A DNA stretch of 32,711 bases, taken from positions 1-32,711 of the forward strand of contig JBAXGN010000082.1 in the NCBI GenBank assembly GCA_037139415.1, read 5' to 3'. Under the pieces are notes generated by a model, which was not told the origin of the DNA, ran no database searches, and saw only the letters and a list, made by a program, of their open reading frames with translations. The DNA is from Verrucomicrobiota bacterium (GTDB lineage: Bacteria > Verrucomicrobiota > Verrucomicrobiia > Limisphaerales > Fontisphaeraceae). This document shows positions 1 through 32,711 of the stretch, piece by piece (the stretch's first letter is position 1; every line of letters starts with the position of its first letter). The position numbers and the translations under genes are program-made.

Positions 1-167
1 CTGCGGTACGAAACGCGGCGGCACACCTCCCCGTACCGCAGGTTTCCAAACCTGCTGTGTCGCCGACTTCCCAGTCGGCAGACCGTTTGTCATTTCCCGG
101 CGCGCTCGAACTTCAAACACCTTGCAGGTTAGGAAACCTGCGATACAGCAGACTTGGAAGTCTGCGG
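1..167. repeat. REP/BIME-like palindrome block, left of RAYT
   Basis: The block holds four 18-nt palindromes: 38-55 (GCAGGTTT-CC-AAACCTGC), 62-79 (GCCGACT stem), 124-141 (GCAGGTT stem) and 148-165 (GCAGACTT-GG-AAGTCTGC). Positions 32-167 recur at 989-1124 with about three mismatches in 136 bases, and 1-55 recur at 1119-1173. Each palindrome folds into a 7-8 bp stem with a 2-4 nt loop, as expected of REP sequences mobilised by the adjacent transposase. The block is probably cut by the window edge, because the first bases look like the end of another hairpin. Confidence 0.85.
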
Positions 168-202
168 TACAGTCAGAACCTGCAGTTCAGCGGAAATTCG
201 CG

Positions 203-949
203 CTACGCTGTTGGCGGCGGCACGGCGTTGCTCCACCCCGGCCAGACGCTGCTCCAGGGCCAATCTTCCGGTTGCGCACACAGCTTGGCTGTGACCGGAT
301 TATGGCGGATGTAACGGCTGATGCGCGCTTTCTCGTCATCGTCTCGCACCCAGTGGTTATAAGACTCCGGCTGCCAGAATCGGTCTTCTTCCATCTCGAC
401 CATCGGTTTGATGCGGCGCGACGTAAATTGCTTCCAGCTTTTCAGGATGTCACTGAGCGTATGATTGGGCCTTGGCCAGAGCAGCGCGTGAACATGATTG
501 GGCATCACCACCCAGTTTCCCAGATAATACCAGTCGCCTTCAAAATGCAGGATGGCATTGCAAACCAATTCCGCCGCCTCCGGCCGGCGCAAATGGCACG
601 CTCCGTGTCCCTGGTCCAGATACCGTTCCACTTGCCGGCGAAAGTCGCGATGGATATCCGCCTCGGAATCGCTGGTGGGCTGGCCCTGCTCCACGGCTTG
701 GCACCAGCGCCGCAAGCGTTCGGCATGCTTGGCTTCGAGCTGAAGCAACACCGCTTTGGGCAGCGAGTCAGCCAGCCGGAAGGTGACGAAGTAAGAGGCC
801 CCCTCCCGTTTGACGTGTGGGAGATAACCCCGAGAGTGGACGCCCGAGCGCATGGGATTTGCGGTCATTGGTTTAACGCCGGTGGCGCGCAGTTCGTAAT
901 GCACGCGATTCAAGCCGGGGTTCGGCTCATCATCTCGATGCGTATGCAT
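203..949 (-). CDS. REP-associated tyrosine transposase (RAYT, Y1_Tnp / IS200-like)
   Basis: This 248-residue protein belongs to the Y1 HUH single-strand transposase superfamily. These enzymes nick and join REP hairpins through a tyrosine. The HUH motif is NHVH at residues 151-154, preceded by GNWVVMP. The likely catalytic tyrosine is Y197 in ESYNHWVRDDDE, followed by the typical YIRHNPV (213-219) and a DWPWSS tail. A YFVTFRLADSLP segment near residues 53-64 is the usual first beta strand. The ATG at 949 is used, but in-frame ATGs at 868 and 853 are possible because the first 30 residues do not look conserved. The gene is flanked on both sides by the same palindromic repeats, which fits a domesticated RAYT and its REP substrates. 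It looks intact. Confidence 0.92.
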   Translation of the reverse strand: MHTHRDDEPNPGLNRVHYELRATGVKPMTANPMRSGVHSRGYLPHVKREGASYFVTFRLADSLPKAVLLQLEAKHAERLRRWCQAVEQGQPTSDSEADIHRDFRRQVERYLDQGHGACHLRRPEAAELVCNAILHFEGDWYYLGNWVVMPNHVHALLWPRPNHTLSDILKSWKQFTSRRIKPMVEMEEDRFWQPESYNHWVRDDDEKARISRYIRHNPVTAKLCAQPEDWPWSSVWPGWSNAVPPPTA

Positions 950-988
950 GGCCGCAGGCTAACACAATTTCAGGAACATTGGCAACCT

Positions 989-1173
989 CGTACCGCAGGT
1001 TTCCAAACCTGCTGTGTCGCCGACTTCCTAGTCGGCAGACCGTTTGTCATTCCCCAGCGCGCTCGAACTTCAAACACCTTGCAGGTTAGGAAACCTGCGA
1101 TACAGCAGACTTGGAAGTCTGCGGCACGAAACGCGGCGGCACGCCACCCCGTACCGCAGGTTTCCAAACCTGC
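989..1173. repeat. REP/BIME-like palindrome block, right of RAYT
   Basis: This is the second copy of the left block: 989-1124 matches 32-167 at a constant offset of 957. The start of a further unit follows at 1119-1173, matching 1-55 at an offset of 1118. Palindromes lie near 995-1012, 1019-1036, 1081-1098, 1105-1122 and 1156-1173. The block lies between the transposase start and the DUF2851 gene. An apparent in-frame extension of the DUF2851 reading frame runs into it but is not coding. Confidence 0.85.
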
Positions 1174-1344
1174 TTCCAAACCCACTGGCTAAAGCAGTCA
1201 AAGCCACGCGCTCCGGTGGGCGTTGAGCTTGGTGCCATGGTTGCGACAGTCCCGGGTGAAAAAGCAGAACCCGCGCAAAGGACGCAACCAATCAGGTTGA
1301 CGCGAAAGGGTAAAGGGCAAGCTGTTTTTGCTGTTTTCTCCCTC

Positions 1345-2841
1345 ATGAACCTTGACTTTCATGGCGCTGGACGCGATGAAAGACGCGTGTTTTCCGTCCC
1401 AACAAGTTTTTATGCGCGGTGGTGTCTGAGCCCCGGTGCGGACGGCTTGCGCGAAGCGCCGGCGGACCCGCCGCCGGAGAAGCTGCTGCAAGTCATCTGG
1501 CAGCATCAGCGGCTGAAACGCCAGAGCCTGCGCCTGGTGGATGGCCGTTCGTTGCGCGTGTTGCACCCTGGATTTTGGAACCACGAACCCGGCCCGGATT
1601 TCCGTGGCGCGGTCATCCAGATCGGTGCGGAAACGCCGCGTTCGGGCGATGTGGAGCTGGACCAGTACCCGGAGGATTGGAGGGCGCATAAACATGATGT
1701 CAACCCGGCGTTCAAGGGTGTCACGCTGCATGTGGTGTGGGCGTGCGGCAGCCGGGGGCCGGGAGCGCTGCCCACATTGGAATTGAATACCGCGCTGGAG
1801 GCACCCATGGAACAGTTGAGCCGCTGGCTGCCCTCCGAGGAATCCGGGCGGTTACCCGAGGAACTGGCAGGGCAATGCTGTCCGTGTCTGCGCGAAATGA
1901 CGGCGGACGAGGTGCAGCGGATGCTGCATGAAGCGGCGCTGGCGCGGCTGCAATGCAAGGCCGCCCAACTCCAGGCGCGCGCCCATGAAACCGGTTGGGA
2001 ACAGGCACTCTGGGAAGGGTTGTTTCGCGCCTTGGGTTACAAGCACAATACCTGGCCGATGCAGTGCCTGGCGGAACAACGATCCCGTTTGCTGGCCGGT
2101 GTACGGGGTGCGCTGCAAGTCCAAGCGCGCTTGCTTGGCTTGGCGGGATTGCTGCCGTCCGATTTGGCCCGCAACCGTTCCGCCGCCGATTCGTATGTGC
2201 GTCAAGTCTGGGATTTCTGGTGGCGGGAACAGGCTTCGTTTGGCGAAGCGCGGCTGCCCAAAAATATCTGGCGTCTGGCCGGGTTGCGTCCGGCCAACAA
2301 TCCGCAACGACGCTTGGCGCTGGCGGCGCACTGGTTGACGGCCAGCGATCTACCCGGCCAATTGGAGGCTTGGGATAAAGCGGATGGCACCGCGCCGCGG
2401 GCGGCGGAACGCCTGCTCAAGCTATTACAAGCGCCGCCGGACCCCTTCTGGTCCTGGCATTGGACGCTGCGTTCGGAAAAATTGCGTGCCGCCCAACCGC
2501 TTTTGGGCGCAGCCCGAGTCACCGATCTGGCCATGAATGTCATTCTGCCGTGGCTGTGGGTGCGGGCGGTGGAAGCGCAACGCGACGACGTGCGTCAACG
2601 GGTCGAAGCCCACTATCAAAACTGGCCCGCAGGGGAGGATAATGCCGTGCTTAAGCTGGCGCGCGGACGATTATTGGGGAATACCACGGTGCGCCAGCTC
2701 AAAACCGCCGCCGCCCAACAAGGGCTGTTGCAAATCACCCGCGATTTTTGCGCGCATTCGAACGCGCTATGCCAGGAATGCCGCTTCCCGGAACTGGTGC
2801 GCCAATGGCTGGCGCAACAGCGTGGTGAAACGAAAAAGTAG
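1345..2841 (+). CDS. DUF2851 family protein
   Basis: This 498-residue cytoplasmic protein has the DUF2851 signature. PPPEKLLQVIWQHQRL lies near residues 42-57, HPGFWNHEPGPDFRGA at 74-89, GDVELD at 101-106, and DWRAHKHDVNPAFKGV at 111-126. The rest is helical, with a CCPC cluster in the middle and a CQEC pair near the C-terminus that could bind a metal (inference). The biochemical function of the family is not known to me. The ATG at 1345 is preferred because the reading frame upstream runs through REP palindromes. No clear Shine-Dalgarno site precedes it, so a start a little further downstream cannot be excluded. The gene is followed after 63 bases by a DUF922-type gene on the same strand. 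Confidence 0.88.
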   Translation: MNLDFHGAGRDERRVFSVPTSFYARWCLSPGADGLREAPADPPPEKLLQVIWQHQRLKRQSLRLVDGRSLRVLHPGFWNHEPGPDFRGAVIQIGAETPRSGDVELDQYPEDWRAHKHDVNPAFKGVTLHVVWACGSRGPGALPTLELNTALEAPMEQLSRWLPSEESGRLPEELAGQCCPCLREMTADEVQRMLHEAALARLQCKAAQLQARAHETGWEQALWEGLFRALGYKHNTWPMQCLAEQRSRLLAGVRGALQVQARLLGLAGLLPSDLARNRSAADSYVRQVWDFWWREQASFGEARLPKNIWRLAGLRPANNPQRRLALAAHWLTASDLPGQLEAWDKADGTAPRAAERLLKLLQAPPDPFWSWHWTLRSEKLRAAQPLLGAARVTDLAMNVILPWLWVRAVEAQRDDVRQRVEAHYQNWPAGEDNAVLKLARGRLLGNTTVRQLKTAAAQQGLLQITRDFCAHSNALCQECRFPELVRQWLAQQRGETKK

Positions 2842-2860
2842 CGGTCGGGGTGGGCGGTTG

Positions 2861-2932
2861 CACCAAAACCGAATGGCGAAAACCGAAATCCGAAAGAAAT
2901 CCGAATGCCGAATACCGAAAATCGCAGTGGAG
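2861..2932. repeat. CCGAA short-repeat array
   Basis: Irregular repeats of CCGAA(A/T) units occur between and into the start of the next gene, for example AAACCGAATGGCGAAAACCG and ATCCGAATGCCGAATACCG. The same kind of array occurs at 13809-13835 and, inverted, at 17124-17145. The proposed ATG at 2905 lies inside this array, which weakens that start. Confidence 0.6.
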
Positions 2933-3570
2933 ACGGAAGACAAGTGGTAGCTCTGCGTGGCAGTTTTGGATTGCGAGTATTATCGCTTCCTCCCGCCTCG
3001 TGCCGCCTCGGTCTATGGCTGGCAGTCTTTGCCTGGACGATGATGGCGGCGGCAGCGACCAAAGGAGATGCGCGGGTAACCATGACTTTTACCGTGACCA
3101 CCAACTATTATCTGGTTCAAGGCAATACCTTTCCGGAAATGATGAGCGCTGTGGAACAGGCGCGTCCCTGGAAGACCAATCATAACCAGTTCGATGGTTG
3201 GACGGAGTGGCGGATTAGTTGGAATTTTCACCACGCCGGCGCAAATGGGGAAGTACGGCTGACCGATGTCAAAGTGACTACCGTGGCCAAAATCACGGTG
3301 CCAAAACTTAAACCATCCACGGATGCCGATCCGGAAGCATTGCATCATTGGGGCACCTTCAGTGAAGGTTTATTACGACACGAGCTGGGCCATGTACGCA
3401 TTGCCCGGGAGGCCACGGATGCCGTTAAACATCAGTTTGAAAACACCGGACGTTATGCCACGCCCCGGGAATTATCCGCAGCCGTGGAAACCGCCAATGA
3501 CGGGATACTCAAGCAATTCAAACAAAAAGAAACCGATTACGATTGGAAGACGAATCACGGGCGGAACTGA
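2905..3570 (+). CDS. DUF922-type secreted Zn-dependent protease-like protein
   Basis: This protein of up to 221 residues has a hydrophobic export segment near residues 35-51 (LGLWLAVFAWTMMAAAA). The body resembles the DUF922 'secreted Zn-dependent protease' family. It has beta strands with YYLVQGNTFPEM, a WTEWRISWNF stretch near 99-108, and an HExxH motif (HELGH, residues 159-163) in LLRHELGHVRIARE. The two His and the Glu would bind zinc and catalyse (family knowledge; activity not shown). The ATG at 2905 lies in a repeat array. A GTG at 2944 preceded by GGAAGA gives a more usual signal peptide and may be the true start. The gene ends 11 bases before the convergent holin-like gene. Confidence 0.75.
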   Translation: MPNTENRSGDGRQVVALRGSFGLRVLSLPPASCRLGLWLAVFAWTMMAAAATKGDARVTMTFTVTTNYYLVQGNTFPEMMSAVEQARPWKTNHNQFDGWTEWRISWNFHHAGANGEVRLTDVKVTTVAKITVPKLKPSTDADPEALHHWGTFSEGLLRHELGHVRIAREATDAVKHQFENTGRYATPRELSAAVETANDGILKQFKQKETDYDWKTNHGRN

Positions 3571-3581
3571 CCGCGACCTGG

Positions 3582-4019
3582 CTAGACGTCAATTACCGGG
3601 CCAGGGCCGGGACCATCCGAATCCTTCCGGCGGGGCGGGGGACGCTTCACTTGCACGCGTGCCGTCCCGGTGCCGACCAGGCTGTTCAATACCAGGCTGA
3701 TGACCGCCATCAGCAAGGCGGCTTTGCAGGCGACCCAAAAACTGGCGACGTGGAATTCCTTGACCAGGCCGCTTACTGCGTAGAGCAACAAGGCGTTGAT
3801 GACGAGGGTGAACAAGCCGAGCGTGAACAGCAACAGGGGCAGGGAAAGCACCAGCAGGAACGGACGCACCAAGGCATTCAACACGCCGAGCACCAGCGTG
3901 GCAATAATCAGATCCGTGGACGTCTCATACGAGATGCCATCAATCACGCGCGTAGCCACCAACACCGCAAGGGTGTTGATGAGCCAAGCCTGGATAAACG
4001 CTTTTAGCTGCGGCGACAT
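3582..4019 (-). CDS. Phage holin family 4-like integral membrane protein
   Basis: This 145-residue protein has four hydrophobic segments. The first contains AWLINTLAVLVATRVIDGI, and two central helices are joined around NALVRPFLLVLSLPLLLF. The fourth is near WVACKAALLMAVISLVLNSL. A basic, proline-rich tail follows. This is the layout of the phage_holin_4 (YvlD-like) membrane family, which is common in bacterial chromosomes and usually unrelated to lysis. The ATG at 4019 is chosen because MSPQLKAFIQAWLIN matches the usual short N-terminus. Earlier in-frame starts exist up to 4070. It lies 64 bases after the oxidoreductase stop on the same strand, so co-transcription is likely. Confidence 0.8.
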   Translation of the reverse strand: MSPQLKAFIQAWLINTLAVLVATRVIDGISYETSTDLIIATLVLGVLNALVRPFLLVLSLPLLLFTLGLFTLVINALLLYAVSGLVKEFHVASFWVACKAALLMAVISLVLNSLVGTGTARVQVKRPPPRRKDSDGPGPGPVIDV

Positions 4020-4083
4020 ACCGGCGCTAGAATGCACCAAGCTGGGGCCCATGACAACCGCCAAGTGCATTCACGCGTATCCG

Positions 4084-5412
4084 TCAAATGCCAAAACCTT
4101 TGCGATAAACCTTTCGGATGATGGCGTCCGCCTCGGGCGCATTCTTCGCGCGCATATTTGCGGCATCCCATTCGATGCGCTTTTGCAGGCGCGTGGCCAG
4201 ATTCCCCACCAGCAATGTCTCGGTGAAGAGTCCGGAATAGGCAAAACCGGCCTTCGCATCCTCCGGCTTGCGATCTTTGCACGCCTGCACCCATTCGGCA
4301 CGATGTCCGATGGAGCGCGGTAACGTCTTTGGTGGCAGCTCAAACGAATTGCGCAGGCTGTCCGGGAAAAGCTTGGGCATGCCGCACCAGCCACCGCAGA
4401 CAATCACGCCCTTGGTGCCCAGGAAATAAATGCCGTTGTCCGGCAGGTCAAAGTCGTCGCCCAGATCCTTGGGTTTAGGCGGCATCTTGCCGCCGTCGTA
4501 CCAATAGGCTTTGAGGGCCGGTCGCCCGCCTTTGGCGGCGAATTCAAACGTGATGATCTGCCAGGACGGATACGTTTCCTTTTTGATCGGGCTGCTCTGG
4601 GCTTCCGTGGCGGTCGGGGTATCCAGATCCAAGGCGTAAAACGCCGGGTCCAGATTATGCACCGCCATGTCGCCCAAAGCGCCGGTGCCGAAATCGAACC
4701 AGCCGCGCCAGGCGCGCGGGTGGTAATAGGGATGATACGGACGTTCCGGGGCAGCGCCCAGCCAGAGATTCCAGTCCAACTCCGCCGGCACCGGCGGCGT
4801 TTCCGTGGGACGCTCAAAGTCCTGCTTCCAGAATTTTCCAGGGCGGTCACTCCAGCAATGCACTTCCTTGACCGTGCCGATGGCGCCGGCCTGAATCCAC
4901 TCGCGCGTGGCGCGCAACCCTTCGTTCGCGTGCCCGTTATTGCCCATCTGGGTGACCAGTCCAGTTTCTTTTGCCACCCGCGTCATAATGCGGGTCTCCT
5001 CAATGGTATGGGCCATCGGTTTCTCCACATAGACATGTTTGCCGGCGCGCAACGCGGCGAGGCTGATGGGAGCATGCATGTGGTCGGGGGTGCCAATCAC
5101 AACTGCATCTACACCTTTGATTTTCTCCAGCATTACCCGGTAATCCTGGTAGTGCTCCGCCTTGGGAAAAGCCTTGGCGGTGCCTGCGGCATACTTCCAA
5201 TCCACGTCGCACAAGGCCACAATGTTCTGGCTGGCGATGGCAGTGTCGCGCAGCACCGCGCCGCCTTGCTTGGCGATGCCAATACCGGCGATGTTCAGTT
5301 TGTCACTGGGAGGCGTCTGGCCCTGGCCCAGAACATGGCGGGGCACAATTTGGAAACCGATGCCGGCAGTAGCGGCAAGTTTAAGAAACTGACGGCGTTG
5401 AATGTTATGCAT
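4084..5412 (-). CDS. Tat-exported Gfo/Idh/MocA family oxidoreductase
   Basis: This 442-residue NAD(P)-dependent dehydrogenase-like protein starts with a twin-arginine signal (QRRQFLKLAA, residues 5-14). It is probably exported folded with its cofactor, as known for glucose-fructose oxidoreductase. The Rossmann nucleotide-binding loop is GIGIAKQGG near residues 43-51. ALCDVDW near 66-72 follows the second strand. The family motif EKP is at 130-132 in GKHVYVEKPMAHT, supplying the conserved lysine. The C-terminal substrate domain includes WNLWLGAAPERPYHPYYHPR and a WFDFGTGALGDMAVHNLD stretch. The substrate is probably a sugar or cyclitol (inference). The ATG at 5412 is used; an earlier TTG at 5445 would add residues ahead of the Tat motif. 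It lies downstream of yajQ and the glycosyltransferase remnant. Confidence 0.92.
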   Translation of the reverse strand: MHNIQRRQFLKLAATAGIGFQIVPRHVLGQGQTPPSDKLNIAGIGIAKQGGAVLRDTAIASQNIVALCDVDWKYAAGTAKAFPKAEHYQDYRVMLEKIKGVDAVVIGTPDHMHAPISLAALRAGKHVYVEKPMAHTIEETRIMTRVAKETGLVTQMGNNGHANEGLRATREWIQAGAIGTVKEVHCWSDRPGKFWKQDFERPTETPPVPAELDWNLWLGAAPERPYHPYYHPRAWRGWFDFGTGALGDMAVHNLDPAFYALDLDTPTATEAQSSPIKKETYPSWQIITFEFAAKGGRPALKAYWYDGGKMPPKPKDLGDDFDLPDNGIYFLGTKGVIVCGGWCGMPKLFPDSLRNSFELPPKTLPRSIGHRAEWVQACKDRKPEDAKAGFAYSGLFTETLLVGNLATRLQKRIEWDAANMRAKNAPEADAIIRKVYRKGFGI

Positions 5413-5466
5413 AAATTGCTTATTGGACGTTAAATTCCCGGGCAAGCTTCAACCAATCAAGCTGAT

Positions 5467-5640
5467 TTAATGGGGCACCTGGTTAAGCGTTAATTCCAAA
5501 TGCAGATGACCGACCGTCGAGGCGATGCAGCCTTCCTCATCCCGCGCCGGGATGATCACGCTCAAGAGTTTAAGCGGAATGGGAGACGGGTCCTTCCCGC
5601 TGCATCCGTGGTCGGGTTCGGCTGCCGTTTTCAGGGTCAT
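5467..5640 (-). pseudogene. Truncated N-terminus of a family-2 glycosyltransferase
   Basis: This 57-codon frame has its ATG overlapping the yajQ stop codon (ATGA at 5637-5640), which is typical translational coupling. The product contains LKLLSVIIPARDEEGCIAST followed by VGHLHLELTLNQVPH and a TAA stop. This is the first beta-alpha unit of a GT-A family-2 glycosyltransferase (dolichyl-phosphate mannosyltransferase-like). It stops just before the expected EIVVVDDGS nucleotide-sugar motif. No continuation is visible in any frame of the next 55 bases before the oxidoreductase gene. It is therefore a decapitated remnant, probably left when the downstream sequence was deleted or replaced. It cannot be an active transferase. 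Confidence 0.72.
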
Positions 5641-6122
5641 TCCCGGAAATTCTGGAATTGCAGCGCCACGTTGAAATCCTTGGCCCGTACCGCCGCCATG
5701 ACCGCCTGCAATTCATCCCGGCTCTTGCTGGTGACGCGGACCTGGTTATCCTGGATTTGCGTGGTGACCTTGAACTTTCCATCGCGCACGAACCCGGTGA
5801 TCTGCTTGGCCACCGTGACTTCGATGCCTTGCTTGATCTTGATCAACTGCCGCGCATGACCGAGCGGCGAGACATCCGGCGCGCACCGCTCGACGCTTTT
5901 CAGGCTGATATTGCGCTTGGCCAGGCGGCCAATGACAATTTCCTCCAGCGTTTTGATGCGGAACTGGTCCTCGGCGGACAGCTTGATCTCGTTTTTCTCA
6001 AGCTGGATTTCCGCTTTGCTCCCCTTGAAATCAAACCGGTTGGCCAATTCTTTTTTGGCCATGTTCACGGCATTCTCGACTTCCATCGAATTCACTTCGC
6101 TGACGATATCAAATGACGGCAT
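5637..6122 (-). CDS. yajQ: YajQ family nucleotide/cyclic-di-GMP-binding protein
   Basis: This 161-residue protein matches YajQ/DUF520 along its whole length (family length about 160-165). It starts MPSFDIVSEVN. It continues with VENAVNMAKKELANRFDFKG, EKNEIKLSAEDQFRIKTLEE, RQLIKIKQGIEVTVAKQI and the C-terminal QIQDNQVRVTSKSRDELQAV. It ends with DFNVALQFQNFRE. The fold is two ferredoxin-like halves. Members bind nucleotides, and some bind c-di-GMP and affect transcription (family knowledge). The ATG at 6122 is chosen over a GTG two codons upstream because MPSFD is the conserved start. The stop overlaps the ATG of the glycosyltransferase remnant. The gene is divergent from the SGNH hydrolase across 84 bases. 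Confidence 0.95.
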   Translation of the reverse strand: MPSFDIVSEVNSMEVENAVNMAKKELANRFDFKGSKAEIQLEKNEIKLSAEDQFRIKTLEEIVIGRLAKRNISLKSVERCAPDVSPLGHARQLIKIKQGIEVTVAKQITGFVRDGKFKVTTQIQDNQVRVTSKSRDELQAVMAAVRAKDFNVALQFQNFRE

Positions 6123-6172
6123 AACCACAGGCTACCGCTCCCGGCGAAAAAGAAAAACCTTTTTTATCGGAC

Positions 6173-6200
6173 TTGACGCCAGTATTTGGGGCCATACTCT
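6173..6200 (+). promoter_or_regulatory. Candidate sigma70-type promoter for the SGNH hydrolase
   Basis: TTGACG (6173-6178) and TACTCT (6195-6200) are separated by 16 bases. The ATG at 6207 lies only six bases beyond the -10-like hexamer, with no Shine-Dalgarno site, so the transcript could be leaderless. The assignment is by motif only. Confidence 0.4.
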
Positions 6201-6206
6201 ACCGCC

Positions 6207-7577
6207 ATGAACACACGATTATCGCACCTAATCGCCCTGTGCCTGAGCACGAGCGCCCTGTTGGCCCAGCAACCCGCGCCTGCCCCGGAGGCCGCGCCCA
6301 AGCCCGAATTCAAAACCATTGTGTCGCGCCTTGAACTCAAGGATGGCGACACGCTGGTCTTCCTCGGCGACAGCATCACCCACCAATGTCTTTATACCCA
6401 GTACCTCGAAGATTACTTCTATACCCGCTATCCCAACCTGCGCATCCATTTCCATAACTCCGGCGTGGGCGGTGACCGCGCCGCTGACGCGCTACGCCGT
6501 TTCGAGGACGATGTCGCCTCGTTCAAACCCAAATACGTCACCATCCTGCTGGGCATGAACGACGGCAGTTACCGCGATTTCGACAAGGCGATCTTCGACA
6601 CCTATCAGCAGGGCATGACCACGTTGCTGGACCAGATTGCCGCACTCGGCGCCACGGCCATCCCGATGACCCCCACCATGCATGACGCCCGCGCCGCGCG
6701 CCTGCGCGGCAAGCCACAGGAACCACGCGACACCTACTATAACGGCGTGCTGGCGCTGTACGGCGCATGGTTGCGCGAGCAGGCCCAGGTGCGCGGGTTG
6801 GGCTTCGTGGATATGTATTCCCAACTCAACACGCTCACTCTGGAAGCGCGCAAAACCAATGCCACCTTTACGCTGATCAAGGACGCTGTGCATCCCGACG
6901 CCCCCGGCCAGGTGGTCATGGCCATCGGGATTCTTGATAGCATGGTGCAAAAGGGGCCGGTGTCCGCCATCACCGTCGCCATCCTGCCCAAGACCGGCAA
7001 ATTCGGAGCCCTCCCCGCCGTCAACGGCAAAATCACGGATTTCAAGGAAGAAGGCGACACGCTGAGCTTCAATTTCCAGGCCAACGCGCTGCCCTGGGTT
7101 TTGCCGCCAGATGCAGCCGAGGGTTACAAACTGACGCACGCCGGCCACCGCAACAGCAACGAGAAGATCACCGTCCGCAATCTCAAACCCGGAAAATATG
7201 CGCTGCGTATCGAAGGCCAGGCGGCGGGCACCTATACCGACGGGCAGCTCGCGTTCGGTGTGGAACTCGAGGAGAACGAGAAAACCCCGCAGTACCAACA
7301 GGCGCTCAAGGTGGCATTACTCAACAAAGACCGCAACGATCAGGCGGTGCGCCCTCTGCGCAACTTCTGGGGCGGCCTGAAGGGCAGACGCAACGCGCTG
7401 GGCAAAGTGCCGGCGGCGGAAAAAGAAGCCGCACAAGCCACGTTCGACAAATGGGTGAAGGATGAATTCACACCCGGCATCGCCAAACTGAAAGCCCAAG
7501 TCCTGGAATTCGAGAACAAGATATACGAAGCCAACCAGATTCCCGCCCGAAAATACGAAATCACCCGGGTGCCGTGA
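6207..7577 (+). CDS. Secreted SGNH/GDSL-type hydrolase (esterase-like)
   Basis: This 456-residue protein has a signal peptide (residues 1-20, ending STSALLAQ) followed by a proline/alanine-rich linker. The SGNH blocks are all present. GDS with the nucleophile Ser56 lies in VFLGDSITHQ, the oxyanion Gly in NSGVGGDRAAD (85-94), and Asn118 in LLGMNDG. The Asp226/His229 pair is in KDAVHPDAPGQ. The catalytic domain spans roughly 35-245. The C-terminal half (about 250-456) has beta strands and a charged helical end, with no motif I recognise. The family contains carbohydrate esterases and lipases. Given the sugar-related neighbours, deacetylation of a glycan is plausible but inferred. The ATG at 6207 sits directly before the signal peptide; an upstream frame extension to 6186 has no support. 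Confidence 0.9.
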   Translation: MNTRLSHLIALCLSTSALLAQQPAPAPEAAPKPEFKTIVSRLELKDGDTLVFLGDSITHQCLYTQYLEDYFYTRYPNLRIHFHNSGVGGDRAADALRRFEDDVASFKPKYVTILLGMNDGSYRDFDKAIFDTYQQGMTTLLDQIAALGATAIPMTPTMHDARAARLRGKPQEPRDTYYNGVLALYGAWLREQAQVRGLGFVDMYSQLNTLTLEARKTNATFTLIKDAVHPDAPGQVVMAIGILDSMVQKGPVSAITVAILPKTGKFGALPAVNGKITDFKEEGDTLSFNFQANALPWVLPPDAAEGYKLTHAGHRNSNEKITVRNLKPGKYALRIEGQAAGTYTDGQLAFGVELEENEKTPQYQQALKVALLNKDRNDQAVRPLRNFWGGLKGRRNALGKVPAAEKEAAQATFDKWVKDEFTPGIAKLKAQVLEFENKIYEANQIPARKYEITRVP

Positions 7578-7605
7578 TGGCTGGCCGCGAAACGCTTGGT
7601 GGGGG

Positions 7606-7635
7606 TTGACGCCGCCCACCGGTAGGCCATGTTAT
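7606..7635 (+). promoter_or_regulatory. Candidate promoter for the two-helix membrane protein
   Basis: TTGACG (7606-7611) is followed after 18 bases by TGTTAT (7630-7635), 24 bases before the ATG at 7660. The call rests on the motif and position only. Confidence 0.35.
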
Positions 7636-7659
7636 GTGCGTGAACGACAATCGTCTCGC

Positions 7660-7938
7660 ATGATACCGAAAAACGAACCGCCACGCCGTTGGTTCGGGCT
7701 GTTGTTTATTGCCCTGGCCGGGGGCATGGTATTATGGGGATTCACCGTCCTGAAATCGCGGCTGGAGGGTAAGTCCTTCATCGTCTATTGGGCGTTGTGC
7801 TTTCTGTTTACCGGGCTCGCGGTCATCTTCTCCTTCTTTGAATCATTGCGACTGCGGAAGTATTACCAGCGAGAGCAGCGGGAACTCATCGCCCAAGCCA
7901 TTCAGGAAATCCGCAAGGAGACCGGGGAAAAACAATGA
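7660..7938 (+). CDS. Small membrane protein with two transmembrane helices
   Basis: This 92-residue protein has two hydrophobic helices, WFGLLFIALAGGMVLWGFTV and YWALCFLFTGLAVIFSFFE. They are joined by a short basic loop (KSRLEGKS). A highly charged helix follows (LRLRKYYQREQRELIAQAIQ), likely cytoplasmic and possibly coiled-coil. I do not recognise a named family. The ATG at 7660 is chosen because an upstream extension (from 7606) runs over the candidate promoter. It stands alone between the SGNH hydrolase and the large Tat-exported protein. A hairpin follows its stop codon. Confidence 0.7.
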   Translation: MIPKNEPPRRWFGLLFIALAGGMVLWGFTVLKSRLEGKSFIVYWALCFLFTGLAVIFSFFESLRLRKYYQREQRELIAQAIQEIRKETGEKQ

Positions 7939-7962
7939 GGGGACGGCATTTGGCCGTTCCCC
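7939..7962 (+). terminator. Possible hairpin terminator without a T-run
   Basis: GGGGACGGC (7939-7947) can pair with GCCGTTCCCC (7953-7962) with one bulged base and a loop of about five bases, immediately after the membrane protein stop. No uridine run follows, so this is only a weak candidate. Confidence 0.35.
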
Positions 7963-8069
7963 CCTCCTGACCGACCGGCTTCCTGCTGCAAACCCTTCGG
8001 ATTTGGCTTCGGCAGGTGCCGTCAAAGAGGTCGTCTTTGCACTAGACTATTCGGGCGGGGTTCGCAATA

Positions 8070-8097
8070 TTGGGCGCACAGCATGAAACAATATGGT
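8070..8097 (+). promoter_or_regulatory. Candidate promoter upstream of the large Tat-exported protein
   Basis: TTGGGC (8070-8075) and TATGGT (8092-8097) are spaced by 16 bases, ahead of the starts at 8114/8135. The match is moderate and unverified. The rest of the 196-base gap (7939-8134) shows nothing else I can name. Confidence 0.3.
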
Positions 8098-8134
8098 ATG
8101 CAATACGGTTTGAATGAATAACCACGCAACAGTT

Positions 8135-11017
8135 ATGAATACTGCCAACGATACCCTGACCCGTCGCCACTTCCTCCAGCTCGCCGCGCTGACGCCGCTG
8201 GCGGCCGCCCTGCCCGCCTATGTCTGCCGCGCCGCCGCCGCCGCCGATGCGCCGCTTTGCATCAGTGGGGTTTATCCGCACCTGGCGTTCTTTAACACAT
8301 ACGGGGAATGCGGCATCGGCGGGATTGTCCCCTGGGCTGGAAAGCTCTGGGCGATCACCTACCCGCCGCACCTGACCAAAGGCAGCACCGACAAACTCTA
8401 CGAGATTGATGAGCAGTTGAACCTGACCGCCCGGCCCGAGAGCGTCGGCGGCACCCACGCCTGCCGGTTGATTCACCGGGAGTCAAACCAGCTCATCATC
8501 GGCGTGTATTTCATTGATGCCAAGGGCAACGTTCGCGCCGCCGATTTAGAGAAGCTGACCGGCCGCATGACGGGTATCGCGCGGCATCTCACTGATCCGG
8601 CCAACCTCGTTTACATCTACGACATGGAGGGAGCCGTCTATGAGGTCAACGTCCACACGCTGGACGTGAAAAAATTGTTCGCCAAACCTGTCCCCGGCTG
8701 GCACGGCAAGGGGGCTTACAGCAGCCAGGGGCGGCTCGTCATCTCAAATAACGGGGAAAGCGCCGCCGGCAAGGCCCCGAAGGAATATCTCGCGGACTGG
8801 CCCGCCAACGACCCGGAAGCCGCCGGGTTGCTCGCCGAATATGACGGCAAGAGCTGGCGCATCATCGAGCGTCGGCAATTCACCGAGGTCACCGGCCCCG
8901 GCGGCATCAACGGCAACGCCAAAGACACCGACCCGATCTGGGCCACCGGTTGGGATAAACGCTCGGTGATCCTGAAGCTGCTTGATGGCGGCGTGTGGCA
9001 CACGTTCCGCATGCCCAAGGCCAGTCACGCGTTCGATCCGAAGCACGGCTGGTTCACCGAATGGCCGCGCATCCGCGAGGTCGGGCCGGGCACGGCGATC
9101 ATGACGATGCACGGGATGCTTTGGAATTTCCCGCTGAGTTTCTCGGCGGCGAACACGGCGGGCATCCGCGCGATCTGCTCGCACCTGCGCTATGTGACGG
9201 ATGTCTGCACGTGGAACAACCGGCTGGTGATTTCCTCCGATGACACCTCGATCATGGCGAACCCGATGGCGGGCATCTCGCAATCCAACATGTGGTTCCC
9301 ACCGCAGAACTCGCTGACGAATCGCGGTCCCCGCGCCGGTTGGGGCGGCCCCTGGATGGATGACGCGGTGAAAGCCGGCGAGCCGAGCGTGCCGTTCCTG
9401 GTCAACGGCTTCGACCGGCGCGTGCTGCATCTGGCCATCGGTTCCCGTTTCTCGACCGCCGTGGAAAAGACCGGCGCAACCCGCTGCACCGGCGCGTTGC
9501 CAATAACCGAACTGCCGACGGACCTGGCAAGTCTGGCGCGCGTGAGCGTCGGGCGCGGCACCATGAGCAAGCCGGCGGCGGGTTACAGCTTCACCGTCAA
9601 CCAGGAGGTGACGGTGTTCCTCGCCGTGGATAGCCGTCCCAAAGCGGCGCTGGACGCCGGTTGGGAGAAGACCACGCTGCAAGTGAAATGGGACAAGTCC
9701 AATGACGACGTGTACCGCAAGACCTTCCCCGCCGGTCGCGTGGAAATCCCGCCGCACCCGGCGGAGCATGCACCGGCCAGCTACGGCGTTCCGCACCTGG
9801 CGTTCCTCAAACCGCCGGGCGAGGCTGCGAAGCTCGAAGTGACCGAGCTGCCAAAGAACGGCGGCGCATTTATCCCCGCGCAGCCCGCCGCGCCCGCGCA
9901 ACCCGCCAGCAACCCCATGGAAATCACGTTCACGCTTGAAATTGACGCAGCCGGCAATGGCAAGTGGAGCGAATACCAGCGCATCACCGTCCCCAAGAGC
10001 GGCTACACCTACTTCATTTTCCCAGCCGACTTCAAAGCGCAATGGCTGCGATTGAAAGCCGACAAGGACTGCACGGTGACGGCCTACCTGCACCAGAGCG
10101 ACGCGGGGCACGATCCCAAGCAACCGGCGCTCTTCGCCGCGTTGGCGGACGTCAGCGAGCCGACGGCTTGCGGCGGCCTGCTGCGCCCCTCGGTGAACCA
10201 GAACCTGCTCTGGGCCGCAACGCTGATGGAACGCGATGCCGCCAAGGATCTCGGTGTCCTCGAAGTCAACGGCAAGCTCGCCTTTGCCCCGGCCACCGGC
10301 GAAGAAGCGCCGCAGGTCAAGGAGTTGGTCAAAGTGAATGAGGACGAGTTCACCGTGGATGACGCGTCGGTGGTGATGAAACTGGACGGCACGCGCTACC
10401 GGCTGCCCAAAGGCCCCGCGCAGTACGATCGTCCGTTCGCGACCGGTCGGCCACGGTGTACCCGCGAGGTGGAATCCGAACGCAACCTGATGAACGCGCA
10501 TGGCACGTTCTACGAAAAGCCGCGCACGCTTGGCTTACCGCTGATCAAACCCATCGCCAGCCACACCAAACAGATCATGGACTTCTGCACGTGGCGCGGC
10601 CTGTTGGTCATGAGCGGCACGCGCCCGGGCGCCGGTGCCGACGGCCAGTTCTTTGCCGGAGACGATAAGCGCGGCCTGTGGTTTGGCGCAGTGGACGATC
10701 TCTGGCAATTGGGCAAACCCATCGGCAAAGGCGGCCCGTGGTTGAAGACCGCCGTTAAGGCCGGTGCCTCATCCGATCCATACCTGATGACCGGGTACGA
10801 TCAAAAGACCCTCGAACTCTCGCACGACGCCAGCGAGCCGGTGGAGTTCCTGATCGAAGTGGATTTCGACCATCACCATTGGGTCCCGCTGACCACGCTG
10901 AAGGTACTGCCCGGCCAACCGCTGACGCACAAGTTCGAGGAAGGTTTCAGCGCCCACTGGGTCCGCCTGCGCGCCAGCAAAGCCTGCACGGCGAGCGCCG
11001 TCTTTACCTACGCGTAG
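8135..11017 (+). CDS. Large Tat-exported protein of unknown function, internally duplicated
   Basis: This 960-residue protein starts with a twin-arginine signal (TRRHFLQLAALTPLAAALPA). No catalytic motif is recognised. The first 330 residues look like a beta-propeller of short strands (GKLWAITYPP, NQLIIGVYFID, GRLVISNNGE). Two regions are clearly homologous. One, at about 270-440, contains VCTWNNRLVISSDD and GGPWMDDAVKAG. The other, at about 750-900, contains FCTWRGLLVMSG and GGPWLKTAVKAG. Each is followed by a beta-sandwich-like segment ending FKAQWLRLKADKDCTVTA or FSAHWVRLRASKACTASA. The ATG at 8135 is close to the Tat motif; 8114 is an alternative. A polysaccharide-related periplasmic role is a guess from neighbours only. 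Confidence 0.85.
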   Translation: MNTANDTLTRRHFLQLAALTPLAAALPAYVCRAAAAADAPLCISGVYPHLAFFNTYGECGIGGIVPWAGKLWAITYPPHLTKGSTDKLYEIDEQLNLTARPESVGGTHACRLIHRESNQLIIGVYFIDAKGNVRAADLEKLTGRMTGIARHLTDPANLVYIYDMEGAVYEVNVHTLDVKKLFAKPVPGWHGKGAYSSQGRLVISNNGESAAGKAPKEYLADWPANDPEAAGLLAEYDGKSWRIIERRQFTEVTGPGGINGNAKDTDPIWATGWDKRSVILKLLDGGVWHTFRMPKASHAFDPKHGWFTEWPRIREVGPGTAIMTMHGMLWNFPLSFSAANTAGIRAICSHLRYVTDVCTWNNRLVISSDDTSIMANPMAGISQSNMWFPPQNSLTNRGPRAGWGGPWMDDAVKAGEPSVPFLVNGFDRRVLHLAIGSRFSTAVEKTGATRCTGALPITELPTDLASLARVSVGRGTMSKPAAGYSFTVNQEVTVFLAVDSRPKAALDAGWEKTTLQVKWDKSNDDVYRKTFPAGRVEIPPHPAEHAPASYGVPHLAFLKPPGEAAKLEVTELPKNGGAFIPAQPAAPAQPASNPMEITFTLEIDAAGNGKWSEYQRITVPKSGYTYFIFPADFKAQWLRLKADKDCTVTAYLHQSDAGHDPKQPALFAALADVSEPTACGGLLRPSVNQNLLWAATLMERDAAKDLGVLEVNGKLAFAPATGEEAPQVKELVKVNEDEFTVDDASVVMKLDGTRYRLPKGPAQYDRPFATGRPRCTREVESERNLMNAHGTFYEKPRTLGLPLIKPIASHTKQIMDFCTWRGLLVMSGTRPGAGADGQFFAGDDKRGLWFGAVDDLWQLGKPIGKGGPWLKTAVKAGASSDPYLMTGYDQKTLELSHDASEPVEFLIEVDFDHHHWVPLTTLKVLPGQPLTHKFEEGFSAHWVRLRASKACTASAVFTYA

Positions 11018-11061
11018 GCACAGACCACCACCGGCAGACCACCTGTTGGTACGCAATAAGT

Positions 11062-11067
11062 AAGGAG
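11062..11067 (+). promoter_or_regulatory. Strong Shine-Dalgarno site for the GroEL-like mini-protein
   Basis: AAGGAG lies eight bases before the ATG at 11076 and fixes that start over an earlier in-frame codon at 11067. Most genes in this window lack such a clear site. Confidence 0.75.
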
Positions 11068-11075
11068 TGAGAACG

Positions 11076-11594
11076 ATGGGATTATTCGACATTTTCAAGC
11101 GGAAGACGCCTGGCACCCCGCCGCGCATCGGTACGCAACAGACGTCCGACAATCAACCGATCATTAAGAGCGCAAGGGATGCCAAGGCGTTTTTCCTGGG
11201 AGCCACCAAGGATGAGCGGCTGGCTCAATTTCTTGTGGCGGTTGCCGAAAAAGTGGGGCGCGATGGTTACCTCGTGGTGGAACCCGGTGGCGACGGTCAA
11301 CCTTACTCGGCAGAATATCCAAACGATGAACAATGCTCCGCTGGAAATCGCGGAGTTAGCCAAAAAGAGTGCCAAACGGAGTATCAGCGTCTGCGACAAC
11401 AACTGGCCATGGCTCAATCCGATGCTGAACGCGATGCGATTGACCGACAGATCGCCGAGTTGGTGTGGGGAATTGGCACGATCCGGGTAAACGTCAGCAC
11501 TACCCAGGAATTTGAGCGACAGCGCGGCCTGATCCTCGAGACGTGGCAGCAGTTCAAAGTCATCGTAAGAAGCACCCATGATTCAAACTCCTAA
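11076..11594 (+). CDS. GroEL intermediate-domain-like mini-protein
   Basis: This 172-residue protein starts MGLFDIFKRK. Two segments resemble chaperonin GroEL. Residues 46-71 (ending VAEKVGRDGYLVVEPG) match the GroEL stretch around 155-185 (MDKVGKEGVITVEDG). Residues 103-150, with YQRLRQQL, SDAERDAIDRQIAEL and GIGTIRVNVSTTQEFE, match the GroEL stretch around 345-390 (IRQQIEEATSDYDREKL, GGVAVIKVGAATEVE). The equatorial ATPase domain with its GDGTTT motif and nearly all of the apical substrate-binding domain are absent. A short linker (about 72-100) replaces the apical part. It cannot form a normal ATP-driven ring. It might bind a chaperonin or have a new role (inference). It lies alone between the Tat-exported protein and the sigma cassette. 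Confidence 0.72.
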   Translation: MGLFDIFKRKTPGTPPRIGTQQTSDNQPIIKSARDAKAFFLGATKDERLAQFLVAVAEKVGRDGYLVVEPGGDGQPYSAEYPNDEQCSAGNRGVSQKECQTEYQRLRQQLAMAQSDAERDAIDRQIAELVWGIGTIRVNVSTTQEFERQRGLILETWQQFKVIVRSTHDSNS

Positions 11595-11649
11595 CGCCAA
11601 GCTTCGATCTTCTTTTGTTATTTCGCGGCCCCATTTTTTCGGCCTATTT

Positions 11650-11758
11650 CCCTCTGAAATATTTTGCAAACTTTCCCCGTTTCCCATTCGCGCCCATTGG
11701 CGTGATTCGCGGGCAGACTTCCGTTCTTCATTCGCGCAATCCGCGGTTAAACTCTCCT
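11650..11758. repeat. GCGAAT-type short dispersed repeat region
   Basis: Within the 220-base gap between the GroEL-like gene and the sigma gene, the minus strand reads as spaced CGCGAAT units, for example around 11685-11715 and 11728-11745. This resembles the dispersed GCGAAT-type repeats seen between genes in related bacteria (from memory). No coding potential is seen. Confidence 0.4.
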
Positions 11759-11786
11759 GTAACCATTGGCATTTCAGCGGCGTTAC
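11759..11786 (+). promoter_or_regulatory. Predicted ECF-sigma promoter of the sigma operon
   Basis: GTAACC (11759-11764), 12 bases, then GCGGCGTTAC (11777-11786). The same arrangement with the same spacing occurs at 13119-13146 upstream of the secreted-protein gene. Counting GTAACC as the -35 and CGTTA as the -10 gives a 16-base spacer, normal for ECF promoters, and suggests autoregulation. GTAAC/GTTAC is also an inverted repeat and could instead be an operator. A sigma70-like pair TTGGCA (11766-11771)/TATTAT (11790-11795) overlaps it. Confidence 0.68.
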
Positions 11787-11814
11787 CTCTATTATGTGCG
11801 GAAGAAAATAATGC

Positions 11815-12411
11815 ATGGACACGGCAACTTTCGATTTGAAAGCCTGCCTCGATCGGGTGCGGCGGCAGAATCAGGATGCTGCCGGTGCCTTGGTCGCGCA
11901 TTTGTTTCCCCTCGTGAAGCGCATCGTACATTCCCACCTGCCGGTCCGGCTGGACGAGGCGGATTTGACGCAAGAGGTGTTCATCAAGCTGTTTGCCCGA
12001 TTGGAGCAATACCAGGAACGCGACGGCATCCCCTTCGAACACTGGGTGGCCCGCCTGGCGGTGCGCACCTGCCTGGACAGCCTGCGTGCCGAGAAACGGC
12101 GGCCCGAATTGCGCTGGGCCGATCTCGAACCGGAGGAAACCGCATGGCTCGATTACCTGGTATCAGCCACCGAAGCGCCGCCCGACGCGTCCCCGGCATC
12201 CGCCCGGGAAATCCTGGAGAAATTACTGGCGCAGTTGCCGGTCAACGACCGCCTCGTCATCCATTGGATGGACCTCGAAGAAAAGACGGTCAAGGAAATC
12301 AGCCAGTTGACCGGGTGGAGTGGGACGCTGGTAAAAGTGCGGGTTTTTCGCGCGCGGCAACGTCTGAAGAAGCTGGCCGCGAGTTACAAGCAAAAGGCAA
12401 AATATGAATGA
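11815..12411 (+). CDS. RNA polymerase ECF-type sigma factor
   Basis: This 198-residue protein has sigma region 2 at about 25-100: LVAHLFPLVKRIVHSHLPVR, then DLTQEVFIKLFARLEQYQ and a WVARLAVRTCLDSLR helix. After an acidic linker comes region 4 at about 140-190: LLAQLPVNDRLVIHWMDLEE, then VKEISQLTGWSGTLVKVRVF as the helix-turn-helix. There is no region 1 or 3, as expected of ECF factors. GGAAG lies about ten bases before the ATG at 11815. The stop codon overlaps the start of the next gene by eight bases, so the three-gene cassette (11815-13104) is one operon. The shared motif upstream suggests it controls its own operon and the gene at 13201. Confidence 0.93.
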   Translation: MDTATFDLKACLDRVRRQNQDAAGALVAHLFPLVKRIVHSHLPVRLDEADLTQEVFIKLFARLEQYQERDGIPFEHWVARLAVRTCLDSLRAEKRRPELRWADLEPEETAWLDYLVSATEAPPDASPASAREILEKLLAQLPVNDRLVIHWMDLEEKTVKEISQLTGWSGTLVKVRVFRARQRLKKLAASYKQKAKYE

Positions 12412-12697
12412 ATTTGAACAACGCTGGCAGGAATGCGCCCGGCAGAGCCGGAAAGCCACAGCGGCGGAACCGGCCCCTATGCCGGGCTTCGCGGCCACGG
12501 TATGGGCGCAAAGTCGCCGTGCTGAGCCAACCACCCCACCGGCGGCGGTCTGGCTGCGGTTCGCCTTGCGTGCCTTGGCGGCGGTGAGCGTATTGGCCCT
12601 TGTTTGTCTCACCTTGGAAATCGTCAACCCGGAAAACAGCAGCGGCCTCGTGCCGCATGTGGAGGACACCGTGACCGAACTGTTCTGGATGTTATGA
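12404..12697 (+). CDS. Small anti-sigma-like membrane protein
   Basis: This 97-residue protein has a cytoplasmic N-terminus (MNEFEQRWQECARQSRK, then PMPGFAATVWAQSR). One transmembrane helix follows (WLRFALRALAAVSVLALVCL), then a short periplasmic tail rich in acidic residues. Its position, overlapping the ECF sigma gene by eight bases, and its topology suggest an anti-sigma factor. No HxxxCxxC zinc anti-sigma motif is present, so the assignment rests on context. Its last bases overlap the next gene by ATGA. Confidence 0.72.
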   Translation: MNEFEQRWQECARQSRKATAAEPAPMPGFAATVWAQSRRAEPTTPPAAVWLRFALRALAAVSVLALVCLTLEIVNPENSSGLVPHVEDTVTELFWML

Positions 12698-13104
12698 AAA
12701 TTTCGTATTCATGGAAAGTGACGGGCGCATTGGCGGCGCTGATTCTGCTTAGCGTGGTGGTCGGCGTGTTTCTGGGCATTCGCCTGGCTCGCCTTAAACA
12801 GGCCCAGGCTTCCAACCCCGCCCGGTGGAATGAAACCGTCATGAAATCACTGGATCAAAAGCTCAAGCCCACCCCCGAGCAGCGCCGCCAGTTCCAGACC
12901 GACATTGACACGGCGGTGGATGAACTGAAACGCATCCGGGAAGAGACCATCCAGCGCAGCACCAAGGTCATCGGCAAGCTGGTGGCCGATGTGGATCAGC
13001 GGCTCACCCCGGAACAAAAGGCCGCGTTTGAATCCATGAAACCAAAGGCGCAGGACTTGAATTCGCTGGATGTGCTGAAGGTGGAACCACGCAAGAAACC
13101 GTAA
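12694..13104 (+). CDS. Membrane-anchored CpxP/Spy-like periplasmic protein
   Basis: This 136-residue protein has an N-terminal signal anchor (WKVTGALAALILLSVVVGVF). A long, charged helical domain follows. It carries two copies of an LTPEQ-like motif, KPTPEQRRQFQTDID near 53-67 and RLTPEQKAAFESM near 105-118. This is the helical hairpin pattern of CpxP/Spy/CnrX-type proteins, which sense or buffer envelope stress. It starts at an ATGA overlap with the anti-sigma-like gene, as expected of a sensor in an ECF system (inference). The first in-frame codon upstream is a TTG deep in the previous gene and is not used. Confidence 0.75.
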   Translation: MKISYSWKVTGALAALILLSVVVGVFLGIRLARLKQAQASNPARWNETVMKSLDQKLKPTPEQRRQFQTDIDTAVDELKRIREETIQRSTKVIGKLVADVDQRLTPEQKAAFESMKPKAQDLNSLDVLKVEPRKKP

Positions 13105-13118
13105 ACGATCTTTCCAGT

Positions 13119-13146
13119 GTAACCTGGATGGTTGGTGCGGCGTTAC
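13119..13146 (+). promoter_or_regulatory. Second copy of the predicted ECF-sigma promoter
   Basis: GTAACC (13119-13124), 12 bases, then GCGGCGTTAC (13137-13146): identical in both blocks and spacing to the site at 11759-11786, while the 12 bases between differ. It lies 54 bases before the ATG at 13201. Confidence 0.68.
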
Positions 13147-13200
13147 TTGTCTCAGAGCCGCATGAACCGGCCGAAAACTTGAACTGAAATTAATTTATAT

Positions 13201-13806
13201 ATGAAAAACAAAATGACCGTTACCCTCGTACTCCTGGCCGCCGGCTTATCGCTGGCCCAGGCACAATCCAGTGCCTCGCGCGAAGAAAGCCTGAAGGCGG
13301 CCTTCGCCCTAAGCGCTGACCTCAGCCAGATGCTGAATACGCCCATCCCCACCGACCCGGATGTGAAACGCCCGGTGGCGGTGCGCGAAGGCGAGCGGGG
13401 CGCGCTGGCGATGCCGGAATGTAAACTGACACCCGAAACCTTGGCCAAGGTGGGCAAGGACGTGGTGCCGGTCGGCCAGCTTTGGCTGCGGAAGGTGACG
13501 TTGCAGAGTGAGGGCAGGGCCATCCGGGACACCAAACTTCAGGTGGTTGAAATTGCCACCGGCCAACAAACGGCCTCAGTCTCGCTCCATGCCTTGGCAG
13601 TGCAAAAAAATGCCGATGGTAAACTTCAGTTGCTGATCTTCGGCAAGGATAAGGAACCGATCTTAACCGTGCCGCTCAAGGAAATCTCCACCAAGCAGGA
13701 GAGCCCCATCGAAATGACCGGCACCCAGCAGGGCGACGGTGCTGAACTCACGCTCAAGATTGTCGGGAAGTACGAAGCCAGCTTTTCAGTGGGTTCTTCA
13801 GAATAA
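13201..13806 (+). CDS. Secreted protein of unknown function, likely ECF target
   Basis: This 201-residue protein has a clear signal peptide, MKNKMTVTLVLLAAGLSLAQ, with cleavage likely after AQA. The mature part is mixed, with a helical start (SASREESLKAAFALSADLSQ) and later beta strands (GQLWLRKVTLQSEG, TKLQVVEIATGQ, KLQLLIFGKDKEPILTVPL). I recognise no family or catalytic motif. No Shine-Dalgarno site precedes the ATG at 13201; an ATG at 13213 is possible. The upstream copy of the sigma operon motif suggests it is an output of that ECF system, perhaps an envelope protein. Confidence 0.78.
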   Translation: MKNKMTVTLVLLAAGLSLAQAQSSASREESLKAAFALSADLSQMLNTPIPTDPDVKRPVAVREGERGALAMPECKLTPETLAKVGKDVVPVGQLWLRKVTLQSEGRAIRDTKLQVVEIATGQQTASVSLHALAVQKNADGKLQLLIFGKDKEPILTVPLKEISTKQESPIEMTGTQQGDGAELTLKIVGKYEASFSVGSSE

Positions 13807-13808
13807 TG

Positions 13809-13858
13809 ACCGATCCGAAGTCCGAACGCCGAACTGAAACCCAAATTTAGGCAGAAAC
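13809..13858. repeat. CCGAA array leading into a dispersed repeat
   Basis: CGATCCGAAGTCCGAACGCC and the following CGAACTGAAACCC repeat the CCGAA pattern seen at 2861-2932. The run continues into GCAGAAACATGGCGGGTAAA, which has a related copy near 17200-17220 on the other strand. Confidence 0.5.
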
Positions 13859-13900
13859 ATGGCGGGTAAAAGATGTCCTATTTTTTACCTGCCATCTTTT
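13859..13900. terminator. Bidirectional hairpin terminator
   Basis: ATGGCGGGTAAAA (13859-13871) pairs with TTTTACCTGCCAT (13883-13895) with one G-T pair. It is followed by CTTTTTG on the plus strand. The hairpin lies between the convergent secreted-protein and AraC genes and contains the AraC stop codon, so it could end both transcripts. Confidence 0.6.
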
Positions 13901-14672
13901 TGCCAGTCCTGTCACTGCAACCTGATTCCATTGGCGCATGACGGCGGCGGTAATGCTGCGGGGCGATGCCCATGATGCGCTGAAAGAGCCGGGAAAAATG
14001 GCTGTGATCGTAAAACCCCGTCGCGAGGGCGATGTCGGTGCATTTCCGATCGGTACCGGTCAGCAACCGGCAGGCGGCGTTGACTCGTACACGCAATAGA
14101 TATTCGCGTGGTGACGTGCCGAACAGCCGGTGGAACACCCGTTCGAACTGGCTGCGGGATAGCCCGGCAATCGCGGCCAGCTTCGGGGTGGTCAGCGGCT
14201 CCGCAAAATCCTGGTGCATCCGTTGCACGGCTTTGGTCAGTGGCCCGAATTTCCGCGGCGGCGTTCGCAATCCCTCCACCTCCCGATGTATGCCCGCCAC
14301 GCCAATAATGCGCTGACGGTTATCCCGCACCGGTACTTTGCTGTAAATCACGAGGTGGTCCGGACCGACCTCCTCCGGGGCGAGCGTCAGGGCGTTGATA
14401 ATGGGCTCCCCGGTTTCCATCACCTTTCGGTCTTGCGCCACATACACGGCGGCCCGTTGCGGCGACCAGAAGTCATAATCTGTTTTGCCCAGCGTCTCGG
14501 CCTCGGAGCCCACCCGGCAATATTCGCACGCCCGCCGGTTCTGCATCACGAACCGGCCCTGCCGGTCCTTCATGAAAAACGCCACGTCCGGCAGCAGTTC
14601 CAGCAGTTGTTGAAACACCTGGGAACTGCCGATGCGCCGTAAAAAGTTCGTTTTAAAACGTTCGGGATTCAT
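13878..14672 (-). CDS. PAS domain-containing AraC family transcriptional regulator
   Basis: This 264-residue protein has an N-terminal PAS domain at about 18-135: LLPDVAFFMKDRQGRFVMQN, then LGKTDYDFWSP and RIIGVAGIHREVEGL. The C-terminal AraC-type double helix-turn-helix is at about 160-245: TTPKLAAIAGLSRSQFERVF, then GTSPREYLLRVRVNAACRLL and the signature GFYDHSHFSRLFQRIMGIAP. The ATG at 14672 is preferred; an earlier TTG would add twelve poorly supported residues. It is divergent from the oxidoreductase-isomerase pair across 89 bases, the usual position for a local regulator, so it probably senses a metabolite and controls those genes (inference). The last residues (KKMAGKK) come from a dispersed repeat. 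Confidence 0.92.
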   Translation of the reverse strand: MNPERFKTNFLRRIGSSQVFQQLLELLPDVAFFMKDRQGRFVMQNRRACEYCRVGSEAETLGKTDYDFWSPQRAAVYVAQDRKVMETGEPIINALTLAPEEVGPDHLVIYSKVPVRDNRQRIIGVAGIHREVEGLRTPPRKFGPLTKAVQRMHQDFAEPLTTPKLAAIAGLSRSQFERVFHRLFGTSPREYLLRVRVNAACRLLTGTDRKCTDIALATGFYDHSHFSRLFQRIMGIAPQHYRRRHAPMESGCSDRTGKKMAGKK

Positions 14673-14761
14673 GCGCGAAAAATACACCAAAACAGCACAC
14701 ACTTGCAAGCGGGAAACGCCGGTTTTGGGTAACCATACCGGGAAGTACAGACATTAAATTT

Positions 14762-16006
14762 ATGAAACACGTGTTCAAAGCTTCCGTCACGGATCGTCAA
14801 GGCCGTGAGTTAAACCGCCGTCAATTCCTGACCGTCTCGGGCGCGGCCGCCACCTTTGCCATCCTCAACCCGCAATTCGCCAACGGTGCTGCGGCGGATG
14901 GCAAATTGAATATTGGGTTGATCGGCTGTGGCGGACGCGGCACTTGGATTCTGAAGTTTTTCAAGGAACACGGTGGCTACAATATCGCGGCGGTCTCCGA
15001 TTATTTCCAGGATCGCGTGGACAACGCGGGCGAGAAATACGGGGTGCCGGCGGGCATGCGGTTCACCGGCTTGAACGGGCACAAGCGGTTGCTGGATCAA
15101 AAGCTGGATGCGGTGATCATCATTACGCCTCCCTACTTCCACCCGGAACAGGCGGCGGATGCCGTGGCTGCCGGCAAACACGTGTACTTGGCCAAACCGC
15201 TCGCGGTGGATGTGCCGGGCTGTCAATCCATTGGCCGCTCGGGCGAATTGGCCGCCAGCAAAAACCAGGCATTCCTGGTGGACTTTCAAAGCCGTGCCCA
15301 CCCCAGCTATCAGCAGGCCGTCAGCATGGTGCATCAGGGGAAGATTGGTAAAATCGTCTCCGCCGAGGCCGCCTACCAGACCGGGCCGGTCGGCAAGGGC
15401 GTGGACGACGCACGCCGGGCCGATCCGGCCAACGCCGAGTTGCGCCTGCGCGCCTGGGTGACGGATCGCGTGCTCTCCGGGGACATTATCACCGAACAGA
15501 ATATTCACGCGCTGGACATGGCTTCCTGGGCATTAAATGCGGAACCTATCAAGGCCTACGGCGCGGGCGGCAGAAAACGTCCGTTTGTGGGCGATTGCTG
15601 GGATCACTTCGCCTGCGTGTTTTATTATCCGGACGATGTCCTGCTCAGTTTCAATTCCAAACAAGTCGGACGGTATTGGGATGACATCATGTGCCGGGTG
15701 TTTGGCACCGATGGCGCTCTGGATCTGCATTACGCCGGCGATGTGCAGGTAAAGTGCGATGACAAGTACAACGGCGGCAAGCCCAGCAACCTCTACGCGG
15801 ATGGCGCAGTGCGCAACATTGCCACCTTCCATGAAAGCATTTTGAAGGGCGACTTTTCCAATTCCACCGTGGCCCCCAGTGTGCGCAGCAACCTAGTCAC
15901 CATTCTGGGCCGCACTGCCGCCTATAAAAACGGTGAAGTCACCTGGGCGGAGATCATGAAGGCGAATGAAAAACTCGAGTTCGCAACCAAGGGCCTCAAG
16001 GGCTGA
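14762..16006 (+). CDS. Tat-exported Gfo/Idh/MocA family oxidoreductase (AKP variant)
   Basis: This 414-residue protein has a twin-arginine signal (NRRQFLTVSGAAATFAIL, about 18-35). The nucleotide-binding loop is GLIGCGGRG (52-60), followed by AAVSDYF. At the place of the usual EKP motif it has AKP (144-146, in GKHVYLAKPLAVD). The conserved lysine is kept but the glutamate is missing, as in a recognisable subfamily. SGDIITEQNIHALDMASWAL lies in the substrate domain and carries the expected conserved His. It is probably an NAD(P)-dependent sugar or cyclitol oxidoreductase acting outside the cytoplasm (inference). The next gene starts 28 bases after its stop, so the two form an operon. Both are divergent from the AraC regulator. 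Confidence 0.92.
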   Translation: MKHVFKASVTDRQGRELNRRQFLTVSGAAATFAILNPQFANGAAADGKLNIGLIGCGGRGTWILKFFKEHGGYNIAAVSDYFQDRVDNAGEKYGVPAGMRFTGLNGHKRLLDQKLDAVIIITPPYFHPEQAADAVAAGKHVYLAKPLAVDVPGCQSIGRSGELAASKNQAFLVDFQSRAHPSYQQAVSMVHQGKIGKIVSAEAAYQTGPVGKGVDDARRADPANAELRLRAWVTDRVLSGDIITEQNIHALDMASWALNAEPIKAYGAGGRKRPFVGDCWDHFACVFYYPDDVLLSFNSKQVGRYWDDIMCRVFGTDGALDLHYAGDVQVKCDDKYNGGKPSNLYADGAVRNIATFHESILKGDFSNSTVAPSVRSNLVTILGRTAAYKNGEVTWAEIMKANEKLEFATKGLKG

Positions 16007-16034
16007 TTATTACCAGGGTTACACGCCGGTTGAA

Positions 16035-16886
16035 ATGAACCCGTTTATGAATATCGCACGCAGACAGTTTATCGGACAGGCCTCTTTAGCATTGGCAGGA
16101 GCCGCCCTGGTTCCGGGCTTGCAAGCCGCCAGTCCAGCTATTCGCTTTGGCACCTGCATGATGGGGTTGGAAGACGCCAAACTGGCGGGGTTCGACGGCG
16201 CGGAAGTCAGTGCGGGCAATCCCGCTGACCGGTTGGAAATCGCCGATTCGGCGGTTCGGGCGCGTTACAAGGAGCAAATGCAGAAGACCGGACTGCCGGT
16301 CAGTTCCCTGATGATGGGCGTTTTTAATCAGTGCCCGCTGGCGACCGATCCGCGCGGACCCGCCTGGCTGGAGCAGGGGATTGAGGCCACCCATGATTTG
16401 GGTGCCAAAGTGATCCTCGTGGCGTTTTTCGGCAAGGGCGATTTGCTGGATGCCCAAGGCAAGGTGAAGGAGGCCGAGGTGGATTCGGTGGTGGAGCGTC
16501 TCAAGGTGGCGGCACCGCGCGCGCAGGATGCGGGCGTCGTCTTGGCGATTGAAAACTACCTGGATGCCCGGCAGAACGCGCGCATTCTGGAACGAGTCAA
16601 CCACCCGGCGGTGAAACTCTACTACGATTGCTTCAATACCGGCGGCACCAAAGGCTACGATGTGCCGGAAGAATTGCGTTTCCTCAAGGACCGGGTGGCA
16701 CAACTTCATTTCAAGAACGGCCCCAAATACTTGGAGAATGGCCAAGTCAAATTTGAATCGATTGCCGCTGCGATCAAAGCTATCGGATATCATGGCTGGA
16801 TCGTGCTGGAAACCAGCAATCCCTCCAAAGATCGGGTGGCCGATGGCCGGAGAAACTTGGAATACGCCCGAAAACTAGTTATCTAA
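16035..16886 (+). CDS. Exported sugar-phosphate isomerase/epimerase-like TIM-barrel protein
   Basis: This 283-residue protein of the AP-endonuclease-2 TIM-barrel superfamily has an N-terminal Tat-like signal (ARRQFIGQASLALAGAALVP). Likely metal ligands are the Glu in VVLAIENYLDARQN, the Asp in KLYYDCFNTGG, the His in AQLHFKNGP and the Glu in GWIVLETSNPS. These are the four ligand positions of the family. The ATG at 16035 is used; 16047 is an alternative that still keeps the twin arginines. Paired with an oxidoreductase, it would fit an oxidise-then-isomerise route for a sugar or inositol-like compound (inference). Confidence 0.9.
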   Translation: MNPFMNIARRQFIGQASLALAGAALVPGLQAASPAIRFGTCMMGLEDAKLAGFDGAEVSAGNPADRLEIADSAVRARYKEQMQKTGLPVSSLMMGVFNQCPLATDPRGPAWLEQGIEATHDLGAKVILVAFFGKGDLLDAQGKVKEAEVDSVVERLKVAAPRAQDAGVVLAIENYLDARQNARILERVNHPAVKLYYDCFNTGGTKGYDVPEELRFLKDRVAQLHFKNGPKYLENGQVKFESIAAAIKAIGYHGWIVLETSNPSKDRVADGRRNLEYARKLVI

Positions 16887-17503
16887 AGTGCCGGTCATAC
16901 CTTTATTATACTATTAATATACAAATTCCATCGAACCCGAATTCCATGGTTGGAGCAATTTGGAATTATCGCGTGAATACCCAGGTGCGCGGTTCCACCC
17001 TTCTCCGTTCAGAAACCTACCGATTCAGCCCGCACGCCCCAAGGCGGTGCAATAAAGTGGTAAAAAGTGCAATCCGGTGCAAAAAAGTGCAAAACGTTGC
17101 CGCCGCCCAACTGTTCTTTCGATCCTCGGACTTCGGATTTCAGACATAACCAGAAGCGACTGCCACGGACACTCACGAAACCCCAAAACAGCCCCCATTT
17201 TTCACCTGCCATTTTTCTGCAAATCCCCCCATATTCTCCTTGACTTTAACGCAAACGGCATTCCGGACTGGAATTCGTTCAAATTTTTCAAAAAACACTT
17301 GCTTCGTGTGTCATATCTGTTACGAAGTTCACATCCTTAAGATGATTGACTGCCTTAATACCCAGGCAACCGCGTGTCCGACGATTGAAGTCTGGACTGT
17401 TTGCTATGCCGTCATGCAGCCGGGTGGCGGCGTGTCCAGGCCAGAAGTTTCCTCAGAATGATTTCTAGTAGTAATTTAACAGAACAAATCCATAGATAAA
17501 CGT
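16887..17503. other. 617-base non-coding leader upstream of the giant gene
   Basis: No supported gene is seen. The region contains an AT-rich patch (16905-16925), a tract of AAAAGTGCAA repeats (17047-17096), an inverted CCGAA element (17124-17145) and a TTTTCACCTGCCATTTTT element (about 17197-17214). A TTGACT at 17240-17245 has no good -10 partner. No Shine-Dalgarno site precedes the ATG at 17504. Short open frames here have no recognisable features. Confidence 0.6.
17047..17096. repeat. GTGCAA/AAAAGTGCAA short tandem-like repeats
   Basis: GTGCAATAAAGTGG is followed by TAAAAAGTGCAATCCG and GTGCAAAAAAGTGCAAAACG. These are four GTGCAA units with variable A-tracts. They are non-coding and of unknown role, and could be part of the dispersed mosaic repeat family. 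Confidence 0.5.
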
Positions 17504-20500
17504 ATGAAAATAACGCAAAACTCCATCCAAACCCAAGTTCAGAAGCGCGGTGGCGGGTTGTCTCTGTTGCTACTGGTCCTGCTCGCGCTGCCAGCGACGG
17601 CGGCCAACAAGGTCTGGAACGGCGGCGGCGCGGATGTCAACTGGGGCACTGCTGCCAACTGGGTGGGCGGCATTGCGCCAGTCACAGCGGCGGATAGTAT
17701 CACCTTCACCAACACCGCGCGCATCACTAATTTCAATAACTTGGTTAGCTACTCCAACCTTTGGTTGGAAATACGCGGCACCAACTTTTCCATTGGCGGC
17801 AACGCGTTCACGAACGCGGCCGGCATCACCAATAATAGTGGCGGCAATAACATCATCAGCAATTATATCACGCTGTCGGCATCGCAGACCTTTGCCAATA
17901 ACAGCAACGGCGCCACGCTGATCTTCTGGGGTGGCATCACCAATGGCGGCAGCAACCTGTTCCTGGCGGGCCCCGGCAATTTCACGTTCAACGCGGGCAT
18001 TGATGGCGCGGGTGGTTTGGTGAAAACGAATTCCGGTACGACCATTTTGGCGGCCACCAACACGTTCACGGGTGGCATCAGCAACGGTTTGGGCACGCTG
18101 CAAATCGGCGCGGGCGGTGCCACCGGCGATTTGGGCACCAATTACAGCACGGTGACCAACAACTCAACGTTGGTGTTCAATTTCGGCTACCAAATCACGA
18201 ACAGCTTTACCAACACCATCACCGGCACGGGCCCTATCTTTCTTTCCGGCAACAGCAACGTGGTGGTCTGGCTTTCCGGCACGAATACCTTCACGGGCTC
18301 CATTACCAACAATTCCGGCGGTCTCGGAGTGCGCAACAGCTCCTCCCTTGGGTGGGGAACGAAAACGGTTTCGCTTGCCAACGGGACCACCGGTTGGACG
18401 TTGATGCGCTTGGATGGCAGCGGTGGTGATATTACTTTGAGCAACAACATCAGTTTCATCACCAGTTGGGCGAACGGCACGGTCTATAATGATGCTGGGA
18501 ATAATACCATTGCCGGTAATTTTACCTTGGCCGGTGGCGGTGGGGATACTTATTTCATTGTTAGCAATGGCACTTTAAATCTGTCCGGGACTCTTTCCCC
18601 CAATACAACCTTACGATATTTGAAACTGGGTGGCCCGACAAATGGTACTGTCTCTGGGGTGATTGCCGATGGTGGTGGGGTTAATACACTGGCGGTCAAC
18701 AAAGTGGATGCTGGCACTTGGACCCTTGGCGGTACCAATACCTACACCGGCAACACGGTGATTGGAGCCGGGCGCTTGGTGCTGGCCACCAACGGTAGTA
18801 ATGGTAAAAGCGCCTATATCTTGGCCAACGGCGGGGTGTTTGATGTTTCGGCGGTCCCCGGCGGTTTTTGTCTGAGCAACAATCAGGCCCTGGGTGGCAA
18901 TGGTGGCGTGGTCACGGGCAGCGTGACTGCCTTGCCGGGTTCCTTTATTGTGCCAGGTAACGATGGCACGGCAGGTACTTATACGATCACTAACAGCCTC
19001 ACCATGAATAACGGCAGCGGCATGCGCTACGATCTCTCGACTACGGCGACGAATATGGGTGGTGGAGTGAATGATTTGTTGGTGGTGTCGAATCTGACCT
19101 TGTTGGGCAAGATTAATGTCAATTTTTCATTCATGGGCAAATCCACACCGCTGACCAATACCTATTATACGCTGATCGCCTATCGCGGTACGTTGATCGG
19201 CAATGCTGGGAATTTGACGGCTCCCGCTGGGTATGGTGCCACGTTTGATGATTCGGCTCCCGGCCTGATTCGCGTCAAGTTCAGTGCCGCCATCCAGCGC
19301 AGCTTGGTGTGGAAGGGTGATGGCGTGCAGAATACGTGGGACTTGGGGTTGACCACCAACTGGTTGAATGGCGGGTTGCCGGATGTGTTCTATGGTGGCG
19401 ATACGGTGTTGTTTGATAACTCCGGTTCCAATAATCCGGCGATTAATCTGGGGGCTTCACTGGCCCCAGCGGCGATCATTGTCAATTCTTCAAACAACTA
19501 TACCTTTGCCAGCAACGGAGTGATTGCCAGTGGCAGCTTGACCAAGTTGGGAGCGGGGACTCTTTATATGACCAATGTCGGTGCCAACCTCTACAACGGT
19601 GGTACGTTTGTGGGTGGTGGCACCCTGAAAGTGGGCGTGGCCAACTCCATGGGTGCCAATGCGTCAAGCGTGGTGGCGACCAACGGTGGTCAAGTGGATG
19701 TCAACGGCGTGGATCAATCCGCCAAGGGCTTCACGTACACAGTGAATGGTGTGGGGCCAGATGGGCAGGGCGCAATTAAGAGCACCGCTGGCAGTTTGGA
19801 CGGGGCCAAATCCGGCATAAAAAATGTCATTATGACTGGGGATACCGTATTCGGTGGCACAGCTCGGTTTGACCTTGCCAGCGGCGGTTATATGAATGGC
19901 AATGGCTACCGGATGATTAAGGTGGGCACCAGTACGGTTCCTTTCCGGGGCACGGTGAGCAACATTTCGGAAATTGTCGTCAGTAACGGCACGCTGTATG
20001 GGGAAGCCACCACGCAAATGCAAATGACCAATCTGGTTTCGGTGTATCCGGGCGGTACATTGGCTGCTTATGCGTACGATGGGATGGTGGGACTAACGAA
20101 CTCTACCCGTGTCAACCTCTATGGCGGTATTTTGGGTGGTGGCGGGGCTAGTGCCAACTCAGGTCATCAGGTTTGGATAGGGCCGATTTATGTCTATAAT
20201 GATTCAGCGATGAATGCCACCGCTCTGAGTGCTGGATCGGATACTCGTTTGGACGGCCCCATCAACGGCTCGGCCATGTTGAATGTGCGCGGTAATTCCA
20301 CCCGAGCTTTCATTTTGACCACCAATAATAATACCTATTCCGGCAACTGGACGATTGAAAGCACGGGTGTCCTGCGCCTGACCAATAGTGCCACACCTGG
20401 CACCGGTATCATCTATGACAACGGCTCGTTGGAACTCGCCAATACGAACGCTTATACGCTGTCGAATAATGTGATTGGCACCGGGGCCATGTCCATTCGG

Positions 20501-23500
20501 GCAACCAATGGCGTGACCTTTGATGGCACGGCCAGCGTGAACCTCACGGGGGTGTTGCAAGTTGGCGCGGTGACCAATTACGGCAAGGCCACGTTTAATT
20601 CTGGTGCGAACGTTTCGGTGGGGCAGTTTACGGTTGGTAATCCCACCTCCATTCCTGGGGATGTGATACACAATGGCGGGGCAGTGACGGTGAGTGGAAC
20701 CTTGGGTTTGCGCGTCGGTCACTGGCCGACGGAAATCTCCACGTACACGATGAATGGCGGGACGCTTTCCATCCCCAATGGTCCGCTTTCTGTGGGTTGG
20801 GATGGTGTCGGTTTGTTCAATTTGAACGGTGGTACGGTGGGTGTACTGCGCCTGTCGGTGGATGACAATGGTAACACCGGCGCGCTTGGCGGCACCAACG
20901 AAACCTTCACCCTGTCGGGTGGACGTATCAATCTCGGAGCGGGCGGCATCACCACGGCCTCGACGGATGGCGGCTACCGCATCGCACTGGGTGGCGGCAC
21001 CTTGGGGGCGTGGACCAACTGGTCCAGTTCCGCCGCTATCGTGCTGACTAACGCTCCGGGTACCGTGAGCATTGACCCGAGCGGTAACACCATCACTCTT
21101 TCCGGCTCGTTGTCCGGTCCGGGTGGGTTCTCCAAGGATGGCCCTGGCACGCTAACTGTTTCAGGTAACACCCTGTACCAAGGCAATGCCACGCTCAATA
21201 ACGGTGTGCTGTTGGTGAATGGCGTGTTGGGCACCAATAACTCTGGGGCCATCAATGTCACTGCCGGCACGCTGGCTGGCACCGGCGTGTTGCGCGCCCC
21301 GGTGACCATCAATGGCGGCACCCTCTCCGCTGGGGCGGTCCCTGGAGCGGGAACGCTGACGGTGTCCAATAGCGTGGTGTTTAACGGCGGTTCCATGCTG
21401 ATTGACCTGACCAACAATGCCACCGGGTTGAATGACTTGGTGGATATCAAGAACGACTTGACCTTGAATGCCAACGTGCCGGTCGCCTTCAACTTTCTGA
21501 CGAATGGTCCGGCCCTTGGTACTGCGTACACCATTGCCAAATTCGGTGGTGTTTTCAGCGGCTCCGGTTCCTTTGTGAACGCCTCGCATTACAGTGGCAC
21601 GATTTCCGTGGCGACTCCCAATGTGCAGATTACCTTTACTGGAGGCAATTCAAATCTCACCTGGCGCGGCGACGGCGCGGCGAATGTGTGGCAGGCGAAT
21701 ACCACCCCGTTGAATTGGTGGAATGGCGCGGCGCTTGATTTCTTTGGCGCGGGCGACGTGGTCACCTTTGATGGCTCCGGGTCCAACAATGTGCCGGTAA
21801 ACTTGGTGGGCGTGGTGACGCCCTCCAATATCACGGTCAATGCGGGCATTGATTATGTGCTGACTGGCAGTGGTCGGATCGCCGGTTCGGCGAGCTTGAA
21901 CAAGAGCGGCACGGGCATGTTGACCATCAGCAATGCGCACGAGTTCACGGGGAATACCATTATTTCGGGCGGCACGGTGAGCATTGGGTTGGACAGCAGC
22001 CTGGGCGTGATTCCGGCGGCGGCTACGCCGGGTAAGATTCAAATCAACGGTGGCACCTTGCAAGCCTACGACACCTTTATCCTGAATGCCAATCGCGGTA
22101 TCTATCTTGGGCCGTCTAGCGGTAGCGGCACGGGCACCATCAAGGTGCTGGGCACGAATATCGTCGCTTACAGCGGTATTATCACCAGTAACGGCACCAG
22201 TCTGGGCGGTTTGATCAAGACTGGCCCTGGTCAATTGACTTTGAGCGGCTACAATACTTATTTGAATGGCACCACCGTCAGCGAGGGAACGCTGGCTCTG
22301 GGTGTGGGCGGCGGGACCGGTACAATCCGCAATAACCTGATCGTGCAACCAGGCGCAACCGTGGTCTCGCTGGTCAACGACGCGATGGGGTACACCACTG
22401 GGCTGCAGGTGACCAACATAACCATTAATGGTGGTTCGGTGTTCCATGCCAGCACGCTTAACCTCACGCTGTCTGGTATCACCATCAACATGACGGGTGG
22501 TAACTTTTCGGCGACCAATGGCGGTGGTCGCCTTGATCTGCTCAACAACGGCACCCTGTACGCGGTGGTGAATACGTATGCCAGCAGCACGCCTTCAGTC
22601 ATCGGTGGCACCAACTTGTATCTGCGGCAGGCGACCAACCTCTTTACGGTGGCGGATGGCAGTCTTGGCAATGACTTGGTGGTCGCCGCTCCGATCAATG
22701 AGACTGCGGCAGGCATGGGTATCTATAAGGCTGGTCCGGGCGTGATGACCTTGCAATGCACCAATTTCTACTCCGGCCCTACATTCATCAATGCCGGCAA
22801 ACTGGCGCTTGGGAGCAATGCCTCCCTCTCCAACTCGCCCAATATCACCCTGGCCAGTGGCGCGACCTTCGATGTCTCGGCGGTGACCAATGGGTTTGTA
22901 TTGAATACCAACCAAACCTTGAATGCCTCGGGTACGGTCGTTGGGCGTTTGACGATTGCCAGCAATGCTACGGTGTCTCCTGGCGGCAGTTTGGTGGCCG
23001 GAACGCTGGTAGTTTCCTCGAACCTGACCTTGAACAATGGCAGCAAACTGTATTGGACGCTGACCAATGTGACCACCGTTGGTGTTGGGGTAAACGACCT
23101 GATCAATGTGCAGGGCGACTTGGTTATCGCCGGTTTTGTCACCAATACCATCAACCAACTTGCGGCGCAACTGGCCGCTGGCAGTTATCGCCTCATCAAC
23201 TACAGCGGCGCGCTGATCGGCGCTCCGGCGAACATGATCGTGGTGAATGGCAGTACCACGAATCGCTACAGTTATACGCTCGATTTCAGTGTCACCAACC
23301 AGGTCAACTTGGTTGTGGTCGGCACGCCTTCTGCTCTCACCTGGCGCGGCACTGGTACCAACAATGATTGGACCGCCGTGGCGCCTTGGCCGTTGGATTG
23401 GTTCAATGGAGCCAGCATGGATCGCTATTTCAATGGGGATACGGTATGGTTTGACGACTCCGCCTCCGCGACCTTTGTCAATCTGCCCGGCCAGATTTTC

Positions 23501-26500
23501 CCGGGGGCGGTTACCGTGAGCAATAGCGGCACCTATACCTTCTTTGGCGCGGGTAAAATCAGCGGGGTGACCGGTGTTACCAAGCAGGGGCTTGGTATGT
23601 TGGTGTTGAGCAATGCCGCGAGCGATTTCACCGGCCCGATTGTGGTACGGGCGGGCATCTTGCGCATTGGCGCCTCCAATGCCATGGGTTTTGCCTCCAG
23701 CATCACCGTCAATTCCAATGCCCAATTGGATTTCTTCGGCGTTCCTGGCTCTAATAACGTGACGCCATATAATTTCGTCATTGCCGGGCCTGGTCCTGGT
23801 GGTGATGGTGCCCTGAAGAATTGGAATTACAGCACCATGAACGTGGGTATCCGAAACCTGACCTTGTCTGATGACGCCACTCTCAACGTGATCAGCCGCA
23901 TTGATATTTGTTCGGCGGCGGGTACGCGCGGTGGTGTGGTTAATGGGAACGGCCACCGGTTGACCAAAATTGGCGGCGAGCAGATGCCAATCCACGGCAC
24001 CGTCACAAACCTCACCGAATTGATTATCAACAATGGCTTGGTGTATGGAGAAACGGCCCACTACAGCTTGGGCACCAATGTTACCGTGAATACACCCGGA
24101 CGCGTGGGCGCCTACGGCGCGCTTACCAATAACTGCGTCATCACTATGAACAGCGCGACTTTGGAGGCGACTGGTTCTGGGACGGCCACTTGGTTGGGGC
24201 CGCTTACCATGAACGGATCGTGCATCTTCAATACGCTCGGCCAGTCCGCTGGAACGACGCCACAGGATATCCGCTATCTGGGCGCGATTGGCGGCTCGGG
24301 TGGCATTTACAAAATTGCCCCGGCCATCACCAATGGTAACGCCCTGATTCTGGGCGGCACCAACACCTACACCGGCGATACTGTCATTGCGGGTGGTCGC
24401 ATCACGATGCTCGCCACCGCCTCCATCAGCAACAGTGCCGCAATTCGGCTTGGCACCAATGTGGTCGGTGGCACCAATGCCGTTTTTGATGTCTCGGCGT
24501 TCACCAGTGGTTACACGCTGACCAACCAGACCCTTGGCGGCTTCGGCATCGTCACCGGTTCTGTGTTCGTGGCGGATGGTGGTATTCTGTTGCCCGGTCG
24601 GGAAAATATTCCGGGAACCCTGATGTTCAGCAACAATCTCACGCTGTCCAATGCGGTGTTGAAGATTGACCTGACCAACTCGACGTTGGTGGGCAGTGGC
24701 ACCAACGACCTGCTCTTCGTGCAGGGCGGTCTCACGCTCCTTGGCAATACCGTGGTCCAACTGAATATCCTGGATACGAACTTGCCGGTGAACGGTGTGT
24801 TCACCATTCTCACCAACTTGGGGGCGCGCACCGGGTCGGGAACCATCAGCGTGGTGGCCAATTCGCGTTACACCTTCTCGCCCACCCTGAATGCCAATTC
24901 GATCACCGTTACGTACACGGGCAACTCAGCCCCGGCCAACCTGACCTGGTGGGGGGATGGCATCAATAACGTTTGGGATCTGAACACCACCCCGAATTGG
25001 ACGAATAATAATGGGACAGCCACCGATGTATTCAAACAACTGGACCCGGTGACCTTTGACGATACCGGTTCCCCGACTCCGGCGGTCACTCTGAGCGGTG
25101 CGTTGCGCCCGCAGTTCATTACGGTGAATGGCACGGCCAGTTACACGTTTGGTGGTACGGGCAGCTTGGACGGAGTGGGCAACCTGACTAACAACAGCAC
25201 CGGCATGCTGACGCTTCAGACCATCAATACGACGCTCGGTAAGGTCGTTGTCAACGCCGGCACGGTGTCAATCAGTGATGAACGGAATTTGGGTGGGAAC
25301 CCGAACAGCTATATTCCTGATCAACTGACGCTGAATGGCGGCACCTTGGCCGCCACCAGCCCCTTGGCGCTCAATAGCACGAATCGCGGCCTGTGGGTGG
25401 GCGCGAATGGCGGTGCGCTGGCACCGGCTGCCGGAACCACGCTTACCTTGTTGAATCCGATCGTGGGCACTGCGACCACCCCTGGTGCCGCACTGCATAA
25501 GCTTGGTGGCAGCAGTACCTTGATTCTTGCCGGCAATAATCTCCTGACCAACATCTTTGCGATTGACGCTGGTTACGTGCAGGTCGGCATGGGCTCGAAT
25601 AACGGAACCTTGGGGGCGGCCATCACCGTCACCAACAATGGGTGGCTGACCTTTAATCGCGGTTCATTTACCATCACCAATAACATTGTCGGTACCGGTA
25701 TGGTGGTCTTTGCGTATTCCAACTTGGTATCTCTGGGGGCGGGTGCTCCTGCTTACACCGTGCAGAATACGGGCCCGGCCAATACCTGGTCGGGTGGCAC
25801 CTTGATCACCAATTCGCGCGTTGCTGCCGCTACTGCGACCAGCATGGGCACCGGCCCGATCACGGTGACCACCAACGGACAGATTGAAGTGCGCACCGCG
25901 TTTACCAATGCGCTGCTCTTGAACGGCTATGGATGTTTGGGGGTGGCTCCGGATTATCGTTATGGCGCGCTTCGGCTCGCGGGCGGAACGGTTTATGGCC
26001 CCGTTACTCTTCAAGGGAATACGCGTATTTCGGCGTACATTAATAGTGCTGGCACCATCGCCAGCGCCATCACGGGGTCGTATGATATTGATTTTGGCGA
26101 TGATAATGGCGCGGGTGGCAGCATCACGCTGAGCGGTACTAATAGTTTCCCCAGCGCTACGCTGACCAGCGTCAGATTGGTCATGGGCAACAGCAACGCG
26201 TTACCCAATGCGGCGACCATTCGCATGTATGGCATCACGAACAGCGTGGGCGGCGCGATTGACCTGAATAATACCACGCAGACGGTGGCTCGGCTCCTCG
26301 GTGATCAACAGTATTCTCCCAACGCCTATATCAGCAACGGCACATTGCGGGTGACCACCAGTGCCAACGATACCTATAACGGGCGCATCCAACTTAATGG
26401 CACTCTCAGCATGGATGGTAGCGGCGCTCTCACTTTGGGTGGCAACACCGACAATGTGAGTGGCAAAGTCACCGTGAACAGCGGCACTGTGATCCTTGGC

Positions 26501-29500
26501 AAGGCGAGTTCCGGCACGATTCGCGCGATAGGTGGACTCCTCACGGTGAATGGCGGTCTCCTGCAACTGAGCGGTACCGGTGGGGACCAGATTTCCTCTG
26601 CGGCCGCCGCGCAAATGAACGGCGGTACGTTTGACTTCAATGGCCGCGACGAGGGCTGGGATGCCCTGAACGGCACGGCTGGAGTTCTCTTGAACAATGT
26701 GGCGGGTACCAACAACATGGTGACACTGGGGCAAAATAATGCCACCAGCACCTTTGGTGGTGTTATTCAGGACGGTGTGGGTACGCTCAGCCTCAGCAAG
26801 TCGGGTACGGGTACAATCACGCTTACCGGGACGAATACCTATTCCGGGGTGACGTTGGTGACCAATGGTAATCTGGCTGTCAACGGCAAGTTGGCGGGTA
26901 CCAATGCCGTGATTGTGGGTTCTTCCGGCGGTGGCCTGCTGGGTAACGGCACCGTCATGGGACCAGTCACCGTCATGAACAGTTCGGCCATTTCTCCGAA
27001 CGGCTCGGGCGCGGCGGGCACGCTGACCCTGGCCAGTTCGCTGACCCTGAGCAATAATTCCAAGCTCAACTGGAGTTTGACCAACAACACGGCGATTGGT
27101 GGCAACAATGATCTCTTGATAGTGGGCGGTGATGTGGTCATCGGTGGTGCGGTGACGTTGACGATCTACCCGTTGACCAGTCAACTGGCGGCAGGCACGT
27201 ATCGAATCATGAACTACAGTGGTAACCTGATCGGCAATGCCACGAACATTACGGTGGTGAATAGTGTGTCGGGTACGCATACTTATGCGATTGATGCCAG
27301 CACCCCCGGCCAGATCAATCTCGTGGTCAGTGCCGGCGTGTTGACCGGTAACCGCGTTTGGCGCGGTTATGTGAGTGCCAACTGGAATACGACCGAGTAC
27401 AACTGGTTTAATGGCGCATCCAACGACCTGTTTAACACCGCGTCGCCGGTGATCTTTGATGACTCGGGCTTGCTCACCACCATCGCGATTCCGGGTACGG
27501 TTCAGCCCGGTTCCGTCCTGGTGGATTCGTCCAAGAATTACACGCTGGGCGGTGGCAATGGCAAGATTACGGGGACGACCGGGATTACCAAGCAGGGTGC
27601 TGGCATCCTGACTTTGAGCACAACCAACGATTTCACGGGTCTGATCCAGGTGAATGCCGGAATTCTGAAAGGAAGTTGCACCAATGCATTTGGTGCCACG
27701 CCGATGATTACCGTGGCCAATGGCGCACAACTGGACCTCAATGGTATCACCTATAGTAAAAGTTATAATGTTACCATCCAAGGTTTCGGCCCGGATGGCC
27801 GTGGCGCGGTGCTCAATAGCGTCAATTTTCAAGGTGTCCATGGTGGTGGGGTGGCGCAGATCGCGAATGTCACACTGACTGGGGATGCCGGGGTTGGATC
27901 ACCTGTCGTTGCGGCGGTCTGGGACATCTATGGTGGTGTGATTGATGGCAAGGGCTACAAACTCACCAAGAAGGGGCCGGGCAGATTGGATTTCCAAGGT
28001 GGTTGCCGGGTGACTAATCTGAGTGAGTACATTGTGGCCGAAGGCATTGCCTATTCGGAAGGAACATCGTTGAAGGACAACTTCGGCAGTAATCTCGTCA
28101 TCATGGCGGGAGCCGTGGTCTCCCCGATGAATAATTACACGAATACTGGCAGTGTGGTGCTTAATGGTGGTACCTTGGCTGTGGGTGGTAATACCGATGC
28201 GGCCCGCTGGCGTGGACCGATCACCCTGAACACAAATTCGATCTTGGGCTATTATTTGATTTATAATAATCCGGCTACCTATTCCAACTTCCTGTATATC
28301 GAAGGCCCGATGAGTGGCCCGGCCGGCTTTACCAAGATCGGCACTACCAACACGACGTTCCTCACCAATGCCAATACCTATACGGGCGATACGATCATTG
28401 CGGAAGGGCGCCTGAATCTCGCGGCGTCCGGTTCGATCGCCAACAGTGCGAATATCATCGTCAGCAATCTGGCCTATTTGGAAGTGACGAACAACAACTT
28501 CGTCCTCTCCGCCAATCAAACGTTGGGTGGCGGCGGCACGGTCTTCGGCCAGGTGGCGGATTCCGCCGGCGCTTTCATCCAGCCCGGCGGTGCCAGTAAG
28601 ATTGGCACGCTGACCATTAACAGCAATTTGACGCTGAATGGTGGCGGCACCCTGTTGTTTGACTTGAGTAGCGTCAACACCACCGAAGGTGGCACCGACA
28701 ACGACCTGTTGAATGTCACCAATCTGGTCATCAACGGCCACACGGTGATCAAGCTCTCGCCGATCAGTGGCGCTTTCGTCAACGACTATTACACCTTGAT
28801 CAACTATGTCACCGCCACTTTCGATCAGGCTAATTTGACGGTTCAAGTGGATATGAGTGGCGCGTCCGCCACGTTGGATTACAGCGTGCCGAACAAGATT
28901 CGGGTGCTGGTGACCAGCGGAACGCCCGTGAGCCTCACGTGGATTGGTGACTACGATGGCAATGGCAGGACGAATTGGGATGTGAATGTCACGGATAGCT
29001 GGACGGATGGTTCCTCGCCATTGAAGTTCTTGTTGGCTGACTCGGTGTTGTTCGATGACAGCATGAGCAGCGGCACCACGGATGCGAACTTGGTGGGTTC
29101 GCTGGTGGCCGGATCAGTGACCGTATCCAGTGCGAATTACCTGTACCGGTTCCTGGGTAGCGGCAGCTTAACCACCCCCACATTTGGCAAGAGCCTTGCG
29201 AATACGCTGGTTTTGGCCAATAGCGGTCTGAACAGTTTTGGTGCGCTGCAAATTAGCGGCGGCACGATGATCTTGGCCAACTCGGGAATCAATGTGTGGC
29301 CGACCACCGATCTCCAACCTGGCACTACGCTCCAGGTGGGCAATGGCGGTTTTGCCGGGGCCTTGCCAGCCGCCACCACCATTGCGAATGCCGGAGCCCT
29401 CGTGTTCAATCGGGTGGATGATCTCACGGTGGCCAATGTGATTAGCGGGGCGGGTAGCCTTACCAAGCAAGGCGGCGGCGTTCTGTCTTTGGGTGGCATT

Positions 29501-32500
29501 AACCCGAATTACACGGGTGCGATCATCGTGGGCGCTGGAACACTGAAGCCTACTGCGTTTGCGGCGGTCAGCAACGCCAGTTCCATCGTGGTGCAATCCG
29601 GCGCTACCCTCGATGTGAACGGACTCAACTTCATGGATCGCCAGGTCACCATCGCCGGTGTGGGTTTGAATGGTTTGGGTGCCGTGGTTAATAGTGGAAC
29701 CTTGCAGAGTAACGCGTTGTGGCAGTTGACCCTGACGACCAATGCCACGCTGGGTGTTGCACTCAATAGCTGGGGCCTGCGTTCTCAATTGGGAACCAAT
29801 GCCACCGTTAAAAGTAGCGGACAGCCCTATAAACTGACCAAGGTCGGCGCTGGTATGCTTGGGCTTTGGGATGCGACAGTGGATCCGGCTTTGGGTGATA
29901 TTGATATCACCGCCGGTAGCATCCAGTTTGCCTATGGCACCAATCTGGCGGGTACGCTGGCCGGCAATCCCGCCAGCAACGTGTTCGTGCGCGCCAACGC
30001 CACGCTGGACCTCTATTTATTGAGCAACGTATTCAACAAGGTGGTGGTGCTGGACCTTGGTTCCACGTTGTACAATAACGTTGGTACCAACATTATTGGC
30101 GGCCCGGTGAAGGTGAACGGGAATGCCTTCGTCAATGTGGCTACCAATACCCTGGTCCTGACCAATGATGTGACTGGCGCTGGCACGTTGACCAAGAGCG
30201 GTGGTTACATTCTGCAAATCGGCAATACTAATACGGTGGGCACGCTGAACGTGCCAGTGAATATCGCCAGCGGCACGCTGCAATTTGCCCGCAGTGATGC
30301 CTATACCTATACCAACAATATCTATGGGGTTGGCACCGTGCAGCAACTGGCTGGCAGTGGTCCGCTGACGCTGGCTGGCGCCACAAACTTCATGGCCAGC
30401 CTGATCGGGCAAGCGGGACAGAATAACCCCATTATCCTCGCGTCCGGAACCACCAATTACTTCTCCGGCGGCGTGTACATTGGCCGAAACATTGCTAGCA
30501 GCTTGGTGATTCAGACGAACGCCAAGGTTTTGGCGCAGTACATCTCGATCGGCGATATTGGGAATGTGCCGGGCAATGTCACCCAACTGGGTGGCGATGT
30601 CATCGTGAATAACTCGCTGCGCGTGGCGCATTATCCCACCACCGGTTCCTATGTGATGGGCGGCGGCACGCTCTCCATGGTTGGAATCCCTTCGGCGGTG
30701 GTTAATCAGCCAATTGGTGCTGAGCAAAACGGGATTATCTACATTGGCGTGGATGGCACCGGCACCTTCATCCAAACGAACGGTGCGGTTTCCGCCCATG
30801 GCATTGTTCTGGACGCCCGGAATGATACGGCGGGAACCGATACGTACACCCTGGAAGGTGGTACGGTTATCTTGGGTCCGTCGGGCTTCAAGAGCGGCGG
30901 TTTGGATACCAACACCACATACCTGATTAACTTGGGTGGTGGCACGGTGAGTGCGTGGTCGAACTGGAACAGTTCGTTGAAGATGACGTTGACTGGTATC
31001 AACGGCAATACGATCTTCAATCCGTCCACGAATACCATCACCCTGAATGGCGTGCTTTCTGGCACAGCCGGTCTGGTCAAGCTGGGCGTTGGCACCCTGG
31101 CGCTGAATGCCACCAACACCTTTACAGGACTGGTGACGGTTTCTGAGGGTGGACTGACGGGGAATGGCGTGCTGGTGGCCCCGGTGACGGTGACCAGTGG
31201 CGGGGTGATGTCCATGTTATCTGGCTCGATCAATACCTTCACAATCAGCAATAACTTGACGCTGGCGGGTAATACCGTGCTGGAAATGCATCGCCAGTTT
31301 ACGCCGAACTGCGATCTGATCACCGGTATCTCCACCCTGACCTTGGGTGGCACGCTTACCTTGACGAACATGGGGCCGGCACCGCAACTCGGTGATACGT
31401 TCAAGCTGTTCAATGCGCAGATTACGCTGGGCGCGTTCAGCACGATCAACCTGCCGGCGTTACCGCTGGGCTCATACTGGGATACCTCGAAGCTGACGGT
31501 GGATGGCACGTTGACCGTGGTGGGACTGCCGGTGATCACGCAGAATCCGCAACCGGCGAGCCTGACGACAGGCGTGGGCTCGAATGCCACGTTCACGGTG
31601 ACGGCGACCGGTCTGCTGCCGCACTACCAATGGTACCTGAATAACACGGTGCCGGTGGGGGTGGACAATCCGGCCCTCGCCTTGACCAACCTGCAAATGA
31701 CCAACAACGGTCAGTACTCGGTAGTGGTGTATAATGGGGCGGGCTCGGTGACGAGCACGGTCCCGGCAACCTTGGTGGTCACGAACACCTCAAGCACACC
31801 GATCGGCTTGGTCATCACCCCTTCACCAACCAACACGGTGGATGTGGGTAACAAGGCGGAGTTCACCGCTACCGTGACCGGTGGCAGTGCGCCCATTGAC
31901 TTCTACTGGTACAAACTGCCGAACCTGACCGCGCCAGTAGGCATGGGTAACAACTACACCAGTGCCGTGGTGACGTGCCTGAGCGAAGGCGATGCCTATC
32001 AGGTGGTGGCGAGTAATCTGGTGGGGATGGCGACCAGTTTGGTGACCTACGTGGAAGTCCGGGATACCAACGCCCCGGCGTTCAATCCGGCGGTGGTGAC
32101 CACCAACGTGATGCTGCCGCAAGGAACCAACTTCAGTGTGGCAGTGGGCGTGGCGGCCAATTGCAACCTGGCAACCTACCGCTGGTACGTGAATGCGACG
32201 AACTTGTTGGCGAGCCAAACCACGCCAACGCTGAACCTGTCGAGCCTGAAGCTCAATGATGCGGGCACCTATACGTTGATCATGTCGAACAAGTACGGGC
32301 TGTCTCCGATTGGGACGGCGGCAGTGGTGACGGTAACATACTTGGTGGAGAACCCGATGGTGATAACGCTGGGGACCACGTTCCAGACCACGGTGACGGC
32401 GGAGCCGAACCGGGCGTACTGGTTGGAGGCACGGGACAGCCTGACGGAAGGAACCTGGCAGTTCATCATCGGAGTGACGAACGTTACGGGACCGCAGGTA

Positions 32501-32566
32501 TTGCAAGACGCGGCGGCGACCGCGGGCTTCAAGTTCTACCGGATCGGCAGTGCGTCGGCACCGTAA
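17504..32566 (+). CDS. Giant secreted autotransporter-associated beta-strand repeat protein
   Basis: This 5020-residue protein has a signal peptide (LSLLLLVLLALPATAA, about 20-35). Seven super-modules follow, each opening with a W-x-G/N-W...NG...D...FDDSG segment. They start near nt 17605, 19300, 21650, 23330, 24930, 27350 and 28925. Each closes with an NDLL...YTLINYSG segment. Between them lie at least 16 copies of the autotransporter-associated beta-strand repeat, typified by GTWTLGGTNTYTGNTVIGAG and GTITLTGTNTYSGVTLVTNG. The product is very rich in Asn, Thr, Gly and Ser. The C-terminus has three Ig-like domains (nt 31528-32340) and a short end domain finishing FKFYRIGSASAP. No autotransporter beta-barrel, LPxTG or PEP-CTERM anchor is visible. 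A long beta-solenoid adhesin or matrix protein is the likely form (inference). Confidence 0.92.
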   Translation: MKITQNSIQTQVQKRGGGLSLLLLVLLALPATAANKVWNGGGADVNWGTAANWVGGIAPVTAADSITFTNTARITNFNNLVSYSNLWLEIRGTNFSIGGNAFTNAAGITNNSGGNNIISNYITLSASQTFANNSNGATLIFWGGITNGGSNLFLAGPGNFTFNAGIDGAGGLVKTNSGTTILAATNTFTGGISNGLGTLQIGAGGATGDLGTNYSTVTNNSTLVFNFGYQITNSFTNTITGTGPIFLSGNSNVVVWLSGTNTFTGSITNNSGGLGVRNSSSLGWGTKTVSLANGTTGWTLMRLDGSGGDITLSNNISFITSWANGTVYNDAGNNTIAGNFTLAGGGGDTYFIVSNGTLNLSGTLSPNTTLRYLKLGGPTNGTVSGVIADGGGVNTLAVNKVDAGTWTLGGTNTYTGNTVIGAGRLVLATNGSNGKSAYILANGGVFDVSAVPGGFCLSNNQALGGNGGVVTGSVTALPGSFIVPGNDGTAGTYTITNSLTMNNGSGMRYDLSTTATNMGGGVNDLLVVSNLTLLGKINVNFSFMGKSTPLTNTYYTLIAYRGTLIGNAGNLTAPAGYGATFDDSAPGLIRVKFSAAIQRSLVWKGDGVQNTWDLGLTTNWLNGGLPDVFYGGDTVLFDNSGSNNPAINLGASLAPAAIIVNSSNNYTFASNGVIASGSLTKLGAGTLYMTNVGANLYNGGTFVGGGTLKVGVANSMGANASSVVATNGGQVDVNGVDQSAKGFTYTVNGVGPDGQGAIKSTAGSLDGAKSGIKNVIMTGDTVFGGTARFDLASGGYMNGNGYRMIKVGTSTVPFRGTVSNISEIVVSNGTLYGEATTQMQMTNLVSVYPGGTLAAYAYDGMVGLTNSTRVNLYGGILGGGGASANSGHQVWIGPIYVYNDSAMNATALSAGSDTRLDGPINGSAMLNVRGNSTRAFILTTNNNTYSGNWTIESTGVLRLTNSATPGTGIIYDNGSLELANTNAYTLSNNVIGTGAMSIRATNGVTFDGTASVNLTGVLQVGAVTNYGKATFNSGANVSVGQFTVGNPTSIPGDVIHNGGAVTVSGTLGLRVGHWPTEISTYTMNGGTLSIPNGPLSVGWDGVGLFNLNGGTVGVLRLSVDDNGNTGALGGTNETFTLSGGRINLGAGGITTASTDGGYRIALGGGTLGAWTNWSSSAAIVLTNAPGTVSIDPSGNTITLSGSLSGPGGFSKDGPGTLTVSGNTLYQGNATLNNGVLLVNGVLGTNNSGAINVTAGTLAGTGVLRAPVTINGGTLSAGAVPGAGTLTVSNSVVFNGGSMLIDLTNNATGLNDLVDIKNDLTLNANVPVAFNFLTNGPALGTAYTIAKFGGVFSGSGSFVNASHYSGTISVATPNVQITFTGGNSNLTWRGDGAANVWQANTTPLNWWNGAALDFFGAGDVVTFDGSGSNNVPVNLVGVVTPSNITVNAGIDYVLTGSGRIAGSASLNKSGTGMLTISNAHEFTGNTIISGGTVSIGLDSSLGVIPAAATPGKIQINGGTLQAYDTFILNANRGIYLGPSSGSGTGTIKVLGTNIVAYSGIITSNGTSLGGLIKTGPGQLTLSGYNTYLNGTTVSEGTLALGVGGGTGTIRNNLIVQPGATVVSLVNDAMGYTTGLQVTNITINGGSVFHASTLNLTLSGITINMTGGNFSATNGGGRLDLLNNGTLYAVVNTYASSTPSVIGGTNLYLRQATNLFTVADGSLGNDLVVAAPINETAAGMGIYKAGPGVMTLQCTNFYSGPTFINAGKLALGSNASLSNSPNITLASGATFDVSAVTNGFVLNTNQTLNASGTVVGRLTIASNATVSPGGSLVAGTLVVSSNLTLNNGSKLYWTLTNVTTVGVGVNDLINVQGDLVIAGFVTNTINQLAAQLAAGSYRLINYSGALIGAPANMIVVNGSTTNRYSYTLDFSVTNQVNLVVVGTPSALTWRGTGTNNDWTAVAPWPLDWFNGASMDRYFNGDTVWFDDSASATFVNLPGQIFPGAVTVSNSGTYTFFGAGKISGVTGVTKQGLGMLVLSNAASDFTGPIVVRAGILRIGASNAMGFASSITVNSNAQLDFFGVPGSNNVTPYNFVIAGPGPGGDGALKNWNYSTMNVGIRNLTLSDDATLNVISRIDICSAAGTRGGVVNGNGHRLTKIGGEQMPIHGTVTNLTELIINNGLVYGETAHYSLGTNVTVNTPGRVGAYGALTNNCVITMNSATLEATGSGTATWLGPLTMNGSCIFNTLGQSAGTTPQDIRYLGAIGGSGGIYKIAPAITNGNALILGGTNTYTGDTVIAGGRITMLATASISNSAAIRLGTNVVGGTNAVFDVSAFTSGYTLTNQTLGGFGIVTGSVFVADGGILLPGRENIPGTLMFSNNLTLSNAVLKIDLTNSTLVGSGTNDLLFVQGGLTLLGNTVVQLNILDTNLPVNGVFTILTNLGARTGSGTISVVANSRYTFSPTLNANSITVTYTGNSAPANLTWWGDGINNVWDLNTTPNWTNNNGTATDVFKQLDPVTFDDTGSPTPAVTLSGALRPQFITVNGTASYTFGGTGSLDGVGNLTNNSTGMLTLQTINTTLGKVVVNAGTVSISDERNLGGNPNSYIPDQLTLNGGTLAATSPLALNSTNRGLWVGANGGALAPAAGTTLTLLNPIVGTATTPGAALHKLGGSSTLILAGNNLLTNIFAIDAGYVQVGMGSNNGTLGAAITVTNNGWLTFNRGSFTITNNIVGTGMVVFAYSNLVSLGAGAPAYTVQNTGPANTWSGGTLITNSRVAAATATSMGTGPITVTTNGQIEVRTAFTNALLLNGYGCLGVAPDYRYGALRLAGGTVYGPVTLQGNTRISAYINSAGTIASAITGSYDIDFGDDNGAGGSITLSGTNSFPSATLTSVRLVMGNSNALPNAATIRMYGITNSVGGAIDLNNTTQTVARLLGDQQYSPNAYISNGTLRVTTSANDTYNGRIQLNGTLSMDGSGALTLGGNTDNVSGKVTVNSGTVILGKASSGTIRAIGGLLTVNGGLLQLSGTGGDQISSAAAAQMNGGTFDFNGRDEGWDALNGTAGVLLNNVAGTNNMVTLGQNNATSTFGGVIQDGVGTLSLSKSGTGTITLTGTNTYSGVTLVTNGNLAVNGKLAGTNAVIVGSSGGGLLGNGTVMGPVTVMNSSAISPNGSGAAGTLTLASSLTLSNNSKLNWSLTNNTAIGGNNDLLIVGGDVVIGGAVTLTIYPLTSQLAAGTYRIMNYSGNLIGNATNITVVNSVSGTHTYAIDASTPGQINLVVSAGVLTGNRVWRGYVSANWNTTEYNWFNGASNDLFNTASPVIFDDSGLLTTIAIPGTVQPGSVLVDSSKNYTLGGGNGKITGTTGITKQGAGILTLSTTNDFTGLIQVNAGILKGSCTNAFGATPMITVANGAQLDLNGITYSKSYNVTIQGFGPDGRGAVLNSVNFQGVHGGGVAQIANVTLTGDAGVGSPVVAAVWDIYGGVIDGKGYKLTKKGPGRLDFQGGCRVTNLSEYIVAEGIAYSEGTSLKDNFGSNLVIMAGAVVSPMNNYTNTGSVVLNGGTLAVGGNTDAARWRGPITLNTNSILGYYLIYNNPATYSNFLYIEGPMSGPAGFTKIGTTNTTFLTNANTYTGDTIIAEGRLNLAASGSIANSANIIVSNLAYLEVTNNNFVLSANQTLGGGGTVFGQVADSAGAFIQPGGASKIGTLTINSNLTLNGGGTLLFDLSSVNTTEGGTDNDLLNVTNLVINGHTVIKLSPISGAFVNDYYTLINYVTATFDQANLTVQVDMSGASATLDYSVPNKIRVLVTSGTPVSLTWIGDYDGNGRTNWDVNVTDSWTDGSSPLKFLLADSVLFDDSMSSGTTDANLVGSLVAGSVTVSSANYLYRFLGSGSLTTPTFGKSLANTLVLANSGLNSFGALQISGGTMILANSGINVWPTTDLQPGTTLQVGNGGFAGALPAATTIANAGALVFNRVDDLTVANVISGAGSLTKQGGGVLSLGGINPNYTGAIIVGAGTLKPTAFAAVSNASSIVVQSGATLDVNGLNFMDRQVTIAGVGLNGLGAVVNSGTLQSNALWQLTLTTNATLGVALNSWGLRSQLGTNATVKSSGQPYKLTKVGAGMLGLWDATVDPALGDIDITAGSIQFAYGTNLAGTLAGNPASNVFVRANATLDLYLLSNVFNKVVVLDLGSTLYNNVGTNIIGGPVKVNGNAFVNVATNTLVLTNDVTGAGTLTKSGGYILQIGNTNTVGTLNVPVNIASGTLQFARSDAYTYTNNIYGVGTVQQLAGSGPLTLAGATNFMASLIGQAGQNNPIILASGTTNYFSGGVYIGRNIASSLVIQTNAKVLAQYISIGDIGNVPGNVTQLGGDVIVNNSLRVAHYPTTGSYVMGGGTLSMVGIPSAVVNQPIGAEQNGIIYIGVDGTGTFIQTNGAVSAHGIVLDARNDTAGTDTYTLEGGTVILGPSGFKSGGLDTNTTYLINLGGGTVSAWSNWNSSLKMTLTGINGNTIFNPSTNTITLNGVLSGTAGLVKLGVGTLALNATNTFTGLVTVSEGGLTGNGVLVAPVTVTSGGVMSMLSGSINTFTISNNLTLAGNTVLEMHRQFTPNCDLITGISTLTLGGTLTLTNMGPAPQLGDTFKLFNAQITLGAFSTINLPALPLGSYWDTSKLTVDGTLTVVGLPVITQNPQPASLTTGVGSNATFTVTATGLLPHYQWYLNNTVPVGVDNPALALTNLQMTNNGQYSVVVYNGAGSVTSTVPATLVVTNTSSTPIGLVITPSPTNTVDVGNKAEFTATVTGGSAPIDFYWYKLPNLTAPVGMGNNYTSAVVTCLSEGDAYQVVASNLVGMATSLVTYVEVRDTNAPAFNPAVVTTNVMLPQGTNFSVAVGVAANCNLATYRWYVNATNLLASQTTPTLNLSSLKLNDAGTYTLIMSNKYGLSPIGTAAVVTVTYLVENPMVITLGTTFQTTVTAEPNRAYWLEARDSLTEGTWQFIIGVTNVTGPQVLQDAAATAGFKFYRIGSASAP
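31528..32340 (+). other. Three C-terminal Ig-like domains of the giant protein
   Basis: Domain 1 (31528-31785) starts PVITQNPQPASLTTGVGSNA and has YQWYLNN and the NNGQYSVVVYNGAGSVTS end strand. Domain 2 (about 31800-32062) has FYWYKLPN and DAYQVVASNLVG. Domain 3 (about 32080-32337) has YRWYVNATN and DAGTYTLIMSNKYG. The Trp and (D/N)xGxY pattern is typical of I-set-like folds. Confidence 0.8.
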
Positions 32567-32577
32567 CCGGAACTTTA

Positions 32578-32593
32578 CGCGTCGCAAGACGCG
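32578..32593 (+). other. Small GNRA-loop hairpin after the giant gene
   Basis: CGCGTC-GCAA-GACGCG forms a perfect six-base stem with a GCAA tetraloop, 11 bases after the stop codon and ahead of the terminator. It may protect the 3' end (inference). Confidence 0.45.
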
Positions 32594-32609
32594 GAATGCA
32601 CACCAATAT

Positions 32610-32640
32610 AAAAGCCGGGCTTAACCGCCCGGCTTTTTTT
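32610..32640 (+). terminator. Strong intrinsic terminator of the giant gene
   Basis: AAAAGCCGGGC, loop TTAACC, GCCCGGCTTTTTTT: a seven-base GC stem extended by A-T pairs and followed by a run of seven T. It lies 44 bases after the stop codon. It is the clearest Rho-independent terminator in the window. Confidence 0.92.
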
Positions 32641-32693
32641 GTTTAACTGCGTTTCCAATCTTTTTGGTGCAGCCTTCGATCTTTGACAGGCCA

Positions 32694-32710
32694 GCGGGTG
32701 CAAGTCCCGC
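32694..32710. other. Hairpin at the window edge, possibly the start of a structured RNA
   Basis: GCGGG-TGCAAGT-CCCGC folds into a five-base stem with a seven-base loop. The loop is like a T-arm but lacks the TTC of tRNA. The preceding text (CTTTGACAGGCCA) is non-coding. It may belong to a structured RNA or intron that continues beyond the window; this cannot be judged here. Confidence 0.3.
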
Positions 32711-32711
32711 C

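Follow-up and report, generated by a model that had tools for sequence, protein, structure and literature searches.

Two identical bipartite sites before an ECF sigma factor operon and an adjoining secreted-protein gene are very probably promoters of one circuit in a Verrucomicrobiota bacterium

What reads the two identical bipartite sequences that stand upstream of an ECF sigma factor gene and of a nearby secreted-protein gene in a bacterium of the order Limisphaerales? Both lie in the window, that is, the whole stretch of 32,711 nucleotides that was analyzed, and a sequence-only reading had proposed that they join the two genes into an autoregulated ECF regulon. Here we report an analysis of this locus, of the 7.9-Mb genome to which it belongs, and of related genomes. 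The two motifs are very probably promoters used by the ECF sigma factor for its own operon and for the neighboring gene, named T. The features of the locus are as follows.

11759..11786, + strand: P1, predicted ECF promoter of the sigma operon (exact motif, same site before orthologous sigma genes), with -35 GTAACC at 11759-11764, -10 CGTTAC at 11781-11786 and a spacer of 16.
11815..12411, + strand: ECF sigma factor, 198 aa (Pfam Sigma70_r2 and Sigma70_r4_2 above cut-off, TIGR02937).
12404..12697, + strand: Y, probable anti-sigma factor, 97 aa, with one apparent membrane helix (position, conservation in orthologous operons).
12694..13104, + strand: X, membrane-anchored LTXXQ (CpxP/Spy-like) protein, 136 aa (weak LTXXQ match, homologues, helical model).
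13119..13146, + strand: P2, predicted ECF promoter of T (exact motif, same site before 28 of 50 T genes), with -35 GTAACC at 13119-13124, -10 CGTTAC at 13141-13146 and a spacer of 16.
13201..13806, + strand: T, secreted beta-rich protein, 201 aa, predicted regulon member (occurrence in the order, P2 site).

The sigma factor carries Sigma70_r2 at residues 26-96 and Sigma70_r4_2 at residues 132-184, and its TIGR02937 score is 74.5 bits against a cut-off of 42.9. It contains regions 2 and 4 only, without region 3 or 1.1, as do ECF (group IV) factors, and it resembles the E. coli sigma-E and SigW chains. The start of Y overlaps the sigma stop codon and the start of X overlaps the stop of Y, and thus the three genes are probably translated as one operon. 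Searches of Pfam and of PDB sequences returned for Y neither a family match nor similarity to a known anti-sigma factor, and a zinc motif is absent from the 97-aa protein, whose N-terminal part has a conserved pattern (W, AR, P-F-GFATRV). General ECF biology and the position of Y in the operon make an anti-sigma role probable.

The third protein, X, scores just under the cut-off for LTXXQ (PF07813; E=1.2e-4, 23.2 bits, cut-off 24.3), and LTXXQ is found in 11 of its 23 homologues at E<0.01, while seven of the 23 match Metal_resist. It possesses an N-terminal membrane anchor, two LTPEQ-like motifs and a predicted structure that is all helix (pLDDT 90); profile matches to Spy and CpxP chains are weak, and a fold search with the model gave no informative PDB match. 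By analogy with other ECF systems, X may act as a sensor or chaperone. Just upstream of the operon, a 175-aa frame (11067-11594) matches GroEL models around residues 337-393 (E=3e-7) and is either a GroEL fragment or a small unrelated protein.

No Pfam match or known family was found for T, and a fold search with its structure model (pLDDT 78) returned no informative PDB match. The gene is present in 49 of 320 genomes of the order and was not found in 287 other genomes drawn from the phylum; the named records that contain it are from uncultured Limisphaerales and other Verrucomicrobia. A T homologue also occurs in a record labelled Akkermansia muciniphila (CAMAUZ010000062.1; L256), a species name that is probably wrong. 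An AraC-family gene at 13878 adjoins T, and the last half of the window is filled by a + strand open frame of 5020 codons (17504-32566), corresponding to a giant protein.

A pattern search of the window recovered GTAACC-N12-GCGGCGTTAC on the + strand at 11759-11786 and 13119-13146, both copies being exact as the sequence-only reading had claimed, and no further match with up to three mismatches allowed. That reading had also called for a scan of the whole genome, which yielded three exact copies in 7.9 Mb, where about 0.006 are expected from base composition. The third copy (C244:2300-2327, - strand) points at a gene for a secreted thioredoxin-like protein (AhpC-TSA/Redoxin), whose start lies 172 nt downstream. 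When only the core GTAAC-N16/17-CGTTA is required, the genome yields 12 matches, versus 44 for the reversed pattern; besides the three exact copies, these comprise nine that fall in long open frames or are not followed by a convincing gene start, and as nearly all lie within coding frames, they were treated as chance matches and not as targets. A sigma-70-like promoter, TTGGCA-N18-TATTAT, overlaps P1 at 11766-11795 (0.5 expected by chance) and could provide basal expression of the operon.

Searches with X as query revealed that the sigma-Y-X arrangement is widespread in the order, and among the closer sigma genes the start is usually preceded by (t)GTAACC-N15/16-CGT(T/C)A. Allowing one mismatch, the motif is found upstream of 28 of 50 T genes (a perfect 11-base core in 20, one mismatch in eight more; 0.03 predicted by shuffles) and upstream of 48 of 97 sigma genes (0.21 predicted), related sequences being counted as they come, so that these counts are not independent events. 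The motif was not detected in any of the 50 gene bodies used as controls, and its reversed form likewise gave zero. The T genes with a site span about 15 families of the order. Seven of them (in G101, G282, G097, G018, G004, G051, and G049) are unlinked, meaning that no sigma operon lies within the examined flank of 1.5-2 kb, and therefore the site belongs to the T gene itself, not to a linked sigma operon. In the remaining 22 T regions, and in about half of the sigma regions, there is no site within one mismatch of the CGTTA form; many of these sigma regions have CGTC, GGTC or TGTC instead, and the rest have no clear site.

What the relatives have in common is (t)GTAACC followed, after a spacer of 15 or 16 whose last bases are mostly GG, by CGTTA; conservation does not extend to the GC ahead of this GG or to the last C of the motif. 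Throughout the order, -35 (t)GTAACC and -10 CGTTA lie a short way before orthologous sigma operons and T genes, always in the same orientation. At the sequence level, this conserved predicted site has the form of the autoregulated bipartite promoter, with a spacer near 16, that is typical of ECF factors. The proposed reading as an ECF promoter with a spacer of 16 thus extends to orthologous sigma operons and T genes, and the result that would have spoken against it, absence from orthologous operons or random scatter, was not obtained, at linked and unlinked loci alike. In one relative (G041:C64; L050, ~330-930), the sigma gene is disrupted in its 5' part, which is out of frame and has given way to sequence similar, on the opposite strand, to a portion of another gene; this is due either to an insertion or to an assembly chimera, and the T promoter of that genome is intact.

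Could the two copies instead resemble each other by chance or duplication, without regulatory meaning? A loose genome search (up to three mismatches) gave 102 matches, fewer than the 204 of the reversed control, which speaks for this reading; however, the three exact copies far exceed the expected number, the position of the site is conserved across families, and the spacers of the two window copies are unrelated in sequence, as the earlier reading had noted, so they are not a copied segment. We consider this explanation hardly credible. The GTAAC/GTTAC symmetry had also left room for an operator, in which a GTAAC-N18-GTTAC inverted repeat would bind a dimeric regulator such as the AraC-like protein encoded at 13878. 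Both window copies and the C244 copy are indeed symmetric, and the AraC-family gene is adjacent to T, but among 75 related sites full inverted symmetry is kept in only 18. In these sites GTAAC is nearly invariant, mostly preceded by T, and CGT is mostly preceded by GG and followed by T or C and then A; the base needed for a complete mirror image varies, and 15 of 28 T promoters have T there. Spacers of 15 and 16 both occur across the related sites, and the sites track the sigma operon, not the AraC gene. Neither the conserved two-fold symmetry nor the fixed spacing of a palindromic operator was found, and the loss of symmetry in most sites together with the two spacings argues for a promoter. 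An ECF promoter accounts better than an operator for this pattern of conservation and covariation, and we regard the operator as improbable.

A similarly improbable alternative, to which we give marginally more weight than to the operator, is that the motif is read by another ECF paralogue or by several, and that the sigma factor at 11815 is not the main reader of P2. This genome contains a second sigma-Y-X operon (C26) with GTAACC-N16-GGTCAC, the GTAAC -35 is common to all paralogues, and several unlinked T genes occur in genomes for which the search with X turned up no operon other than a CGTC-type one. Against this, in about 20 genomes T lies directly behind a CGTT-type operon and has the same -10 form, and the CGTT and GTC classes are sharply distinct at several columns of their sigma sequences, region 2 included, a difference to which shared descent contributes. 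The variants of the elements also go together: the -35 forms GTAACG/GTAACA (G073-G076) and the -10 form CGTC (G051 and G152-G154) occur at both the sigma and the T promoters. Exceptions are G004, G018, and G112, where the -10 of T and that of the sigma operon found differ (CGTT versus CGTC). The sigma factor encoded beside P1 and P2 is kept as their predicted reader.

Further candidate targets came from pattern searches of 25 related genomes, each of which has one to five exact GTAACC-N16-CGTTA sites, many of them being those of the sigma operon and T. Six other sites precede secreted redoxins, at 18-26 nt before the start codon in G103, G105, G317, and G121 and at 8-15 nt in G319 and G026; those in G103, G105, and G319 are divergent from the sigma promoter itself. 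Six more, mostly near the start codon, precede N-methylated pseudopilin-type proteins (G095, G101, G103, G104, G253, and G265). Two paralogous secreted proteins of no known family (L310 and L311, in G265) have the exact site 71 nt before the start. The other exact sites appear to be chance occurrences within coding sequence. For the relatives, this points to secreted redoxins and pseudopilin-type proteins as apparent further targets, which suggests a response to envelope redox, folding or secretion stress; binomial values for an enrichment of either group depend on an assumed gene frequency of 1% and carry no weight here. The redoxin sites, which belong to families other than that of the C244 protein, also make the C244 site believable, though the orthologues of this thioredoxin-like gene have no site and it was rejected as an order-wide target. 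The C244 protein is probably a third target, one peculiar to this genome, unless its site is coincidental.

Comparison with characterized systems places this operon among sigma, anti-sigma and Spy-like gene sets. The same gene order, found in the window and around X homologues, is that of CirY/CirZ/Spy in Phocaeicola vulgatus, where deletion of the anti-sigma gene increased the expression of sigma and spy as well as of two neighboring genes that are transcribed separately (PMC13114119). Similarly, the sigma operon and the adjacent gene analyzed here have one promoter motif in common. The targets of CirYZ-Spy, a carbohydrate-binding hydrolase and a glucosaminidase/LysM protein (PMC13114119), are unlike the predicted T, redoxin, and pseudopilin-type targets, and the phylum is another; the likeness considered here is one of gene order and regulation. 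CirY/CirZ/Spy is a close experimental parallel.

CnrYXH and NccYXH of Cupriavidus metallidurans likewise consist of a short one-helix anti-sigma factor, an anchored LTXXQ/Metal_resist-type sensor, and an ECF sigma factor. The sigma gene, however, is last in those systems and first here, so that the Y-X-H order is absent, and no efflux genes stand beside the operon. The metal-ligand set of CnrX includes histidine residues. The 136-aa sequence of X contains zero His and zero Cys, and because the CnrX ligand set is thus lacking, metal sensing of the CnrX type is unlikely. CpxP and Spy share LTXXQ motifs and a helical sequence with X, which differs from them in keeping an N-terminal membrane anchor, in residing in a sigma operon, and in having no known control of the CpxAR or BaeSR type.

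The promoter elements also have precedents. A spacer of this length and a GTAAC -35 are known for ECF promoters such as those of Corynebacterium glutamicum sigma-D, which have GTAAC(A/G) at -35 and GAT at -10 (PMC6338062). The -35 is thus as here, whereas the -10 is GAT in place of CGTTA and the regulon is unrelated.

The evidence as a whole makes us confident that P1 and P2 are promoters of the sigma factor at 11815, which would form a self-regulated envelope-stress switch with Y and X as its putative controllers. In the proposed circuit, Y would keep the sigma factor at the inner membrane, and membrane-anchored X, with its LTXXQ domain outside, would sense or buffer envelope stress. Such stress would free the sigma factor, which would then transcribe its own operon from P1, a positive autoregulation that would also refill Y and X, and T from P2. 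Stress release and positive autoregulation are modelled on the general biology of ECF factors. The proposal that the sigma operon and T form one autoregulated circuit is supported by conservation, and the circuit seems somewhat larger than first suggested, extending to redoxins and pseudopilin-type proteins. No description of this sigma system was found in the literature searched; it is an undescribed but not unexpected ECF/anti-sigma/Spy-like operon of the CirYZ-Spy type, whose promoter code is unusually clear and evolving. More tentatively, and with somewhat less than even confidence, we propose a new envelope stress pathway, peculiar to this order, in which a tethered Spy-like sensor releases an ECF sigma factor, with a regulon of T, redoxins, and pseudopilin-type proteins, and with paralogues that have evolved separate -10 specificities (CGTT, CGTC, and GGTC) on a shared GTAAC -35.

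For this large and mostly uncultured order, the analysis defines a sigma factor, its predicted promoter and its candidate targets from sequence alone. The steady link of the family-less T to this promoter is the first clue to its role, possibly in envelope stress, and the series of paralogues with matched sigma and promoter changes offers natural material for studying how ECF factors choose their promoters.

Follow-up and report, generated by a model that had tools for sequence, protein, structure and literature searches.

How a bacterial protein of 5020 residues is put together, and which of its parts should be regarded as the unit from which it was built, is the question raised by the reading frame at positions 17504-32566 of the plus strand (stop codon included) in the stretch of 32,711 nucleotides analysed here, referred to as the window. 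The frame starts from ATG and was confirmed in the window. A preliminary description had proposed seven super-modules, each beginning with an opener segment and ending with a closer segment, and profiles iterated on relatives bore this out. The protein contained seven copies of an opener with the pattern W.G...W...NW...FDD and seven copies of a closer with the pattern GTL...DL...NDLL.V...YTLI.Y.G, and it read OCOCOCOCOCOCOC, a strict alternation of openers (O) and closers (C). The closer profile had 110 positions, while the opener profile was confined to the first 76 alignment columns, since a longer version reached a stretch resembling the short β-strand repeat PATR and produced false openers; all architecture counts given below rest on the 76-column profile. 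The motifs themselves had been described too literally. The segment given as Trp-Gly/Asn-Trp had 0 matches as W[GN]W, its real form being W.G followed by W and NW, and YTLINYSG was found exactly in no closer, where variants such as RLINYSG and YTLINYV stood. FDDSG occurred only once as an exact string; NDLL fared better, with four exact copies and the D-L core kept in the other closers.

Opener 1 started at residue 35, directly behind a probable Sec signal peptide of residues 1-34 (17504-17605, plus strand), which was read by eye from the translation, and the following openers started at residues 600, 1384, 1944, 2478, 3284 and 3810. Each closer, of about 110 residues, ended shortly ahead of the next opener, which followed after about 10 residues, and the last closer ended at about residue 4675. 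The modules, all on the plus strand, measured 565 residues for module 1 (17606-19300), 784 for module 2 (19301-21652), 560 for module 3 (21653-23332), 534 for module 4 (23333-24934), 806 for module 5 (24935-27352), 526 for module 6 (27353-28930) and 866 for module 7 (28931-31528). Modules 2 (2.35 kb) and 5 (2.42 kb) had been recognized as long from the start, but the third long one, module 7 (2.6 kb), had been missed. The closers, on the same strand, lay at 18947-19276 (closer 1, profile E 5e-25), 21320-21634 (closer 2, 2e-19), 22970-23314 (closer 3, 6e-27), 24587-24913 and 26990-27325 (closers 4 and 5, both profile matches), 28577-28906 (closer 6, 7e-26) and 31220-31522 (closer 7, 9e-17). Within the protein, the highest identity between any two openers was 50% and between any two closers 49%, and opener 1 and closer 7 were among the most divergent elements. 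Neither element had a model in Pfam or NCBIfam, the sole exception being PATR, which four opener segments matched at their far end, and searches of both against solved structures by sequence gave insignificant matches only. Behind module 7, an Ig-like region (31529-32323, plus strand; Pfam Ig_3 E 1.9e-15, I-set E 7.1e-09), with Ig_3 recorded in three stretches of the second half of the protein, was followed by a C-terminal tail (32324-32563, plus strand) ending in ...FKFYRIGSASAP; neither of them is a module. Upstream of the gene, a Sigma-70-family factor with region 2 and region 4 domains (11815-12408, plus strand) and a PAS/AraC-type regulator (13878-14708, minus strand) were observed among genes for oxidoreductases, a GDSL lipase and TIM-barrel proteins.

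Module-scale periodicity was seen in a self dot-plot of the protein (BLOSUM62, 40-residue windows), in which many off-diagonal runs scored between 72 and 127, whereas three shuffled versions of the protein peaked at 55-64. The preliminary description had named a dot-plot with no periodicity beyond the short repeat as the outcome that would overturn its claim; the plot showed such periodicity, and the claim held. That the short β-strand repeat is known was also correct, PF12951 matching at 122.1 and 47.4 bits (cut-off 27) and TIGR02601 at 86.7 and 49.6 bits (cut-off 19.85). Pfam placed PATR in 10 and 6 stretches of the two halves of the protein, which would agree with the view that the periodicity is a by-product of this repeat. 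However, our own profile found only 14 copies of the 30-residue repeat, which did not form a tandem array and which in most modules occupied fixed slots, one 76-88 residues past the module start and the other about 150-205 residues ahead of the module end. The exceptions were module 1, with its first copy at 222, module 7, with its first at 175, and module 2, in which only the first was found. The closers gave no PATR match. In 109 modules from the whole set, the first PATR started a median of 15 residues behind the opener and the last ended a median of 37 residues ahead of the closer. These positions contradict the by-product view, which we consider very improbable. In addition, a PATR frame of at least 17,232 residues, cut by a contig end in a 2.3-Mb genome (L149-L151; G102:C2, minus strand), contained a single clear opener, so it is not built of opener-closer modules, and PATR arrays do not by themselves force the module layout.

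The cores between openers and closers fell into types. Modules 2, 4, 6 and 7 shared one type, modules 3 and 5 another, and module 1 was nearest to modules 3 and 4; the longest core similarity was between modules 2 and 7. The two types alternated along much of the chain. The segment C3-O4-core-C4-O5 aligned with C5-O6-core-C6-O7 at 38% over 773 columns, a likeness that suggests an old duplication of two modules. A frame of 5074 residues from another family of the same order contained seven closers at nearly identical spacings and gave one colinear alignment with the window protein, 46% over 4485 columns. Modules 2, 3, 5, 6 and 7 paired one to one with those of the relative at 675, 502, 647, 394 and 580 bits, with off-diagonal scores of at most 169 in their rows, and were 50%, 52%, 50%, 48% and 43% identical to their partners, respectively. 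Module 1 also matched its own partner best, but weakly, with 123 bits and 27-33% identity in the first 400 residues, and opener 1 was not detected in the relative by the profile. Module 4 scored 157 bits to its own partner and 250 bits to module 6 of the relative. When it was compared piece by piece, its core resembled module 6 of the relative, but the closest counterpart of its closer, among the modules compared, was closer 4 of the relative; the core was apparently swapped between retained caps. The presence of the same seven-closer array in another family of the order indicates that the array is old. The source genome is a draft of 378 contigs, in which seven similar copies might reflect an assembly artefact or a recent tandem amplification. 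Both of these are contradicted by the divergence of the modules, which are only about 28-53% identical in local alignments, and by the colinear array in the genome of the other family, and we regard them as extremely unlikely.

The elements were not confined to this gene. Matches of the opener profile lay at 41 places of the source genome and those of the closer profile at 30, and opener matches were found in 78 of 288 genomes drawn from the phylum. A profile of the closer-opener junction matched in 127 of the 288, a count that includes partial matches to its opener half, which holds a PATR-like piece. Eighty regions were examined, 60 of them chosen by strong opener matches (in the source genome, by opener and closer matches) and the other 20 because they matched module 4 and the closers; since regions were picked for strong matches, multi-module proteins are over-represented in the counts of modules per protein, and the profiles were partly trained on the first 60 regions. 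At least one element was present in 90 frames, with 165 openers and 157 closers altogether. Alternation was perfect in 53 of the 58 proteins with three or more elements, and neighbours of the same letter occurred 7 times in 217, where 86.5 were expected and the minimum in 5,000 shuffles was 63. The gap from closer to opener had a median of 11 residues and was no longer than 30 in 95 of 97 cases, and the gap from opener to closer ranged from 77 to 1727 residues. Module numbers varied among proteins of the phylum, as had been supposed, from 0 to 7 closers in the 78 frames whose C-terminal end was intact, a count from which C-terminally cut frames were dropped and in which N-terminally cut ones were included. 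A protein of 6459 residues from another genome of the phylum (L152-L153; G101:C4) consisted of strictly seven opener-closer modules with a closer at the very C-terminus and resembled the window protein only locally and weakly, and three frames of 1322, 1290 and 1463 residues with closers and openers formed a small cluster of modular genes at another locus (L133). No description of the opener-closer unit was found in the open-access literature, as judged from titles and abstract openings.

Structure prediction connected the module with a known fold. An AlphaFold2 model of residues 1813-2572, running from closer 3 to opener 5 and built with 34 alignment rows, had a pLDDT of 90.4 and a pTM of 0.83. 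The best Foldseek matches of this module-4 model were pertactin (E 9.4e-5) and antigen 43 (E 3.4e-4), and in VIA-align 2 several passengers covered model residues 131-662, which correspond to residues 1943-2474 of the protein, from opener 4 to closer 4. The autochaperone region of IcsA (3ml3) was superposed on model residues 522-662, that is, on closer 4, with Z 10.5 and 2.5 Å (134 of 156 residues aligned). A second model, of the junction of closer 5 and opener 6 (91 alignment rows, pLDDT 92.9), gave nothing better than E 0.012 in Foldseek alone, but its closer part (model residues 1-141) matched 3ml3 with Z 14.0 and 2.5 Å (132 of 156 aligned). It also matched residues 503-640 of Ssp (Z 12.9), residues 853-989 of IgA1 protease (Z 12.7), IcsA 5ke1 (Z 10.8) and residues 937-1074 of Hbp (Z 8.7), and in the rows next after the autochaperone matches Z fell to 6.9 and 5.3. 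The matches of this model covered the closer part only, and the opener was placed in the first coils. Highest of all for the closer model was the match to residues 279-434 of PDB 7jvi, a solved β-helix domain from a capybara gut metagenome (Z 14.3, 2.2 Å, 131 aligned). For closers 4 and 5, the predicted fold was of autochaperone type and lay at the C-terminal end of the β-helix, and the other five closers are tied to it through their sequence similarity to these two. The ranges given for the autochaperones of IcsA, IgA1 and Hbp in the available part of PMC5767081 fall inside the ranges matched by the closer, and the same part gives a size of about 110 residues and a site about 100 residues upstream of the translocator. 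In Ssp, the PATR at 464-496 precedes the matched autochaperone-like part, according to the accessible portion of PMC9977779. On the module-4 model and the fold of closer 5, the protein appears to consist of seven β-helices of the passenger type, each with an autochaperone-like cap.

Whether the module is also the unit of inheritance was examined with 84 openers, each standing between two closers, and with a thinned set of 73. The distance between openers followed that of the preceding closer across the junction (Spearman 0.55 within proteins and 0.28 between; thinned, 0.56 and 0.25) more closely than that of the closer of the same module (0.29 and 0.12; thinned, 0.31 and 0.09), and an earlier run on all elements had the same direction. 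Between proteins, the junction value was reached by 26 and 22 of 500 within-protein shuffles, whereas the value for the own closer was reached by 258 and 332 of 500 and was no better than shuffled. Among the 32 internal duplications listed from a BLAST of masked protein pieces and counted by hand, 22 contained the whole junction in both copies, 1 a closer only, 2 an opener only and 7 neither. The strongest one listed (L060, 60% over 606 columns) was offset by one module of 607 residues and had both breakpoints inside openers. The period of the duplications is therefore often the module, while their phase favors the junction. These results, together with the apparent exchange of the module-4 core with its closer retained, argue for a reading in which the junction of about 190 residues is the real inherited and exchanged block between cores, and the module follows from reading between such joints. 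Against it, modules 2, 3, 5, 6 and 7 paired as wholes with those of the relative, the own closer co-varied with the opener within proteins above the shuffled level (reached by 2 of 500 shuffles in the full set and by 17 of 500 after thinning), and adjacency by itself raises co-inheritance; we give the junction reading a substantial chance, somewhat short of even. The proposal that the module is the true evolutionary building block stands in so far as periodicity, alternation in other proteins, variable module numbers and a fold unit from opener to closer were found. It is not fully supported in that the opener tracks the preceding closer better than its own, the duplications mostly span the junction and the module-4 core was apparently exchanged. 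The array is also old: it is fixed in two families of the order and is not expanding freely.

The endings of these proteins bear on export and on the role of the closers. The barrel PF03797 was absent from the protein and its genome by a search that was positive in E. coli and Caulobacter, and the classical export route is consequently missing from this genome. No outer-membrane partner was found by Pfam among the neighbouring genes of the window, nor was a TPS/haemagglutination N-terminal domain found by Pfam in either half of the protein, and SprA_N, taken as the test for T9SS, gave no match in the genome or in the controls. ShlB-type transporters of two-partner secretion were present in the same genome (G000:C275:3172-3993, C54:12956-13945 and C48:29491-29703). 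The tail of the window protein ends in FYRIGSASAP, and PF07589 was not listed for it. Tails of the W...(F/Y)(Y/F)R type, a loose pattern, were found in 47 of the 78 intact-end frames, and a tail profile that included the tail of the window protein matched 18 places in the genome, many of them ending frames of 1,200-5,000 residues. The tail of about 80 residues at 32324-32563 was 89% identical to that at 12131-12370 of L027, and similar tails were seen in L030, L033 and L039, with diverged modules; such near-identical tails of paralogues might be a sorting signal or the result of gene conversion. In one protein of the set (L063), the last of three closers started at residue 2686 and was followed in the same frame by a PF03797 barrel at about 2910-3167 (E 4.5e-41), a spacing near the autochaperone distance in the available part of PMC5767081.

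PEP-CTERM-like tails were found in 12 of the 78 intact-end frames and were confirmed by Pfam (PF07589) in L051. In 11 of these 12 proteins the last closer ended 24-66 residues before the C-terminus, and the rod would be capped with no barrel behind it, as expected if the closers are passive C-terminal caps against end-to-end aggregation, with the autochaperone fold but no nucleation of folding. Likeness in fold is, moreover, no proof of chaperone activity. The sequence tools likewise linked the closers to no autochaperone: there was no match to the Pfam autochaperone models at E up to 10, nor to four autotransporters of E. coli K-12 by HMMER or hhalign. The fold match, on the other hand, was specific to autochaperone regions, came from several separate autotransporters and was clear of other β-helices, and we hold passive capping to be a credible minority view, at about one chance in three.

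We favor the reading, to which we assign a probability of about 0.6, that the protein is an exported surface or extracellular fibre of seven β-helix domains, each with an opener and a closer of autochaperone fold. It builds on the alternation of the elements, on the relative with the colinear array, and on fold predictions for a single module and a single junction. The signal peptide would take the chain across the inner membrane, and the chain would then pass the outer membrane. The Trp-rich opener would form the first coils of each β-helix and the closer would end the rod, while PATR would mark two coils, one directly after the opener and one a little ahead of the closer. Folding may proceed rod by rod, each closer supplying the first stable rungs and nucleating folding by analogy with autochaperones, which have been proposed to provide the first stable rungs in the available part of PMC5767081. 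Since every rod has its own closing cap, we infer that each can fold as a unit, which would permit very long proteins to be made from rods of limited length and not from one endless helix. With about 22 residues and a rise of 0.48 nm for each coil of a β-helix, the seven rods would extend roughly 100 nm end to end. Outside the cell, such a protein might serve as an adhesin or a stalk.

Type Va passengers with a type-1 autochaperone (IcsA, pertactin, Hbp, IgA1 protease) and the Ssp stalk share with the window protein the predicted β-helix and a C-terminal fold of autochaperone type, and in the accessible portion of the report on Ssp, PATR lies ahead of the autochaperone-like part, the same order as here. 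The β-helical passenger characteristic of type Va autotransporters was predicted for module 4 only, and their PF03797 barrel is absent from the window protein and its genome. The window protein has seven caps per chain, whereas PMC5767081, in its available part, puts autochaperones essentially near the translocator; additional ones far from it are mentioned there for some autotransporters, with no repeating opener-closer unit in that part of the text. Compared with PATR proteins (PF12951, TIGR02601), whose two models the window protein matches, the 30-residue repeat covers little of the chain here and sits in fixed slots inside a larger unit for which there was no model. Giant1-5, surface proteins of the lactic acid bacterium Apilactobacillus kunkeei (PMC12863079), are also very large extracellular proteins (3,000-8,000 residues).

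The architecture is real and widespread and combines a known fold with a known short repeat; serial autochaperone-like caps are its surprising feature. We consider it possible, at somewhat less than even odds, that a large part of the phylum makes giant extracellular proteins of concatenated passengers, in which the autochaperone of each rod acts as a stepwise folding ratchet and the passenger is freed from the type Va barrel, so that rods can be joined to FYR-type, PEP-CTERM or β-barrel endings. For proteins annotated only by the β-strand repeat, the results supply a domain architecture and two searchable elements that are missing from Pfam and NCBIfam. If the closers act as autochaperones, these would be natural proteins with several of them per chain, and they would offer a direct test of the need for a single nucleation site per passenger and of how very long β-helical proteins fold outside the cell. 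Rods shared by β-barrel, PEP-CTERM and other tails would separate the evolution of the passenger from that of the secretion route.
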